From NCBI RefSeq assembly GCF_009709575.1, contig NZ_WIXO01000001.1, forward strand, positions 4,590,001 through 4,654,000: DNA of 64,000 nt, in the 5' to 3' direction. The notes under the pieces were generated by a model, which was not told where the DNA came from, ran no database searches, and was given only the letters and a program-made list of their open reading frames with translations. The position numbers and the translations under genes are program-made. Of this stretch, positions 1 through 64,000 are shown piece by piece; the first letter of the stretch is position 1; each line of letters begins with the position of its first letter. This stretch comes from Streptomyces taklimakanensis. Lineage in GTDB: Bacteria > Actinomycetota > Actinomycetes > Streptomycetales > Streptomycetaceae.

Positions 1-205
1 AGCGCTCGGCGATGGTGCGCAGCGCCACGAGGGTGTAGGGGATGGTCGACTCGCCGATGGCGAACTTGGGGTGGGCGCCGGCGTCGACGAGCAGCACCTT
101 GGCGCCGTTGCGGGCCAGGATGGCGCCGAGCATGGAACCGGCGATGCCCGAGCCGAGGATCGCGACGTCGTAGAGGGTTGCCTGGGCTTCCCGCTGGTCG
201 TGCAC
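1..205 (-). CDS. Flavin-dependent halogenase, 5' fragment cut by window edge
   Basis: This is the start of a second tryptophan-halogenase-type flavoenzyme. From a GTG with AGGAGA about five bases upstream, the reading frame gives a Rossmann FAD loop (LGSGIAGS near residue 17) and then GESTIPYT, the segment that follows the FAD site in this family. It closely parallels the N-terminus of the complete halogenase 44 bp upstream in the same orientation (for example LARNGAKVL and FAIGESTIPYT in both), so the two look like tandem paralogues at the end of the PKS operon. Only about 68 residues are present. The WxWxIP motif that would confirm halogenation, as against another FAD monooxygenase, lies outside the window. 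Halogenase is therefore inferred from the paralogue. Confidence 0.75.
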   Translation of the reverse strand, partial: MHDQREAQATLYDVAILGSGIAGSMLGAILARNGAKVLLVDAGAHPKFAIGESTIPYTLVALRTIAER

Positions 206-249
206 GGTTTCTCCTAGGGGTCCGTAGCTGTCGGGTGGCATGGCCGGTG

Positions 250-2007
250 TCACTTGGGGAGGGGGACTCGCAGCGGCTTCCCGACCAGGGGCCAGCGGGC
301 GACGATGTGCTTGGCCTCCTCCTTGAGGTCGAACTCCTCGCGGTCGAACCGCTTGCGGATGAACAGCGTCAGGCCCTCGTAGACCAGGTCGCCGATCTCC
401 ACCGGCGCGGTCTTCTTCGCCCACTTGAGGGTGCTGAGGACCTTCAGGGTGGAGGCGTCGGTCCAGTGGTTGTCGGGGTCGGCCAGTCCGAAGGCCGGCG
501 GTACGAAGTCGGCGGCGCGCAGCCGCTGCAGTATCTCGTCGGCCACCGCGCGGGGGTCGGCGTCCCCGGCCTGGACGGACTGGGTGAGCTCGCCGACCTT
601 CTTGAGCAGTTCGCGGGCCGGCGCGTAGTCGGGGATGGCGCCGTCCGGCGCCTGGCGTTCCAGTCGGGCGAGCACCGCCGGATCGTGGCGGTCCAGGAAG
701 CGGGCGTAGGCGCGGTTGATCTCGAAGGTGGCCAGGATCTGCCCCAGGGACCACACCCGGAACCACGCGTTCCACAGGTGCCAGCTCTGGAACGAGGTGT
801 AGGCGTTGGCCACCAGGTCGTCGTTGAAGTCCAGCAGCCCCTGCTCCAGTTCCTGCACGTAGGCGAAGCGCTCGGGGGAGAAGTCGTCGTCCTTGATCGC
901 GTCCAGCAGGCGCCAGCCCAGCGCGTGGATGATCTCCATGGTGTTGGACAGGCCGCGGGAGAACAGCGCGTCCACGAAGCCGGCGGCGTGCGAGGTCAGG
1001 CACCAGCGGTAGCCGACGGTCTGTTTCGAGGAGTACTGCAGCCGTCCGGTGCTCACCCAGTCGCGGACCGCCCTGGCGCCCTCGAACTGCGGCGCGATGT
1101 CGGGGTACTTGGCGATGAAGCGGCGGAACTCCTCCTCCGGCGGGCAGTCGGGCTTGGGGTGGATGCGCGGGTCGAGGTTGAGGCCGACGCTGCACAGGGG
1201 GTTGGTGGCGCGCGGATGGTTGTCGAAGGGGATGACCCACATCCAGCCGCCGTGGAACATGTGGTGCAGCGTGCCCTCGCTCCAGGGGCTGGGGTTGTCG
1301 TGGACGCCCTTGGGCACCGTCGCCTCGTAGGGCTTCACGCCCACCATGTGGGTGAACAGCGACCGGGAGTGGTGGCGCAGCCGGCTGGGCTCCTCGCGCA
1401 GGTCGAACTTCTGCGCGAGGGGCGAGCGGAACCCGCTGGCGTCGACCACGAACTTCGCGCGCACCGGATCCCCGTGCTCGGGGATCACGGTCACCCCGTC
1501 GTCGTCGATCTCCACGTCCTGGACCCTGGTCTGCTGCTTGACCTCGGCCCCGTACTTGACCGCGACGCTCAGCATCCAGGCGTCGGTGTCCTGCCGGTAG
1601 AAGTGGTTCTCGGTGTGGGTGATCTTCGGGATCGGGAACTCACTGGTCTCCAGCGGATTCTGCTTGGCGCCCTCCCGGTGGTAGAGGAAGCCGAAGTTGC
1701 GCTTCACCCCGCAGTTGGTGGAGATCTTCGCCTGGGTGCTCTCGAACGTGGTCAGCCACTTGATCTCCGGCACCCCGTACCGCTCGCTCACCAGCCGCAT
1801 CATCATCGAGGTGTACGGGATGGTGGACTCGCCGATCGCGAACCGCGGGTGCGATCCCGCGTCCAGGATCAGCACCTTGGCGCCGTTGCGGGCCAGGCAG
1901 GCGGCCAGCGTGGAGCCCGCCAGCCCGGAGCCCAGTACGGCCACGTCGTACCGCGGCCGGTCGCCGCGGACGGAGGCGGGGTCGGTCGTGTGTGATGTGC
2001 GGGGCAT
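250..2007 (-). CDS. FAD-dependent halogenase (tryptophan-halogenase superfamily)
   Basis: A 585-residue flavin-dependent halogenase that would use reduced FAD, oxygen and halide to halogenate an aromatic or activated carbon. It shows the FAD Rossmann loop (LGSGLAGS near residue 27), then GESTIPYT, and the halogenase signature WMWVIP near residue 255, which matches WxWxIP. Length fits the family, with a long C-terminal extension of about 200 residues beyond the core. ATG is chosen because GGAGGAAGG lies just upstream. The gene follows the thioester-reductase PKS by 45 bp and precedes a second halogenase, so it is very likely co-transcribed with the PKS genes and acts on their product or on a carrier-bound intermediate. 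Substrate and halide cannot be read from the sequence. Confidence 0.9.
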   Translation of the reverse strand: MPRTSHTTDPASVRGDRPRYDVAVLGSGLAGSTLAACLARNGAKVLILDAGSHPRFAIGESTIPYTSMMMRLVSERYGVPEIKWLTTFESTQAKISTNCGVKRNFGFLYHREGAKQNPLETSEFPIPKITHTENHFYRQDTDAWMLSVAVKYGAEVKQQTRVQDVEIDDDGVTVIPEHGDPVRAKFVVDASGFRSPLAQKFDLREEPSRLRHHSRSLFTHMVGVKPYEATVPKGVHDNPSPWSEGTLHHMFHGGWMWVIPFDNHPRATNPLCSVGLNLDPRIHPKPDCPPEEEFRRFIAKYPDIAPQFEGARAVRDWVSTGRLQYSSKQTVGYRWCLTSHAAGFVDALFSRGLSNTMEIIHALGWRLLDAIKDDDFSPERFAYVQELEQGLLDFNDDLVANAYTSFQSWHLWNAWFRVWSLGQILATFEINRAYARFLDRHDPAVLARLERQAPDGAIPDYAPARELLKKVGELTQSVQAGDADPRAVADEILQRLRAADFVPPAFGLADPDNHWTDASTLKVLSTLKWAKKTAPVEIGDLVYEGLTLFIRKRFDREEFDLKEEAKHIVARWPLVGKPLRVPLPK

Positions 2008-2052
2008 AGCCCTTCCTCCTGGTGTCGGTTGGATGAGGGACGGTCGCGGTCG

Positions 2053-8801
<6,749 letters not shown>

Positions 8802-8805
<4 letters not shown>

Positions 8806-11800
8806 GACCGGTCTCCCTCGGTCAGCATGGCTTCGGAGGTGGTGATCAGGGAGAGCGCCCGTTCCGTCAGCGCCTCGTCGTCCAGGTCCTCCAGGTCGTC
8901 CCCGGTCCGGGGCGGTGCGGACCGCCCGGTGTCGTCCGGTCCGACGGCTCCCGCCTCCCCGCCGGTGAGGACCTCCTGGAGGAGGAAGCGGGTGAAGGAC
9001 AGGGCGTTGGGGCACTCGAACATGACGGTGCCCGGAAGCGGAGCGCCAAGTTCCTGTTCGGCTCGCAGCTTGAGCTGCTGGGACAGCACGGAATCCATGC
9101 CGAGGTCGAAGAACCCCTGCTCGGGCGCGACATCGACACCGCCGCCCAGCACCTCGGCCGCCCAGTCCGCGACCGCGTCGAGCAGACGTTCCTCCCGGCG
9201 CGCGGGGTCCAGCGCGACGATCTCGGCGGCCAGCGCGGTGTCCGGGCGCGCGGACCCGTCCGCCTCTGCGGACCGCGCGGCCCCCTCGGCGGGGCCCCGG
9301 GGACCGGCCGGCGCGGGGGCGACGGTGGCGCTCTCGACCGGGACGATCCAGTGGCTGCGGCGCTGCCAGGGGTACCCGGGCAGCGACACCACCCGCCCGG
9401 CGTCGCCGTGCAGGCGGGAGGGGGCCACCCGGCAGCCGTGCGCGTACAGCGTGGCCGCCAGGTCCAGCAGGTCCGCCGCGCGGGCGACGGACCGCCGCCG
9501 GTCGTGGGGGAGCCGCCGGGGGGTGTGCAGGACGAGGACGTCCGCCGGCGCGGACCCCGACGGCCGTACCGCCGGGTCCTCCGCACCGATGCCCAACACG
9601 ACCTCGACGCCGTCGGCGGCGAGCCGTTCGGCCGGGGCGGGCCGGTCGTCCCCCGTGTCGGGACGGGAGCGGTGACCGGCGGCCAGCAGGGCGGCGGCAT
9701 CGGCGGCGGTGAGCTCCCCGGCCGCGCAGCCGGCCGCGAACTCCCCGATCCCCGAGCCCACGGCGACATCGGCCTCGACGCCCAGCGCCCGCCAGAGCGC
9801 GGTCGCGGCGTACTGCCCGGCGAAGACCAGCGCCGCTTCCCGACGGCTGCCGGGCTCGGGGGGCGCGGCGGCCGACTCCCACGCCCGCAGGGGCGAGAAG
9901 TCCAGGGCCCCGCGCAGCGCGTCGTCCACCTCCCGCACGGCCGCGGAGAAGGAGCGCGCGGCCTTTGGCGCGGCGAGCAGGGGCGTGTCCGGGGCTTCTC
10001 CGGTCGGGGCGCCGCGGACGGCCGCCGCGCACAGCTCGTCCCAGGGGAGGTCCACCGCGGCGGCACCGTAGAGGAGGGCCAGGCGTCGGTGGCGGTCGGG
10101 ACGGGCCGTGCCCAGCCGGACCCCCTCGCCCTCCTCGCCCCGGGCCGCGGCCGCGAGTCGGGCCAGGAGTTCCGCGCGGTCGCGGCCCACCACCGCGAGG
10201 CGGTGGTCGTACCTGCCGCGCCGGGTTCCCGCGGTCCAGCACAGGTCGGCCAGCTCGTCGTCGCGGGCGCCGGCGACCCGGTCGCGGAGCCGGTCCGCGA
10301 CCTCGGCCAGCGCGTCGGGGTGGGCGGCCGAGGCCGCCAACAGGTACGGACCGTGCGGTCGGGCCGCCGCCCGGGGCCGGCCGGCGGCCCGCTCGGGGGG
10401 TTCCTGGAGGATCAGGTGGGCGTTGGTCCCGGTGAATCCGAAGGCGCTCACCCCGGCGACGCGGGGCCGCTCCGTGCGGGGCCAGGCAGTCGCCCGGCCG
10501 GTGACCCTGATCGGCAGGCCGTCCCAGTCGACCTGCCGGGTGGGGGTGCGCAGGTGCAGGTGCGCGGGGATCTCCCGGTGTTCCATGGCCAGCGCCACCT
10601 TGATCAGGCCGACGACGCCCGCGGCCGCCTCCAGGTGCCCCACGTTGGTCTTGGCCGAGCCCACCAGGAGGGGAGCGCCCGGGGACCTGCCGGAGCCCAG
10701 CGCGGCGGCGAGCGAGCGCAGCTCCACCGCGTCGCCCAGCCGGGTGCCGGTGCCGTGCGCCTCGACGTAGTCGACGTCGCCGGGGTCGAGGCCCGCCTGC
10801 TCCAGGGCCGTCGCGATCACCTGCCGCTGGGCGTCGCCGCTGGGAACGGTGAGACCCCCGCTCGCACCGTCCTGGTTGACCGCGCTGCCGCGAATGACTG
10901 CGTACACCCGGTCACCGTCGCGCAGCGCCGTGGAAAGCGGCTTGAGGATCACTGCACCGGCGCCCTCGCCGCGCCCGTAGCCGTCGGCCGCGTCGTCGAA
11001 GGTCTTGCACCGGCCGTCGGGGGAGAGCGCCCCCGCGGCGGACATGGCGAGGAACACCGTGGGGGTGACCATCACGTTGGCCCCGCCGGCGACGGCCACC
11101 TCGCTCTCGCCGGCGCGCAGGCTCTGGCAGGCCAGGTGCACGGCGGTCAGGGAGGAGGAACAGGCGGTGTCCACGGCCATGCTGGGGCCGTGCACACCGA
11201 GGAAGTAGGAGAGCCGGCCGGCGGCACCGCTGAAGGAGTTGCCGGTTCCGTAGTACAGGTCGACGTCCTCCTGCCGCCGCGTCACCAACTGTTGGTAGTC
11301 GCTGCTGTTGAGACCGACGAAGACGCCGGTGCGGCCGCCCCGCAGGTTCTCGGCGGGCAGCCCGGCGTCCTCCAGCGCCTCCCAGGCCACCTCCAACAGC
11401 AGCCGCTGCTGCGGGTCCATGCTGCGGGCCTCGCGTGGGGAGACCCGGAAGAAGCCGTGGTCGAAACCGTCCACGGCGTCCAGGAACGCGCCCCGGGAGG
11501 TGACCACGGTGCCCGGCGCCGCCGGGCCGTCGGCCCGCATCGCCCGGGCGTCCCAGCGCTCCCGGGGCACCTCCGTGGTGGCGTCGGTCCCGTCGGCCAG
11601 CAGTCGCCAGAACGACGCGGGGTCGTGGACGCCGCCGGGGAGCCGGCAGCCGATGCCCACCACGGCGATGGGCTCCGGCGTGTCCGGCGGCGTGCCGCGG
11701 ACGGCGGGCGCGGACACGGGCGCGGGACCGGCGGCATCGGACGCGTTGTCGGACGGGGTGTCGGGCGGGGTGTCGGGCGGGGTGTCGGACGGGGTGTCGG

Positions 11801-14800
11801 ACGGGGGGTTTCCGGGGAGCGGCGGCCGGAGGGTGAGCAGGTGGTCGGTGAGCGCGTCGATGTTGCCGTGGGCGAGGACCTCCGCGGCGTCGAGCGGGTG
11901 GCCCAGGGCGTCGGTCACCCGCTGGGCGAGCCCGGCGACGGACACCGAGTCCAGGCCCAGCTCGAAGAAGCCGCGGGTGCGCGGCAACCGCTTGTCCGGT
12001 CCGTGTCCGAGGATCTCGACCAGGGCGTCGTGCACCGCGGCCGCCACCTGCTCCCGGCGGCCGTCCGGCCCGGTGCCGGTGTCAGTGCCGGTGTCGGTGC
12101 CGGTGCCGGGTGCCGGTGGCGGTACGGCCCCCTCGGCGGGGCCCGGGGGAGCGGCCGGGGCGGAAGGCGGGACGGGTGACGGGTCGGACGACGGGACCGC
12201 GCCGCCGGCCACCTCGCCGACGAGCCTGCCCCGGGCGTCGAACAGCCGGACCTCGGCGCGCAGTTCCCGGGGGTCGAGCCGCGCGCCGGACTGGCCGCCG
12301 CGCTCGACGCCGGGCAGCCAGTGGCGCTCGTCGGCCCAGCGCGGCGGCGGCAGTTCCGCGGGGCCCACCGGCCCGGGGAGATCGGCGGACCAGTCGACCG
12401 GTGCGCCGGCGACGTGCAGACGGGCACGTGCGCGCACCAGCTCGTCGCGGCCGTCCCGGCCGCGGGCCAGGGTCCCGGTCACGGGGCCGCGGCGGCCGCG
12501 GTGCTCCAGGGCCGCCCGCAGCGGGCGGCCCAGCACCGGGTGGACCCCCAGCTCGACGAAGGCCGCGTCCCGGTCCGCCAACCAGCGGTCCACCGCGGGC
12601 CAGAAGAGCACCGGGTCGCGGAGGTTGTCGGCCCAGTAGGCGGCGTCCAGCGTCCGCTCGCGGCCCGGGGAGGCGGTGGACAGGAACGGGATCCGGGGGG
12701 CGGCCGCGGGCACACCGGACAGCAGGCGTTCCAGTTCCTCGGCGTACGGCCGCATCAGCGGGCTGTGGAAGGCGTGCTCCACCGGCAGCCAGGCGGTGGT
12801 GGCGCCCCGGTCCCGGAACTCCGCCACCGCCCGCTCCATCGGCTCGGGGGGTCCGGCCACCACCACCGAGCGGGGACCGTTGACGGTGGCGACGCACACC
12901 TCGGGATGGCGGTCGGCCAGCCTGTCGGACACCTCCTCGGCACCGAGTTCGACCGCGGCCATCCGGCCGGTGCCGGCGGCCCGCCGCATCAGCCGGCCGC
13001 GCTCGGTGATCAGCGCGACCGCGTCCGGCAGGGTGAGCGCCCCCGCCGCGCAGGCCGCGGCGACCTCGCCCATGCTGTGGCCGATCACCGTGTCCGGCAC
13101 CACGCCCCAGGACTCCAGCAGCCGGGTCAGGGCGAACTGCACGGCGAAGACCACGGGCTGCGCGACGTCGGTACGGCGCAGCCGGCCCGGGTCGCCGTCG
13201 CGCAGCGCCTCCGACGGCGACCAGCCGGCCCGCTCGCGGACGAGCGCGTCACAACGGTCCAGGGCCTCGCGGAAGACCGGCTCGGCGTCGTACAGGTCCA
13301 GGCCCGCACCGGGGTACTGGGAGCCCTGGCCGGAGAAGACGAACACCACCGGCAGCGGTTCCTCCGGCACCGTGCCGGCCACGAGGGCCGGGTGCGGCTC
13401 ACCGGCCCGGAAGGCGTCCAACGCCGCCCCCAGGTCCGCGCCGGAGTCGACCACGGCGAGCCGGTGCCGCAGGTGGGTGCGGCGGACCGCGGCGGCGGCC
13501 ACCACCGCGTCGAGGGCTCCGCCCGGCTCCCGCTCCGCGGCCTCCTTCGGCAGGAGCGCCCGGTAGTCCCCCGCCAGCTCCCGCAGTCCCTCGGCGGTGG
13601 TGGCGGACAGCAACAGGGTGCGCGCGCGGCCCTCCGGCTGCGCGGGCGCGGCCCGCTCCGGTCCGGGCGGACCGGTGAGGATCACATGGGCGTTGGTGCC
13701 GGAGAGGCCGAAGGCGCTGACGCCGGCCGTCGGTCCGCCGTCGAGCGGTCGCAGGGGCGTCGGGGCCGTGGGCACCACGATCCCCGCGCCGTCCCAGTCG
13801 ATCAGGGGGGAGGGCAGGTCGTGGTGGATCTGCGGCGGTGCGGTGCGGTGCCGCAGCACCAGCAGCGTCTTGAGCAGGCCGACGATGCCCGCGGCGGAGT
13901 CCATGTGGCCGAAGTTGGCCTTGTGGGAACCGACGACCAGCGGACGGTCGTCGGGCCGGCCGTGGCCGATCACCTCGGCGAGCGCCGAGATCTCCAGCGG
14001 GTCGCCCAGCGGGGTGCCGGTGCCGTGCGCCTCCACGTAGTCCAACGCCTCGGCGGGCATGTCCGCGGAGGTCAGGGCGGCGCGCAGGAGCATCTGCTGG
14101 GCCACGGCGTTCGGGGCCGTCAGTCCGGCGCTGTAGCCGTCCTGGTTGACGGCGCTGCCGCGGATCACCCCGTGGATCCGGTCCCCGTCGCGGAGCGCGT
14201 CGGCGTAGCGCCGCAGCACCACCACCCCGCACCCCTCGCCCCGGACGACGCCGTCGGCGGCGGCGTCGAAGGGCCGGCAGCGGCCGGTGGGCGACAGGGC
14301 CCGCACCTTGCCCATGAACACCGTCAACTCCGGCGTGAGGATGGCGTTCACCCCGCCGGCGAGGGCGGTGTCCGTCTCGCCGGTGCGCAGGCTCTGGCAG
14401 GCGAGGTGGACGGCGACCAGGGAGGAGGAGCAGGCGGTGTTGACCGTCATGGCCGGTCCGTGCAGCCCGAAGTGGTAGGCGATGCGGCCCGCGGCGAAGC
14501 TGAACTCCTTGCCGCCGGCGAAGTAGGGGTTCACGGCCCGGACACCGGAGGTCTTGCTGTGCAGCAGCAGGTAGTCCGAGCCGAGGATGCCCAGGTGGAC
14601 GCCGGTGCGCGAGCCCTTCCACCGTTCCCGGGGGACCCCGGCGTTCTCCATCGCCTCCGCCGTGACCTCCAGCAACAGCCGCTGCTGCGGGTCCATCTCG
14701 CCGGCCTCGCGCGGTGAGATGCCGAAGTGCTCCGCGTCGAACCGGTCGATGTCCGTCAGGAACCCGCCCTGATGGCAGTAGGTGGTGCCCGGAGTCTGGG

Positions 14801-14984
14801 AGTCCGGGTCGTGGAAGGTCTCGTCCCACCGGTCGTGGGGGACCTCCGTCACGACGTCCAGACCGCCGGCCAGCACCCTCCACAACCCGTCCAGATCGCG
14901 TACTCCGCCGGGGAGGCGGCAGCCCACCCCGGTGACGGCGATGTCCTCGGGTCGGGGCTCGGGGCAGGTGTACCGCTGAGGCAT
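8802..14984 (-). CDS. Type I PKS, two modules: KS-AT-ACP-KS-(inactive AT)-ACP
   Basis: A 2060-residue bimodular synthase without reducing domains. Module 1 has KS (Cys near 184, [15 protein letters not shown]), AT (GHSMGE near 636 with EHAFHS, malonyl-type) and ACP (GLDSVS near 1011). Module 2 has KS (Cys near 1274) and ACP (GMDSVLS near 1963). Its AT position holds a shortened remnant in which GHSxGE reads GSGIGE near 1742, so both the nucleophilic Ser and the neighbouring His are lost, and no GQGxQ or HAFHS segment is present. The second ACP must be loaded by another AT. There is no loading module and no coiled-coil docking segment at the N-terminus. The ATG used here has GGGAGGG two to three bases upstream; an upstream in-frame TTG is possible but has no better site. 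It lies divergently from the thioesterase and heads the leftward operon. Confidence 0.88.
11747..11806. repeat. Five 12-bp tandem copies in the PKS inter-module linker
   Basis: Five head-to-tail copies of TGTCGGRCGGGG lie inside the linker between ACP1 and KS2. They encode a PSDT/PPDT repeat on the reverse strand. A similar Gly/Thr/Asp run is encoded near 12080-12110 ahead of ACP1. These are flexible linkers that may vary in copy number by slippage without changing the frame. Confidence 0.85.
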
Positions 14985-15118
14985 GACCCTCCCATAACTC
15001 AACGCTTGGTGATTTCAGGTATGCTGTCGGCTCGCCATCGCCCAAGGTCGACGACGCTGCTCGTGTCCCACTAGAGACCTGGGCGGGCGTCGTGGAACCC
15101 GCTGGAAGGAGGGTTCGC
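14985..15118. promoter_or_regulatory. Divergent promoter region of PKS operon and thioesterase
   Basis: This stretch of 134 bp separates the leftward PKS operon from the rightward thioesterase. It holds AACTCAACGC at 14996-15005, just upstream of the PKS start. The same 10-mer recurs at 16794-16803 between the TetR gene and the ACP gene. Two copies in the two divergent promoter regions of one cluster make it a candidate operator half-site for the local TetR protein. I see no clear -10/-35 pair. Confidence 0.4.
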
Positions 15119-15898
15119 ATGAACGCGCGGACACCGTCGGAGAGGGACGGAGCCGGACCGCTCACGCTCTACTGCCTGGCCCACGCCGGAGGCAGCGCCA
15201 TGCCCTACGCCCGCTGGTCGGCCTTCCTGCCGCCGTCGGTGCGGGTGGAACCCCTGGAACTCCCCGGCCACGGCGCCCGCATCGGCGAGCCCCTGGTGGA
15301 CCGGGTGGATCGACTGGTCGACGAACTGGTGTCCGCCGTACGCCCGGAGCGCGGACCCTTCGCCCTCTTCGGGCACAGCTTCGGCGCGCTCCTGGCCTTC
15401 GAACTGGCCCGCAGGGCGCGGCGGGCCGGCACTCCGCCCGACGCCCTGCTGGTCGCCGGGCGCAACGCACCGGCCGAGCCGCTGTCCCACCGCCCCGTCC
15501 ACGACCTCGACGACGACGCCTTCGTCGCGGCGCTGCGCCGCTTCGGAGGCATGCCGGAAGCACTGGTGAAGCAGCCCGGGCTGCTGCGGATGTACCTCCC
15601 GGCGCTCCGCGTCGACCTACGGTTGGCGGAGACCTACGTCCGCACCCCGGGAGAGCCGCTGGACCTGCCGATCGTCACCTTCGCCGGGCGCCGGGACGTC
15701 CTGACCGACCCGCGCGGTGTCCTGGCGTGGGAGCGCGAGACCACCGCGGGCTTCGACCTGTCACTGCTGCCCGGGGGTCACTTCTTCGTGGGCTCGGCCG
15801 AGTTCGAGGGCGCGCTCGTCGCGGCGCTGGAGCGGCGCGCGGCGGCGCGCCGGCGGGAGACCGCCGACGGGAGGGCGCCGGTGGCCGGCCGGCGCTGA
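15119..15898 (+). CDS. Type II thioesterase of the halogenated-polyketide locus
   Basis: A 259-residue alpha/beta hydrolase of the type II thioesterase family, which clears mis-primed or stalled acyl groups from carrier proteins. The AHAGGSA oxyanion segment near the N-terminus, the nucleophile elbow GHSFGA near residue 90 and the GGHFFV histidine near 220 are all present. ATG is chosen over upstream in-frame codons because GGAAGGAGGG lies six bases ahead. The gene is transcribed away from the PKS operon and converges with the TetR gene across a hairpin. Because the last PKS ends in a reductase and not in a thioesterase, this protein is more likely an editor than the chain-release enzyme. Confidence 0.88.
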   Translation: MNARTPSERDGAGPLTLYCLAHAGGSAMPYARWSAFLPPSVRVEPLELPGHGARIGEPLVDRVDRLVDELVSAVRPERGPFALFGHSFGALLAFELARRARRAGTPPDALLVAGRNAPAEPLSHRPVHDLDDDAFVAALRRFGGMPEALVKQPGLLRMYLPALRVDLRLAETYVRTPGEPLDLPIVTFAGRRDVLTDPRGVLAWERETTAGFDLSLLPGGHFFVGSAEFEGALVAALERRAAARRRETADGRAPVAGRR

Positions 15899-15918
15899 CA
15901 CGTCGGCGACGCGTCGCC

Positions 15919-15953
15919 GACGGCCGCGCGGGAGCCGCCCCCGCGCGGCCGTC
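15919..15953. terminator. Bidirectional hairpin between thioesterase and TetR genes
   Basis: Perfect 14-bp arms (GACGGCCGCGCGGG and its complement) surround a 7-base loop between two convergent genes. A 20-bp perfect palindrome lies directly before it at 15902-15921. There is no long T-run, as is common in high-GC actinobacteria. Confidence 0.7.
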
Positions 15954-15990
15954 GTTCCCGTCCGTCAATCCCGTCCGTCGGTCCTGCCCG

Positions 15991-16671
15991 TCAGCCCTGC
16001 GCCGGACTGGGCAGGGTGCCCGTCAGGTACCGCTGGAAGGTCGGGCCGACGTAGGCCACCAACTCGTCGTGGCTCAGGGAGGCGAGGGGCTGGACCCCCA
16101 GGACGTAGCGGGCCATCGCCAGACCGATGAGCTGGGAGGCGGCCAGGGAGGCCCGTACCTCCGGCTGTGTCCTCCCGGTCGCCGCGGCGATGGGCATCAA
16201 CACCTCCTGGGTGAGGAACTCCCGCATCATCCGTGCCGCCGCCTCGTGGGAGACCGCGGAGCGCAGGATGCCGCGCATCTGCCGTGAGGTGCGCTCCCCT
16301 TCCCACAGCTCGATGAAGGCCCGCATCAGGCGCTGCCCGGTGCCGCCCACCCGGGAGCCGCCGGCCAGTACGGCCTCCACCACGCTCTCCGGGTTCAACG
16401 CGTCGTGTATGGAGGCGGCGAAGAGCTTCTCCTTGGAGACGAAGAAGTGGTGGACCAGGGCGGCGTCCACCCCCGCGTCCTGGGCGATGGCGCGGATCGA
16501 CGCCCCCGCGTAGCCGTGCGCCGCGAACCTCGACTGCGCCGCCTGCAGGATCGCGACCCGGCTCAGCGTGGTGCCGGGGCGGCGGCCGGTCCGCTTGCGC
16601 GTCCACGGCACCCCCTCGGCCGCCTCCTCGGCCGTCCCCTCGGCGGGGTCCGTTCCCTCGGCAGTCGCCAC
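15991..16671 (-). CDS. TetR-family transcriptional regulator
   Basis: A 226-residue TetR repressor-type protein and the only regulator seen in the halogenated-polyketide locus. The N-terminal helix-turn-helix reads ILQAAQSRFAAHGYAG followed by SIRAIAQDAGVDAALVHHFF, the canonical TetR arrangement ending in the recognition helix. The C-terminal ligand domain is unremarkable in length. The GTG start is preferred because GGAGGTGA lies five bases upstream; longer in-frame starts lack a good site. It is divergent from the ACP-halogenase pair and convergent with the thioesterase. By position it probably controls the cluster, possibly through the 10-mer shared by both divergent promoter regions, and may respond to the product or an intermediate. 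Confidence 0.88.
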   Translation of the reverse strand: MATAEGTDPAEGTAEEAAEGVPWTRKRTGRRPGTTLSRVAILQAAQSRFAAHGYAGASIRAIAQDAGVDAALVHHFFVSKEKLFAASIHDALNPESVVEAVLAGGSRVGGTGQRLMRAFIELWEGERTSRQMRGILRSAVSHEAAARMMREFLTQEVLMPIAAATGRTQPEVRASLAASQLIGLAMARYVLGVQPLASLSHDELVAYVGPTFQRYLTGTLPSPAQG

Positions 16672-16793
16672 AGTGCTCACCTCCACATCCAGCCGTGCCG
16701 GGCTCACTCTACGCGGACGCCTCGGACGACCTGCGCCGTTGCGTGAGCGGCTCCGGCAGGAATTCATCGTGGTCTCAAATTTCTCTGCCGAAC

Positions 16794-16803
16794 AACTCAA
16801 CGC
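16794..16803. promoter_or_regulatory. Second copy of AACTCAACGC motif in tetR-ACP region
   Basis: This is the same 10-mer as in the PKS-thioesterase divergent region, and the base pattern around it is alike (GCGTTGAGTTRT on the reverse strand). It lies about 120 bp upstream of the TetR start and 150 bp upstream of the ACP start. Binding by the TetR protein is an inference from position and repetition alone. Confidence 0.35.
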
Positions 16804-16956
16804 GTGACCAGCCCCGGCTGTTCCCCTCCGGCTCCCCTCGGGAGGTCGGCCCCTGAGCGAGAACCAAGCGGGATTCCACCGGCCGCTCACATCCTCGACG
16901 CGACCGCCGGAGCACGGACTCGGCACGCGAAGTCCGGCCACGCAACGGGAGACTCA

Positions 16957-17229
16957 GTGACAGCACTCGATCACGACGCCATCTACGGCAAGCTCAGCGG
17001 CTACATCCGGGAGCAGTTCCTGGGGGACAGCGGGGTGACCGACCTGGAACCGGACACACCCCTGCTGGAATGGGGGGTGCTCACCTCGATGAACACCTCC
17101 CTGCTGCTCAACTACATCAGGACCGAACTGAAGGTGACCGTCCCCCCGGCCTACATCACGGGCAAGCACTTCCGGGACCTCAGGGCCATCACCGACATGG
17201 TGCGCGAACTGTCCCCGCAACCCGCCTGA
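16957..17229 (+). CDS. Free-standing acyl carrier protein
   Basis: A 90-residue discrete carrier protein that would hold an acyl or aminoacyl group on a phosphopantetheine arm. The attachment site reads GVLTSMN (Ser near residue 44): Thr replaces the usual Asp before the Ser, but the Ser is kept. The four-helix pattern (IYGKLSGYIREQFL near the start and FRDLRAITDMV near the end) fits the family. The GTG start has GGGAG about seven bases upstream. It is followed 71 bp later by a halogenase in the same direction. This suggests that the halogenase works on a group carried by this ACP, as in systems where halogenases act on carrier-bound substrates. No adenylation enzyme is visible nearby to load it. 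Confidence 0.85.
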   Translation: MTALDHDAIYGKLSGYIREQFLGDSGVTDLEPDTPLLEWGVLTSMNTSLLLNYIRTELKVTVPPAYITGKHFRDLRAITDMVRELSPQPA

Positions 17230-17300
17230 CCGCGACCACAGCCCGCGGCCGGACACGCGCCGGCCACAGCGGCAACCACCAACCAGAAACGGAGTGCGTC

Positions 17301-18644
17301 GTGGACGCAGAGTTCGACATCGGCATCATCGGCGGAGGCCCTGCGGGATCGACGGCCGCCTCCTACCTCGCCAAGGCGGGGCTGTCGGTCGCCGTCTTCG
17401 AGGCTGCCAACTTCCCGCGCGACCACGTGGGCGAGTCCCTGGTGCCGGCCACCACCCCGGTCCTGCTGGAGATCGGCGCCATGGAGAAGGTCGAGCAGGC
17501 GGGCTTCCCCAAGAAGTACGGGGCCGCGTGGACCTCCGCCGAGGAGCGGGACATCGACCACAACGGGTTCCGCGGTCTGGAACACGACTTCCGGGCGGCG
17601 GAGGTCCTGTTCAACGAGCGCGGCCAGGGCGGCGTGGACCGCGACTACACCTTCCACGTGGATCGGTCCCGCTTCGACCAGATCCTGCTCAAGCACGCGG
17701 AGAGCCTGGGGGCCAAGGTCTTCCAGGGGGTCCGGGTCGGCACCGTGGACTTCGACGGCGAGCACCCGGTCATCGAGGCCCGGATCGGCGGTCGCTCGGT
17801 GGACGTGCCGGTCCGGATGGTGGTGGACGCCAGCGGCCGGCAGACCCACCTGGGCAGCCAGATGAAGATCAAGGTCCCGGACCCGGTGTTCAACCAGTAC
17901 GCCGTGCACACCTGGTTCGACGGCTTCGACCGCAAGGCCCTGGCCGTCGACAAGGCCCAGGCCGACTACATCTTCATCCACTTCCTGCCGGTGGCCGACA
18001 CCTGGGTGTGGCAGATCCCGATCACCGACACCATCACCTCGGTCGGCGTGGTCAGCCAGAAGAGCCGGTTCAAGTCGTTCGGGGGCGACCGGGAGAAGTT
18101 CTTCTGGGAGACCGTCGCCAGCCGCCCCGAACTCCTCGACGCCCTGAAGAACTCCGAACAGGTCAAACCACTCAAGACCGAGGGCGACTACAGCTACGGC
18201 ATGCGCCGGGTGACCGGCGACGGGTTCGTCCTCATCGGCGACGCCGCACGCTTCGTCGACCCGATCTTCTCCAGTGGTGTCAGCGTGGCGCTCAACAGCG
18301 CCCGGATCGCCTGCCAGGACATCGTCGACGCGGCGCGGGCCGGCGACTTCGGCAAGGCGCGCTTCGCCCGCTACGAGGAGAAACTGCGTCGCGGCGTGGG
18401 CAACTGGTACGAGTTCATCTCCATCTACTACCGGCTGAACATCCTGTTCACCGCGTTCGTCCAGGACGACCGGTACCGCCTGGACGTGCTCAAGCTCCTG
18501 CAGGGCGACGTCTACGACGACGAGGAGCCCAAGGCCCTGGCCGCCATGCGGGAGATCGTCAAGGCGGTGGAGGAGGACCCCCAGCACCTGTGGCACCCGT
18601 TCCTGGGCGACCTCAAGGCACCCTCCGCGGCGCCCGGCTTCTGA
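17301..18644 (+). CDS. FAD-dependent halogenase downstream of the discrete ACP
   Basis: A 447-residue flavin-dependent halogenase, shorter than the 585-residue enzyme of the PKS operon and of a different subgroup. It has the FAD loop IIGGGPAGS near residue 10, VGESLVP near 40, the diagnostic WVWQIP (WxWxIP) near 235, and GDAARFVDPIFSSGV in the second FAD-binding region. GTG is the start, with GGAG about seven bases upstream. The gene pairs with the upstream ACP and converges on the phosphopantetheinyl transferase across a strong hairpin. The pairing suggests halogenation of a carrier-bound intermediate or starter. The substrate cannot be told from the sequence. Confidence 0.9.
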   Translation: MDAEFDIGIIGGGPAGSTAASYLAKAGLSVAVFEAANFPRDHVGESLVPATTPVLLEIGAMEKVEQAGFPKKYGAAWTSAEERDIDHNGFRGLEHDFRAAEVLFNERGQGGVDRDYTFHVDRSRFDQILLKHAESLGAKVFQGVRVGTVDFDGEHPVIEARIGGRSVDVPVRMVVDASGRQTHLGSQMKIKVPDPVFNQYAVHTWFDGFDRKALAVDKAQADYIFIHFLPVADTWVWQIPITDTITSVGVVSQKSRFKSFGGDREKFFWETVASRPELLDALKNSEQVKPLKTEGDYSYGMRRVTGDGFVLIGDAARFVDPIFSSGVSVALNSARIACQDIVDAARAGDFGKARFARYEEKLRRGVGNWYEFISIYYRLNILFTAFVQDDRYRLDVLKLLQGDVYDDEEPKALAAMREIVKAVEEDPQHLWHPFLGDLKAPSAAPGF

Positions 18645-18661
18645 CCCCGCACCAGGGGACC

Positions 18662-18712
18662 GGAACGGCGGTGGCCGAAGGCGCGACCCGCGCCTTCGGC
18701 CACCGCCGTTCC
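18662..18712. terminator. Perfect 24-bp hairpin between halogenase and PPTase
   Basis: Two perfectly complementary 24-base arms (starting GGAACGGCGGTGGCC) enclose a 3-base loop between convergent genes, so this is very likely a bidirectional terminator. Confidence 0.8.
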
Positions 18713-18742
18713 CGAGGCCGGGCGGCTCCCGCCGCCCGGCGA

Positions 18743-19504
18743 TCAATCACCGCCGCGCCCCGGGACGGAGCGGCACAGCGCCACTCCCGCCACGTGGGTC
18801 CCCCCGACCGGATGCACCCCGAACTCCCACCCCGGCGAGGCCGCCGGACTCCCGTCGGGCCGCAGGAGCCGGGGCGGTGAGTCCGTGCCGAAGCCGCACC
18901 GGTCGAAGGGGAAGGCCAACCCCAACCCGATGGCCTTGGTGTAGGCCTCCTTCAGCACCCACCACCGGACCAGGGCGGCGTCGCGCCGGTCGACCGGCAT
19001 CGCCGCCAGCCGGTCCAACTCGTACGGCGTGCACACCTCCCGGGCCAGGCCGGTGCCGGCGACCGGACGGTCGGCGCGCTCGACGTCCACGCCGACGCGA
19101 CCGGCCCCGGTGAGTCCCACCACCATCACCCCCGGCGCGGTGTGACTGAGGTTGACGTCGATCCCGCCGCAGCCGCGGACGCGGGGACGGCCGCCGGGCC
19201 GGCGCACGATCTCGACCCGCTCCGGAGCCACCCCCGCCACCCGGCCCACCGCGGTCTTCAGGAAGAGGCGGGAGGCCGCGAAGTCCCGTCGCACCATCGG
19301 AGGGGCCAGGCTTCGGTACCGCTCCCACTCCCCGCCCAGCAGGCGGCGCAGCCCCCGCTGGTCCCGCTCGTCCGGCGCCCAGGCACCGGTGCGGGCGTGG
19401 ACCAGGGCCACCCCCTCACCGGCGAGCCGGGCGAGCACGGCGTCCCAGGAGTCCCGCGGCCCGCCCACCCGAACCGGCGCACCGACACCCGCCCCCACGG
19501 TCAT
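18743..19504 (-). CDS. 4'-phosphopantetheinyl transferase (Sfp type)
   Basis: A 253-residue Sfp-type transferase that moves phosphopantetheine from CoA to the Ser of carrier domains, turning apo-PKS into the holo form. Visible signatures are GRPRV with DVNLSHTAPGVM, the Mg-binding VGVDVERA, and WWVLKEAYTKAIGLGL (the WxxKEA motif). ATG is used because GGAAGGCGGG precedes it. It sits at the edge of the halogenated-polyketide locus, convergent with the halogenase. It probably activates the three PKS-embedded ACPs and the free ACP there, and perhaps also carriers of other pathways. Confidence 0.92.
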   Translation of the reverse strand: MTVGAGVGAPVRVGGPRDSWDAVLARLAGEGVALVHARTGAWAPDERDQRGLRRLLGGEWERYRSLAPPMVRRDFAASRLFLKTAVGRVAGVAPERVEIVRRPGGRPRVRGCGGIDVNLSHTAPGVMVVGLTGAGRVGVDVERADRPVAGTGLAREVCTPYELDRLAAMPVDRRDAALVRWWVLKEAYTKAIGLGLAFPFDRCGFGTDSPPRLLRPDGSPAASPGWEFGVHPVGGTHVAGVALCRSVPGRGGD

Positions 19505-19893
19505 CGACGGCCCGCCTTCCCCACGGCTCTCCGGCCGGACCCTCCGGCGCGGACGCGAGCACGATGGCGGACGGCGGTGGAGGCGGCCTCGAAACCGGCC
19601 GGGGCGCGGGGGTCCGCCCTTCCTCGCCCCGCCGGCCCCGGCCCCCGTCGCGCACGGGCGGAGGACCGTTCGGCGCACCGCCGTCCGGGTGGAACCGCCG
19701 CGCCCCGGCCGCCGTCGCCGGGCCGTGCCGCACGTTCCCCTCCTTCCCGGGTACACGGCCGGTGGGTGCCCCTGCCCCTTCCGGAAGCCGGCACGGGGCC
19801 CGTGGAGCAGTGCCGGTGGCCGGCGCCACCCGGACGGCGGGTCTCCGGCACGAACGACCGTGACCCGCCGGACCGCGAAAGGGTTTGCCGAAC
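19505..19893. other. Divergent intergenic region, no gene recognised
   Basis: About 390 bp separate the PPTase gene from the rightward gene of unknown function. Open frames here have poor actinobacterial codon pattern. It probably carries both promoters, but I see no clear box or dyad. Confidence 0.4.
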
Positions 19894-20631
19894 ATGAAGC
19901 CCGTCAACGACCACCTCGCCGTCAAGGCCCGCCTGACCACCCCCAACAGCAGCGGCTACCTCCTGCTGGCCGCCGAGGTCGGAAACTGGTACGGCCCCTT
20001 CCTCCCGCCCGACCGCACCCGACGGGCCCTGCTCGCCCGGCTCACCACCGCGGCCGGCCGGCTCGCCGCCCGTGACGAGGTCGAGGAGGCGACCGTCTTC
20101 CGCGCCGTCCTGCGCCCCCCGGGCGAAGGACGCAGGCTGCTCCGCCGGCGCGGCGTCCACCCCGCCCGCTACGACGTCGCCCTCCTGATCCGCACCGTCG
20201 ATCCCGAGTCCGCCGACACCCTCCGGAAGGAGGCGGCGTACGAGGAGGTCCTCACCATGCTGGGCGCCGGAGCCCGCCGCGTCCACCACGTCGCCGCCCG
20301 CAACGCCGCCCGCATCGACGACGTCGACCACCGGCCCGACCGGCTGTTCCTGCTCAACTACTTCTACGCCGACGACGAGGATGACCTCATGGCGTCGTGG
20401 GAGTACACCGCCGGCTGGTTCCAGGAGAAGACCGACCTGCCCGACTCCGTCCTCATGCGGCCCCTGGACGGCGAGCCCACCGACTACGGTCTGATCAACC
20501 ACGCGAGCTGGCCGAACTTCCGCTCCTTCCTCCCCGACCTCGCCCTGCGTCCCAGCTTCCGTCGCTTCGTCCTGGCCACCTTCGAGGCCAACGACATCGC
20601 CGCCCAGCCCATCGTCTACCGCCGCGCGTGA
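19894..20631 (+). CDS. Protein of unknown function at the polyketide locus edge
   Basis: A soluble 245-residue protein that I cannot assign. It has no signal peptide and no membrane segment. It is rich in aromatic and acidic residues, with a C-terminal half that reads WEYTAGWFQEKTDLPDSVL, then PLDG and INHASWPNFRSF. That pattern recalls dimeric alpha/beta-barrel proteins of the antibiotic-monooxygenase or EthD type, but this is only a resemblance. ATG is preferred over an upstream TTG, although the ribosome site is weak. It is followed by a strong terminator and stands between the PPTase and unrelated genes, so membership in the halogenated-polyketide cluster is possible but unproven. Confidence 0.7.
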   Translation: MKPVNDHLAVKARLTTPNSSGYLLLAAEVGNWYGPFLPPDRTRRALLARLTTAAGRLAARDEVEEATVFRAVLRPPGEGRRLLRRRGVHPARYDVALLIRTVDPESADTLRKEAAYEEVLTMLGAGARRVHHVAARNAARIDDVDHRPDRLFLLNYFYADDEDDLMASWEYTAGWFQEKTDLPDSVLMRPLDGEPTDYGLINHASWPNFRSFLPDLALRPSFRRFVLATFEANDIAAQPIVYRRA

Positions 20632-20722
20632 CGGCCGCCGCCGGCGAACACGAGTCCCGGCACGCCGTGGTCCCCCACCCCTTCCCACGGACCCGGTCTC
20701 GACGTCCGCGAGCGGCCCGCCC

Positions 20723-20752
20723 AGGCTCCCGCGAACACGCGGGAGCCTTTTC
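20723..20752. terminator. Rho-independent terminator
   Basis: An 11-bp perfect stem (AGGCTCCCGCG and complement) with an AACA loop is followed by TTTTCT. It ends the transcript of the preceding gene of unknown function. Confidence 0.85.
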
Positions 20753-21056
20753 TCCGCGACCTTCGGGTGAACTTTGTCGGTGTTTTCCATCCCCTGTTTC
20801 TCCCCTGGTCACCCGGGTGACACCCAAAGACCCTCTGGGGCCGCCTTTCCGTGGGGAATTTCCTTCCTTTGCGGGCCGGATCCTTCCCTTGCCCTTCCGC
20901 GCCGGTGACACCGAATCCGGCCGAGTTGGACGTGATATCGCCCACCCCGCCCGTACGGGCGCCCGCGGGAAATTCGATCTGGCTGGTAATCGCTTCCCGG
21001 AGGGCAAATGCGTGTGCGACGGTGGAGGCGTCGGTCCCACCCGTGAGAGGAAGAAG
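20753..21056. other. Long upstream region of the secreted crystallin-like gene
   Basis: About 300 bp without a gene. It is less GC-rich than its surroundings and contains the perfect palindrome GTCACCCGGGTGAC at 20808-20821, a possible operator. It presumably holds the promoter of the downstream secreted protein. Confidence 0.4.
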
Positions 21057-21428
21057 ATGAAGCTTTCCGTGCGTCGTTCCCTCGGTGTCGCGGCAGTCGC
21101 CGCAGCCGCACTGGCCGCCACGGCCGTACCCGCCACGGCCGCCACGGCGTCCGCCAACGGGACGCTGATCAACCGTACGGACTGCAACGAGAACGGCTAC
21201 CTCGAAATCCACAACAACAGCGGTCGCGACACGCTCTGCTTCGCCAATGCCGGAACGATGCCCGTCGCCATCTACGGCGTGAACTGGGTCGAGTCCGGAA
21301 ACAATGTCGTGACCCTCCAGTTCCAGCGGAACCTGAGCGACCCGAGGCTCGAGACCATCACCCTTCAGAAGTGGAGCTCGTGGAACCCGGGCCACATCCA
21401 CCAGATCATATCGATCAGGATCCACTGA
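21057..21428 (+). CDS. Small secreted protein, beta/gamma-crystallin or SKLP-like
   Basis: A 123-residue protein with a clear Sec signal peptide: KLSVRRS, a run of Ala/Val, and a likely cut after ATAATA or ASA near residues 29-33. The mature part of about 90 residues contains CFANAGTMPVAIYGVNWV and SGNNVVTLQFQ. That pattern is typical of Streptomyces beta/gamma-crystallin-fold proteins related to the killer-toxin-like SKLP and metalloproteinase-inhibitor group. Two Cys flank the first strand region and could form a disulfide. A good site (GAGAGGAAG) precedes the ATG, and a strong terminator follows. It stands alone as its own transcription unit. Toxin, inhibitor or wall-binding roles are all possible. 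Confidence 0.8.
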   Translation: MKLSVRRSLGVAAVAAAALAATAVPATAATASANGTLINRTDCNENGYLEIHNNSGRDTLCFANAGTMPVAIYGVNWVESGNNVVTLQFQRNLSDPRLETITLQKWSSWNPGHIHQIISIRIH

Positions 21429-21443
21429 GATCGAGGAACGGCC

Positions 21444-21475
21444 GGGGGCGCCTTTCGGGGCGCCCCCCTTTTTTT
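21444..21475 (+). terminator. Rho-independent terminator after crystallin-like gene
   Basis: A perfect 9-bp stem GGGGGCGCC/GGCGCCCCC with a 6-base loop is followed by seven T, an unusually classical terminator for this genome. Confidence 0.92.
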
Positions 21476-22179
21476 CTGATGAATTTCCCACGGCGTGATC
21501 GGTCGTCGAGCGCGCACGGTGAATTCGGTCGAGCGGATCGTGCCGGACGGGCGAGCCCCCTTCGTCCCGGGCCGCGGGGGTGGGACGGACCGGTCGGCGG
21601 GGTGGTGACGGGGAGGGGCCCCTCGCCGTCGGCGCGGTGACTCCGCCCGACGCACCGGCGCACGCGCCGGCACGGGCCCGGATGCCCCGAGCGGGCGCCG
21701 CTCGCCCTGGCCCACCCGCGCGGGAACGGGACGCTCACCCCGCCGCCTCGACCGAACCGTCCAAGCCGTCCAGGCCGTACTCGGCGAGGGCGGGCGGACG
21801 TCTCCGGCGGGGCCGGAGCGCGGTGGCCGTACCCCCGTGCCGGCCACCGCGCCGGCGGTCCGGTCCCGGCCGTGGTACGACACCCCGGAGAGCCCGGTCG
21901 GAACCGTCTGGAGGGATCGTCTCGCCGTTGGCCGGCTCCGAGCCAGTGATCTGAGCCATTTCTGAGGTGCCGCTCCGAAGACGGCCGGGAGTGCGCCGCC
22001 CGGAGCACCGGGCGCGCGCCTGTTGTGCGCCGGTGCTCGGCTCGGGCTGGACTTCCCGCCCCCTCTCCTCCAGGATCGGAATGTCACCGGGCATAACGGG
22101 CATGCCGCGGCGGTGCGGGCCCGACCGGTGGGCACCCCGCCGCGCGGGCGGCGGTTCCACGAAGAGGTGGGGAGCACCG
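21476..22179. other. 700-bp gap, no gene recognised
   Basis: Open frames exist on both strands but their composition is Arg/Pro/Ala-rich and frame-shadow-like, and none has a ribosome site. I see no RNA gene or repeat. The last 150 bp presumably carry the promoter of the phosphatase gene that follows. Confidence 0.4.
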
Positions 22180-24354
22180 ATGAACGGGCAGGTGGAACAG
22201 ACGTCCGTACCGGTCGCCCAGGCCCTCGGAACCGGCGCGCCCGACCCGCGGGACGCGCCGTCGGCCGTCTTCGCGGAGCTGACCGGGCCGCGCCACGCCG
22301 TGGCGACGGCCAACCCCGCCTTCTTCCGGGCCCTGGGCCGGGGCGAGCGGCACGGCGTACCCCTCGCCGCGCTGGCCCCCGAACTCCTCGGACAGGGCAT
22401 CGTGGACCTGCTGGACGAGGTCTACCGCACCGGCCGCCCCCACTCCGCCCGGGACGCCCGGGTGCTCCTGGGCCCGCCCGGCAGGACGATCGAGGCGTAC
22501 TACGACTTCAGCTACGAGCCGCGCCGCGGACCGGGCGGGGACGTCGAGGGCGTCACCGTCCTGGGCGTGGAGACCACCGCCGTCCGGCAGGCCCGGCAAC
22601 TGGCCGCCGAGCAACGCGCCCTGCTGGAGCGGGTCGCCGGGGACGCGCCTCTGGAGGAGGTCCTGCACGGCATGGCCGCCGCGATCGAGGCCCTCGCCCC
22701 CGGGACGCTGGTCTCGGTGCTCCTCGCCGACGACGACGGGACGCACCTGCGCCACGGCGCCGCGCCGAGCCTGCCGGAGTTCTACAACGAGGCCGTCGAC
22801 GGCATCGCCACCGGCGAGGGCGTGGGCTCCTGCGGCACCGCCGCCCACCGTCGCGAGACCTTCGTCGTCGACGACATCGCCACGCATCCCTACTGGGCGG
22901 ACTTCCGGGAGCCGGCGCGGCGGGCCGGCCTGGCGGCCTGTTGGTCCACTCCGATCACGGGGACGGGCGGACGGCTGCTGGGCACCTTCGCCCTGTACCA
23001 CCGGGTTCCGCTGGTGCCGCGCGAGGCCGATCTGGCCCTGGTCACCGCCTTCGCCCGCACCGCCGCCCTGGCCGTCGAGCGCCACCGTGCCAGGCGGGCG
23101 CGCGAGCGGGCCGAGGCCAGGGAACGGGCCGCCCGGCAGGACCTGACCTTCCTGCTCGACGCCGGCACGCGCATCGGCCGCGACCTGGACCTCCACGAGA
23201 GCCTCCACCGACTGGCCGAGCTGAGCGTCCCGGCCCTGGCGCCGGCGAGCGCCGTGGACGTGCTCGTGGGCGGGCGGCTGCGCCGGGTCGCCACGGCCCG
23301 CGACGGTGCCCACCCGCGTCCCCGGGCCGAGGAGGGGTGGGATCCCCCGGAACGGGAGGTCGTCGACCGGGTGATGGCCTCGGGCACCACCGAACTCGCC
23401 CGCCGGGTGCCGGCGGAGACGGCCGGCGGGTGGGGGCGGGGCACCACCGGCTACCTGTGCGTGCCCCTGATCTGGCGCGACAGGGCGTTCGGGACGCTGA
23501 CCCTGCTGTTCACCGAGGAGCGTCCGCTCCGAAGCCGCACCGTCGCCCTGGCCGAGGAACTCGCCCGCCGCGCGGCGGTCATCGCCCACAACGCGCAGCA
23601 GTACACCGAACGGGTCGAGCTGGCCCGGGACCTCCAGGCCGGTCTGCTGCCGCCCGAGGCGCCCGCGATCCCCGGTGCCGAGGTGGCCGCCTTCCACCGC
23701 CCCGCGGGCGAGGGACTGGAGGTCGGCGGCGACTTCTACGACGTCTTCCGGCCGGCCGACGACCGCTGGGCGTTCATGATCGGTGACGTGTGCGGGCGCG
23801 GCGCCCCGGCCGCGACGGTCACCGGCCTGGTCCGCCACACCGCCCGCGCGGTGGCCCGGCTGGTCGACGCGCCCGGCCGGGTCGTCGAGGAGGTCAACAC
23901 CGCCCTGCTGGAGGGAGTGCGGCACGGCAGCGCCTTCGTCACCCTCGTCTACGGGCAGGTCACCCGTGGGCCGGACGGGCCGACCGTCGAGCTGGTTCGG
24001 GCCGGCCACGTCCCGCCCCTGGTGCGGCGGGCCGGCCGGAGGGTCGAGGAGGTCGGCGGCGGGGGGATGCTGCTCGGTGTCGTCCCCGACCCGGCCTGTC
24101 GTCCGGCGCGCTTCACACTGGCTCCCGGGGAGAGCGTGTTCCTGGTCACCGACGGCATCACCGAGGCGCGTTCGGCGGACGGGGACCTCTTCGGCGAGGA
24201 GCGCCTGGCCCGGGCCCTGGCCGGTGCCGGGCGCGAGGACGGCCCGGGGGCACGGGAGTTGCTGGAACAGGTGGTCGCCGCCGTCGACCGGTTCTCGGGC
24301 GGCGGCGTCCCCGCCGAGGACGACCGCGCCGCCCTGGTCCTCACGGCCCGCTGA
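22180..24354 (+). CDS. PAS/GAF-SpoIIE protein serine phosphatase
   Basis: A 724-residue cytosolic signalling phosphatase. A PAS-like segment occupies about residues 20-130, then two GAF-like sensor domains at about 150-300 and 320-480 are joined by a charged helix. A PP2C/SpoIIE catalytic domain follows to the end. Metal-site motifs GGDFYDVF, GDVCGRG and TDGITEARS are intact, so the domain should be active. Such proteins in Streptomyces dephosphorylate anti-sigma-factor antagonists in stress and development switches. ATG has a GTGGGGAG site upstream. No anti-sigma or antagonist partner is adjacent, so its target lies elsewhere. The next gene starts 68 bp later in the same direction. Confidence 0.9.
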   Translation: MNGQVEQTSVPVAQALGTGAPDPRDAPSAVFAELTGPRHAVATANPAFFRALGRGERHGVPLAALAPELLGQGIVDLLDEVYRTGRPHSARDARVLLGPPGRTIEAYYDFSYEPRRGPGGDVEGVTVLGVETTAVRQARQLAAEQRALLERVAGDAPLEEVLHGMAAAIEALAPGTLVSVLLADDDGTHLRHGAAPSLPEFYNEAVDGIATGEGVGSCGTAAHRRETFVVDDIATHPYWADFREPARRAGLAACWSTPITGTGGRLLGTFALYHRVPLVPREADLALVTAFARTAALAVERHRARRARERAEARERAARQDLTFLLDAGTRIGRDLDLHESLHRLAELSVPALAPASAVDVLVGGRLRRVATARDGAHPRPRAEEGWDPPEREVVDRVMASGTTELARRVPAETAGGWGRGTTGYLCVPLIWRDRAFGTLTLLFTEERPLRSRTVALAEELARRAAVIAHNAQQYTERVELARDLQAGLLPPEAPAIPGAEVAAFHRPAGEGLEVGGDFYDVFRPADDRWAFMIGDVCGRGAPAATVTGLVRHTARAVARLVDAPGRVVEEVNTALLEGVRHGSAFVTLVYGQVTRGPDGPTVELVRAGHVPPLVRRAGRRVEEVGGGGMLLGVVPDPACRPARFTLAPGESVFLVTDGITEARSADGDLFGEERLARALAGAGREDGPGARELLEQVVAAVDRFSGGGVPAEDDRAALVLTAR

Positions 24355-24422
24355 TCCCACGGCCACCGCGCGGCGTGAGGGCGCGGGGCGGGCCCCGCCG
24401 GGAGGCCGTAGGATCCGCGGGT

Positions 24423-24968
24423 GTGAGCCCCGCGCCCCGCCCGACCCCCGAGAGCCTGCTGATCACCGGCACCGTGGGCGCCGGCAAGACCACGGTGGCC
24501 CACGTCGTCGGCGACCTGCTCGCCGACGCCGGGACCCCCACCGCGGTCGTGGACCTCGACGCGCTGTGCCGGTCCCGGCCCGCTCCGGAGGGGGACCCCT
24601 TCAACGTCGAACTGCTGCTGCGGAACCTGCGCTGCGTGGCGGGCAACCACATCGCCGCCGGGGCGGTCCGGCTCGTCCTCGCGGGAGTGGCCGAGAGCCG
24701 CGGCGATCGCGAGCGGTACCGCGAGGCCGTCGGCACCGGACTGACGGTGTGCCGGCTGCGGGTCCACCTGCCCACGGTGCGGCGGCGCCTCGTCCGCCGG
24801 CACGAGAACGACCACGCTCCCGACGCGCTGCGGTGGCACCTGGACAGGGCGGGCGAGCTGGACCGGATCCTCGACCGGGCCCACGTCGCGGACCACACCG
24901 TCGACGCCACCGACGGTTCCGCCGCCGACATCGCCACCGCCGTGCTCCGGGCCGTCGGCTGGGGCTGA
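24423..24968 (+). CDS. P-loop nucleoside/adenylyl-kinase-like ATPase
   Basis: A 181-residue single-domain P-loop protein with Walker A GTVGAGKTT near residue 15, followed by VVDLDALC, a Walker-B-like strand. Size and layout match the small kinases (shikimate, adenylylsulfate or gluconate kinase-like) that are often annotated only as AAA-family ATPases in actinobacteria. The substrate pocket is not recognisable. The GTG start is short of a strong site. It lies 68 bp behind the SpoIIE phosphatase and may share its transcript. Confidence 0.75.
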   Translation: MSPAPRPTPESLLITGTVGAGKTTVAHVVGDLLADAGTPTAVVDLDALCRSRPAPEGDPFNVELLLRNLRCVAGNHIAAGAVRLVLAGVAESRGDRERYREAVGTGLTVCRLRVHLPTVRRRLVRRHENDHAPDALRWHLDRAGELDRILDRAHVADHTVDATDGSAADIATAVLRAVGWG

Positions 24969-25105
24969 CGCCCCGTCGGCCCCCGCTCCCCGCAGAAGGA
25001 GCGGAACCGCACGGAACCGGCCGAGCCCGCCGGACGTTTGGTCACCTTTCCGGTCATGGGTGAGGATCGACGGGCGAAGACGGTCCTGTGCGGGGGAGCG
25101 ACACG

Positions 25106-27043
25106 ATGTTGGCCATGCGTGACCTGACCGCCGGAGAGAGCCCGATACTGCGCCACGTGGACGTGCCGGGCGGCGCCCGTCCGGATCCGGGGCGAGGGAT
25201 CGAGCGGGTGGAGGCGTGCGACGGGAACTGGCGACTCCCCGACGGTGTGACGCGGGCACGCGACGCGCTGGCCGTCGTGCCCGAGGACGTCCCGCCCCCC
25301 GACGACCCCGCGCCCGCGCTGCGGGAGCTGGCCGAGCGCGGCGTGGCCGCCGTCGTCCTCACCGGCCCGGCCGCCGCCCCCGGTCCGGAGCGGGAACGGG
25401 TGGTGGCGGCGGCCCGCTCCGTCGGACCACCGTTGCTGGAGCCCGTCTCCCCGGGCGGGGCGGCCGAGGTGCGGGCGCGCGTCCTGCACCGGTTGGCCGG
25501 GGCGCTGCGCGAGGCCGTCGGCCGGCGTGACCGGCTGCTGCGCCTCACGGCCCGGCTGGACCGCCACGAAGAGGACCCCGGCAGGCTCCTGCGGCACCTG
25601 GAGGACGAGTGCGACGCCGAGGTCCGGCTGATCGTTCCCGGCTCCACGACGGGGTGGGCGGTGCTGGACGGGCATCGACGGCTGCTCGCCCGGATCCACG
25701 CCGGACACACCCACGCCGCCGCCCTGTCCGCCGAGGGGCGACACGTCCTGCTGCACGCAGTGGGCTCCGCGCCCCCGCACCCGGTGCTCGCCGCGGCGCG
25801 GTCCGGGCCCTGGCCCCGCGGGCTGCGTGATCTTCCGGCCCTCACCGCCGGCCAACTCGGCCTGCTGCGGCACCCGATGGAGCGGCGCGCGGTCGAAGGG
25901 CGGTTGTGGCGGAGCGAGATGGCGTTGCGGGTGTCGATCCTCCAGTACCTCATGGTCGGGGGAGTGACCGCGGCGGTGCGGGCGGCCGAGCCGCTGGTGC
26001 CCGGGGTGCTGACCGCGGACGCCGGACAGGTGGCCGTGGTGGAGTGCGCGTCCCCCGAGGACCGTCCCGCGGTCGTGCGCGCGTGCGAGGAGGCGGTGCG
26101 CCGACGGGCGCTGGTCGTGCTCTGCCCGGCGGTGGACCGGCATGTCGTCGTGGTCCTCCCGCACCGGCCCGAGGACGGCGCCGGGCAGGGTCCCGGAGGC
26201 GGCCTCGCGGGCGGTTTCGGGAGCGGGGCCGACGCGACCGAGGCCGCCGAACTGCTGGCGCCGGTCGTGCGCGCGCCCGGCATGGCGGCCGGGATCGGCC
26301 GCCCGGGACCGTGGTACCGCACCGCCCGCTGTTACGACTCCGCGATCCGAGCCCTGGCCACGGCACGGCGCACCCCGGAGCGCATAGCCGTCGAGGTCGG
26401 CGGCAGCCCGCTGGTGGCCTTCCTCCCCGCTCCCGCCCGCCGGTGGGCCGAGACGCTGCTGAGCCCCCTGGACGGTCTCCCGCGCGAGCAGCGCGACCAA
26501 CTCGTGCACACCGCCCGGCTGGCCCTCTCCTACGGCGCGGCGCCCACCGCCCGCCTGGTGGGGGTGGACCGCACCACCGCCGGGAAGAGACTGGCCCTCG
26601 TCATGCGGCGGGCCGGCCTCAGCCGCGGCCGACTGGTCGATCGCGCCGTACTCGACCTCGCCTTCCAACTCGGCGACCGGCCCCTCCCGGGCGGCTCTGC
26701 CGGCCCCGACGGCGGGGCTTCGGGGCTCGTCGCCCTCCTGGCGGGAAGCGACGGGGCCCGGCAGGAGGCGGAGCGCTTCCTCGAACCGCTCGACACCGAC
26801 ACCCGCGCCCTGCTCGCGCAGTGGGTCGCGCACGACGGGGCGGTCGGACGGGCCGCCGTCGCGCTGGGCATGCACCGCAACAGCCTGTCGCAGCGGTTGG
26901 AGAGGGCGGGGGCGCTGGTGGGCCGCGCCCTCACCCAACCCGGCAGCGGCTGTCACGACCTGCTGTGGGCCCTCGTCCTCACCGGGCGGCTTCCGTCACG
27001 GATCGTCCACGACCCGGTCCTCGACGGCCCGCGCCCGGAGTGA
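25106..27043 (+). CDS. PucR-like helix-turn-helix regulator
   Basis: A 645-residue cytosolic protein with PucR/CdaR-type layout. The N-terminal half resembles the PucR ligand domain (the stretch near 55-110 ending in GVAAVVLTGPAA). A central region follows, and the C-terminus carries a helix-turn-helix reading AAVALGMHRNSLSQRLERAG near 595-615, the usual form of the PucR C-terminal domain. A second HTH-like stretch, TARLVGVDRTTAGKRLALV, lies near 490, which is unusual. The ATG has GGGGGAG upstream. It stands alone, so its targets are unknown. Confidence 0.65.
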   Translation: MLAMRDLTAGESPILRHVDVPGGARPDPGRGIERVEACDGNWRLPDGVTRARDALAVVPEDVPPPDDPAPALRELAERGVAAVVLTGPAAAPGPERERVVAAARSVGPPLLEPVSPGGAAEVRARVLHRLAGALREAVGRRDRLLRLTARLDRHEEDPGRLLRHLEDECDAEVRLIVPGSTTGWAVLDGHRRLLARIHAGHTHAAALSAEGRHVLLHAVGSAPPHPVLAAARSGPWPRGLRDLPALTAGQLGLLRHPMERRAVEGRLWRSEMALRVSILQYLMVGGVTAAVRAAEPLVPGVLTADAGQVAVVECASPEDRPAVVRACEEAVRRRALVVLCPAVDRHVVVVLPHRPEDGAGQGPGGGLAGGFGSGADATEAAELLAPVVRAPGMAAGIGRPGPWYRTARCYDSAIRALATARRTPERIAVEVGGSPLVAFLPAPARRWAETLLSPLDGLPREQRDQLVHTARLALSYGAAPTARLVGVDRTTAGKRLALVMRRAGLSRGRLVDRAVLDLAFQLGDRPLPGGSAGPDGGASGLVALLAGSDGARQEAERFLEPLDTDTRALLAQWVAHDGAVGRAAVALGMHRNSLSQRLERAGALVGRALTQPGSGCHDLLWALVLTGRLPSRIVHDPVLDGPRPE

Positions 27044-27558
27044 CCCGGGGGAGGGACCCGGGGCGCTTTGGAGCGGGGCGGGCGGGACCTCGCGCATCAC
27101 CTGCACAACGCGGCGCCGCACATGCACAACACGCCCCCGCGCTCGGCGGCCTACCCTTCTGGACATCCGGTTCCGACCGGATGGACGGGGAGCGTGCCGC
27201 CATCACCGCGGCACGCGCACACGACGGCGGCGCACCGTGGGGACGGGGGATCGTGCCACGGGAACGGAGCGCCGCCGTGGAGCGGCCGCCGCGCCGGAGG
27301 ACCGACGGGGGACGACGGTCCCCGGCGCCCGGCGGCCGTCCCCGTGGGCGGCGGGTCGCGGGGGAACGCGCCGCCCACGGGCCTCTTCCGGGGCCGCCCT
27401 CCCGCCGGGTCGGCCGGGCCTTTCGGGGCGGCCGTACCGGCGCCGCCCCGGGCGACGGGGCGCACGACGCGCGCGTCACCACCCGCGATGCACACAACAA
27501 CCTCGTGTGCTCTGCGTTACCACTTGCCACTCTCGGTGATGGGCGTCACCGTGGAGGC
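27044..27558. other. 515-bp gap, no gene recognised
   Basis: Frames here are Arg/Gly/Pro-rich shadows with no ribosome sites. Three copies of an ATGCACA/CTGCACA-type word occur (27110, 27123 and 27488), and GCACAC...GTGTGC forms a 6-bp dyad near 27490-27510 just before the next gene. These are weak candidates for regulatory sites. Confidence 0.35.
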
Positions 27559-28269
27559 GTGACGAACCACCCCGACAGCACCGCCCGCACCGATCGCCCG
27601 GTCCTCCACGCCGGTCGGGCCGGTCACCTCCTCCACGAGCCGCTCGCCCCGCGCGCCCGGCACGTCCCGGGGACGGGCGCGCGGCCGGCCGGGCCCGATC
27701 CGGCGCCTCCCCGACCCGGTGGCGTCCTCCTCGCGGGGCGGGGAGGCGCCACCGGGTCGCAGGACACGACGACCCGCGCGTACCGGGCCGACGTCACCGC
27801 GCAGGGACCGGTGAACGGCACGACCGTCACCGTGCTGCTCGGCAGCCACGAGGCGCCCAGCCGCCGCCTCGTGCTGCGCTGGCTGGGGGAGCAGGCCCGC
27901 CGCGTCGCCGACGGGCTCGATCCGGACCCGTCGGCGACCCACTGGGTCACCGACGGCACGCTCGTCCCCCTGCCGCGCCGGCCGGCCGACGTGCCCACGG
28001 AGCTGCGGAGGTGGTGCGCGGACGAGGAACGACAGGAGACCGCCTCCACCCGACTCGCCGAGGGGCTCCCGTTCCGCCTCACCGTCGCCGACCACACGGG
28101 GACGTACACGCTGCGGGCCTGGCCCGTCGGCGTGACGGCCCCGCGTCCCGCACGGCCCCCGCTCACCTACGTGCGGTGGCCCCACCAGCCCCCGCCCTGG
28201 TCGTCGGAACCCCGCGCCGGCACGCTCGCCCCGCGCCGGACGACGGGTGCACCCTCCCACCTCCGATGA
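27559..28269 (+). CDS. Hypothetical protein, start uncertain
   Basis: A frame of 236 residues with good third-position GC from about codon 70 onward, where it reads like a real globular protein (TVTVLLGSHEAPSRRLVLRW, then ATHWVTDGTLVPLPRRP). The first 70 residues are Pro/Arg/Gly-rich and less convincing, so the true start may be further in. No signal peptide, membrane helix or family motif is recognised. GTG is taken because GGAGGC immediately precedes it, though the spacing is short. Transcribed convergently with the inositol-phosphatase gene. Confidence 0.5.
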   Translation: MTNHPDSTARTDRPVLHAGRAGHLLHEPLAPRARHVPGTGARPAGPDPAPPRPGGVLLAGRGGATGSQDTTTRAYRADVTAQGPVNGTTVTVLLGSHEAPSRRLVLRWLGEQARRVADGLDPDPSATHWVTDGTLVPLPRRPADVPTELRRWCADEERQETASTRLAEGLPFRLTVADHTGTYTLRAWPVGVTAPRPARPPLTYVRWPHQPPPWSSEPRAGTLAPRRTTGAPSHLR

Positions 28270-28315
28270 CCGGGGCGGGCCCGGGAGTCCCGCGCGGCGG
28301 CCTTCCGACCGGGTG

Positions 28316-29152
28316 TCAGGAAGGCCGCCCCGCGCCGCGGCCGGCCGCCGTGGAGTCCCACAGCGCGGCCAGCTCCCGGGCCAGGGGCGCCGGGCCGGCC
28401 GCCAGCAGAGGGGAGTCGAAGGCGAACTCCCGGCCCCCCGCGCCCAGCACGGCCCGTCCGCGCCGGCGCAGCAGCGCGACACCGGCGGCCACGTCCCACG
28501 GCTTGGGCGTCAGGCACACGCAGCCGTCCAGCCAGCCCTCGGCCACCCCCACCAGGTCCATGCTCATGCAGCCGTGCATCCTGACCCGATACGCCCCGTC
28601 CAGCAGTCGGTCCAGGTAGCGGCCCGAGCGCGACGTGCTGGAGCCCGCCCCGGTGACGCCGATCACCGCGCGGGACAACGCCCGCGCACCGCCGGGGGGT
28701 TCGACGGGCGGCTTCGACCCCCCGGGGCCGGCGGGCGCCGCGTTCCAACGGCGGTCCAGGGCCGGGGCGTGGAGCACCCCCAGCGACGGCCGCCCGTCCT
28801 CCACCAACGCCAACGACACGGCGTACAGCGGAGCGCCCCGGGTGAAGTTCATCGTGCCGTCGATCGGGTCCAGCAGCCAACAGCGCGACGGGAGCGGCCC
28901 GCCGTCGCCGGCCGCCCCGTCGGACTCCTCGCCGACGACCGGGATGTCGGGGAAGTGCTGCCGCAACACCCGCGTCACCCGCCGCTCGACCTCCCCGTCG
29001 GCGTCGGTGACCTCCTCGCCCGATTCCTTGAACCTCCGCTCCGACCACTCCCGACCGGCTCGGGCCAACCACTCGACCCCGGCGTCCACGGCCTTCCCGG
29101 CGACGGCGAACGGCTCGCGGCCCGGCTCCACGACGGATCCTCCAGTGCGCAT
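28316..29152 (-). CDS. Inositol-monophosphatase-family phosphatase
   Basis: A 278-residue Mg-dependent sugar or inositol phosphatase of the IMPase/FBPase/CysQ superfamily. All three signature segments are visible: VVGEES near residue 80, WLLDPIDGTMNF near 100 (metal-binding DPIDGT) and PWDVAAGVALLRRRG near 215. Family members hydrolyse inositol-1-phosphate, histidinol-phosphate or 3'-phosphoadenosine phosphate, and the sequence does not decide between them. The start ATG lies 3' of GTGGGGG. It is divergent from the DUF2267 gene. Confidence 0.88.
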   Translation of the reverse strand: MRTGGSVVEPGREPFAVAGKAVDAGVEWLARAGREWSERRFKESGEEVTDADGEVERRVTRVLRQHFPDIPVVGEESDGAAGDGGPLPSRCWLLDPIDGTMNFTRGAPLYAVSLALVEDGRPSLGVLHAPALDRRWNAAPAGPGGSKPPVEPPGGARALSRAVIGVTGAGSSTSRSGRYLDRLLDGAYRVRMHGCMSMDLVGVAEGWLDGCVCLTPKPWDVAAGVALLRRRGRAVLGAGGREFAFDSPLLAAGPAPLARELAALWDSTAAGRGAGRPS

Positions 29153-29292
29153 CCCCCACGCCTTTCCGCGAAGGGGCGCCTTCTCACCTTCCGGCTCGCC
29201 CCCGGCCGGAACGCGGACGGTTCGCGGCGCGGAAACGGGGGGACCCGAAGACCCGCCCGAACGACACCCGCCGCTGGGAAGGAAGGTCACCG

Positions 29293-29685
29293 ATGAGGTA
29301 CGACGAGTTCCTCGCCCGGGTCCGTGACCTCGGGGAGTACGGCGACCGGCAGGAAGCCCGGGAGGTCGCCGACGCGGTGCTGTCGGTGCTCGCGACCCGG
29401 CTCACGCCCGACGAGGTCGAGGACCTGGCCGAGCAGGTGCCGGGCCGGTTGAGGGACGTCCTCCAGGAGAACCGGGTGGATCAGCCCGGGACGTTCGGAG
29501 TGGAGGAGTTCTGCCGCAGGGTGGGCGAGCGGACCGGTGCTCGTCCCAGGACGGCGGAGTGGGACGCCAGTGCCGTGCTGGCCACCTTGGCCGAGACGGT
29601 CTCCGGCGGCGAGCTCGACCAGGTCCTCGACCAGTTGCCGTCGGGGTACGCCGACCTGTTCGGCAAGCCGGAGCCGAGCGGATGA
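29293..29685 (+). CDS. DUF2267-family protein
   Basis: A 130-residue soluble helical protein beginning MRYDEFLARVRDLGEY, which matches the start of the DUF2267 family (FLxxVxxxGxxxxxxEAxxxxxAVLxxLxxRLxxxEAxxLxxQLP). The second half repeats the same kind of helical unit (FGVEEFCRRVGERTGA then AVLATLAETVSGGE). The function of the family is unknown; in actinobacteria it is often near stress genes. A GGGAAGGAAGG site precedes the ATG. It is monocistronic, and the next gene converges. Confidence 0.85.
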   Translation: MRYDEFLARVRDLGEYGDRQEAREVADAVLSVLATRLTPDEVEDLAEQVPGRLRDVLQENRVDQPGTFGVEEFCRRVGERTGARPRTAEWDASAVLATLAETVSGGELDQVLDQLPSGYADLFGKPEPSG

Positions 29686-29758
29686 CCGGAGGCGGTCGGC
29701 GCGGTGGGCACCCCGCTCCCGTCCCGGGCGCCGCCGGCGCCCGGGACGGGAGCGGGGA

Positions 29759-30007
29759 TCACCTCCGGGCGTCGCCGTCCGGGCCGGGGGAGGACCGGGT
29801 CTCGACGACGTCGCCGGGGGCGGCGCGGACGATCCGGGGGGCACCGCCGTCCGCGTCGGGGGTGCCGTCCGACCTCATGGCCCTGGCCTCGCTCTTGAGG
29901 ATGCGGGCCGCCTTGCCCGCCGAGCGGGCCAGTTCGGGGAGCCTCTTGGCGCCCAGCACGACGATGACGACGACGAGGAGGACGGCGAGTTCGCTGATCC
30001 CGAGCAT
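29759..30007 (-). CDS. TatA/TatE-like twin-arginine translocase subunit
   Basis: An 82-residue protein with one N-terminal membrane helix (ISELAVLLVVVIVVLGAKRLPELARSAGKAARILKSE). This is the TatA pattern: short periplasmic start, hydrophobic helix, the hinge G-x-KRLPELARS, then an amphipathic helix and a charged tail. It would join the pore-forming pool of the Tat system at the membrane. It is not beside tatC, so it is an additional TatA-like protein. It is divergent from a blaI-type repressor gene. A TCTACA-N4-TGTAGA dyad sits 45 bp upstream of the start, which suggests control by that repressor. Confidence 0.85.
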   Translation of the reverse strand: MLGISELAVLLVVVIVVLGAKRLPELARSAGKAARILKSEARAMRSDGTPDADGGAPRIVRAAPGDVVETRSSPGPDGDARR

Positions 30008-30051
30008 CGGGCTGCTCTCTCCCGGGGACGGACGGCGGGTGGCACGGAAAA

Positions 30052-30067
30052 TCTACAGGAATGTAGA
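30052..30067. promoter_or_regulatory. Candidate BlaI-type operator in tatA-like/blaI region
   Basis: TCTACA-GGAA-TGTAGA is a perfect 6-bp dyad with a 4-base spacer. It lies between the TatA-like gene and the divergent BlaI-type repressor gene. TACA/TGTA cores are typical of BlaI/MecI operators. A stronger copy with the same spacing is found at 33005-33024. Confidence 0.65.
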
Positions 30068-30152
30068 AGGTGGGGGAAGGGGTCCCGGGGACGCCGGCTA
30101 GCATGGACCGCCCCGCGGTGGGCCGCGGGGCGGGTGGCTGGAGGGAGACGGG

Positions 30153-30539
30153 GTGAGAGGCCGGCAGGAGCGTCCTCGACGGCGCGGCCAGGGTGAGTTG
30201 GAGACACAGGTGCTGTCGGTGCTGCGCGAGGCACCGGGGCCGGTGGACACGGAGTGGGTGCGGGAGCGGCTCGGCGGCCCCCTGGCGTACACCACCGTGA
30301 TCACCGTCCTGACGCGGCTGTTGGCCAAGGGCGTGGTGACGCGGGAGAAGGAGGGGCGGTCGTTCGTGTGGACGGCGGCGGCCGACGAGGCCCGGCTGGC
30401 CGCCCTGCGGATGCGCAGGGTGCTGGACGGGGAGAGCGACCGGGAGGCGGTGCTGGCCGGCTTCGTCGCCGAGCTCTCCCCGGACGACGAACAGGTGCTG
30501 CGGGAACTCCTCCGGCAGGCGGAGGAACCGGAGGGCTGA
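30153..30539 (+). CDS. BlaI/MecI/CopY-family repressor
   Basis: A 128-residue winged-helix repressor. It reads LETQVLSVLREAPGPVDTEWV then TTVITVLTRLLAKGVVTREKEGRSFVW, the family's DNA-binding domain with its TVxTxLxRLxxKGxxxRxxxGR signature. The C-terminal helices that dimerise follow (AVLAGFVAELSPDDEQVLRELL). The GTG start follows GGAGACGGG. Its stop overlaps the start of an M56-like metalloprotease (TGATG), the usual repressor-protease pairing in which cleavage or inactivation of the repressor relieves control. Two dyads nearby are candidate operators. The inducing signal is unknown. Confidence 0.92.
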   Translation: MRGRQERPRRRGQGELETQVLSVLREAPGPVDTEWVRERLGGPLAYTTVITVLTRLLAKGVVTREKEGRSFVWTAAADEARLAALRMRRVLDGESDREAVLAGFVAELSPDDEQVLRELLRQAEEPEG

Positions 30540-31486
30540 TGTCCATGGGGGTCTTCGTCTTCCTGCCGCTCGTCCTGCCGCTGACCGCCTGGCCCATCGC
30601 GCACCTGGCCGAACGGCGCCTTCACCCGCGCGTCGCCACCCTCATGCTGGCGGCCACGGCCGGGGTGCTCGCGGTGTGCAGCTCGCTCTGCCTGGGGCTG
30701 CTGGTCGTGGTGGGCACCGCGCAACTGCCGGGCAATCCGCTGCCGGACGGCTGGTCGGATCCGGAGGTGCGCGAGGCGCTCCCCTACGACGAGGTCGCGG
30801 GGACGGCGTCCATCCCGGCCCTGGCGGCCGTGCTGGTGGCGGTCGGGAGGACCCTGTGGCGGCACCACCGGACGCGGCGCCGTGCCGGGCGGGCGCTGGA
30901 CGGGCTGTCGGGGGCCGCCTCCGTGGCGGTGCTGCCCGACCCCGCGCCCTACGCCTACGCGCTGCCCGGCCGGTGGGGGCGAGGGGGCCGCGTGGTGGTC
31001 TCCACGGCGCTGCTCTCCGGTCTCGACGGACCCGAGCGCCGCGCGCTGTTCGCCCACGAGCGGGCCCACCTGGCGGCCCGGCACCACCGGTACCTGCTGG
31101 CGGTGCACCTGGCGGCGCGGGCCAACCCGTTCCTGCGGCCGCTGCGCACGGCCGTGGTCTACACCGTGGAGCGATGGGCGGACGAGGCCGCGGCCCGTGC
31201 GGTGGGCAGCCGACGGACGGTGGCCCGCGCCATCGGCAAGGCGGCACTGGTCTCCCGTGGCGCGCCCACGTCGACACTGGCGGGGTTCGCCGAGCCGGGG
31301 CCGGTGCCGCGCCGGGTGGCGGCTCTCCTCGGGCCGGCCCCCGCCGTGCGGGCCTGGCCCCCGGTGTTCACGGCCGCCGGGCTGGCGGTGTGGACGGCCG
31401 TGGCCGGAGCCGCGGTCTCGGCGCTGTCGTCGGCGAACTCGGCGGTCACGCTGTTCTTGGTGCTGAGGGCGACCACCCCGCTGTGA
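30539..31486 (+). CDS. M56/BlaR1-like membrane zinc metalloprotease
   Basis: A 315-residue membrane protein with hydrophobic segments near residues 5-20, 30-60, 95-110 and 275-310, and a zinc-protease motif HERAH (HExxH) near 178. It is followed by the downstream acidic ligand in ERWADEAAARAVG near 215. This is the M56/M48 pattern of proteins encoded next to BlaI-type repressors. It lacks the extracellular penicillin-binding sensor of true BlaR1, so the signal is not simply beta-lactam binding. The ATG overlaps the repressor stop codon, so translation is coupled. A hairpin follows. Confidence 0.85.
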   Translation: MSMGVFVFLPLVLPLTAWPIAHLAERRLHPRVATLMLAATAGVLAVCSSLCLGLLVVVGTAQLPGNPLPDGWSDPEVREALPYDEVAGTASIPALAAVLVAVGRTLWRHHRTRRRAGRALDGLSGAASVAVLPDPAPYAYALPGRWGRGGRVVVSTALLSGLDGPERRALFAHERAHLAARHHRYLLAVHLAARANPFLRPLRTAVVYTVERWADEAAARAVGSRRTVARAIGKAALVSRGAPTSTLAGFAEPGPVPRRVAALLGPAPAVRAWPPVFTAAGLAVWTAVAGAAVSALSSANSAVTLFLVLRATTPL

Positions 31487-31491
31487 CGGGA

Positions 31492-31522
31492 ACGGGCGCG
31501 CCCGTGGCCCGGGCGCGCCCGT
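31492..31522. terminator. Hairpin between M56 protease and Spo0M genes
   Basis: Perfect 13-bp arms (ACGGGCGCGCCCG and complement) around a 5-base loop between convergent genes, likely a bidirectional terminator. Confidence 0.7.
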
Positions 31523-31571
31523 GGGAGGGGGGGGAGGAAGGGACGGGAGGAGGAGGGACGGGCCGTCCGGC

Positions 31572-32597
31572 TCAGCCCTCGTCGCCTCCGTCGTCCTCGC
31601 CCTCGAAGAAGTCGCCCACTTCGTCGACGACCTCGGCCGCGACCATGCCGCCCGCGACGCCGACCGCGAGCCCGGCCGCCCCGGCGGCGATGGCGGTGCC
31701 CATCCCGGGGCCGGAGCGGTGGCCGTCGTGGCCGTCGTGGCCGTGGTGGCCGTGGTGGCCGTGGATCCCGTCGTGCCCGTGGAGGCCGTCGTGCCCGGGG
31801 CCGTACGGAGCGCCGTGCGCGACGCGGCCCTCCACGAGCCGTCGCACCCAGTCGTCCACCTCGGCGTTCCAGTCCCGGACGTCCTGGTGGCCGACCGTGA
31901 AGCGGGTGAGGGCGTCGTGGCCGCCGGAGAAGCCGGGGAAGGAACCGCCGCGCTTGTCGGCCTCCAGCACCACCTCCACCCCGGCCGGGTTCGCCAGGAA
32001 GGTCACCTCGATCTCGTTCACCGCGTGCGCGTAGCGCGGGGAGGGGGTGAGTTCGATCTCCTGGTAGAAGGGGAGCTGCTGCCCGGTGCCGCGGATGTGG
32101 CCGTACTCCAGGTCGGCGGACTTGAACCCGAAGCCGAGCTGCCCGAACGCCTCCAGGATCGCCTCCTGCGCCGGCAGGGCGCGCACCGCCAGCGGATCCA
32201 GGTCGCCCTTGTCCTTCGCCCCGGCCACCGCCAGTTCGGTGCGCACCCCGAGGGCGACGCCCAGGGGCTGCCCGTGCAGTTCGGTGACCGGGGTCTCCCA
32301 CGGCAGTGTCACGGTGAACGGAACGTTGTGTTCCGCTCCCTCGGCCAGCCGGAAACCGCCGCCGACGGTGAAGCGGCCGAAGGCGACCGTGCCCTCGTGC
32401 TCGCCGCCGTCGGTCTCGGCCTCGACGCGGGCGACCAGTTCCAGGCCGATGTGCTCGATGTCGAAGTCGGCGCTGCCGCCCCTGAGGTGGACCCGTCCGG
32501 ACAGGGTGCCGCCGGGCAGGACGGCTCCCTCCTCCAGGACCGTGTCCACCGTGGGGCCGCCCACGCCGAGCGAGCCGAGTAGCCGTTTGAACACCAT
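31572..32597 (-). CDS. Spo0M-family sporulation-control protein with His-rich tail
   Basis: A 341-residue arrestin-like Spo0M protein. The first 250 residues carry the family pattern (VDTVLEEGAVLPGGTLSGRVHL, DIEHIGLELVARVE, then VPFTVTLPWETPVTEL). After this comes an uncommon stretch near 265-295 made of repeated His-Gly-Asp/His units, then a Gly/Ala-rich apolar segment (MGTAIAAGAAGLAVGVAGG) and an acidic end. The His-rich run could bind Zn, Ni or Cu, and the apolar segment could touch the membrane. Spo0M influences sporulation in Bacillus; the actinobacterial role is unclear. The ATG has GAGGAG upstream. It is leftward and converges with the M56 gene. Confidence 0.85.
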   Translation of the reverse strand: MVFKRLLGSLGVGGPTVDTVLEEGAVLPGGTLSGRVHLRGGSADFDIEHIGLELVARVEAETDGGEHEGTVAFGRFTVGGGFRLAEGAEHNVPFTVTLPWETPVTELHGQPLGVALGVRTELAVAGAKDKGDLDPLAVRALPAQEAILEAFGQLGFGFKSADLEYGHIRGTGQQLPFYQEIELTPSPRYAHAVNEIEVTFLANPAGVEVVLEADKRGGSFPGFSGGHDALTRFTVGHQDVRDWNAEVDDWVRRLVEGRVAHGAPYGPGHDGLHGHDGIHGHHGHHGHDGHDGHRSGPGMGTAIAAGAAGLAVGVAGGMVAAEVVDEVGDFFEGEDDGGDEG

Positions 32598-32663
32598 CGG
32601 GCGTTCACTCCTCACTGTGGTTCCGCCGCGCGCACGCGGCTGTGTACGGGGTGCCGCGCCGCG

Positions 32664-32885
32664 CTACTTCGCCGCCGGGGCCAGCGCTGCCAGGGCCTGT
32701 GCCCAGCGCACGTACTTCAGGTCGGCCAGATCGGCCACCGTCCGTACCCCGAAGGCCTCCCGCAGCAGGTCGCCGTCGCGGTCGGAGACGCCCTTCAGCG
32801 CCGACACCGGGGCTTGCAGGATCTCCGGCAGGTCCTTGTCCGCCCACGCCTTGTCCAGCACTTTCTCCAGGTCGACCGTGGCCAT
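32664..32885 (-). CDS. Small helix-hairpin-helix-like protein
   Basis: A 73-residue soluble protein with a pattern seen in many Streptomyces conserved hypotheticals: an N-terminal helix (LEKVLDKAWADKDLPEILQA), then PVSALKGVSDRDGDLLREAF, GVRTVADLADLKYVRWAQAL. The repeated G-V turns between short helices resemble helix-hairpin-helix units. No catalytic motif is present. A strong TTCTACA dyad lies 120 bp upstream of its ATG and is shared with the BlaI region, so it is a likely member of the same regulon. Its function is unknown. Confidence 0.75.
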   Translation of the reverse strand: MATVDLEKVLDKAWADKDLPEILQAPVSALKGVSDRDGDLLREAFGVRTVADLADLKYVRWAQALAALAPAAK

Positions 32886-33004
32886 GAATGTCCTTTCGGG
32901 GTCGCGGAAGCGAGGTGTGGGCCAACAGGAGACGAACGGGCCGCGCGGCGGCGCGTGCCCGGTGCACGCTGGAGCCGCGGCCGTGCCTCCGTGCCCTCTC
33001 GCAT

Positions 33005-33024
33005 CTTCTACATGCGTGTAGAAG
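33005..33024. promoter_or_regulatory. Strong BlaI-type dyad upstream of the HHH-like gene
   Basis: CTTCTACATGCGTGTAGAAG is a perfect 8-bp inverted repeat with a 4-base spacer. It has the same TCTACA/TGTAGA core and spacing as the dyad at 30052-30067. It lies 120 bp upstream of the small leftward gene and more than 300 bp from the rightward CNNM gene, so the leftward gene is the likely target. Confidence 0.7.
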
Positions 33025-33261
33025 TTTACGGGTGCCCGGCCGCGCCGCGCCGGCGCCCGGAGCCCGCGGGCCGGAGAACGTCCGAAAATCGCGCCCCGAA
33101 CGGCCCCGCCCGCTCCCGCCCGCCGGGAACCGATGCGCTCGGTTGTGGCGTTCGCCCTTCAAGAGTGTTTTGCCGCACCTTTACACTGACCTGAAATGAG
33201 CCGGTTCCCACGAGGTAGGAGATACCCGGCCGGCCCGACGAGAAGGAGCTCGGAACCCCCC

Positions 33262-33339
33262 ATGGGTGAACCTCCCAGTACCAGCCGTGCCACCCGCGGC
33301 CGCCCCGCGACGAGTTTGGGGACGGAGGTGGCACGGTGA
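33262..33339 (+). CDS. Candidate 25-codon leader peptide of the CNNM operon
   Basis: ATG GGT GAA CCT CCC opens a 25-codon frame (MGEPPSTSRATRGRP...) that ends in TGA overlapping the GTG start of the CNNM gene (GTGA). It could couple translation of the two. AAGGAG lies upstream but at wide spacing. The early Glu-Pro-Pro run resembles acidic/proline leaders that sense low Mg2+ through ribosome instability. That reading is an inference, and the frame may simply be chance. Confidence 0.4.
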   Translation: MGEPPSTSRATRGRPATSLGTEVAR

Positions 33340-34673
33340 CCGAAGTCCTGCTTCTGCTGGTGGCTCTCGCGCTGGTCCTGGGCTGCGCCGTCTTCGTCGC
33401 GGCCGAGTTCTCCCTGACCACCGTCGAGAGGGGCGAACTGGAGCGGGCGGCGCGCGAGGGAGAGCGCGGCGCGGCGAGCGCGCTGAAGGCGGTCAGACGG
33501 CTGACCTTCCAGCTCTCCGGCGCGCAGCTGGGCATCACGGTGACCTCCCTGGTCATCGGCATGCTCGCCGAACCCTCCCTGGCCGTGCTGCTGCGCGGCC
33601 CCCTCACCGCCGCGGGACTGCCCGGCGGCGCCGTTCCCACCACCGCGACCGTGCTCGGCGTCACGCTCTCCACCGTGGTGCTGATGGTGATCGGCGAACT
33701 GGTCCCCAAGAACTGGGCCATCTCCAACCCCCTGGCGGTCGCGCGCGTCGTCGCCGGCCCCCAGCGCGGCTTCACCACCGTCTTCGGCCCCCTCATCCGC
33801 CACCTCAACGACACCGCCAACCACCTGGTGCGCCGCTTCGGACTGGAGCCCGCCGAGGAACTGGAGTCCGTCCGCACCCCCGACGAACTGGCCGCCCTGG
33901 CCCGCCGCTCCGCCAAGGAGGGCGCCATCGAGGCCGACGCCGCCGAACTGTTCGTCCGCACCCTCCACCTCAGCGAGCTCAGCGCCGAGAACGTCATGAC
34001 CCCCCGGGTGGACGTCAAGGCGCTGGAGGCCCACGCCACCGCGGCCGACGCCGAGAACCTCACCCTGGCCACCGGCCTGTCGATCTTCCCCGTCTACCGC
34101 GACACCCTCGACGAGGTGATCGGCACCGTCCACATCCGTGACGTCCTCGCCCTCCCGGCCGCCCGACGCCCCGCCACCGCGGTCACCGAGCTGCTCGCCG
34201 AGCCGCTGCTGGTGCCCGAGACCCTGCCCGTCGACCGCCTCCTGGAGCAGATGCGCAGCCGGCGCACCCTCGCGGTCGTCATCGACGAGTACGGCGGCAC
34301 CGCCGGCGTCGCCACCGTCGAGGACATCGTCGAGGAGGTCGTCGGCGAGGTCCGCGACGAACACGACCCCCACGAGGAGCCCGGTCTGCGCCCCCTGGGC
34401 GCCGACGACGGCCGCGCCCGCTGGGAGGCCGACGGCGGCGCCCGCCTGGACGAGCTGGTCGCCATCGGACTGACCGCCCCCGACGGCCCCTACGAGACCC
34501 TCGCCGGGCTGCTGGCCACCCGTCTGGAGCGCATCCCCGCCCCCGGCGACACCGTCGAGGTCGACGGCTGGGAGCTGTGCGTCCTGGACGTCGACCACCA
34601 CCGCGCCGACCGGATACGGCTCACCGCCCCGGCCCCGGCCACCCGCGAGGTCCGTGAGGAGGCCCTGCGATGA
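33336..34673 (+). CDS. CNNM/CorC-type membrane protein with CBS domains
   Basis: A 445-residue membrane protein of the hemolysin/CNNM/CorC family, proposed to handle Mg2+ or Co2+ efflux. The DUF21 transmembrane domain spans about 1-180 with EFSLTTVERGELERAAREGERG, AQLGITVTSLVIGM and GELVPKNWAISNP. A CBS pair follows near 200-330 (NVMTPRVDVKAL and DEYGGTAGVATVEDIVEEVVG), and a CorC/HlyC transporter-associated domain lies at the end (DGWELCVLDVDHHRADRIRL). The GTG start has GGAGG upstream. The following gene overlaps by ATGA and encodes a second, shorter member, so they probably form a heteromeric pair. Confidence 0.92.
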   Translation: MTEVLLLLVALALVLGCAVFVAAEFSLTTVERGELERAAREGERGAASALKAVRRLTFQLSGAQLGITVTSLVIGMLAEPSLAVLLRGPLTAAGLPGGAVPTTATVLGVTLSTVVLMVIGELVPKNWAISNPLAVARVVAGPQRGFTTVFGPLIRHLNDTANHLVRRFGLEPAEELESVRTPDELAALARRSAKEGAIEADAAELFVRTLHLSELSAENVMTPRVDVKALEAHATAADAENLTLATGLSIFPVYRDTLDEVIGTVHIRDVLALPAARRPATAVTELLAEPLLVPETLPVDRLLEQMRSRRTLAVVIDEYGGTAGVATVEDIVEEVVGEVRDEHDPHEEPGLRPLGADDGRARWEADGGARLDELVAIGLTAPDGPYETLAGLLATRLERIPAPGDTVEVDGWELCVLDVDHHRADRIRLTAPAPATREVREEALR

Positions 34674-35692
34674 CCGCCCTGCAACTGGGGATCGGCCTGT
34701 TGACGCTGCTGACCAACGCCTTCTTCGTCGGTGCCGAGTTCGCGCTGATCTCGGTCCGCCGCAGCCAGGTCGAACCCCACGCCGAGAAGGGCTCCAAGCG
34801 CGCCCGCACGGTGCTGTGGGGCCTGGAGCACCTCTCGGCGATGATGGCCACCGCCCAATTGGGCATCACCGTCTCCTCCCTGGTCCTGGGAGCCGTGGCC
34901 GAGCCGGCGATCGCCCACCTGCTGGAGCCGCCCTTCGCGGCCGTCGGCGTCCCGGGAGCGCTGATCCACCCGATCGCGTTCGTCATCGCCCTGGCCCTGG
35001 CGACCTACCTCCACATGCTGGTCGGCGAGATGGTGCCCAAGAACATCGCGCTGGCCGCCCCCGTGCCCAGCGCCCTGCTGCTGGGTCCGCCGCTGGTCGC
35101 CCTCACCCGGGCCCTGCGCCCGATGGTCTTCGGCATCAACGCCTTCGCCAACGTCCTGCTGCGCCTGTTGAGGGTGGAGCCCAAGGACGAGGTCGCCTCG
35201 ATCTTCACCGACGCGGAGCTGGCCCGCATGGCGGAGGAGGCCAGCCGTGCCGGACTGATCGAGCCAGGCGGCCACCAGCGGCTGCGCGAGGCCCTGGAGC
35301 TGGGCCACCGCCCGGTGCGCGAGGTGCTGGTGCCCCTGGCCGACATGCACACCGTCGACCACACCGTCACCCCCGACGAGCTGGAGCGCACCGCCACCAC
35401 GGCCGGTTTCTCCCGCCTGCCGGTGACCGGCCCCGGCGGCACCGTGCTGGGATACCTGCACGTCAAGGACGCCATCGGTGTCCTCCACCGCGACCGGCCG
35501 TTCCCGCCCGAGGCCCTGCGCACCGTCGTCCAGATAGGGGAGGGCACCCCGCTGGACGACGTCCTGACCACCATGCGCGCCGCAGGTACCCACCTGGCCG
35601 CCGTCACCGACGGGCGGGGCACGCTGCTGGGCTTCGTCACCATGGAGGACGTCCTGGACAAACTGGTGGGTCCGACCCCGGCCGCCGCCTGA
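34670..35692 (+). CDS. Second CNNM/CBS membrane protein, lacks the CorC end domain
   Basis: A 340-residue partner of the preceding protein: a DUF21 membrane domain (AEFALISVRRSQVEPHAEKGS, AQLGITVSSLVLGAVAEP, GEMVPKNIALAAP) and a CBS pair (REVLVPLADMHTV, then RLPVTGPGG and FVTMEDVLDKLVG). It stops right after the second CBS domain, so the C-terminal transporter-associated domain seen in its neighbour is missing. This long-short pairing of CNNM proteins is common in Streptomyces. Its start overlaps the upstream stop, and two hairpins follow, so the two genes form an operon. Confidence 0.92.
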   Translation: MTALQLGIGLLTLLTNAFFVGAEFALISVRRSQVEPHAEKGSKRARTVLWGLEHLSAMMATAQLGITVSSLVLGAVAEPAIAHLLEPPFAAVGVPGALIHPIAFVIALALATYLHMLVGEMVPKNIALAAPVPSALLLGPPLVALTRALRPMVFGINAFANVLLRLLRVEPKDEVASIFTDAELARMAEEASRAGLIEPGGHQRLREALELGHRPVREVLVPLADMHTVDHTVTPDELERTATTAGFSRLPVTGPGGTVLGYLHVKDAIGVLHRDRPFPPEALRTVVQIGEGTPLDDVLTTMRAAGTHLAAVTDGRGTLLGFVTMEDVLDKLVGPTPAAA

Positions 35693-35696
35693 CCCG

Positions 35697-35789
35697 GTGG
35701 GCGGGCAGGGGCCGGCCCCCTCCCCGCCCACCCGCGTTCCGCCCCGGCGGACGCACGACGGAGCCCCGCCGCATGGCGGGGCTCCGTCG
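35697..35789. terminator. Two consecutive hairpins after the CNNM operon
   Basis: A first dyad (GTGGGCGGG with its complement, 35697-35731) is followed by a perfect 15-bp stem CGACGGAGCCCCGCC with a GCAT loop (35756-35789). They lie between the CNNM pair and the convergent peptidase gene. Confidence 0.75.
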
Positions 35790-35982
35790 CGAACGTGGTG
35801 GGCGGGGACGGCCGGACCGGTCGGAAGCGGGGCCGGGGAGCCGGTCGTGCCTCGGGCGAGGCGGCCGGTCCGGCCCGGTGGGGTTCTTCGAGTCCCGGAC
35901 GTGGACGGTGCCAGGTGACGGTCCGCTTCCCCGCGCCGCCGCGGGAGGGCGGGTACGGCCCTCACCAGGGCGTGGCGGACGG

Positions 35983-36537
35983 TCAGGCGCGGGTGTTCAC
36001 GCTCACCGGCCAGGAGCCGGTGGGCGGCGTCCAGCCCTGGAGCGTGGCGGGGATGCCCACCCGGGTGTTGCAGTCGATCACCTGGAAGTGCAGGTGCGGC
36101 GCGGTGGAGTTCCCCGTGCTGCCCGACCAGCCGATGATCCGGCCCTGCGGCACCCAGTCACCGGTGTTGTAGATCGCCCGGTTCAGGTGCGCGTAGTGGG
36201 TGCACTGGCCGTTCGAGTGCCGGATGATCACCTCGATGCCGTTCCCCGCGTACGGCGACCAGTCGGAGACGAGGATCGTGCCGCCCTGCGCGGCGGAGAC
36301 CTCGTAGTTCGCGGGGAGCCCGAAGTCCCAGGCGTACTCGTTGTACGGACCGTAGTGCGAGTACGTCCCCTCCGGCCCCTGGGTGACCTGGTAGGCCTCA
36401 CCGGACGGGTAGGGAAGCTCGTAGTAGTAGTTCGCGGCCGAGGCGGGAGTGGCGCCCGCCAGGGTGATGCCCGCGATCGCCAATGTCGCGCTCGCCGTCG
36501 CGGCGATTCTGCGCAGGAACGTTTTTGCTCCGTTCAC
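35983..36537 (-). CDS. Secreted M23-family (LytM-like) peptidase
   Basis: A 184-residue secreted cell-wall peptidase-like protein. A signal peptide (KTFLRRIAATASATLAIAGI...ATPASAA) is followed by a compact M23 domain: YNEYAWDFGLP (first metal segment), AAQGGTILVSDW, then HYAHLN and APHLHFQV near the end. The last two His-containing motifs are intact. The first ligand His is not in the usual HxxxD place but a His lies five residues before YNEY, so activity is likely but not certain. The GTG start has GGAG seven bases upstream. It is monocistronic. Such enzymes trim peptidoglycan cross-links. Confidence 0.85.
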   Translation of the reverse strand: MNGAKTFLRRIAATASATLAIAGITLAGATPASAANYYYELPYPSGEAYQVTQGPEGTYSHYGPYNEYAWDFGLPANYEVSAAQGGTILVSDWSPYAGNGIEVIIRHSNGQCTHYAHLNRAIYNTGDWVPQGRIIGWSGSTGNSTAPHLHFQVIDCNTRVGIPATLQGWTPPTGSWPVSVNTRA

Positions 36538-37107
36538 CTTTTATCTCCGTTCTGGAAGCCCGTCCGGGGCGATGTCCGACGTCCTCGACGACGACGGAGA
36601 ACCTGAGCCGTGGTCAGGCCCGGTGCAATGATTGGCCCTTGCAGGCTGTCGCACAACCCTGGATTCGGATTTTTACGTTCCGGAAATCCGGGGCCGGCCG
36701 ACCGAGATGCGGAAGACGCGCCGCCCACGAGCGTATCCGCTGGTGGGGCGGAGGAGAGGCGGAGCGGTGCGGCAACGCGAAACGCGGGTTCCCGGGCGCG
36801 CCGTCAGAGGTTTCGACAATTGAAGAAAACGGCACACCGACCGCTTCCGGGCGGTTTGCTCTGCCTTTGTCGGGGCGTACGCGCACTTCTGCTTCCTCGC
36901 GCGGATCGGGCGCTGATCTCCGCCGTGCGGGTAATGTGGCGGTAAAGGGGGGCGGCGGGAGGCGGGTACACCACCACCACTCGGAGCGGAGCGGACAAGC
37001 CCGGTGGATTCCTCCGGGGATTCGGGGAATTTCCCTCCCCTCTTCCGGCCTCTCCCCTCCCGCGTCCGACCGGCGCGGGCCGGGAGGGACGGGAGAGTTT
37101 TGAGCCC
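36538..37107. other. 570-bp gap between peptidase and cation antiporter genes
   Basis: The first half has unusual low-GC patches (for example near 36640-36690 and 36820-36870), fitting the promoter region of the leftward peptidase. No convincing frame or RNA gene is seen. Confidence 0.4.
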
Positions 37108-38139
37108 TCAGGAGGCCAGGACGGCCACAGTGCTCAGGTAGATCGTCAGCAGCAGCGCCCCGTCGAAGCCCAGTCCCAGCCAGCCGCGTCGCTGACGCAC
37201 CAGCAGCCCGCCCAGCAGCACGGTCGTCATCACCAGGGACGCGCTGGTGAGGAAGAGATGGTCGGTGTCCGCGGAGTGGTAGAGGGACCCGCCGCGGAAG
37301 GCCAGGTCGCCGACGGCCAGGTTGAGGACGTCCAGACAGTTCCCGCCGACGATCGCCGCCACCGCGAGCGTCACCGCGCCGCGCCGCACCGCCGCGACGG
37401 CCGCCACCGTCTCGGGCAGCGCGTTCACCCCGCCCATGAAGATCGCGCCCACCAGTCCCGCGCTCAGCCCGGTGGCGTCCAGGATGCCCCCGGCCGCCCG
37501 GGCGACGGCCCAACCGCCCACCACCACCAGGCCGGCGATCCCGAGGAACTCCCCCCACAACCGGACGCGTCCGTGCCGCAACGGCTCGTCGTCGGGCACG
37601 TCCGGAACCGTATCCCGGGTGCGGACCGCGCGCCACATCGGCTCGTCGTGGTCCCGGATCAACCGGATGCCACCCCAGTAGAAGGCCACCAGCGCCACCG
37701 ACGCCGGATGCACCCCCCACAGCGTCGCCTCCGGACTGAAGGACGCCAACAGCGCCACGCCCAGCAGCCCCGTCAGCAGACAGCCGAACAACAGGTTCGA
37801 CATCGACGCCGCGGCGTGCTCCAGATTGGCGCGCCGGTGGAAGGCGTCCGCGACGACCACCGCCAGGGTCTGCGCGGTGATCCCGCCCACCGCGTTGCCG
37901 TACGCCAGCCCCGGCCGGTCGGCCGCGGCGCTCACCGCCGTCATCACGATCCCCGACAGAGAGGTGATCAGACCGAAGAACACGGCGCCGAACAGCGCCT
38001 CGCCCCACCCCGTCCGGTCGGCGAGCGTGTCCCCCAGGGCGGCGAGCCGCACGCTGCACACCACCGTGAGAGCCGCGGCCAGGACGAAGATCCCGACGCT
38101 CCATCCCGGACCCCAACTCCCGGTCAGCACCGAGGACAC
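37108..38139 (-). CDS. CaCA-family cation (Ca2+/Na+) antiporter-like protein
   Basis: A 343-residue integral membrane protein with two homologous halves of about five helices each. Each half carries the alpha-repeat pattern of calcium/cation exchangers: FGAVFFGLITSLSGIVMTAVSA in the first and GAIFMGGVNALPETVAAVAAV in the second. The acidic residue expected in the alpha repeats is kept in the second half (NALPE) but in the first half the site reads TSLSG, so ion selectivity may differ from the classical family. GTG is chosen because GGGAGGG lies five bases upstream. It is monocistronic. Confidence 0.8.
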   Translation of the reverse strand: MSSVLTGSWGPGWSVGIFVLAAALTVVCSVRLAALGDTLADRTGWGEALFGAVFFGLITSLSGIVMTAVSAAADRPGLAYGNAVGGITAQTLAVVVADAFHRRANLEHAAASMSNLLFGCLLTGLLGVALLASFSPEATLWGVHPASVALVAFYWGGIRLIRDHDEPMWRAVRTRDTVPDVPDDEPLRHGRVRLWGEFLGIAGLVVVGGWAVARAAGGILDATGLSAGLVGAIFMGGVNALPETVAAVAAVRRGAVTLAVAAIVGGNCLDVLNLAVGDLAFRGGSLYHSADTDHLFLTSASLVMTTVLLGGLLVRQRRGWLGLGFDGALLLTIYLSTVAVLAS

Positions 38140-38300
38140 CGGTTCCCTCCCCCCGAACACACGCCGGGTCGTGACGGACGACTGACGCCGCCCGGTCGGC
38201 CGGGCGGCGTCACCCGCCTACCCCGCGCCCACCACGGAACACGACCGAAACGAATCGGACGACAGGGGGGAAGGGCGGGGGCGGGGACAGGGGGCGGTGG

Positions 38301-38711
38301 TCACGCCTCCGCCATCGTCTCCCGCTCCTCCTCGGCCGCGGTGGCCTCGTCCCACTTGGCCAGGTACACCAGCGCGTGGTCGTGACCGGGCCAGGACGCG
38401 GGGCACGGCAGCCCGACGTGGACCTGGGTGGTGATGTCCGACCGGTCGTCGGGTCCGCCCACCAGGAGGAGCTTCAACTCCGAGGCGATGTCGTGCAGGT
38501 CCCGGACCGCGTCGGGCGTCTCCCGCACGACGGCGGCGTGGAGGACGACCTCGCCCGGTCGCGGCTCGACCGCGAGGCCGAGGACGTCCCTGCCCACCAG
38601 GCCCAGCGAGGCCTGACAGGCGCGCAGGAGCAGGTGGTCGCGCCGGAGTTGTGCGCGTACCTCGTCGGGCGTCAGGTTCGGCGCGTAGTACCGGTCGGCG
38701 GGGTGCGGCAT
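38301..38711 (-). CDS. Conserved-type hypothetical protein, 136 aa
   Basis: A soluble 136-residue protein I do not recognise. It opens MPHPADRYYAPNLTPDEVRAQL and then has a helix-rich stretch (LLLRACQASLGLVGR), a strand-like central part (EVVLHAAVVRETPDAVRDLHDIASELKLLL) and an acidic Ala/Glu tail. No signal peptide or membrane segment. Base use is typical of the neighbours. It is divergent from the ATPase gene and lies 160 bp from the antiporter in the same direction. Confidence 0.65.
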   Translation of the reverse strand: MPHPADRYYAPNLTPDEVRAQLRRDHLLLRACQASLGLVGRDVLGLAVEPRPGEVVLHAAVVRETPDAVRDLHDIASELKLLLVGGPDDRSDITTQVHVGLPCPASWPGHDHALVYLAKWDEATAAEEERETMAEA

Positions 38712-38866
38712 GCGCGTACGTTAGGGGGTCGGGGCGCCGTCCGTCAGGGGAACTGCTCCTTCCGCGCCATGTCGCGGTCACCCGGGGAGGGCGCCGTCGC
38801 CTGATCGTAGGAAATCCGGACAGCCGTAACGGTTCGGCGCGACGGAACGCCGCTACCGTCCGGATC

Positions 38867-40132
38867 ATGACCGAGAACGGGGCCCCACGACGGCCCGTCG
38901 TCACCGAACTGCGGCTCTCCGCCTTCCGAGGACACCGCGGGCTGCGGCTGCCCCTGGCCCCGATGACCCTGTTGGCCGGAGCCGGCGGCAGCGGCAAGTC
39001 CACGGTGCTGGAGGCCTACGGGGCACTGACCCGGCTCGCCGGGGGCGAGAGCCTGGAGGAGGTCTTCGGCGGAGGACCGGGCGGGCCGACGGCGTACGTG
39101 CCGCGCGGCACCCCCCGGGACCGCCAGGGCAGACGCGGCTTCCGGCTGGGGTGCACGGTGGACGGGCCCGCGGGTCCGGTCCGACTCGACCTCGCCGTCC
39201 AGGCCGAACCCGAGCTGCGCATCGCGGGCGAGCGGTTGACCGGGGCCGACGGCCGCACCCTGCTCTCCACCGCGCTGCGCGATCCGGCGCGGCGCGCGGT
39301 GCGGGCCGAGTGGTACGCCGCAGGGGCCGGTCGGACCTCCCGCGCCCCGCTGCCCGACGACCGGCTGGGCACCGCCCTGCTGCCGTTGCGGGTGGCGGGC
39401 GCCACCGAGGGGGAGCGGAGGGTGCTCGCCGCCGTGGAACAGGTGGTGCCCGCACTGCGCGCCGGTTTCGCCTGCGATCCGCGCCCCGAGACCATGCGCG
39501 CGCCCGCGAGCGCCGCGGACGGTCTGCTGCGCGGCGGCTGCGACAACCTCGCCGCGGTGCTGGCGCGCACCCGCACCGAGTGCCGCACCCGGCACGCGGC
39601 CCTGCTGGAGGCGGTGCGCGCCGGACTGGCACTCCCGGTGGCGGAGTTGTCGACGGAGCCGTGGGTGGAACGCGGGGGCACGGGCATGGTGCGTGCGCTG
39701 GTGGACCACGGTGACGGGCTGGAGCCCACCCCGGTGGACCGGCTCGGGGACGGGCAACTGCGCTACCTGGCGCTCGCGTTGGTGCTGCTGACCGGGCCCG
39801 GGGTGCTGGAGGTCGACCCGGTGCGGGAGGTGCCCGACGCGCACCAGGCGTTGACGTTGCTGGTCGACGGCCTCGACCGCTGCCTGGACGCCCGACAGCG
39901 GCGGGAACTGCTGGGTCTGGCGGCCCGGATGTGCGAGCGCGGCCACATCCGGCTGCTGGGCACGCTGTACGACGCCTCCGCGGTCCCGGGGGTGCCCGGC
40001 ACGCGGCTGGTGCGCCTGGACGCGGGGGCTCGGCGCGGGGCGGCGGACGGAGCGGCGGACGGAGCGGCGGACCGGGCGGCGAAGGAGACCGTGGACGGCG
40101 CGGTGGACGGCGTGGTGGGGGCCCGGACGTGA
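38867..40132 (+). CDS. AAA-family ATPase, RecF/SMC-like
   Basis: A 421-residue ATP-binding protein of the AAA_21/RecF-like type often annotated only as AAA family ATPase. It starts with TELRLSAFRGHRGLRLPL, Walker A GAGGSGKST near residue 45, and has an ABC-type signature and Walker B region late in the chain (LGDGQLRYLALALVLL near 285, then VDGLDRC). It ends in a repeated Ala/Asp tail (GAADGAADGAADRAAKE) coded by 12-bp repeats. The role is unknown; relatives act in DNA repair or in toxin and defence modules, but no partner nuclease is adjacent. The MazG-like gene follows 83 bp later. Confidence 0.8.
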   Translation: MTENGAPRRPVVTELRLSAFRGHRGLRLPLAPMTLLAGAGGSGKSTVLEAYGALTRLAGGESLEEVFGGGPGGPTAYVPRGTPRDRQGRRGFRLGCTVDGPAGPVRLDLAVQAEPELRIAGERLTGADGRTLLSTALRDPARRAVRAEWYAAGAGRTSRAPLPDDRLGTALLPLRVAGATEGERRVLAAVEQVVPALRAGFACDPRPETMRAPASAADGLLRGGCDNLAAVLARTRTECRTRHAALLEAVRAGLALPVAELSTEPWVERGGTGMVRALVDHGDGLEPTPVDRLGDGQLRYLALALVLLTGPGVLEVDPVREVPDAHQALTLLVDGLDRCLDARQRRELLGLAARMCERGHIRLLGTLYDASAVPGVPGTRLVRLDAGARRGAADGAADGAADRAAKETVDGAVDGVVGART

Positions 40133-40215
40133 CGCCCGAGCCCCCGGTGCCCGAGCCCCCGGTGCCCGGACCTCCGACGCGCGGGCGCGCGCGGAAGGTC
40201 TGGTAGACCAGGGGC

Positions 40216-40605
40216 ATGGACGACGGTGGCACGAAGGGCGACGGCGCGCGGAGGAGCGGACGGCCGGACGGCCGGCTGGGGGAACTCCAGGGCAGGCTCG
40301 CCGAGTTCGCGGCGGCACGGCACTGGCAGCCCTACCACACCCCCAAGAACCTGGCCGCGGCCCTGAGCGTGGAGGCCGCCGAGCTGGTCGAGATCTTCCA
40401 GTGGGCGACGCCCGAGCAGTCGGCGCGGGTCATGGCCGATCCCGAGCGGGCGGCGAGGGTGGCCGACGAGGTGGCCGACGTCCTCGCCTACCTCCTGCAG
40501 TTCTGCGAGGTGGTGGGGATCGACGTCACCGAGGCGCTGGCGGACAAGATCGAAAGGAACGAGCGGCGCTTCCCCGTTGCGGAGAGTGACGACACGTCCG
40601 CGTGA
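40216..40605 (+). CDS. MazG-like nucleotide pyrophosphohydrolase
   Basis: A 129-residue all-alpha NTP pyrophosphohydrolase-like protein. The Mg-binding motifs are visible: SVEAAELVEIFQW near 58 (ExxE type) and DEVADVLAYLLQF near 90 (ExxD type). It would hydrolyse (d)NTPs or modified nucleotides to the monophosphate. The N-terminal 20 residues are disordered and may be a start artefact; a further Met is not present before LGELQ. It follows the AAA ATPase in the same direction. Confidence 0.88.
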   Translation: MDDGGTKGDGARRSGRPDGRLGELQGRLAEFAAARHWQPYHTPKNLAAALSVEAAELVEIFQWATPEQSARVMADPERAARVADEVADVLAYLLQFCEVVGIDVTEALADKIERNERRFPVAESDDTSA

Positions 40606-40777
40606 GGCGCTGAGACGGACGGCTCCGGTCACGCGCGCGGCCGGACCAATCGTCACGCTTCGGAGTGGCGGAGCGTTCCACAGTGTCGATTTTCTCCACA
40701 GTCCTCCCCAGGTCACTAGCCAGACCGCCCCATGGGTATCACTCTGGGTAGTGGACGGTTACGGAGGGAAAAGGTGG

Positions 40778-41281
40778 ATGGATGCGGTACCACTCATTGA
40801 GGACACGCGTCGGGCGCTCGCGCACAGTAAGGAAGCCGCTGACGTCCTTACCGAGGCGTGGCAGGCGCAGGCGCTCGCGGAGGCGGTCGGAGCCCACCTG
40901 GTGACGGCCGGCCCCCCGGAGGTGCGGACCCAGGCCGGCGGGCTGTGCGAGGCCGGCGGCCGCGCCTGCGGGTCGCTGCGCGGCGCCGGTCATCCGGCCG
41001 ACGGGGCGCGCGCGGCCGGAATGACGGAGATCCGTGATCTGCTCGCCGCCCTGCGCGATCTCTGCGGACTGCTCGACGAGACCGGGGGCGCGTTGGTGCG
41101 GCTCGCGGTCGACGCGGAGGAGGGAACGTACTGGCGGTGCATCGAGGGCATAGACGCCGCCGACGAGTGCGGGGACAGGGCGATGGCGATCATCCGGCGC
41201 CTGGCCCGGTGCGGCCGGCGCCTCCGCCGCGCGCCCCCGCCCGGCGACGCGATCCGCGCCGCGGCGCGGCAGGAGGGATGA
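40778..41281 (+). CDS. Conserved hypothetical protein (DUF6099-like)
   Basis: A 167-residue soluble helical protein. MDAVPLIEDTRRALAHSKEAADVLTEAWQAQALAEAVGAHL and the later EIRDLLAALRDLCGLL match a helical family common in Streptomyces that I recall as DUF6099; the function is unknown. Start codon ATG is preceded by GGAGGGAAAAGG. Upstream 40606-40777 is less GC-rich and contains two TCCACAGT words 17 bp apart, probably promoter elements. It is monocistronic. Confidence 0.7.
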   Translation: MDAVPLIEDTRRALAHSKEAADVLTEAWQAQALAEAVGAHLVTAGPPEVRTQAGGLCEAGGRACGSLRGAGHPADGARAAGMTEIRDLLAALRDLCGLLDETGGALVRLAVDAEEGTYWRCIEGIDAADECGDRAMAIIRRLARCGRRLRRAPPPGDAIRAAARQEG

Positions 41282-41437
41282 GCGGGAGGGGGCGGGCCCC
41301 GACCCCCACCGGAAACCACGGCGCGCGGAGCACGGGGCGCAGAGGAGGCGGCGACGGGACGCCCGCGGGAGTGGCCACCGGGGGACGTGCCCGGGGCGAG
41401 GAGCGGGCCGGAGCGGCGAAGGTGCAGGATGGGAGAC

Positions 41438-42361
41438 ATGGATCTGCGCATCTTCACCGAACCGCAGCAGGGCGCCGACTACGACACCCTGCTCACCGTC
41501 GCCAAGGCCACCGAGGACCTGGGCTTCGACGCCTTCTTCCGCTCCGACCACTACCTGAAGATGGGGGACGTCGACGGGCTGCCCGGCCCGACGGACGCCT
41601 GGATCACCCTGGCCGGCCTCGCCCGGGAGACCGACCGCATCCGCCTGGGCACCCTGATGACCGCGGCCACCTTCCGGCTGCCGGGCGTCCTGGCCATCCA
41701 GGTGGCGCAGGTCGACGCCATGTCCGGCGGACGCGTCGAACTGGGGCTGGGAGCGGGCTGGTTCGAGGCCGAGCACACCGCGTACGGCATCCCCTTCCCC
41801 AAGGAGAAGTTCTCCCGTCTGGAGGAGCAGCTGGAGATCGTCACCGGGCTGTGGGGCACCGAGCCGGGCAAGACCTTCACCCACGAGGGCACCCACTACC
41901 GGCTGGTCGACTCGCCCGCCCTTCCCAAGCCCGCACAGGAGAAGGTGCCGGTCCTCATCGGCGGTCTGGGCGCCAAGCGCACCCCGGCCCTGGCCGCGCG
42001 CTTCGCCGACGAGTTCAACATCCCCTTCGCCTCCGTCGAGGACAGCGACCGCCAGTTCGGCCGGGTGCGGGCCGCCGCCGAGGAACACGGCCGCGGGGCC
42101 GACGACCTGGTGTACTCCAACGCCCTGGTCGCCTGTGTGGGGCGGGACGACGCCGAGGTCGCGCGCCGCGCCGCCGCCATCGGCCGCGAGGTGGCGGAGC
42201 TGAAGCAGAACGGACTGGCCGGCTCCCCGGCCGAGGTCGTCGACAAGATCGGCCGCTACGCCGAGATCGGCGCCTCCCGCATCTACCTGCAGATCCTCGA
42301 CCTGCACGATCTGGACCACCTGGAGCTGATCTCCTCCCAGGTGCAGAGCCAGTTGACGTGA
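41438..42361 (+). CDS. LLM-class F420-dependent oxidoreductase
   Basis: A 307-residue luciferase-like TIM-barrel enzyme of the F420-dependent type. The N-terminus MDLRIFTEPQQGADYDTLLTVAKATEDLGFDAFFRSDH, then RLGTLMTAATFRLPGVLA and MSGGRVELGLGAGW are the family signatures, and the flavin/F420 pocket segment GGRVELGLGAGWFEAEH is intact. It would transfer hydride between F420 and a small organic substrate. The ATG has GGGAG eight bases upstream. It lies 40 bp before the homocysteine methyltransferase gene and could share its transcript. Confidence 0.9.
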   Translation: MDLRIFTEPQQGADYDTLLTVAKATEDLGFDAFFRSDHYLKMGDVDGLPGPTDAWITLAGLARETDRIRLGTLMTAATFRLPGVLAIQVAQVDAMSGGRVELGLGAGWFEAEHTAYGIPFPKEKFSRLEEQLEIVTGLWGTEPGKTFTHEGTHYRLVDSPALPKPAQEKVPVLIGGLGAKRTPALAARFADEFNIPFASVEDSDRQFGRVRAAAEEHGRGADDLVYSNALVACVGRDDAEVARRAAAIGREVAELKQNGLAGSPAEVVDKIGRYAEIGASRIYLQILDLHDLDHLELISSQVQSQLT

Positions 42362-42401
42362 CGGCACGATCCGGTGAGCACATCGACCGCATGACGACGC
42401 G

Positions 42402-43349
42402 ATGACCCCTCCCGCACCCCCGCTCGCCGACGCCCTGGCCCACGGCCCGGTCGTCCTCGACGGCGGGCTGTCCAACCAGCTCCAGGCACAGGGCTGCGAC
42501 CTCTCCGACGACCTGTGGTCGGCCCGGCTCCTCGCCGACGACCCCGCGCAGGTCCGGGCGGCCCACACCGCCTATCTGCGAGCGGGGGCGCGGGTCCTCA
42601 TCACCGCCGGTTACCAGGTCTCCTACCGCGGCTTCGCCCGGCGCGGCCTGGGCCGGGCGGAGACCGACGCCCTGCTGCGCCGCAGCGTGACCCTGGCCCG
42701 CGCCGCGGCCCGACACACCGCCGCGGCCGGACCGGTGTGGGTGGCCGCCTCCGTCGGCCCCTACGGGGCGGTGCTCGCGGACGGCAGCGAGTACCGCGGC
42801 CGCTACGGACTGAGCGTCGCCGAACTGGAGCGCTTCCACCGACCCCGCGTCGAGGCCCTGGCGGAGGCCGGCCCGGACGTGCTGGCACTGGAGACGGTGC
42901 CGGACGTCGACGAGGCCGAGGCGTTGCTGCGGGCCACCGAGGGCTGCGGGGTGCCGGTGTGGCTGTCGTACACCGTCGCCGGAGAGCGCACCCGCGCCGG
43001 ACAGCCGCTGGCGGACGCCTTCGCCGTCGCCGCCGGGAACGACCGGGTAGTGGCGGTGGGCGTCAACTGCTGTGACCCCCGCGACGCCGCGCGAGCCGTA
43101 CGCCTGGCCGTCCGTACCACCGGGAAACCGGCGGTCGTCTACCCCAACAGCGGCGAGGGTTGGGACGCGCGGAGCGGCACCTGGACGGGTCCGGCCGCCT
43201 TCGACCCCGCCGACGCGCGACGGTGGGTGCGCGACGGCGCCCGGCTGGTCGGCGGCTGCTGCCGGGTCGGCCCCGAGGACATCGCCCGGGTGGCCCGGGC
43301 GGTGGAGCGGGACGGCCGGGACCGGGACGGGGGCCGGGTGGGCGACTGA
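42402..43349 (+). CDS. mmuM: Homocysteine S-methyltransferase
   Basis: A 315-residue TIM-barrel methyltransferase that would make methionine from homocysteine and S-methylmethionine or S-adenosylmethionine. Zn-binding cysteines are placed as in the family: GVNCC near 225 and GGCCRVGPEDI near 285. The opening VLDGGLSNQLQAQG and ALETVPDVDEAEAL also fit. The C-terminal tail is rich in Arg and Gly and is longer than needed. It may share a promoter with the upstream oxidoreductase. Confidence 0.9.
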   Translation: MTPPAPPLADALAHGPVVLDGGLSNQLQAQGCDLSDDLWSARLLADDPAQVRAAHTAYLRAGARVLITAGYQVSYRGFARRGLGRAETDALLRRSVTLARAAARHTAAAGPVWVAASVGPYGAVLADGSEYRGRYGLSVAELERFHRPRVEALAEAGPDVLALETVPDVDEAEALLRATEGCGVPVWLSYTVAGERTRAGQPLADAFAVAAGNDRVVAVGVNCCDPRDAARAVRLAVRTTGKPAVVYPNSGEGWDARSGTWTGPAAFDPADARRWVRDGARLVGGCCRVGPEDIARVARAVERDGRDRDGGRVGD

Positions 43350-43531
43350 AAAAGTGTGCCAAGCGCCGATCTCGCCGGGATGACGGGAAGCGGGGGACGG
43401 GGTCGGGCCGGCCCCACCGCGCGTCCGCCCCCACCGCGCGTCCGTGACCGCCGTGACGGGCGGGACGCCGGAGGGGTGTCCGTGCCGGTTCGTCGAGGTT
43501 CGTCGGGGCGCGGAGCGGTCAGGATGGGGAC

Positions 43532-44773
43532 ATGGGATTCCACGTCGACTCCGAGGTCGGGCGCCTGCGGCACGTCATCCTGCACCGCCCCGACCTGGAA
43601 CTGAAACGGCTCACCCCGTCCAACCGGGACGATCTGCTCTTCGACGACGTGCTGTGGGTCCGGCGGGCCCGGCAGGAGCACGACGGTTTCGCGGACGTGC
43701 TGCGCGACCGGGGCGTGGAGGTGCACCTGTTCGGCGACCTGCTGACCGAGGTATTGGAGGTCCCCGCCGCGCGCTCGTTCGTGTTGGACCGGACCTTCCA
43801 CGAGAAGGAGTACGGGCCGTTGGCCGCCGACCACCTGCGAGCCGTCTTCGACGGGATGTCGGGCGCCGAGCTGGCCGAGGCGCTGGTGGGCGGCATGACC
43901 AAACGGGAGTACCTGGAACGGCATCCGGAACCGGTCTCGGTCCGCTTCCACGTGATGGACATCGACGACTTCCTGGTCGCCCCGCTGCCCAACCACCTGT
44001 TCACGCGCGACACCTCCGCCTGGGTGTACGACGGGGTTTCCATCGGTCCCATGCGCTGGCCCGCGCGCCGGCGCGAGACCGTCCACTTCGAGGCGATCTA
44101 CCGACACCACCCGCTCTTCGCGTCCCCGGGCGGGGAGGGGGAGCGGGGCTTCCACGTGTGGTCCGAGGGGCAGGCGGACCACCCCTCCACCATCGAGGGC
44201 GGGGACGTCCTGGTGATCGGGAACGGCGCGGTGCTCGTCGGGATGAGCGAGCGGACCACTCCGCAGGCGGTGGAGGCGCTCGCCCGCGGCCTGTTCGCGG
44301 CGGGCTCGGCCCGCACCATCGTGGCCCTGGACATGCCCAAGAAGCGGGCTCTGATGCACCTGGACACGGTGATGACGATGGTCGACGGGGACACCTTCAC
44401 CCAGTACGCGGGGCTGGGCATGTTGCGCTCCTACACCATCGAGCCGGGCGGGTCGGACAAGGAGTTGAAGGTCACCGACCACCCGCCCGAGCACATGCAC
44501 CGGGCCATCGCCGCCGCGCTCGGTCTGGACGGCATCCGGGTGCTCACCGCCACCCAGGACGTGCACGCGGCCGAGCGGGAGCAGTGGGACGACGGCTGCA
44601 ACGTGCTGGCCGTCGAGCCGGGGGTCGTCATCGCCTACGAGCGCAACGCCACCACCAACACCCATCTGCGCAAACACGGGATCGAGGTCATCACGATCCC
44701 CGGCAGCGAGCTGGGACGGGGCCGGGGCGGGCCGCGCTGCATGAGTTGCCCGATCGAACGCGACGCGGTGTAG
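43532..44773 (+). CDS. arcA: Arginine deiminase
   Basis: A 413-residue enzyme that hydrolyses arginine to citrulline and ammonia, the first step of the arginine deiminase pathway. It begins [23 protein letters not shown] and ends with the catalytic cysteine segment [11 protein letters not shown]; the [12 protein letters not shown], and [12 protein letters not shown] signatures of the active site are in place. A ribosome site is not obvious, but no better start exists. Ornithine carbamoyltransferase follows in the same direction. No carbamate kinase is seen in the window, so the ATP-forming last step would have to come from elsewhere. Confidence 0.93.
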
Positions 44774-44870
44774 GGGCTCGGCGCCGTGGTGGTGCCCGGT
44801 GGAGTCGGGCGGAGCCGGGAGGCGGGGCGCGCGGCTCGGTGCGAGGATACGGCCGGAAGGCGAACCCGGG

Positions 44871-44904
44871 CGCATAGTGATGCGGCTGTACGTATAGTAT
44901 TCCG
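44871..44904. promoter_or_regulatory. Candidate tandem ARG boxes before argF/arcB
   Basis: CGCAT-AGTG-ATGCG is a perfect 5-bp dyad with the spacing of an ArgR half-site pair, followed after a short gap by the weaker CGTAT-AGTA-TTCCG. It lies 38-71 bp upstream of the carbamoyltransferase start. ArgR binding is inferred from form and position. Confidence 0.5.
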
Positions 44905-44941
44905 GTCTTCCGTCGTCCCCGACCGTTCTCTAGGAGCCCCC

Positions 44942-45946
44942 ATGGCGATCGATCTCACGGGCCGCCACTTCCTCAAGGAACTGGACTTCACCCCCGAGGA
45001 GTTCCGTCGGCTGGTGGAGCTGGCGGCCGAGCTGAAGGCGGCCCGACGCGCCGGCACCGAGGAGCAGCGGCTGCGCGGGCGGAACATCGCGCTGATCTTC
45101 GAGAAGACCTCCACCCGCACCCGGTGCGCCTTCGAGGTCGCCGCCGCCCAGCAGGGCGCCCACACCACCTACCTCGACCCGTCCGGCTCCCAGATCGGCC
45201 ACAAGGAGTCGGTGAAGGACACCGCCCGGGTGCTGGGGCGGATGTACGACGCGATCGAGTACCGGGGCAGCGGTCAGCGGGTCGTCGAGGAGTTGGCCGC
45301 CCACGCGGGCGTGCCCGTCTACAACGGGCTCACCGACGACTGGCACCCCACCCAGATGCTGGCCGACGTGCTCACCATGACCGAACACGTCGATCGGCCG
45401 CTGCCCGAGATCGCCTACGCCTACCTCGGCGACGCCCGCAACAACATGGGCAACTCCTACCTGGTCACCGGCGCCCTGCTGGGCATGGACGTCCGCATCG
45501 TCGCCCCCCGGGGCCTGTGGCCCGAGGAGGAGGTGGTCGCCGTGGCCCGCTCCCTGGCCGGGCGCACCGGTGCCCGCGTCACCCTCACCGAGAAGGTCGA
45601 GGAGGGCGTGCTCGGCGCGGACTTCGTCGCCACCGACGTGTGGGTGTCGATGGGGGAGCCCAAGGAGGTCTGGGAGGAGCGCGTGGAACTGTTGCGTCCC
45701 TACGCCGTCACCATGGACGTGCTGCGCGCCACCGACAATCCGGCGGTCCGCTTCCTGCACTGCCTGCCCGCCTTCCACGACCTGGGTACGGCCGTGGGCC
45801 GGGAGATCCACCAGCGGTACGGCCTGGAGTCGTTGGAGGTGACGGACGAGGTGTTCGAGTCCGAGCACTCGGTCGTCTTCGACGAGGCCGAGAACCGCAT
45901 GCACACCATCAAGGCGGTCATGGTCGCCACCCTCGCCGGGGCCTGA
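44942..45946 (+). CDS. arcB: Ornithine carbamoyltransferase (catabolic type)
   Basis: A 334-residue carbamoyltransferase with all family signatures: [14 protein letters not shown] (carbamoyl-phosphate site), [12 protein letters not shown] near 138 and [11 protein letters not shown] near 275. The segment [31 protein letters not shown] is typical of the ArcB-like subgroup, which fits its place right behind arginine deiminase. With arcA it interconverts citrulline with ornithine and carbamoyl phosphate. A candidate ARG-box pair in its promoter suggests control by ArgR. If it is the only such enzyme it may also serve biosynthesis (argF). Confidence 0.92.
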
Positions 45947-46325
45947 GCGCGGACCGGTCGTTCCCTCGCCGGACGAAATCCCGAACCCGGGGAGGGCGCG
46001 AGAGAACACGGCGGCGAAGAAGGTGGTGTCCGTGTTCCCGAAACATGGGGCCGAAAAACGGTCGTGGCTCCGGAGCGAGGAGGCACTTCGATGCGGCTGC
46101 CCGTTCGGGATCGGACGAGCATCCCGGAAATCACAAGGGGGCACGGTGTCGAAATGTTCGACGCCGCCGAAGTCGTCGAACCGCCTAATGTTTCGAATTC
46201 ACGAGGGAGTGGGTCGCGGGGAGAACGAGGACGCCGGGAGGCGTTTTTCCTTCCGGCCGCGGGCGGACACGGGAGCGTGGCCCCGGAGTGCTCCGGGACC
46301 ACGTGGGTCGTTCGGGAACGACGGG
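45947..46325. other. 380-bp gap with a terminator hairpin
   Basis: No convincing frame. An imperfect 12-bp stem (GTGGCCCCGGAG, loop TG, complement) at 46277-46302 lies at the end of the leftward peptidoglycan-binding gene and probably terminates it. Low-GC patches around 46080-46200 are present. Confidence 0.45.
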
Positions 46326-46712
46326 TCAGCAGCCGTTGCGCAGCCGGTTCCAGGTCACCGGACCGACGATGCCGTCGGCGGAGATCCGGCAGGTGCGCTG
46401 AAAGTCGACGACGGCCGCCCTGGTCGCCGAACCGAAGATGCCGTCGACGCCGCTGGACCCGACGCTGAAGCCCCAGAACCTCAGCAGGCACTGGGCCTCG
46501 CGCACGGCGTTGCCCGTGCTGCCCTGGGAGATGGTGGGCGGGGTGACGGCGCCGTGGTAGCCGCAGTAGTAGGCGAGCGCCCCGGCCTTCTCCGCGGGGA
46601 CGGATTCTATGACGGGCGCGGCGGAGGCGGTGGACATCGACAGGGTGGTGGCTCCGGCGACCAGGGCCGTGACGACGGCCGCGGTGGCGGTGGAGCGACG
46701 GAAACGCCTCAT
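46326..46712 (-). CDS. Secreted peptidoglycan-binding domain protein
   Basis: A 128-residue exported protein. A signal peptide (MRRFRRSTATAAVVTALVAGATT...STASA) is followed by one PG_binding_1 domain: STGNAVREAQCLLRFWGF, VDGIFGSATRAAVVDFQRTCRISADGIVGPVTW. It would bind peptidoglycan non-covalently. No catalytic domain is attached, as is common for small Streptomyces proteins of this type. ATG with weak GAGAG upstream. It is divergent from the pentapeptide-repeat gene. Confidence 0.85.
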   Translation of the reverse strand: MRRFRRSTATAAVVTALVAGATTLSMSTASAAPVIESVPAEKAGALAYYCGYHGAVTPPTISQGSTGNAVREAQCLLRFWGFSVGSSGVDGIFGSATRAAVVDFQRTCRISADGIVGPVTWNRLRNGC

Positions 46713-47101
46713 CGTGATTCTCTCTGATCGGACGGAATCGGATCTGGCGCAGGAAAAACTAGTGACGGTCCCCGTGTCGCGGAAAGGGGCGATCCGGCCG
46801 CGTCGCCGTCCGAGCGGAAAATACCGGCCCCGCTCCCCGACGGTTCGCGCCGGTCCGTTCCGACGTCGCCCGGTGGAGAGCGGGGAGGCAGCCGGGGAAA
46901 AGCGTGGGCGGGACGCCGGAAAACCCGTGGTGGTGGGTGGTTCTTTCCGAAAACCCCATACGGCTCCCTGGGTGGCGTGAAGGAAACGGTCGTGGACACC
47001 GTCCCGTCGGGCTCCGGGCACCGGGCCACCGCGTTCGGCCGCCGTTGTCAGTGGCCGTGGATAGGGTGCGCGCGACGCGTCCCCGCATCGGAAGGCCCGC
47101 C
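46713..47101. other. 390-bp divergent region, no gene recognised
   Basis: Lies between the peptidoglycan-binding gene and the pentapeptide-repeat gene. Several lower-GC stretches (46715-46780, 46910-46990) fit promoters; no dyad or coding pattern stands out. Confidence 0.4.
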
Positions 47102-47767
47102 GTGCCCACCTCACCGGCCCCCCGTGACCTCGACGACCTGCCGTACGCGGAGTACCTCGAACCGTTCGGCGGCGAGCCGGAGCGCGATCTCACCCACGAC
47201 ACGCTCCGCTTCGACGGTGACGACTTCCGGGACGTCGACTGCGGCGGGGCCGGCTTCACCGAGTGCGCCTTCACCTCGGTCTCCTTCACCGGCGGGCGCT
47301 GCCGCCGGGTCCGGTTCAACGACGTGTGGTTCCACACCGTGCGGTGGGTGGGCACCGATCTGGTCGAGACGAGCTGGATGGACGCCGAGGTCGTCTCCGG
47401 GATGCTCGCCGGGGTGGAGGTCCACGGTTCGGCGTTGCGCCGTGTGACGTTCTTCAACTGCAAGTTCGACTCGGTCAACGTCCGGGCCGCCACGCTGCGG
47501 GACGTCCACTTCGTGGACTGCCTGCTGCGCGACGTGGACCTGGCCGAGGCGCGGTTGGACGGCGTCACGTTCCCGGGCTCGACCCTGGACGGCGTGCGGT
47601 TCGACGGGGCGCGCATGAAGGGGGTGGACCTGCGCGGCGCGGTCGCGCTGGGCGTCGCCTCGGGGCACGGTTCCCTGCGGGGCGCGATCGTCGACGGGGC
47701 GCAACTGCTGGACCTGGCCCCCGCGCTCGCCCGTGAGCTGGGCATCGAGGTGCGTGACGGCCGGTGA
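47102..47767 (+). CDS. Pentapeptide-repeat protein
   Basis: A 221-residue protein built from pentapeptide repeats: successive F/L positions every five residues (for example VDLAEARLDGVTFPGSTLDGVRFDGARMKGVDLRGA near 160-195) that form a right-handed quadrilateral beta helix. Short non-repeat ends lie on both sides. Family members mimic DNA and bind gyrase or have other scaffolding roles; nothing nearby decides this. GTG start with GGAAGG upstream. Monocistronic. Confidence 0.85.
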   Translation: MPTSPAPRDLDDLPYAEYLEPFGGEPERDLTHDTLRFDGDDFRDVDCGGAGFTECAFTSVSFTGGRCRRVRFNDVWFHTVRWVGTDLVETSWMDAEVVSGMLAGVEVHGSALRRVTFFNCKFDSVNVRAATLRDVHFVDCLLRDVDLAEARLDGVTFPGSTLDGVRFDGARMKGVDLRGAVALGVASGHGSLRGAIVDGAQLLDLAPALARELGIEVRDGR

Positions 47768-48217
47768 CGCGGGGCGCCGCGACGAGCCGGTGGGGGGGCG
47801 CGAGGGCGACCCGAAGCCCGGCCGGGGACAAGGGCGGTCGGCGGGGGGCGACGGGTTCGTCGTCCCGGGCCGGTCCCCCAGGGCATGACGTTCCCGGGGG
47901 GCCTCCCGGGCGGAGTCCGGGCAGGAGTCCGCGGGGGGACGGACGCCGCCGAGCAGGCCTCCCGGGAGCTGACCGAGCGGCTTTCGCGTCGCCGTCTTCC
48001 CGGTCGTGGCTGATGGCGGATGACCGTCCGACGTTCGAAACGATCACGTGATGATCACGATCGAACGCCGGTTCGCATTCCATGGTCGCGAGGGCGCCAC
48101 ACGGGCTTAAAGTTGGCCGATCACGGGCTCGCGACGACCGGAGCACCGTCATCTCCCCCGGCCACCGGACCCGACGCCGGGGTCATCGTCCACCGAAGCA
48201 GGAGAGAACGTACGCCC
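47768..48217. other. 450-bp gap with an extended dyad
   Basis: No gene is recognised. CGTTCGA at 48032-48038 pairs with TCGAACG at 48061-48067, and the 22 bases between contain the palindrome ATCACGTGAT next to GATCACGAT, so this is a candidate operator. A further 8-bp pair GTCGCGAG/CTCGCGAC lies at about 48090-48140. The promoter of the lipoprotein gene is expected here. Confidence 0.4.
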
Positions 48218-49030
48218 ATGCGAGCCACCGCCATACGCCGTACCGCCGTCGCCGCCTGCGCGGTCTCCCTGGCCCTGCTGGCCACCGCCTGCGGCGGGTC
48301 GGAGTCCGACGGCGGGGGCGAGGAGAAGGCCAAGGCCGACACGACGGCCTCCGCGGAGCCGGCGAGCGAGGTGAAGACCGCCGCCGAACTGGAGAAGCTC
48401 GTGCTCGCCGACGGGGACGTCGACGGTCACAAGGTCGAGGAGCTGGGCCCGGGGGACAGCACTCCCGCGGAGAGCGTCTCCGCCGACAAGAAGGAGTGCG
48501 AGCTCCTCGCCTACGCACAGTTGGGCGTGCCGATCGGCGACCCGGCGGCGACCGTCCAGCGCATGGTGACCCAGGAGCCCCAGAAGCCGGCGGAGACCGG
48601 TTCGCAGAGCGACGGCGAGCTGACCGAGGAGGACCTCGAAAACTTCGAGAACGCGATGAACTCGGCCCTCGACGTGACGGCGACGGTCGTCTCCCTCTCT
48701 TCCTACGAGGACGGGGGAGCGCGGAAGGCCGTGGCCGATCTGCGCGCGGCCGCCGAGGCGTGCTCCGGCGGGTTCACCGGAGGCGTGAAGGGCGAGGAGC
48801 AGAAGGTGATCGGCGTCGAGGAGGGGAAGGTCACCGGCGGCGACGAGGCCTTCGCCTGGACGGTGACGGCCGAGGCGGAGGGCGAGCCCGCCCCGTTCAA
48901 GCTGGCGGTCGTGCGCAAGGGCGGCACGCTGGCCACCTTCTCCTCCTTCAACATGCTCGGTGTGGGCAAGGGCGAGGACTACGAACAGCCGACCGAGGTC
49001 ATCGACGCCCAGGCGAAGAAGCTCGGCTGA
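48218..49030 (+). CDS. Putative lipoprotein
   Basis: A 270-residue protein with an Sec/lipoprotein signal: RATAIRRTAVAACAVSLALLATACGGSE, with the lipobox-like ATAC near residue 25, so it is probably anchored to the outer face of the membrane. An acidic Glu/Asp-rich linker follows and then a globular domain without recognised motifs (VTATVVSLSSYEDGGARKAV). Common among Streptomyces as a lipoprotein of unknown function. Monocistronic; it is the last gene before the mobile-element junction. Confidence 0.8.
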   Translation: MRATAIRRTAVAACAVSLALLATACGGSESDGGGEEKAKADTTASAEPASEVKTAAELEKLVLADGDVDGHKVEELGPGDSTPAESVSADKKECELLAYAQLGVPIGDPAATVQRMVTQEPQKPAETGSQSDGELTEEDLENFENAMNSALDVTATVVSLSSYEDGGARKAVADLRAAAEACSGGFTGGVKGEEQKVIGVEEGKVTGGDEAFAWTVTAEAEGEPAPFKLAVVRKGGTLATFSSFNMLGVGKGEDYEQPTEVIDAQAKKLG

Positions 49031-49427
49031 CCCTCCGGTCCTGTTTCCGTCGCGGCCCCGCACCCGGCCTTCGTCGCCGGGCACGGGGCCGTACGGTTCC
49101 CTCCCCGCGGATCGCTTCGTTCGGATGTCGCGGAAGAGACCAGTGAGTCCCGTAACCTGCTGCGATGGCCGGTTGTGGGGCGCTGACCTGCGTGGATGGT
49201 CTTTCGGATCTTTCACGCTCATACCGGTTGATGCAGCCGAAAGAACCAACGGAAGTATCGATCTCGGTCGACACCCCATCCACCAGGAGCCTGACCCCTT
49301 CGCGGAGACCAACCCCACTGACTGGTCAGCCTTGCTGTCAAGCCCGAGTCGGCTCACTCGCTCGCGCACCGAAAGCGGCCCCGCAGAGGCGGAGCGATCC
49401 GGTGGGTCGTGAGCCCGTTCCGCCGGG

Positions 49428-49537
49428 TTTCGGGGAGACGCCAAGATCGGCAGCGCCCTGCCGGATCGTCGCCTCGGGGCGCGGCTGGTACAGCGCGACC
49501 GCGTCCGCCTTGAACTGTGGTGGAGATGGTCCTTCAT
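49428..49537 (-). pseudogene. IS3-family transposase OrfA remnant
   Basis: Between the lipoprotein gene and the IS5-type element a leftward fragment reads PPQFKADAVALYQPRPEATI then RQGAADLGVSPK, the start of an IS3-type OrfA helix-turn-helix. The frame is shifted by one base right after the ATG and dissolves after about 37 codons. A similar conserved start (MKxYPPEFKADAVALY) is well known in this family. It marks an old insertion. Confidence 0.7.
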
Positions 49538-49572
49538 GGCCACCAGACGTCCGTTCCCGGATCCTCAGGGGC

Positions 49573-50496
49573 CAGTGAGCGTTTTCCAACCTGCTGCGGG
49601 AGCGGGGGAGTTGGCGTGACAGACGGACGAAGCTCCTGGTAGATGGGTTTTCGACCAAGAAATCCGTCTCCACCAGAGGCTTCGTGTGCCTGTCCACCCG
49701 TCGGGCGTCGACGTGTCCAGTTCTGCCCTGCGCTTCCTGTCCGCCAAGCTCCGTCAGCGCCGTCGGGAGCTCGGCACCCGCTGGCGGCGCCTGAGTGCCG
49801 GCCGGCAGGCCCTGCTCACCCTCGCCCATCTCCGCAACGGCCACCCTCCCCCAGCCTCCGGCCGGGGGCACCCCCATGCCCGGCTCGCAGCCGGATTCGG
49901 CATCGGGACCACGACCGCGTACCGGTACATCACCGAGGCCGTCGAGGTCCTGGCCGCCCTCGCCCCCACCCTCGCGGACGCGGCCCGGGCGGCATCGTCG
50001 AAGGCGTTCGTGCTGCTGGATGGCACCCTGCTTCCGATCGACCGGATCGCAGCCGACCGGCCGTTCCACTCAGGGAAACACAAGAGGCACGGGATGAACG
50101 TGCAGGTTCTCGCCGATCCCTTCGGACGGCTGCTGTGGGTCTCACCGGCTCTGCCCGGCGCCGTCCACGACGTCCGCGCGGCCCGCGAGCACGGCATCAT
50201 CGACGCCCTCGCCGAGGTCGGCATCACCTGCTGGGCCGACAAGGGCTACCGGGGCGTCGGCCGCACGGTCCGCACCCCGTGCTGGGGGCGGTGGGAGACT
50301 CTTTCCACCGGTCAACAGGCGGTCAACCGGTCCCACGCGAAGATCCGCGCCCTCGTCGAGCAGGCCATGGCCACCCTCAAGTCCTGGCGCCTCCTGCGCA
50401 GGCTCCGGTGCTCGACCACCCGCATCACCGGCCTCGTTCAGGCCGTCCTCACCCTGCATCTGGCCAGCTCAGAACGATGATGGAAAAGCCTCACTG
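49573..50496 (+). mobile_element. IS5-family-type insertion sequence, apparently intact
   Basis: A 924-bp element bounded by imperfect inverted repeats: CAGTGAGCGTTTTCCA at the left and its complement version (TGGAAAAGCCTCACTG) at the right, 14 of 16 matching. It holds one transposase gene. The right end lies only 2 bp before the ATG of the thymidylyltransferase gene (ATG at 50499), so any native ribosome site of that gene has been displaced or lost. The target duplication is not evident. Confidence 0.8.
49686..50480 (+). CDS. IS5-type DDE transposase
   Basis: A 264-residue transposase with an N-terminal helix-turn-helix (FGIGTTTAYRYITEAVEVLAAL near 80) and a DDE_Tnp_4-type catalytic core: LLDGTLLPIDR near 120 (first Asp), GAVHDVRAAREHG near 160 (second Asp) and RALVEQAMATLKSWR near 228 (Glu). 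All three acidic residues are in place and no frameshift is seen, so it may be active. The GTG start lies 113 bp inside the left terminal repeat. The stretch ahead of it (residues before 50) is unusually rich in Arg. Confidence 0.85.
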   Translation: MPVHPSGVDVSSSALRFLSAKLRQRRRELGTRWRRLSAGRQALLTLAHLRNGHPPPASGRGHPHARLAAGFGIGTTTAYRYITEAVEVLAALAPTLADAARAASSKAFVLLDGTLLPIDRIAADRPFHSGKHKRHGMNVQVLADPFGRLLWVSPALPGAVHDVRAAREHGIIDALAEVGITCWADKGYRGVGRTVRTPCWGRWETLSTGQQAVNRSHAKIRALVEQAMATLKSWRLLRRLRCSTTRITGLVQAVLTLHLASSER

Positions 50497-50498
50497 CC

Positions 50499-51566
50499 AT
50501 GAAGGCTCTGGTGCTGTCGGGCGGGGCGGGAACACGCCTGCGCCCCTTCAGCTATTCGATGCCGAAACAGCTCATCCCGATCGTGAACAAACCTGTTCTC
50601 GTCTATGTCCTGGAGGACATCGCCGCACTCGGTGTGACCGAGGTCGCCGTGATCGTCGGCGACCGGGCCGCGCAGATCACCGAGGCCCTGGGCGACGGCT
50701 CCCGCTTCGGCGTGCGCGTCACCACGATCCACCAGGACGAGCCGCGCGGTCTCGCCCACTGCGTCGAGCTGGCGCGCCCCTTCCTGGGCGACGACGACTT
50801 CGTCATGTACCTCGGCGACAACATGCTGCCCGACGGCATCACCGCCATCGCCGAGGAGTTCCGGTCCGGCCGTCCGGCCGCCCAGATAGTCGTCCACAGG
50901 GTGCCCGACCCCCGTGCCTTCGGCGTCGCCGAACTCGACGCCGAGGGCGCCGTGGTCGCGCTGGCGGAGAAGCCGAGCCGGCCGCGCAGCGACCTGGCCC
51001 TGATCGGGGTGTACTTCTTCACCAGCGCCATCCACGAGGCCGTCGCGGCCATCGAGCCCAGTGCCCGGGGCGAGTTGGAGATCACCGACGCCATCCAGTG
51101 GCTGCTGACCCACGGCCACGACGTGAAGGCGGGTGAGTACGGCGGGTACTGGAAGGACACCGGCAAGGCGGACGACGTCCTCGAGTGCAACCGGCACCTC
51201 CTGGGCATGCTGCGCCCTCGCGTTGAGGGGGACATCGACGCGACCAGCGAACTCATCGGTCCGGTCGTCATCGAGTCCGGCGCCCGCGTGGTGCGTTCTC
51301 GGATCGTCGGCCCGGCCGTGATCGGCGCCGGCACCCTGGTCGAGGACTGCCGGATCGGCCCCGACACCTCCGTCGCCCGCGACTGCGTCCTGCGTGCCAC
51401 CCAGCTCACCGATTCCATCGTCATGGCCGGTGCCTCGATCACCCGGGTTCCCGGTCTGCACGGCTCCCTCATCGGCCGCTCCGCCAACATCGGGCCGAGC
51501 GATCACGCCGAGGCCCACCACCGCCTCGTGGTCGGCGACCACACCCATGTGGAGGTGGCCGCGTGA
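50499..51566 (+). CDS. rmlA: Glucose-1-phosphate thymidylyltransferase
   Basis: A 355-residue nucleotidyltransferase of the long StrD/RmlA type that makes dTDP-glucose from glucose-1-phosphate and dTTP. The signature KALVLSGGAGTRLRPFSYSM then PKQLIPIVNKPV is at the N-terminus, and the C-terminal left-handed-helix part (VRSRIVGPAVIGAGTLVEDC) marks the long form. The IS5-type element ends 2 bp before the ATG and no good ribosome site is seen, so expression probably starts from the element or is weak. Its stop overlaps the next start (GTGA). First step of the deoxysugar branch. Confidence 0.93.
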   Translation: MKALVLSGGAGTRLRPFSYSMPKQLIPIVNKPVLVYVLEDIAALGVTEVAVIVGDRAAQITEALGDGSRFGVRVTTIHQDEPRGLAHCVELARPFLGDDDFVMYLGDNMLPDGITAIAEEFRSGRPAAQIVVHRVPDPRAFGVAELDAEGAVVALAEKPSRPRSDLALIGVYFFTSAIHEAVAAIEPSARGELEITDAIQWLLTHGHDVKAGEYGGYWKDTGKADDVLECNRHLLGMLRPRVEGDIDATSELIGPVVIESGARVVRSRIVGPAVIGAGTLVEDCRIGPDTSVARDCVLRATQLTDSIVMAGASITRVPGLHGSLIGRSANIGPSDHAEAHHRLVVGDHTHVEVAA

Positions 51567-52540
51567 AGGTACTCGTCACCGGCGGAGCCGGTTTCATCGG
51601 CTCCCACTACGTCCGCACCATGCTGGTCGGCGGCTACCCGGGCTACGAACAGGCCCGCGTCACCGTCCTCGACAAGCTCACCTACGCCGGCAACCGCGAC
51701 AACATCCCGCTGGGACACCCCCGCCTCGACTTGGTCGAAGGCGACGTCTGCGACCGCGACCTGCTTCTCGAGGTGCTGCCCGGCCACGACGCCGTCGTTC
51801 ACTTCGCCGCCGAGTCCCACGTCGACCGTTCGCTCTCCCTCGCCGACGCCTTCGTCCGTACGAACGTCCTCGGCACCCAGACCCTGCTCGACACCTGTCT
51901 CGCCGCGAAGGTGGGCCGGGTCGTGCACGTCTCGACCGATGAGGTGTACGGCTCCATCGCAGAGGGCTCGTGGACCGAGGAGTGGCCGTTGTTGCCCAAC
52001 TCCCCTTACGCCGCCTCGAAGGCCGCCTCCGACCTGATCGCCCGCTCCTACTGGCGCACGCACGGGCTGGACGTGTCGATCACCCGCTGTTCCAACAACT
52101 TCGGCCCCCACCAGCACCCCGAAAAGCTCATCCCGCTGTTCATCACCAACCTGCTCGAAGGCGAGCAGGTCCCGCTGTACGGCGACGGGCTCAACGTACG
52201 GGAATGGCTGCACGTCGACGACCACTCGCAAGCCATCCGGCTGGTCCTCACCCGGGGACGCGCCGGCGAGATCTACAACGTGGGCGGCGGCAACGAGCAG
52301 ACCAACCTCTCCGTCACCGAGCGGCTCCTGGAGCTCTGCGGGGCGGACCGGTCGAGCATCCGCCATGTCGAGGACCGCAAGGGCCACGACCAGCGCTACT
52401 CGCTCGACGAGAGCAAGATCCGAGAAGAGCTCGGGTACACACCGAAGGTCGACTTCGACGCGGGTCTGGCGGAGACCGTCGTCTGGTACCGGGACAACGA
52501 GCAGTGGTGGAAGGCATCCATGGAGCGAGGCCGTGGCTGA
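51563..52540 (+). CDS. rmlB: dTDP-glucose 4,6-dehydratase
   Basis: A 325-residue SDR-type dehydratase converting dTDP-glucose to dTDP-4-keto-6-deoxyglucose. Rossmann GGAGFIGSHY at the start, the TDEVYG segment near 132, and the catalytic YAASKAASD (YxxxK) near 153 are intact. It overlaps the preceding gene by four bases and the next one by eight, so the cassette is tightly coupled. Second step of the sugar pathway. Confidence 0.95.
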   Translation: MKVLVTGGAGFIGSHYVRTMLVGGYPGYEQARVTVLDKLTYAGNRDNIPLGHPRLDLVEGDVCDRDLLLEVLPGHDAVVHFAAESHVDRSLSLADAFVRTNVLGTQTLLDTCLAAKVGRVVHVSTDEVYGSIAEGSWTEEWPLLPNSPYAASKAASDLIARSYWRTHGLDVSITRCSNNFGPHQHPEKLIPLFITNLLEGEQVPLYGDGLNVREWLHVDDHSQAIRLVLTRGRAGEIYNVGGGNEQTNLSVTERLLELCGADRSSIRHVEDRKGHDQRYSLDESKIREELGYTPKVDFDAGLAETVVWYRDNEQWWKASMERGRG

Positions 52541-53855
52541 GGAACGATCGACGAACGACCACAAGGCGCTGGTGCTGGACGAGGTCCGCAAGTACCACCT
52601 CGACCAGCAGAACACCGACGGCTTCGTCCCCGGCGTCACGGAGATCTGGCCCTCCGGCGCCGTTCTGGAGGCCGAGGACCGGGTAGCCCTCGTCGAGGCC
52701 GCCCTCGACCTGCGGATCGCGGCCGGACCGAGCTCCCGGAAGTTCGAGTCCGCCTTCGCACGCCGGCTGCGCCGCCGCAAGGCGCACCTGACGAACTCGG
52801 GATCCTCCGCCAACCTCCTGGCGCTGTCCGCGTACACCTCACACCTCTTCGAGCACCGCCGGCTGCGGCCGGGTGACGAAGTGATCACCGTCGCGGCCGG
52901 TTTCCCCACCACCGTGAACCCGATCGTGCAGAACGGCCTCGTCCCCGTCTTCGTCGACGTGGAACTGAGCACCTACAACACCACGGCGGACCGCGTGGCG
53001 GAAGCCGTCGGCCCGAAGACCAGGGCGATCATGATCGCCCACGCCCTCGGCAACCCCTTCGAGGCCGCCGAGATCGCCGAGATCGCCCGGGAGCACGACC
53101 TCTTCTTCATCGAGGACAACTGTGACGGTGTGGGTTCCACTTACCGGGGGCAGCTCACCGGCACCTTCGGAGACGTCACGACCGTCAGTTTCTACCCGGC
53201 CCACCACCTCACCATGGGCGAAGGCGGCTGCGTCCTGACCTCCGACCTGAAGCTCGCCCGGATCGTCGAGTCGCTGCGCGACTGGGGCCGGGACTGCTGG
53301 TGCGAGCCGGGCAAGAACAACACCTGCCTCAGGCGCTTCCAGTACCGGATGGGAACGCTCCCGGAGGGGTACGACCACAAATACATCTTCTCCCACGTCG
53401 GTTACAACCTGAAGGCCACAGACCTGCAAGCCGCGCTGGGACTCACCCAGCCGGACAAGCTCGACCGCTTCATCGAAGCCCGCAAACGCAACTGGCGGCA
53501 GCTCCGCGAAGGGCTGGACGGCGTCCCGCACCTGCTGCTGCCCGAACCCACTCCGGGCAGCGAGCCCAGTTGGTTCGGGTTCGTCATCACCGTGGACGCC
53601 GACGCCCCCTTCAGCCGTGCCGAGCTGGTCCACCACCTCGAGGAACGCAAGATCGGCACGCGTCGGCTCTTCGCCGGAAACCTCACGCGTCACCCCGCCT
53701 ACCTGGGGAGGCCCCACAGGGTGGTCGGCGACCTCGCCAACTCCGATGTCGTCACGGAGAACACCTTCTGGGTGGGGGTCTATCCGGGACTCACCGAGCC
53801 GATGCTCGACTACGTGATCGCCACGATCAGGACATTCGCGGAGGAGCGTCGATGA
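52533..53855 (+). CDS. NDP-4-keto-6-deoxyhexose 3-dehydratase (PMP/[2Fe-2S])
   Basis: A 440-residue aminotransferase-fold enzyme of the SpnQ/UrdQ/E1 group that removes the C3 hydroxyl of a 4-keto-6-deoxyhexose. Decisive signs are His in place of the PLP lysine (FYPAHHLTMGEGG near 235) and the iron-sulfur spacing C-x57-C-x1-C-x7-C (DNCDG near 194, then DCWCEPGKNNTC near 252), both intact. The GTG start has GGAGCGAGG upstream and overlaps the end of the 4,6-dehydratase gene. It indicates a 2,3,6- or 3,6-trideoxy sugar. A reductase partner for the E1 reaction is not in the window. Confidence 0.92.
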   Translation: MAEERSTNDHKALVLDEVRKYHLDQQNTDGFVPGVTEIWPSGAVLEAEDRVALVEAALDLRIAAGPSSRKFESAFARRLRRRKAHLTNSGSSANLLALSAYTSHLFEHRRLRPGDEVITVAAGFPTTVNPIVQNGLVPVFVDVELSTYNTTADRVAEAVGPKTRAIMIAHALGNPFEAAEIAEIAREHDLFFIEDNCDGVGSTYRGQLTGTFGDVTTVSFYPAHHLTMGEGGCVLTSDLKLARIVESLRDWGRDCWCEPGKNNTCLRRFQYRMGTLPEGYDHKYIFSHVGYNLKATDLQAALGLTQPDKLDRFIEARKRNWRQLREGLDGVPHLLLPEPTPGSEPSWFGFVITVDADAPFSRAELVHHLEERKIGTRRLFAGNLTRHPAYLGRPHRVVGDLANSDVVTENTFWVGVYPGLTEPMLDYVIATIRTFAEERR

Positions 53856-55237
53856 GCATCAGTCCACCTCTGAACCGGCGCCGGGACGTGCGGATCGCCG
53901 AGCGGTTGGCGTACTCCGCGGATGTCACGGACAAGGGCGCCGTGTTCCGCACCGCGGACTTCGACGACTGGCTCGAAGGCCGTAGGCGGGCCCACCACTT
54001 CCGGGTGCAGCGCATCGCCTTCGCGGACCTGGACGGCTGGTCCTTCGAACCCGGCACCGGCAACCTCGGCCACCACAGCGGCCGGTTCTTCACCGTCGAA
54101 GGGCTGTCCGTCCACACCGACACCGGCCCCTACGCGCACTGGCAGCAGCCGATCATCAGACAGCCCGAGGTCGGCATCCTGGGTATCCTGGCAAAGGAGT
54201 TCGACGGAGTCCTCCACTTCCTCATGCAGGCCAAGATGGAACCGGGCAACCGCAATCTGCTCCAGCTCTCCCCGACCGTGCAGGCGACCCGCAGCAACTA
54301 CACCAAGGTCCACCGCGGCGCGGACGTGAAGTACCTGGACCACTTCACGGTCCCCGGTCGAGGCCGGGTCCTTGTGGACGTCCTGCAGTCCGAGCACGGC
54401 GCGTGGTTCTACCGCAAGGCCAATCGCAACATGATCGTGGAGACCGATGAGGAGATACGGCTCGACGAGGACTTCTGCTGGCTGACCCTCGGCCGGATCG
54501 GTGAACTCCTGCGCCGCGACAACGTGGTGAACATGGACGCCCGCACCGTGCTGGCCTGCGCTCCCGTCTCCTCCGACGAACCCGGTGCGCTCCTGCCGGA
54601 CACGGGTCTGCTTTCCTGGTTCACCGCCCGGCGCTCCGAGACCGATGTCCGTGCGGAGCGCGTCCCGCTGGGACAGGTCAGGGGCTGGAAACGCAGCGAG
54701 TGGTCCATCGACCACGTGGAGGGCCGGTACTTCCGTGTCGTCGCGGTCTCCGTCGAGGCCGGTAACCGGGAGGTACGCGGCTGGTCGCAGCCCCTGTTCG
54801 AGCCGTGCGACACGGGTGTGACCGCTTTCCTGACCCGACGCGTCGGGGGCGTGCCCCACCTGCTGGTGCACGCCAAGCTCGAAGGCGGATTCCTCGACCG
54901 AATCGAGCTGGCCCCCACCGCCCAGTACACCGCCACCAACCACACGGACCGCATCGGCGACGACCGGCCCCCCTTCCTCGACCTCGTACTGTCGGCCGAC
55001 CCGGAACGCGTGCGGTACGACAAACTCCACTCGGAGGAGGGCGGCCGTTTCCTCAACGCCGAGAGCCGCTACCTCTTCGTGGACGCCGGCAAGAGCGAGG
55101 CTCCCCTGGAGGCTCCACCCGGGTACGCCTGGGTGACCCCGGGACAGCTGCGGTGGCTGGTGGGACACAGTCACTACGTGAACGTCCAGGCACGCACCCT
55201 GCTCTCGCTCCTCAACACCGGCGCGGTGCGCCTGTGA
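53852..55237 (+). CDS. NDP-hexose 2,3-dehydratase
   Basis: A 461-residue protein of the TylCVI/SpnO/UrdS family, which eliminates the 2-hydroxyl of dTDP-4-keto-6-deoxyglucose. The two internal repeats of the family are visible: LLQLSPTVQATRSNYTKVHRG near 150 and RIELAPTAQYTATNHT near 355, each preceded by a FLMQAK/LLVHAKLEGG segment. It starts within the stop of the preceding gene (ATGA). Together with the next gene it forms the C2-deoxygenation step. Confidence 0.93.
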   Translation: MSISPPLNRRRDVRIAERLAYSADVTDKGAVFRTADFDDWLEGRRRAHHFRVQRIAFADLDGWSFEPGTGNLGHHSGRFFTVEGLSVHTDTGPYAHWQQPIIRQPEVGILGILAKEFDGVLHFLMQAKMEPGNRNLLQLSPTVQATRSNYTKVHRGADVKYLDHFTVPGRGRVLVDVLQSEHGAWFYRKANRNMIVETDEEIRLDEDFCWLTLGRIGELLRRDNVVNMDARTVLACAPVSSDEPGALLPDTGLLSWFTARRSETDVRAERVPLGQVRGWKRSEWSIDHVEGRYFRVVAVSVEAGNREVRGWSQPLFEPCDTGVTAFLTRRVGGVPHLLVHAKLEGGFLDRIELAPTAQYTATNHTDRIGDDRPPFLDLVLSADPERVRYDKLHSEEGGRFLNAESRYLFVDAGKSEAPLEAPPGYAWVTPGQLRWLVGHSHYVNVQARTLLSLLNTGAVRL

Positions 55238-56208
55238 TGCCGCCCTTGCGGCTGGCGGTCCTCGGCTGCGCGGACTTCGCCCGCCGACGCATGCTGCCGG
55301 CGTTCGCGGCCTGCGACGACATCGCCCTTTCGGCGGTGGCCAGCCGTGACCACGCCCGAGCCCGGTCGCTGGCCGACGCCTACGGCTGCCGCGCCCTCCA
55401 CGGCTACACGGCCGCGCTGGAGGACGACGACGTCGACGCGGTGTACATCCCGCTGCCCGCGGGGCTTCACGCACACTGGGTTCGCGAGGCCCTGCTTGCG
55501 GGCAAGCACGTCCTCGCGGAGAAACCCCTGGCCACCACTCGCGCCGAGACCGCCGACCTCCTCGACCTCGCCCGTACGAGGGGGCTCGCCCTGGTCGAGA
55601 ACGTCCTGTTCCCGCATCACTCCCAGCACGCCAGGGCACGCGAGCTCGTCGAGGCGGGCACGATCGGGGAACCACGCTTCTTCCAGGCGGCCTTCACGGT
55701 TCCCCGGCGCCCGGACACCGACATCCGCTACCGCGCGGACCTCGGCGGTGGAGCGCTGTGGGACGTCGGGGTCTACCCGGTCCGGGCCGCCCTGTTCGCG
55801 CTCGGCGAGGATCTGAGGGTCGCCGGTGCCGTCGCCGTACGGGACACAGAGTGGGACGTCGACACCGGGGGCGCGGCCTTGCTCCACACCCCCTCGGGAG
55901 TGAGCGCCCAGCTCGCCTTCGGTCTCGACGACGCCTACCGCAGCGTGTACACGTACGCGGGCAGTCGGGGGCGCCTGACCGTCGAGCCTGCCTTCACGCC
56001 ACCCGCCGACCACATCCCGTCGCTCCGCCTGGAGCGGGGCGGCGAGATCACGGAGGTACGGCTGGCCGCGGAGGATCAGGTCGCCCGGGCCGTCGCGGCG
56101 TTCGTGGCCGCCGTGCGCGGCGGGGTGGCACCCGATGTGGCCGTGCTCCGGCAGGCGGCTCTGCTGGAGGCGATCGCCACACGGGCTGCTGTCGCGGCAA
56201 GACCATGA
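55237..56208 (+). CDS. NDP-hexose 3-ketoreductase (Gfo/Idh/MocA family)
   Basis: A 323-residue NAD(P)-dependent oxidoreductase that reduces the 3-keto intermediate left by the 2,3-dehydratase (SpnN/UrdT/OleW-like). Rossmann fold at the start (AVLGCADFARRRMLPAFAA), EKPLATTRAETADLL near 92, and the family's GGGALWDVGVYPVRAAL near 167. It begins at the TGATG overlap with the 2,3-dehydratase. Last gene of the sugar cassette in the window; the 4-ketoreductase, any epimerase and the glycosyltransferase are missing here. Confidence 0.92.
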   Translation: MPPLRLAVLGCADFARRRMLPAFAACDDIALSAVASRDHARARSLADAYGCRALHGYTAALEDDDVDAVYIPLPAGLHAHWVREALLAGKHVLAEKPLATTRAETADLLDLARTRGLALVENVLFPHHSQHARARELVEAGTIGEPRFFQAAFTVPRRPDTDIRYRADLGGGALWDVGVYPVRAALFALGEDLRVAGAVAVRDTEWDVDTGGAALLHTPSGVSAQLAFGLDDAYRSVYTYAGSRGRLTVEPAFTPPADHIPSLRLERGGEITEVRLAAEDQVARAVAAFVAAVRGGVAPDVAVLRQAALLEAIATRAAVAARP

Positions 56209-56263
56209 TCGGGCTCACCGGGGGCTGAAAGGCTCCTGGCACATCCAGGCCCCTGTCGGGGAG

Positions 56264-56470
56264 GTTGTCCCGACCACGGGGGCGAGCAGTGGTGCTGGCG
56301 CGGCGACGGCGCGGACCTGTGCTCGGGAGGGTGCGGCGGCCGTCGTACGGTCGCCTGGACGGGGCCTTGGGCAACGCCGGCACAGGCGGGGGTCGCACTG
56401 CGCTGCGTCTGATGTCGTCCGGGGTCTACGGGCCGATCACGGACACCGACGCGAGGGGGTTCCCGACCGT
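56264..56470 (+). pseudogene. Short-chain dehydrogenase/reductase remnant
   Basis: One frame reads TTGASSGAGAATARTCAREG then AAAVV, clearly the NAD(P)-binding start of an SDR. About 10 bp later, in another frame, YGRLDGALGNAGTGGG appears, the NNAG-type motif that normally lies some 55 residues further on. The intervening part is deleted and the catalytic YxxxK is absent. A dead gene. Confidence 0.7.
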
Positions 56471-56614
56471 CCGTGCCGTGAGCCGACGGCGACGCTGGAG
56501 AACGGTCGCGGCACGACCGTGGGCAACAGCAGTGTGGGCGGGCCGGTCGCGATCCTTGTGGAGGCTCCGGCGCTTCCCGCGCGAGGGGAGGCCGGGTGGA
56601 GTACCGTACGGCGG

Positions 56615-56773
56615 CGGCCAGTCGGCGTCTGTGGGCAGGCCGCGGCGGGTGGCCTCGGCGCAGGCGGCCGAGCCGTTCCGGCGCACGACCTCGACGCCCC
56701 GGACGCCCGCGCAGCCACGCTCGGAGCGCGCCGGCGGTGCGGTCGGGCAGCACGTCGATCCGCTCACCTCCAT
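56615..56773 (-). pseudogene. ISL3-family transposase remnant
   Basis: A leftward stretch reads ERIDVLPDRTAGALRAWLRG and, after a frameshift, GVEVVRRNGSAACAEATRRG. This matches the ISL3-type transposase block (VDVLPDR...WLR.HPG.EVV.RD...AYAEGARRGAP). Only about 50 codons remain. It shows that mobile DNA was also present at the right side of the sugar cassette. Confidence 0.65.
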
Positions 56774-57028
56774 CGGCGACGTCCTCGTTGGTGCGCGCGG
56801 CCGTTGACGGCGATGTTCCGTCGGTGAGCCCCTGTCGCGACATCGGCCTGTCCGCCGCCGCGGCCAAGTGACCGCAGTGGTTCGCGCTGGACCAGGCGCA
56901 GGGCATCCCGTACGAGCTTTCGGCCGCGCAGGTCCGGGGACAGGGGGTCCGCCGCGGCTCCGGTCTTCCGCTGAGCAAGAGCACCTGTGCCAAGCCCATC
57001 CGCGGTGCCGATCCCCGCTCCGACTAAA

Positions 57029-57093
57029 TAGAGCGTTCGTCCTAGAACTGTGCTACTTTTGCCGGGCGCTCAGTAGATCGCTCGTTCCGGTAG
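57029..57093. promoter_or_regulatory. Two related dyad-like boxes before the IRED-like gene
   Basis: TAGAGCGTTCGTCCTA (57029-57044, partly palindromic) and TAGATCGCTCGTTCCGGTAG (57074-57093) share the pattern TAGA-CG-TCGT-C-TAG and flank a lower-GC stretch that could be the promoter. Such paired boxes are typical of TetR-type operators. No regulator gene is next to them in the window. Confidence 0.4.
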
Positions 57094-57127
57094 TGACACA
57101 CAGCAGACCAACGGAGGCCTTTCCGCA

Positions 57128-58000
57128 ATGAGCAGCAACCAGTCCGTCACCGTCATCGGGCTCGGCCCCATGGGGCAGGCGATGGCCAACACCTACCTCG
57201 ACAACGGGTACGAGGTCACCCTCTGGAACCGCACCGCCTCCCGGGCCGATGATCTGGTGGCACGGGGCGCCGTCCTCGCCAAGAGCGTGGAGGACGCCGT
57301 CGGGGCCAACGAGCTGGTGATCCTGAGCCTGACCGACTACGAGGCCATGTACGCAGTCCTGGAGCCGGCGGCCGACGCGGTGTCGGGCCACGTCTTCGTC
57401 AACCTCAGCTCCGACACCCCGGAGAAGACGCGCGCCGGTTCCCGCTGGATCACCGAGCGCGGCGGCACACACCTCACGGGTGGTGTGACGGTCCCGCCCG
57501 CCGGTATCGGCAAGCCCGAGTCGAAGACCTTCTACAGCGGTCCCCGCGCCGCCTTCGACAAGCACCGCACCAGTCTGGAGATCCTCACCGGCACCGACTT
57601 CCGCGGCGAGGAGCCGGGGCTCGCGGCCCTGATGTACCAGATCGGCATGGCGATGTTCTGGCCGTCCATGCTCAGCTACTGGCAGGCGATCGCCCTCGCC
57701 GACGCCAACGGCCTGAAGGCGGCGGACATCCTGTCCCACGCCAACGACACCATGCTCGCCATGCCGCACTTCCTCGGCTTCTACGCCGAGCGCGTCGACG
57801 CCGGCAACCACGAGGGCGACGTCGACCGCCTGGCGATGGGCCTGGCGAGTGTGGAGCACGTCATGCACACCATCGGCGACGCGGGCGTGGACACCTCGTT
57901 CCAGGCCGCGGTGGTGGACCTGTTCCGCCGCGCGATGGATGCCGGCCACGCGGCCGACAGCTTCTCCAGCATCGTCGAGCTGTTGCGCAAGCCCGCATGA
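57128..58000 (+). CDS. Imine reductase / beta-hydroxyacid dehydrogenase family enzyme
   Basis: A 290-residue NADPH-dependent reductase. The N-terminal Rossmann fold reads VTVIGLGPMGQAMANTYLDNGYEVTLWNRT, followed by the inter-domain helix and an all-helical C-terminal domain ending in AGHAADSFSSIVELLRKP, the pattern typical of actinobacterial imine reductases. It would reduce a cyclic imine or a keto group. The ATG is preceded by GGAGG. It is monocistronic, between two operator-like boxes and a perfect hairpin terminator. Its role in the adjacent polyketide/sugar pathway is unproven. Confidence 0.85.
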   Translation: MSSNQSVTVIGLGPMGQAMANTYLDNGYEVTLWNRTASRADDLVARGAVLAKSVEDAVGANELVILSLTDYEAMYAVLEPAADAVSGHVFVNLSSDTPEKTRAGSRWITERGGTHLTGGVTVPPAGIGKPESKTFYSGPRAAFDKHRTSLEILTGTDFRGEEPGLAALMYQIGMAMFWPSMLSYWQAIALADANGLKAADILSHANDTMLAMPHFLGFYAERVDAGNHEGDVDRLAMGLASVEHVMHTIGDAGVDTSFQAAVVDLFRRAMDAGHAADSFSSIVELLRKPA

Positions 58001-58105
58001 CGCCCTGAGCGTTCGCCGTGTGTCCATCGGACACCTCCACGAGCCCTCCGGCCACGGACGACGGCGCCGGAGGGCCTCGGCACGAGCAGGTCGAGGAAGA
58101 GGGCA

Positions 58106-58170
58106 CGACGAAGAGGCGCCGCACCCAACCGCGTGTTCCGCACGCGGTTGGGTGCGGCGCCTCTTCGTCG
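58106..58170. terminator. Perfect 30-bp hairpin terminator
   Basis: Two perfectly complementary 30-base arms (beginning CGACGAAGAGGCGCCGCACC) enclose the loop TTCCG between the rightward reductase gene and the leftward ferredoxin remnant. Length and perfection are exceptional; it should stop transcription from both sides. Confidence 0.85.
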
Positions 58171-58197
58171 AACGGGGCAGGCGAGGCCGCCGCGGTG

Positions 58198-59202
58198 TCA
58201 GGACCGCGCGACCGGATCCGCAAAGGTCGGGCGGACCGCCTCCGTCGGGCAGACGTCCAGGACGTCGGTCGCGGCCTCGACGTCCGCGGGGCCGGTCAGC
58301 TCGGCGCGGCTCACCACCGCGTGGCCCGCAGGCTCCACCCGGAACAGCGCCGGGTGCATCGCCTCGCACGTCCCGGCGCCCGTGCACGCTGCCGCGTCGA
58401 TCGACAGCAGCATCCGCCTGCCGGACGCCGCCCGGCGGGTGTCGGCCTTGTCGGCCGTGGTTGTCTTTATGGTGTCGGTGCCCGCCGTGATCATGACGGC
58501 GGCCAGCGAGACCGGCTCGTTCTCCGACAGCCGGTCCTCTCCGTCCCCGACCTGGACGAAGTACGAGGCGAGGTCGTCCCCCGGAGTGCGGCGTTCGTCG
58601 ACGATGGGTCCACGGCCCGTAGTCCACGAGTTCCTCGAACGCGGCGGCCACCTCGGCTTCCTGATCGGGGGCGGCGTGGAACGCCCGCTCGATCGCGTCG
58701 AGCGTCTCGCCGAAACGCTTCAGCGGGAACCCGAGGACCTCTTCCGTCACATCGGCCGGGACGCGGCCCGCGTAGTCCACCACGTGGGGCCGGTCCGACT
58801 CCTCCGGCCGGGCCGGACACGCGGCGACGATCCGGTCCACCGGCTCCGTTCACGCCGCCACCTGGCGCGGCGTGAACGCGCCCGTCGCCGGCCCGCGCAC
58901 CCGCGTGTGGTCCGGCGGGTCGAGGACGGTGAGGATACGGCCGATCAGCGTACCCGCGCCGAAGACCATCCCGTCGCCGCGGAACTCCTCACCGCCCCAG
59001 GCCTCGCCGTCGTTGTCGAACCGCTGGTCGCTCAGCGGGGCCTTGACGTCGCCATGGCGGGACAGAAGACCATCGGCACATCACCGGCGGGGAAGCGGAA
59101 CCAGTGGACCGGGTCGTGTACTCGCGGTCAGTCGTAAACCGAGTACGGGACGCGGTGGTAAGCGAGGCCGAACAGGCCAAGGGCTTGCAAAGAGGTGCCC
59201 AT
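58198..59202 (-). pseudogene. Cytochrome P450 pseudogene collapsed onto a ferredoxin
   Basis: Reading leftward from ATG the frame gives FGLAYHRVPYSVYD then a TGA, VHDPVHWFRFPAGDVPMVF, a frameshift, GDVKAPLSDQRFDNDGEAWG, LDPPDHTRVRGPATGAFTPR, another TGA, and VPADVTEEVLGFPLKRF. These are the first half of a bacterial P450 (the DPPDHTRVR helix-C segment is diagnostic). A further frameshift precedes DDLASYFVQVGDGEDRLSEN and the I-helix VMITAGTDTI. The chain then passes without a gap into a 3Fe-4S ferredoxin (CTGAGTC...DVCPTEA). The K-helix and heme-Cys region, about 150 residues, is deleted. At least two stops and two frameshifts mark it as non-functional, though the ferredoxin part could still be translated alone. 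Confidence 0.85.
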
Positions 59203-59223
59203 GGCCTGCCGTCGAGGGGCGGC

Positions 59224-60399
59224 TCAGATGTAGTCGGTACCTGGTTCCAGGCCGAGCAGCACACGGCCGTGCGCCTCCAGAGAGCCGGTGGGGGCCAGCA
59301 GCCCGTGCAGGGACAACGCCGCGATGTCGCGGAAGGCACGCTGGAAATGGTTGCTGCGCACGATGGTGGAGGCGGAGCTGATGTCGTACAGCATCTGTAC
59401 GGCCGCCTTGGTGGCCTCCACCACGTAACCGACCTGACCGCGGACCGCCGCCTTCTCCTCGACAGTCATCTTCTGGCCGCGGTCGGCGCGCTCCTGAATG
59501 ACGCGCAGCCAGTTCTCGGACAGTGCCTCGCAGGCGGCGATCTGGCTCGCCACGCGCCCCACCGTGATCTGGGTGTGGGGGTGCTCGCGCTGATCGGTCC
59601 AGTTGGTGTAGGTGATGGGCTTGCCGGCGGCCCGCTCGGTGAACAGACCGAGCGCGGAGCGGGCGACACCCAGGTAGACAGGGGCGCAGGTGGCCAGAAT
59701 GTAGCTGAGCAGGTTGTAGTTGCGTCCCTTGACCTCGGCGTTCCAGCGGTCGCCGGTGGAGGCGTCGTACACCGAGGTGTCGACGACGCGGTGCGTGGGG
59801 ACGAAGACGTCCTTCGCGGTGGAGGTGGCGCTGCCGGTGCCCGCCGCGCCGAAGACGTCCCAGTCGTCGGCGACGGTGATGTCCTCGGCCGGCACCAGCG
59901 CGAACAGCTCCTCGTGCCGGCCGTCGGCGTGCTCGACCACCGCCGCGTAGACGTTCCATTGGGCGCCGGGCACACCGGTGTTGAACCGCCAGCTGCCGTT
60001 GAGTCGGTAGCCGTCCTCGACGGGGGTGAGCGTGCCGGACGGGGTGAAACCGCCGGAGACCCGCACCGAGCCGTCCGCGAAGACCTCCTTCTGGGCCCGG
60101 TCGGGGTAGAGGCTGGCGATCCAGGCGCTGGAGACCCACACCATGGACACCCAGCCCGTCGAGGCGCAGCCCCGGGAGATCGAGGCGAGGATCTCCGCCT
60201 GCTCGGCCACCGGCAGGTCGAGTCCGCCGAACCGTTCGGGCACCGCCATGCGGAAAACGCCGGCCTTCTCCAGGAGCTCGATGTTCTCGTCGACAATCCA
60301 GCGCCTTTGCTCAGTTTCCACCCCGTTGCGACGAAGGGCGGGAACCGCGTCCCGCACCGCGTCGAGGATATTCTGTGCTTCCGCGCCGAGCCGGATCAT
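59224..60399 (-). CDS. Acyl-CoA-dehydrogenase-fold flavin monooxygenase
   Basis: A 391-residue protein with the acyl-CoA dehydrogenase fold. The middle beta domain (GYRLNGSWRFNTGVPGAQWN, DVFGAAGTGSATSTAKDVFV) and the C-terminal helical domain ending SNHFQRAFRDIAALSLHG then GRVLLGLEP match the two-component monooxygenase branch (HpaB/HsaA-like, and the deoxysugar N-oxygenases), not beta-oxidation enzymes; the catalytic Glu of dehydrogenases is not apparent. It would need reduced flavin from a separate reductase. ATG is chosen over a longer frame because GGAGGAAAA precedes it. It lies 22 bp before the P450 pseudogene, so it may once have shared a transcript with it. Confidence 0.82.
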   Translation of the reverse strand: MIRLGAEAQNILDAVRDAVPALRRNGVETEQRRWIVDENIELLEKAGVFRMAVPERFGGLDLPVAEQAEILASISRGCASTGWVSMVWVSSAWIASLYPDRAQKEVFADGSVRVSGGFTPSGTLTPVEDGYRLNGSWRFNTGVPGAQWNVYAAVVEHADGRHEELFALVPAEDITVADDWDVFGAAGTGSATSTAKDVFVPTHRVVDTSVYDASTGDRWNAEVKGRNYNLLSYILATCAPVYLGVARSALGLFTERAAGKPITYTNWTDQREHPHTQITVGRVASQIAACEALSENWLRVIQERADRGQKMTVEEKAAVRGQVGYVVEATKAAVQMLYDISSASTIVRSNHFQRAFRDIAALSLHGLLAPTGSLEAHGRVLLGLEPGTDYI

Positions 60400-60533
60400 T
60401 TTTCCTCCGATAGCGAGTTCTCTGATTCCGCGGACCTGACTTCTCCCATTCGCGGTGACTTCACCGTAGGCGGGGCGCGGAACCGGCCGCTCATCGCGCG
60501 GCAACGGGGCGTCCACCGGCCGGGCCACGAAGA

Positions 60534-60567
60534 ACCCCCGGGCCGCTGGGGGAGCGGGCCCGGGGGT
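60534..60567. terminator. Hairpin after the SnoaL-like gene
   Basis: A perfect 11-bp stem (ACCCCCGGGCC and complement) with a 12-base loop lies between the leftward SnoaL-like gene and the leftward monooxygenase gene, suggesting that the latter has its own promoter in 60400-60530. Confidence 0.65.
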
Positions 60568-60590
60568 CGCCGGCGGGGGCGGTCACCGCG

Positions 60591-61007
60591 TTACTCGGGG
60601 AGCAGACTCCCGGCGACCGGACGGTCGATGGCCATCAGCCACCGGCCGTCCTCGCCCCGGCGCAGCACGTCCGTGCAGGTGCCCTCCAGGTGCATCGGCC
60701 TGCCGTCCTGGTCGGTGCCGTCGATGGTGAAGCGCACCCCGATCAGGGTGACGTCGCCGGCCACCCACGAGTGGGTGACCTCGGCCTGGAGCTTGGGCTT
60801 GGTGGCGAGGAACTCCTTGAAGAACTTCCGCCGGGCGGCGCCGGTCAGCGGCCGGCCGGAGAAGTTGGAGATGGAGTCCGCGCGGTAGAGCCGGTCGAAC
60901 AGCTCGCCGTCACCGGAGTTGAAGACCTGCAGGAAGATCTCGTTCTGCGTGTCGATGTCGGCGGTCAGGTCGGGCTTGTCGAAGTCGATGTCGACGGTGA
61001 AAGTCAT
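60591..61007 (-). CDS. SnoaL/NTF2-like protein (first of two)
   Basis: A 138-residue alpha+beta-barrel (NTF2-like) protein. The family pattern is clear: a helical start with FNSGDGELFDRLYRADSI, a central SNFSGRPLTGAARRKFFKEFL, then VTHSWVAGDVTLIGVRFTIDGT and a final strand EDGRWLMAIDRPV. Members include polyketide cyclases, epoxide hydrolases and ketosteroid isomerase-like enzymes; catalytic residues cannot be assigned with certainty. It is a paralogue of the next gene (shared PLTG-A, HLEG, LRRG-DG-W) and 52 bp downstream of it. Confidence 0.82.
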   Translation of the reverse strand: MTFTVDIDFDKPDLTADIDTQNEIFLQVFNSGDGELFDRLYRADSISNFSGRPLTGAARRKFFKEFLATKPKLQAEVTHSWVAGDVTLIGVRFTIDGTDQDGRPMHLEGTCTDVLRRGEDGRWLMAIDRPVAGSLLPE

Positions 61008-61059
61008 GGTTGGAGAACCTCGGGTTGCCTCGTGGGGTCTTTGGGCCGGGCGGTGCGGG

Positions 61060-61446
61060 TCACTTCTCGCCGTACGGGTCGTCGATGGCGTACCGCCAGT
61101 TGCCGTCCGCGCCGCGGCGCAGAACGTCGAGGCCGACGCCTTCCAGGTGCTCGGGGTCGCCCTTTTCGTCGGTGGTGTCGATGGTCCAGTCGACGACCAG
61201 CAGGGCGGTGTCGTCCGTGACGAACGACTGCCGCGGCACCGCCGTCATCCGTGGCCCGCGGGACAGGAAGTCACGAACGGAGTCGGTGCGGGCCTGACCG
61301 GTCAGCGGCACACCGGGCTCCCAGACCGCGACCGCGTCCTCGGTGTACATCGCGTTCACCGCGTCCACGTCGCCGGCGTTGAACGCCTCCACGTACAGGG
61401 CGGTGTGCTTCTCGACATCGTTGGTGAGTCGTGCCATGTTCGTCAT
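61060..61446 (-). CDS. SnoaL/NTF2-like protein (second of two)
   Basis: A 128-residue NTF2-like protein with FNAGDVDAVNAMYTEDAVAVWEPGVPLTGQ and PEHLEGVGLDVLRRGADGNW at matching positions to its neighbour, showing a duplication. ATG with GGGAGAG eight bases upstream. First gene of a two-gene leftward unit, divergent from the modular PKS. Such pairs could catalyse a cyclisation, isomerisation or ether-forming step on the polyketide; the sequence does not decide which. Confidence 0.82.
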   Translation of the reverse strand: MTNMARLTNDVEKHTALYVEAFNAGDVDAVNAMYTEDAVAVWEPGVPLTGQARTDSVRDFLSRGPRMTAVPRQSFVTDDTALLVVDWTIDTTDEKGDPEHLEGVGLDVLRRGADGNWRYAIDDPYGEK

Positions 61447-61724
61447 TTCCTTCTCTCCCGAAGTGCCCAGACATGGTCAATTTCACGGATCCCGTCGGGA
61501 CGGTAACGAAAGCGGGACAACCGGCCGCCCACTGACAGGTAATCGCCGGCCACGGGCAGCGGTGTTCTGTCGGATTACCGAAAGGTGATCGGCGCGCGAT
61601 TGGATGACCAGGACGGAGATTGCGGGAGTTCGCTGTTGCATGGACGAGGAAGGCGAAAACGCGGAAGCCGCCTCGGTCTGTGTCGCATCGGAACACACAC
61701 ACTTCACACCGGGAGCTGAGCACC
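61447..61724. promoter_or_regulatory. Divergent promoter region of SnoaL pair and modular PKS
   Basis: These 278 bp lie between the SnoaL-like pair and the modular PKS and are less GC-rich than the flanks. GGGAG lies eight bases before the PKS ATG. I see no clear promoter boxes or dyad. Confidence 0.45.
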
Positions 61725-64000
61725 ATGGCGGGTGAGGAAAGACTTCGCGACTACCTCAGGCGAGCCATCGTGGAGGCCCGTGAGGCACGTGACCGGTTGC
61801 GCGAGGTGGAGGACGGACAGCGCGAGCCGATCGCCATCGTCGGAATGGCCTGCCGCTTCCCGGGCGGCGTCGCCTCCCCGGCCGACCTGTGGCGGCTGGT
61901 CGCCGACGGGGCCGACGCCGTGACCCCGTTCCCGGACAATCGGGGTTGGGACCTGGACCGCCTGTACGACCCCGATCCGGAGCGGCTGGGGACCAGCTAC
62001 AGCAGGGAAGGCGGGTTCCTGCACGACGCCGACCGTTTCGATCCGCAGTTCTTCGGCATGTCGCCGCGGGAGGCGCTGACCACCGACCCGCAGCAGCGGT
62101 TGCTGCTGGAGACGGCCTGGGAGGCACTGGAACGGGCGGGCATCACCCCGCGAGGCCTGCGGGGCAGCCACACCGCCGTGTTCACCGGCGTCATGTACAA
62201 CGACTACGGCTCCCGCCCCGGTCTGCCGGCCCGCAACGCCGAGGGATACCTGTTCAGCGGCAGTGCGGGCAGCATCGCCTCGGGGCGGGTGGCCTACACG
62301 TTCGGGTTCGAGGGGCCGGCCGTGTCGGTGGACACCGCCTGCTCGTCGTCGCTGGTCGCCCTGCACCTGGCGGCACGCTCCCTGCGCGCGGGTGAGTGCG
62401 CTCTCGCGCTGGCGGGCGGCGCCACGGTGATGGCGACGCCCGTGGCGTTCACCGAGTTCTCCCGGTTGCGGGGGTTGGCTCCGGACGGGCGGATCAAGTC
62501 GTTCGCGGAGGCGGCCGACGGCACGTCGTGGTCGGAGGGCGTCGGTGTCCTGGTTCTGGAGCGTCTCTCCGACGCTCGGCGCAACAACCATCCGGTGCTG
62601 GCCGTTCTGCGCGGTTCGGCCGTCAACCAGGACGGGGCGAGCAACGGTCTGACGGCGCCCAGCGGTCCGGCGCAGGAGAGGGTCATCCGGCAGGCGCTGT
62701 CCGACGCGGGGCTGGAGCCGGCCGAGGTGGACGCGGTCGAGGCCCACGGCACCGGCACGCGGCTGGGCGACCCGATCGAAGCGCAGGCCCTGCTGAACAC
62801 CTACGGTCGCTCGCGGCCCGCCGGCCGGCCCCTGTACCTCGGGTCGCTCAAGTCCAACATCGGCCACGCGCAGGCGGCCTCCGGGGTGGGCGGTGTGATC
62901 AAGATGGTGGAGGCGATGCGGCACGGTGTCCTGCCCCGCACCCTGCACGTCGACCGGCCCACTCCGATGGTCGACTGGAGCTCCGGCGCCGTACGGTTGC
63001 TGACCGAACCGCGCGACTGGCCCGACACGGGGCACCCCCGGCGCGCCGCCGTGTCCTCCTTCGGCTTCGGGGGCACGAACGCGCATGTGATCCTGGAGGA
63101 GGCGCCCGCCGCCGATCCGCCCGCCGCCGATCCGCCCGCCGTCCGCCCGCTGTCGGCCGTGCCCTGGCTGCTGTCCGCCGCGTCCGAAACCGCGCTGCGC
63201 GCCCAGGCCCGGCGCCTGCTCGACCACCTGACCACCCGCCCGGACCCCGTCCCGCACGCCGGCGCCGACCGCGTCACCGATCCGGCCCGCGCCCTGGACA
63301 TCGCCCACTCCCTCGCCACCACCCGCACGGTCTTCCGTCACCGGGCCGTGGTGGTCGCTGCCGACCCGGCCGCTCTGGTCGAGGGCACACGAGCGCTGGC
63401 GGAGGGCCGTACCGCGCCCGGCACGGTGCGGGGGGAGGCCGCTGCCAGGGGGAGGACGGCCTGGCTGTTCACCGGGCAGGGTGCGCAGCGGGTCGGCATG
63501 GGGCAGGAGCTGTACGACGCTTTCCCGGCCTACGCCCGTGCCTTCGACGAGGTCGCCGCAGCGCTCGACGCGCATCTGGAGCGGCCGCTCGGCGAGGCGC
63601 TGCGCACCGGGCACCGTCTGGACGAGACGGCCGTGACCCAGCCCGCGTTGTTCGCCGTCGAGGTGGCCCTGTACCGCCTTCTGGAGTCGCTCGGCGCCGT
63701 ACCCGACGTCCTGGCCGGCCACTCCGTCGGCGAGCTGGCCGCCGCCCACGTCGCCGGCGTCCTCGACCTCACGGACGCCGCCGCACTGGTCGCCGCTCGG
63801 GGCCGGCTCATGCAGAGCGCCCCGCCCGGCGGCGCCATGATCGTCGTGCGGGCCGCGGAGGAACAGGTCGCCGCCCTGCTCGACGGGCACGCCCACCACC
63901 TGGCCGTCGCCGCTGTCAACGGGCCGCGCTCGGTGGTCCTGGCCGGCGACAGCGAAGCCGCCGAGGAAGTGGCGGGACGGCTGCGCGCGGCGGGGCACCG
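61725..64000 (+). CDS. Modular type I PKS, N-terminal docking-KS-AT, cut by window edge
   Basis: The first 758 residues of a modular synthase. Residues 1-33 form a charged helix ([20 protein letters not shown]), the docking segment by which a non-first PKS subunit meets its upstream partner. The KS follows: [25 protein letters not shown] near 205 (Cys present), [13 protein letters not shown] near 340 and KSNIGHAQA near 378. Then comes the [11 protein letters not shown] near 580 and [11 protein letters not shown] near 665, a malonyl-type Ser motif, though the HAFH/YASH segment lies beyond the window. Because of the docking segment it is an internal or later module, so upstream PKS genes must lie elsewhere. 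It differs strongly in style from the halogenase-linked PKSs and belongs to a second locus. Confidence 0.92.

Follow-up and report, generated by a model that had tools for sequence, protein, structure and literature searches.

A conserved TACA/TGTA dyad as the putative operator of a BlaI-type repressor paired with a BlaR1-like protease in Streptomyces taklimakanensis

Two copies of the dyad TCTACA-N4-TGTAGA lie in the window, the stretch of 64,000 nucleotides of Streptomyces taklimakanensis DNA analysed here, and are probably operators of the BlaI-type repressor encoded at 30153–30539, which together with a BlaR1-like membrane protease would control a regulon for envelope or membrane stress. 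Sequence comparison shows a conserved operator, ties it to BlaI and identifies which genes belong to the regulon; we infer binding, repression, cleavage of the repressor, a signal and a joint function of the proteins. The features concerned are the following:

29759–30007, minus strand: TatA-like small membrane protein of 82 aa, an orphan paralogue (PF02416, E 1.7e-13; hinge LG, not FG)
30050–30055, minus strand: candidate -10-like hexamer TAGATT (TANNNT), overlapping the operator and reading towards the tatA-like gene
30052–30067, no strand: predicted BlaI-type operator TCTACA-N4-TGTAGA (TCTACAGGAATGTAGA), between the tatA-like gene, which starts 45 bp away, and blaI, whose start at 30153 is 86 bp away
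30153–30539, plus strand: BlaI/MecI-family repressor of 128 aa (PF03965, E 1.3e-24)
30539–31486, plus strand: BlaR1-like membrane zinc metalloprotease of 315 aa, its start overlapping the blaI stop (Pfam M48, E 9.6e-15)
30722–30790, plus strand: codons of protease residues 62–84 (QLPGNPLPDGWSDPEVREALPYD), which form the stretch joining helices 2 and 3, a candidate signal-sensing loop
31055–31069, plus strand: HExxH zinc motif of the protease (HERAH, residues 173–177)
31572–32597, minus strand: Spo0M gene (PF07070, E 1.3e-79), following the HHH gene in the same orientation after a gap of 66 bp
32664–32885, minus strand: small HHH-like protein of 73 aa without a Pfam match, first gene after the second operator
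33007–33022, no strand: predicted BlaI-type operator TCTACA-N4-TGTAGA (TCTACATGCGTGTAGA), preceding the HHH gene by 122 bp, within the extended palindrome CTTCTACATGCGTGTAGAAG (33005–33024)
33023–33028, minus strand: candidate -10-like hexamer TAAACT (TANNNT), abutting the operator and reading towards HHH-spo0M
33336–35692 (33336–34673 and 34670–35692), plus strand: CNNM/CorC-type membrane protein pair (PF01595), divergent from the second operator, of uncertain membership

The two dyads are exactly where the first-pass annotation had placed them, and the genome scan it had proposed found no further exact copy in the 6,136,714 bases (3 contigs), the backward control giving 0. Allowing up to 2 mismatches, the window holds 2 matches against 0.14 expected in dinucleotide shuffles, and 2 were reached in 0 of 100 shuffles. 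At the same tolerance the whole genome holds 22 sites against 27 for the backward control, so that inexact sites in this genome represent background. The sole one-mismatch site elsewhere (3144669) was rejected as a further operator, as it is located inside long open frames.

Gene calls were made with a GC-frame caller written for this analysis, which placed the blaI start of the window at 30210 instead of 30153, and families are BLAST clusters, each named by Pfam on one representative. The TatA-like, BlaI, membrane metalloprotease and HHH-like genes are as annotated. The HHH-like protein has neither a Pfam match nor a solved relative detectable by sequence, and its fold model (pLDDT 54) is too weak to confirm HHH. 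The spo0M gene, which had been passed over, encodes a protein of 341 residues with the Spo0M domain at residues 3–217; Spo0M is arrestin-like. It is presumed to be the second gene of an operon with the HHH gene, an order that recurs in relatives.

The Penicillinase_R domain of the repressor spans residues 14–122 (87.2 bits; cut-off 22.6), and the closest solved relative matched by the family profile is 2g9w (E 3.2e-13), which we take to be BlaI of Mycobacterium tuberculosis (Rv1846c). Phe104 is invariant in 20 of 20 sequences and aligns with F102 of MecI. The bond N101–F102 is given as the BlaI cleavage site in the excerpted literature; here only the Phe is conserved, the residue before it being G, S or R and not the N of an N-F bond.

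The metalloprotease gene overlaps blaI, and Pfam names its product M48 and not M56. Its H173, E174, H177 and E211, making up HExxH and a downstream Glu, are invariant in 36 of 36 aligned sequences. The structure model (pLDDT 83.3) best matched BlaR1 (8exs_A; VIA-align Z 11.0, rmsd 4.9 over 217 residues, model residues 5–258), followed by ZMPSTE24 (Z 9.3 over 145 residues); the BlaR1 match is middling, with a Z below 13, which can be common for helical models, a Foldseek E of 0.07 and the Pfam assignment to M48. The model has no C-terminal extracellular penicillin-sensor domain, the chain ending at residue 315 after the last long helix, and thus resembles BlaR1 without its penicillin sensor. 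Among 29 main-clade sequences, mean column conservation is 0.93 in the loop joining helix 2 to helix 3, compared with 0.79 in the protease domain and 0.92 in the first helix. This loop is a candidate for signal sensing, which BlaR1 topology would place on the extracytoplasmic side.

In 61 Streptomyces genomes, 103 exact dyads were found against 2 for the backward control. A BlaI homologue at E<1e-15 is encoded in 48 of these genomes, 37 of which carry the exact dyad, compared with 0 of the other 13 (p 3.8e-7); with the cut set at 1e-35 the corresponding figures are 32/39 and 5/22 (p 7.7e-6); both cut-offs were chosen after seeing the table, the BlaI and dyad values of which were compiled by hand, and the p values ignore phylogeny. 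Core genes adjoin 91 of 100 distinct fetched dyad sites. A set of 179 loci, about 47 of them chosen because the dyad was present and including one of the four sites of G031, contained 197 distinct exact dyads, only 2 of which are inside predicted genes. In these loci the 89 other palindromes of the same bases averaged 0.011 copies (one occurrence in all), and the same half-sites with spacers of 2, 3, 5 and 6 bases gave 0, 0, 1 and 0 sites. Duplicate loci were removed by flank in this count and in the 61-genome comparison.

Counting against the operator reading, 11 of the 48 BlaI-encoding genomes (E<1e-15) lack an exact dyad, and 7 of them (G004, G015, G016, G020, G033, G064 and G065) have a close BlaI. 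One-mismatch sites are present in the fetched loci of G004, G015 and G065; the fetched BlaI loci of the other four have other neighbours and no dyad even with one mismatch. Of 9 genomes with a close BlaI, 8 have the dyad at the HHH gene (7 exact), compared with 0 of 8 genomes without a close BlaI, 3 of these 8 being in the genus; the HHH gene of G005 has none. In G029 the HHH gene keeps the dyad with the close blaI on another contig, and its own contig encodes a BlaI of 46% identity at a distance of about 350 kb. Among 148 genomes sampled across the class, 17 contained the exact dyad, namely 8/11 of the genus and 9/137 others, these nine having 10 sites (6 in one family) against 3 backward-control matches. 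In other genera of the same order, 6/15 genomes had 13 sites (control, 0). Sister BlaIs with 43–56% identity are encoded beside this dyad too, with different target genes (DedA/PAP2/UppP), and so is a BlaI homologue of G087, a genome in the class but outside the order. Judged by these comparisons, the dyad is a conserved, predicted operator tied to this BlaI family.

Membership of the regulon was assessed in 80 named loci, the best 80 of 458 relatives, chosen by the BlaI protein alone and not by the dyad. A dyad with up to 1 mismatch within 300 bp upstream was counted, genes whose start lay less than 300 bp from the edge of a locus were excluded, and duplicates were kept, so some genomes give two loci (e.g. 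L223/L249, L219/L253 and L246/L263) and some loci repeat other sampled genomes (e.g. L227 and G034). Among these best 80 of 458, an upstream dyad was found for 12/12 HHH (12 exact), 32/36 TerB (24 exact), 26/30 TerD (23 exact), 6/9 LCP (4 exact), 16/27 Spo0M (5 exact), 14/24 TatA-like (10 exact), 39/78 BlaI (33 exact) and 17/46 CNNM genes (5 exact), compared with 15/981 other genes (12 exact); counting against the reading, 12 of the 80 loci lack a dyad at up to 1 mismatch and 23 lack an exact one. The commonest targets in relatives besides blaI are terD and terB. Since both exact copies of this genome lie in the window, its 10 TerD and 3 TerB matches all lack an exact one. The window appears to hold a reduced form of a larger Streptomyces Ter regulon, with terB, terD, LCP and perhaps CNNM genes as putative members elsewhere. 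The first-pass proposal of a BlaI regulon containing the TatA-like and HHH-like genes, with the dyad as operator, is supported by comparative genomics; it was incomplete, omitting spo0M and, in relatives, terB, terD and LCP.

The motif TANNNT over the dyad sits at offsets specific to the gene class. It was found at +12 in 16/20 tatA-like promoters with an exact dyad, where only the last T is informative because the dyad itself supplies TA, and at -6 in 14/17 HHH and 12/15 spo0M promoters, likewise with an exact dyad. In the direction of the CNNM pair no such hexamer recurs (at most 1/10 at any dyad offset), so the pair was not accepted as a sure member and its control by BlaI is uncertain. The same applies to blaI itself, for which TANNNT reached at most 10/58 at any offset, leaving autoregulation uncertain despite the predicted operator near its own gene.

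Other explanations of these data were weighed. The first-pass annotation had linked a membrane signal to Tat export through an extra TatA subunit. The TatA_B_E match of the window protein is clear, some relatives keep the FG hinge, and an inducible additional TatA is conceivable. However, the gene is far from tatC: the only TatC match of the genome, at 0.89 Mb and 3.7 Mb from the window gene, has its own TatA (the other TatA_B_E match). The FG hinge, which is essential in E. coli TatA, was present in only 7 of 46 distinct homologues from regulon loci, one or two of which could be ordinary TatAs. TatC-linked TatAs, taken from the 30 top-scoring proteins fetched for 38 genomes, have it in 29/29, a choice of proteins that favours well-kept TatAs. 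The window protein also falls below the NCBIfam cut-offs (equivalog 65.6 of 72, subfamily 50.4 of 53.9), and the co-regulated genes are those of Ter, Spo0M and LCP proteins. The link to export is accordingly weak, and we consider this explanation unlikely. A classical beta-lactam-responsive BlaI/BlaR1 system would share the repressor family and a similar protease, but it is very improbable, as the protease lacks the sensor domain (315 residues against 539–556 in full BlaR1 chains) and no beta-lactamase or PBP family occurs among the 18 Pfam-annotated regulon-locus proteins, most minor neighbours being unannotated.

That the dyad belongs to another regulator, with BlaI as a chance neighbour, could be argued from the half of the blaI genes without a dyad directly upstream, from the BlaI loci without any, and from the operator being a prediction from sequence. 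This is quite improbable in view of the absence of the dyad from all 13 Streptomyces genomes without a BlaI homologue at E<1e-15 and its presence in 37 of 48 with one, of half-sites (TACA/TGTA) that are those of the bla and cop operators, and of the sister and G087 BlaIs beside the same dyad. RNA hairpins, terminators or a mobile repeat can hardly account for the palindromes. RNA could fold here into a 6-bp stem closed by a loop of 4 bases, but the 12 bases are fixed and other palindromes of the same bases are nearly absent from the same DNA, which speaks against a hairpin because a hairpin would tolerate paired changes. Moreover, the sites are located 24–112 bp upstream of terB starts, nearly all of them outside predicted genes, and the flanks of the dyad differ by gene class and do not form a shared repeat.

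Under the preferred reading, with BlaI acting at the dyads, a BlaI dimer on TCTACA-N4-TGTAGA would cover or abut the -10-like hexamer and keep tatA-like and HHH-spo0M off. An envelope signal, proposed because of the regulon gene content only, would be sensed by the membrane helices of the protease together with the strongly conserved loop that joins helix 2 to helix 3; the protease, once activated, would cut BlaI near F104, and the membrane-stress regulon would be derepressed. The inducing damage may be to the envelope or membrane, possibly a stalled undecaprenyl-phosphate/lipid II cycle. The regulon appears, from its predicted members, to serve cell-envelope stress genes (TerB, TerD, Spo0M and TatA-like, among others) and not beta-lactam resistance. 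To our knowledge no function has been settled for TerB/TerD, orphan TatA-like proteins or Spo0M, all of them widespread; for Spo0M this is also stated in the available part of one report (PMC5325327). Their occurrence under one operator and one repressor-protease pair suggests a joint envelope response. We tentatively propose a possible, so far undescribed actinobacterial envelope-stress pathway in which a sensor-less protease might read a lipid-cycle or membrane signal, destroy BlaI and deploy TerB/TerD, Spo0M, TatA-like, HHH and LCP proteins, sister pairs with the same operator controlling DedA, PAP2 and UppP. BlaI/M56-type systems in Streptomyces would then be widened from beta-lactam resistance to general envelope homeostasis, and the shared operator provides a single promoter reporter for screening the inducing signal.

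Neither a link of Ter genes to BlaI nor a Streptomyces BlaI regulon was found in the literature excerpts searched. The main text of a paper on envelope antibiotics in S. coelicolor (PMC3123327) does not mention tellur-, BlaI, penicillinase, Spo0M, TatA or SCO3767; in an acid-stress RNA-seq table of S. albulus, TerD, TerZ, HtpX and a cell envelope-related attenuator are among the changed genes (PMC7317143), which establishes no link to these loci.

In M. tuberculosis, BlaI is presumably neighboured by a BlaR-like protease, Rv1845c. That BlaI, like the window BlaI, is actinobacterial, with a regulon extending past beta-lactamase to include atpH and sigC (PMC8265638, in part); however, the targets named for it in the excerpts searched (blaC, atpH, sigC, Rv1303 and Rv2151c) contain no Ter, Spo0M, TatA-like or LCP genes. 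BlaI_0696 and BlaI_1845 of Clostridium thermocellum, as described in the available part of PMC8457756, have BlaR1-type partners and small, tightly defined, self-regulating regulons, the motif of BlaI_0696 consisting of two inverted copies of GTCTAT with five bases between them; they differ in that their targets are mostly their own operons. CopY/CopR share the ACA/TGT dyad core and a distant repressor similarity, but their operator (RNYKACANNTGTMRNY; PMC7253601, in part) has a 2-base spacer, and the window BlaI scores far under the CopY cut-off (29.9 against 121.95 bits). The staphylococcal and Bacillus BlaI/BlaR1 and MecI/MecR1 systems also combine a repressor, a membrane zinc protease and a TACA/TGTA dyad, and F102 of their N101–F102 bond aligns with F104 of the window protein; they differ in the penicillin-binding sensor and in having beta-lactam resistance targets. 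The classical bla and cop spacer is 2 bases, as in OP1 of B. licheniformis (TTACA-TA-TGTAA in the excerpt available), compared with 4 here (197 N4 and 0 N2 sites), a difference compatible with family membership, as BlaI operators vary within the family. As to the Ter (tellurite resistance) stress systems, the ter genes of this genome lie outside the reduced regulon; in relatives terD and terB are the leading targets besides blaI.

Sequence scanning recovered both copies of the dyad TCTACA-N4-TGTAGA, a putative BlaI-type operator, where the first-pass annotation had placed them, between the tatA-like gene and blaI (30052–30067) and upstream of the HHH-like gene (33007–33022). These are the sole exact copies in the 6.1-Mb genome and lie 2,955 bp from each other. 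With up to 2 mismatches, the whole genome contained 22 copies versus 27 of the reversed dyad (backward control); in the absence of any excess, the signal is limited to the two exact sites, which are surrounded by the following genes:

29759–30007, minus strand, tatA-like gene
30153–30539, plus strand, blaI
30539–31486, plus strand, gene for the BlaR1-like protease
31572–32597, minus strand, spo0M, 66 bp past the HHH-like gene on the same strand
32664–32885, minus strand, HHH-like gene
33336–35692, plus strand, CNNM pair, divergent

The genes named in that annotation were all found, but spo0M had been left out of its list, though located behind the HHH-like gene; the order HHH then spo0M is also found in relatives. 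The window further contains a gene of the sodium/calcium exchanger family (37108–38160, minus strand), and S. barkulensis (L225), locus L230 and S. verrucosisporus (L238) encode a protein similar to it by eye next to their HHH dyads.

In 61 Streptomyces genomes, 103 exact dyads were counted versus 2 copies of the backward control. With E-value cuts for BlaI that were set after the table had been inspected, and with kinship ignored, the dyad was present in 37 of the 48 genomes with a BlaI homologue (E<1e-15) versus 0 of the 13 without (Fisher p 3.8e-7), and in 32/39 genomes with a close orthologue (E<1e-35) versus 5/22 without (p 7.7e-6), these five all carrying a more distant BlaI. The loci fetched from relatives (2.58 Mb) held 197 distinct exact dyads, of which 173 have a core gene (blaI, terB, terD, tatA-like, spo0M, HHH, CNNM or LCP) no more than 400 bp away; 89 alternative palindromes of identical base composition averaged 0.011 copies in the same DNA. 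Spacers of 2, 3, 5 and 6 bases occurred there 0, 0, 1 and 0 times, near-zero counts which indicate that the 4-base spacer is strict. As judged from these genome comparisons, the predicted operator is a real one and is tied to BlaI. Four loci (L091, L098, L104 and L105) encode a BlaI 70–75% identical to the window protein, have no dyad with 1 mismatch or fewer, and are flanked by other genes.

The core genes account for most of the 100 distinct sites in the genus, 91 being within 300 bp of one of them. With a site flanked by two genes scored for each, the neighbours were terD (26), blaI (24), terB (23), tatA-like (11), spo0M (10), HHH (7), CNNM (5) and LCP (4); of the remaining 9 sites, three are faced by PAP2 and one by UppP, another falls within a predicted gene, and the last four lack a named neighbour. 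A test free of dyad bias was provided by 80 loci chosen by BlaI protein alone (the best 80 of 458 relatives), 57 of which contain an exact dyad and 68 one with at most 1 mismatch. In these best 80 of 458, a dyad with at most 1 mismatch (exact in brackets) was located within 300 bp upstream of HHH in 12/12 (12), terB in 32/36 (24), terD in 26/30 (23), LCP in 6/9 (4), spo0M in 16/27 (5), tatA-like in 14/24 (10), blaI in 39/78 (33) and CNNM in 17/46 (5) cases, against a background of 15/981 (12) for other genes and 0/68 for the protease gene. Going by the architectures of these loci, some of the genes that lack a dyad stand second in a presumed operon: spo0M after HHH, tatA-like after terD, and the second CNNM gene. 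HHH has a dyad in 8 of the 9 genomes with a close BlaI (7 exact) and in 0 of 8 genomes without one, three of these in the genus. Genome G029 keeps its HHH dyad with the close blaI on a different contig, and encodes a 46% identical BlaI about 350 kb from HHH on the same contig. Among laboratory-suited, non-pathogenic species, the locus is present in a strain of S. albus (L209) and in one of S. viridochromogenes (L239).

Several neighbouring genes were also observed. In L124, L125 and L126, from three Streptomyces genomes without a close BlaI, an HHH-like gene without a dyad has in its vicinity a gene whose product, of ~1,200 aa, resembles a cobaltochelatase CobN subunit. In L085, L100 and L137, a gene for an acyltransferase-3 membrane protein is divergent from terB or tatA-like, with the dyad between them. 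Between the protease gene and terB or spo0M, a small membrane protein (~87 aa) unmatched in Pfam is repeatedly encoded (L079, 8483–8743; L082, 10209–10472; L089, 3944–4207).

None of the 10 TerD and 3 TerB matches in the genome studied here has an exact dyad, and dyads are retained at HHH-spo0M, terB and blaI in the relative G067; it therefore seems likeliest that the small predicted regulon of the window was cut down from a larger one.

The hexamer TANNNT, which is the consensus for -10 elements read by the principal sigma factor of Streptomyces, either overlaps the dyad or directly adjoins it, with a preferred offset for each gene class. It was found at -6 for HHH (14/17) and spo0M (12/15) and at -5 for terB (31/47). 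It was also found at +12 for terD (43/50), tatA-like (16/20) and LCP (6/8), and additionally at +2 for terD (41/50) and tatA-like (14/20), although at +2 and +12 only the last T is informative, since the TA comes from the dyad. It was rare toward blaI (at most 10/58) and CNNM (at most 1/10). Two such elements are predicted in the window:

30050–30055, TAGATT, -10-like, reading toward tatA-like
33023–33028, TAAACT, -10-like, reading toward HHH-spo0M

This placement fits repression of tatA-like and HHH-spo0M, with blaI and CNNM as possible further targets.

The BlaI profile matches 2g9w, presumably M. tuberculosis BlaI (E 3.2e-13). In a weak alignment with MecI (E about 0.1), F104 falls on MecI F102, and this residue is invariant in 20/20 BlaI sequences; the bond cut in BlaI is N101-F102 according to PMC3305447.

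The protease, assigned by Pfam to M48, has HExxH and a downstream Glu that are invariant in 36 aligned sequences. Its predicted model (pLDDT 83.3) best matched S. aureus BlaR1 (Z 11.0, 217 residues, 8% identity) and then ZMPSTE24 (Z 9.3, 145 residues), Z values of about 11 being possibly common among helical models; Foldseek alone gave E 0.07. The BlaR1 sensor domain is absent. In 29 main-clade sequences, loop 62–84, presumably extracytoplasmic from BlaR1 topology, has a conservation of 0.93 versus 0.79 for the protease domain and 0.80 for the whole protein, about equal to that of the first helix (0.92). This high conservation suggests that the loop may interact with an invariant partner or ligand.

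TatA_B_E is matched by two proteins of the genome, the window protein and one encoded next to the only TatC match, at 0.89 Mb. The FG hinge is present in 29/29 TatC-linked TatAs (29 of the 30 best hits retrieved from a set of 38 genomes). Of the 46 distinct TatA-like proteins encoded in the regulon loci, 7 retain FG and 23 retain the glycine, the window protein (LG) being intermediate. Since the hinge is mostly lost, a role outside classical export appears likelier for most of these proteins.

BlaI homologues of 43–56% identity, in Streptomyces and a sister family, adjoin the same exact dyad. DedA (VTT), PAP2 or UppP/BacA, which function in undecaprenyl-phosphate recycling, are neighbours in 11 of 13 sister-BlaI loci (L102, L136, L172, L177, L178, L191, L192, L194, L198, L199 and L200), most of the loci having been fetched for their dyads, and in neither L164 nor L184. 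These sister-clade BlaIs apparently govern a separate putative regulon of undecaprenyl-phosphate recycling with the operator in common. LCP proteins also use this lipid carrier; on both grounds, we propose that the signal may be a disturbance of the membrane or of the lipid carrier cycle.

The component families are already known. The combination of an N4 operator, a sensorless BlaR1-like protease and Ter, Spo0M, TatA-like and LCP targets was not found in the open-access literature, a scope outside which most subscription journals lie. The N4 dyad differs from bla OP1 (PMC3305447) and the cop operators (PMC7253601), both with a two-base spacer, and the motif of C. thermocellum BlaI_0696 (PMC8457756) is different again from the N4 dyad and from the bla and cop operators.
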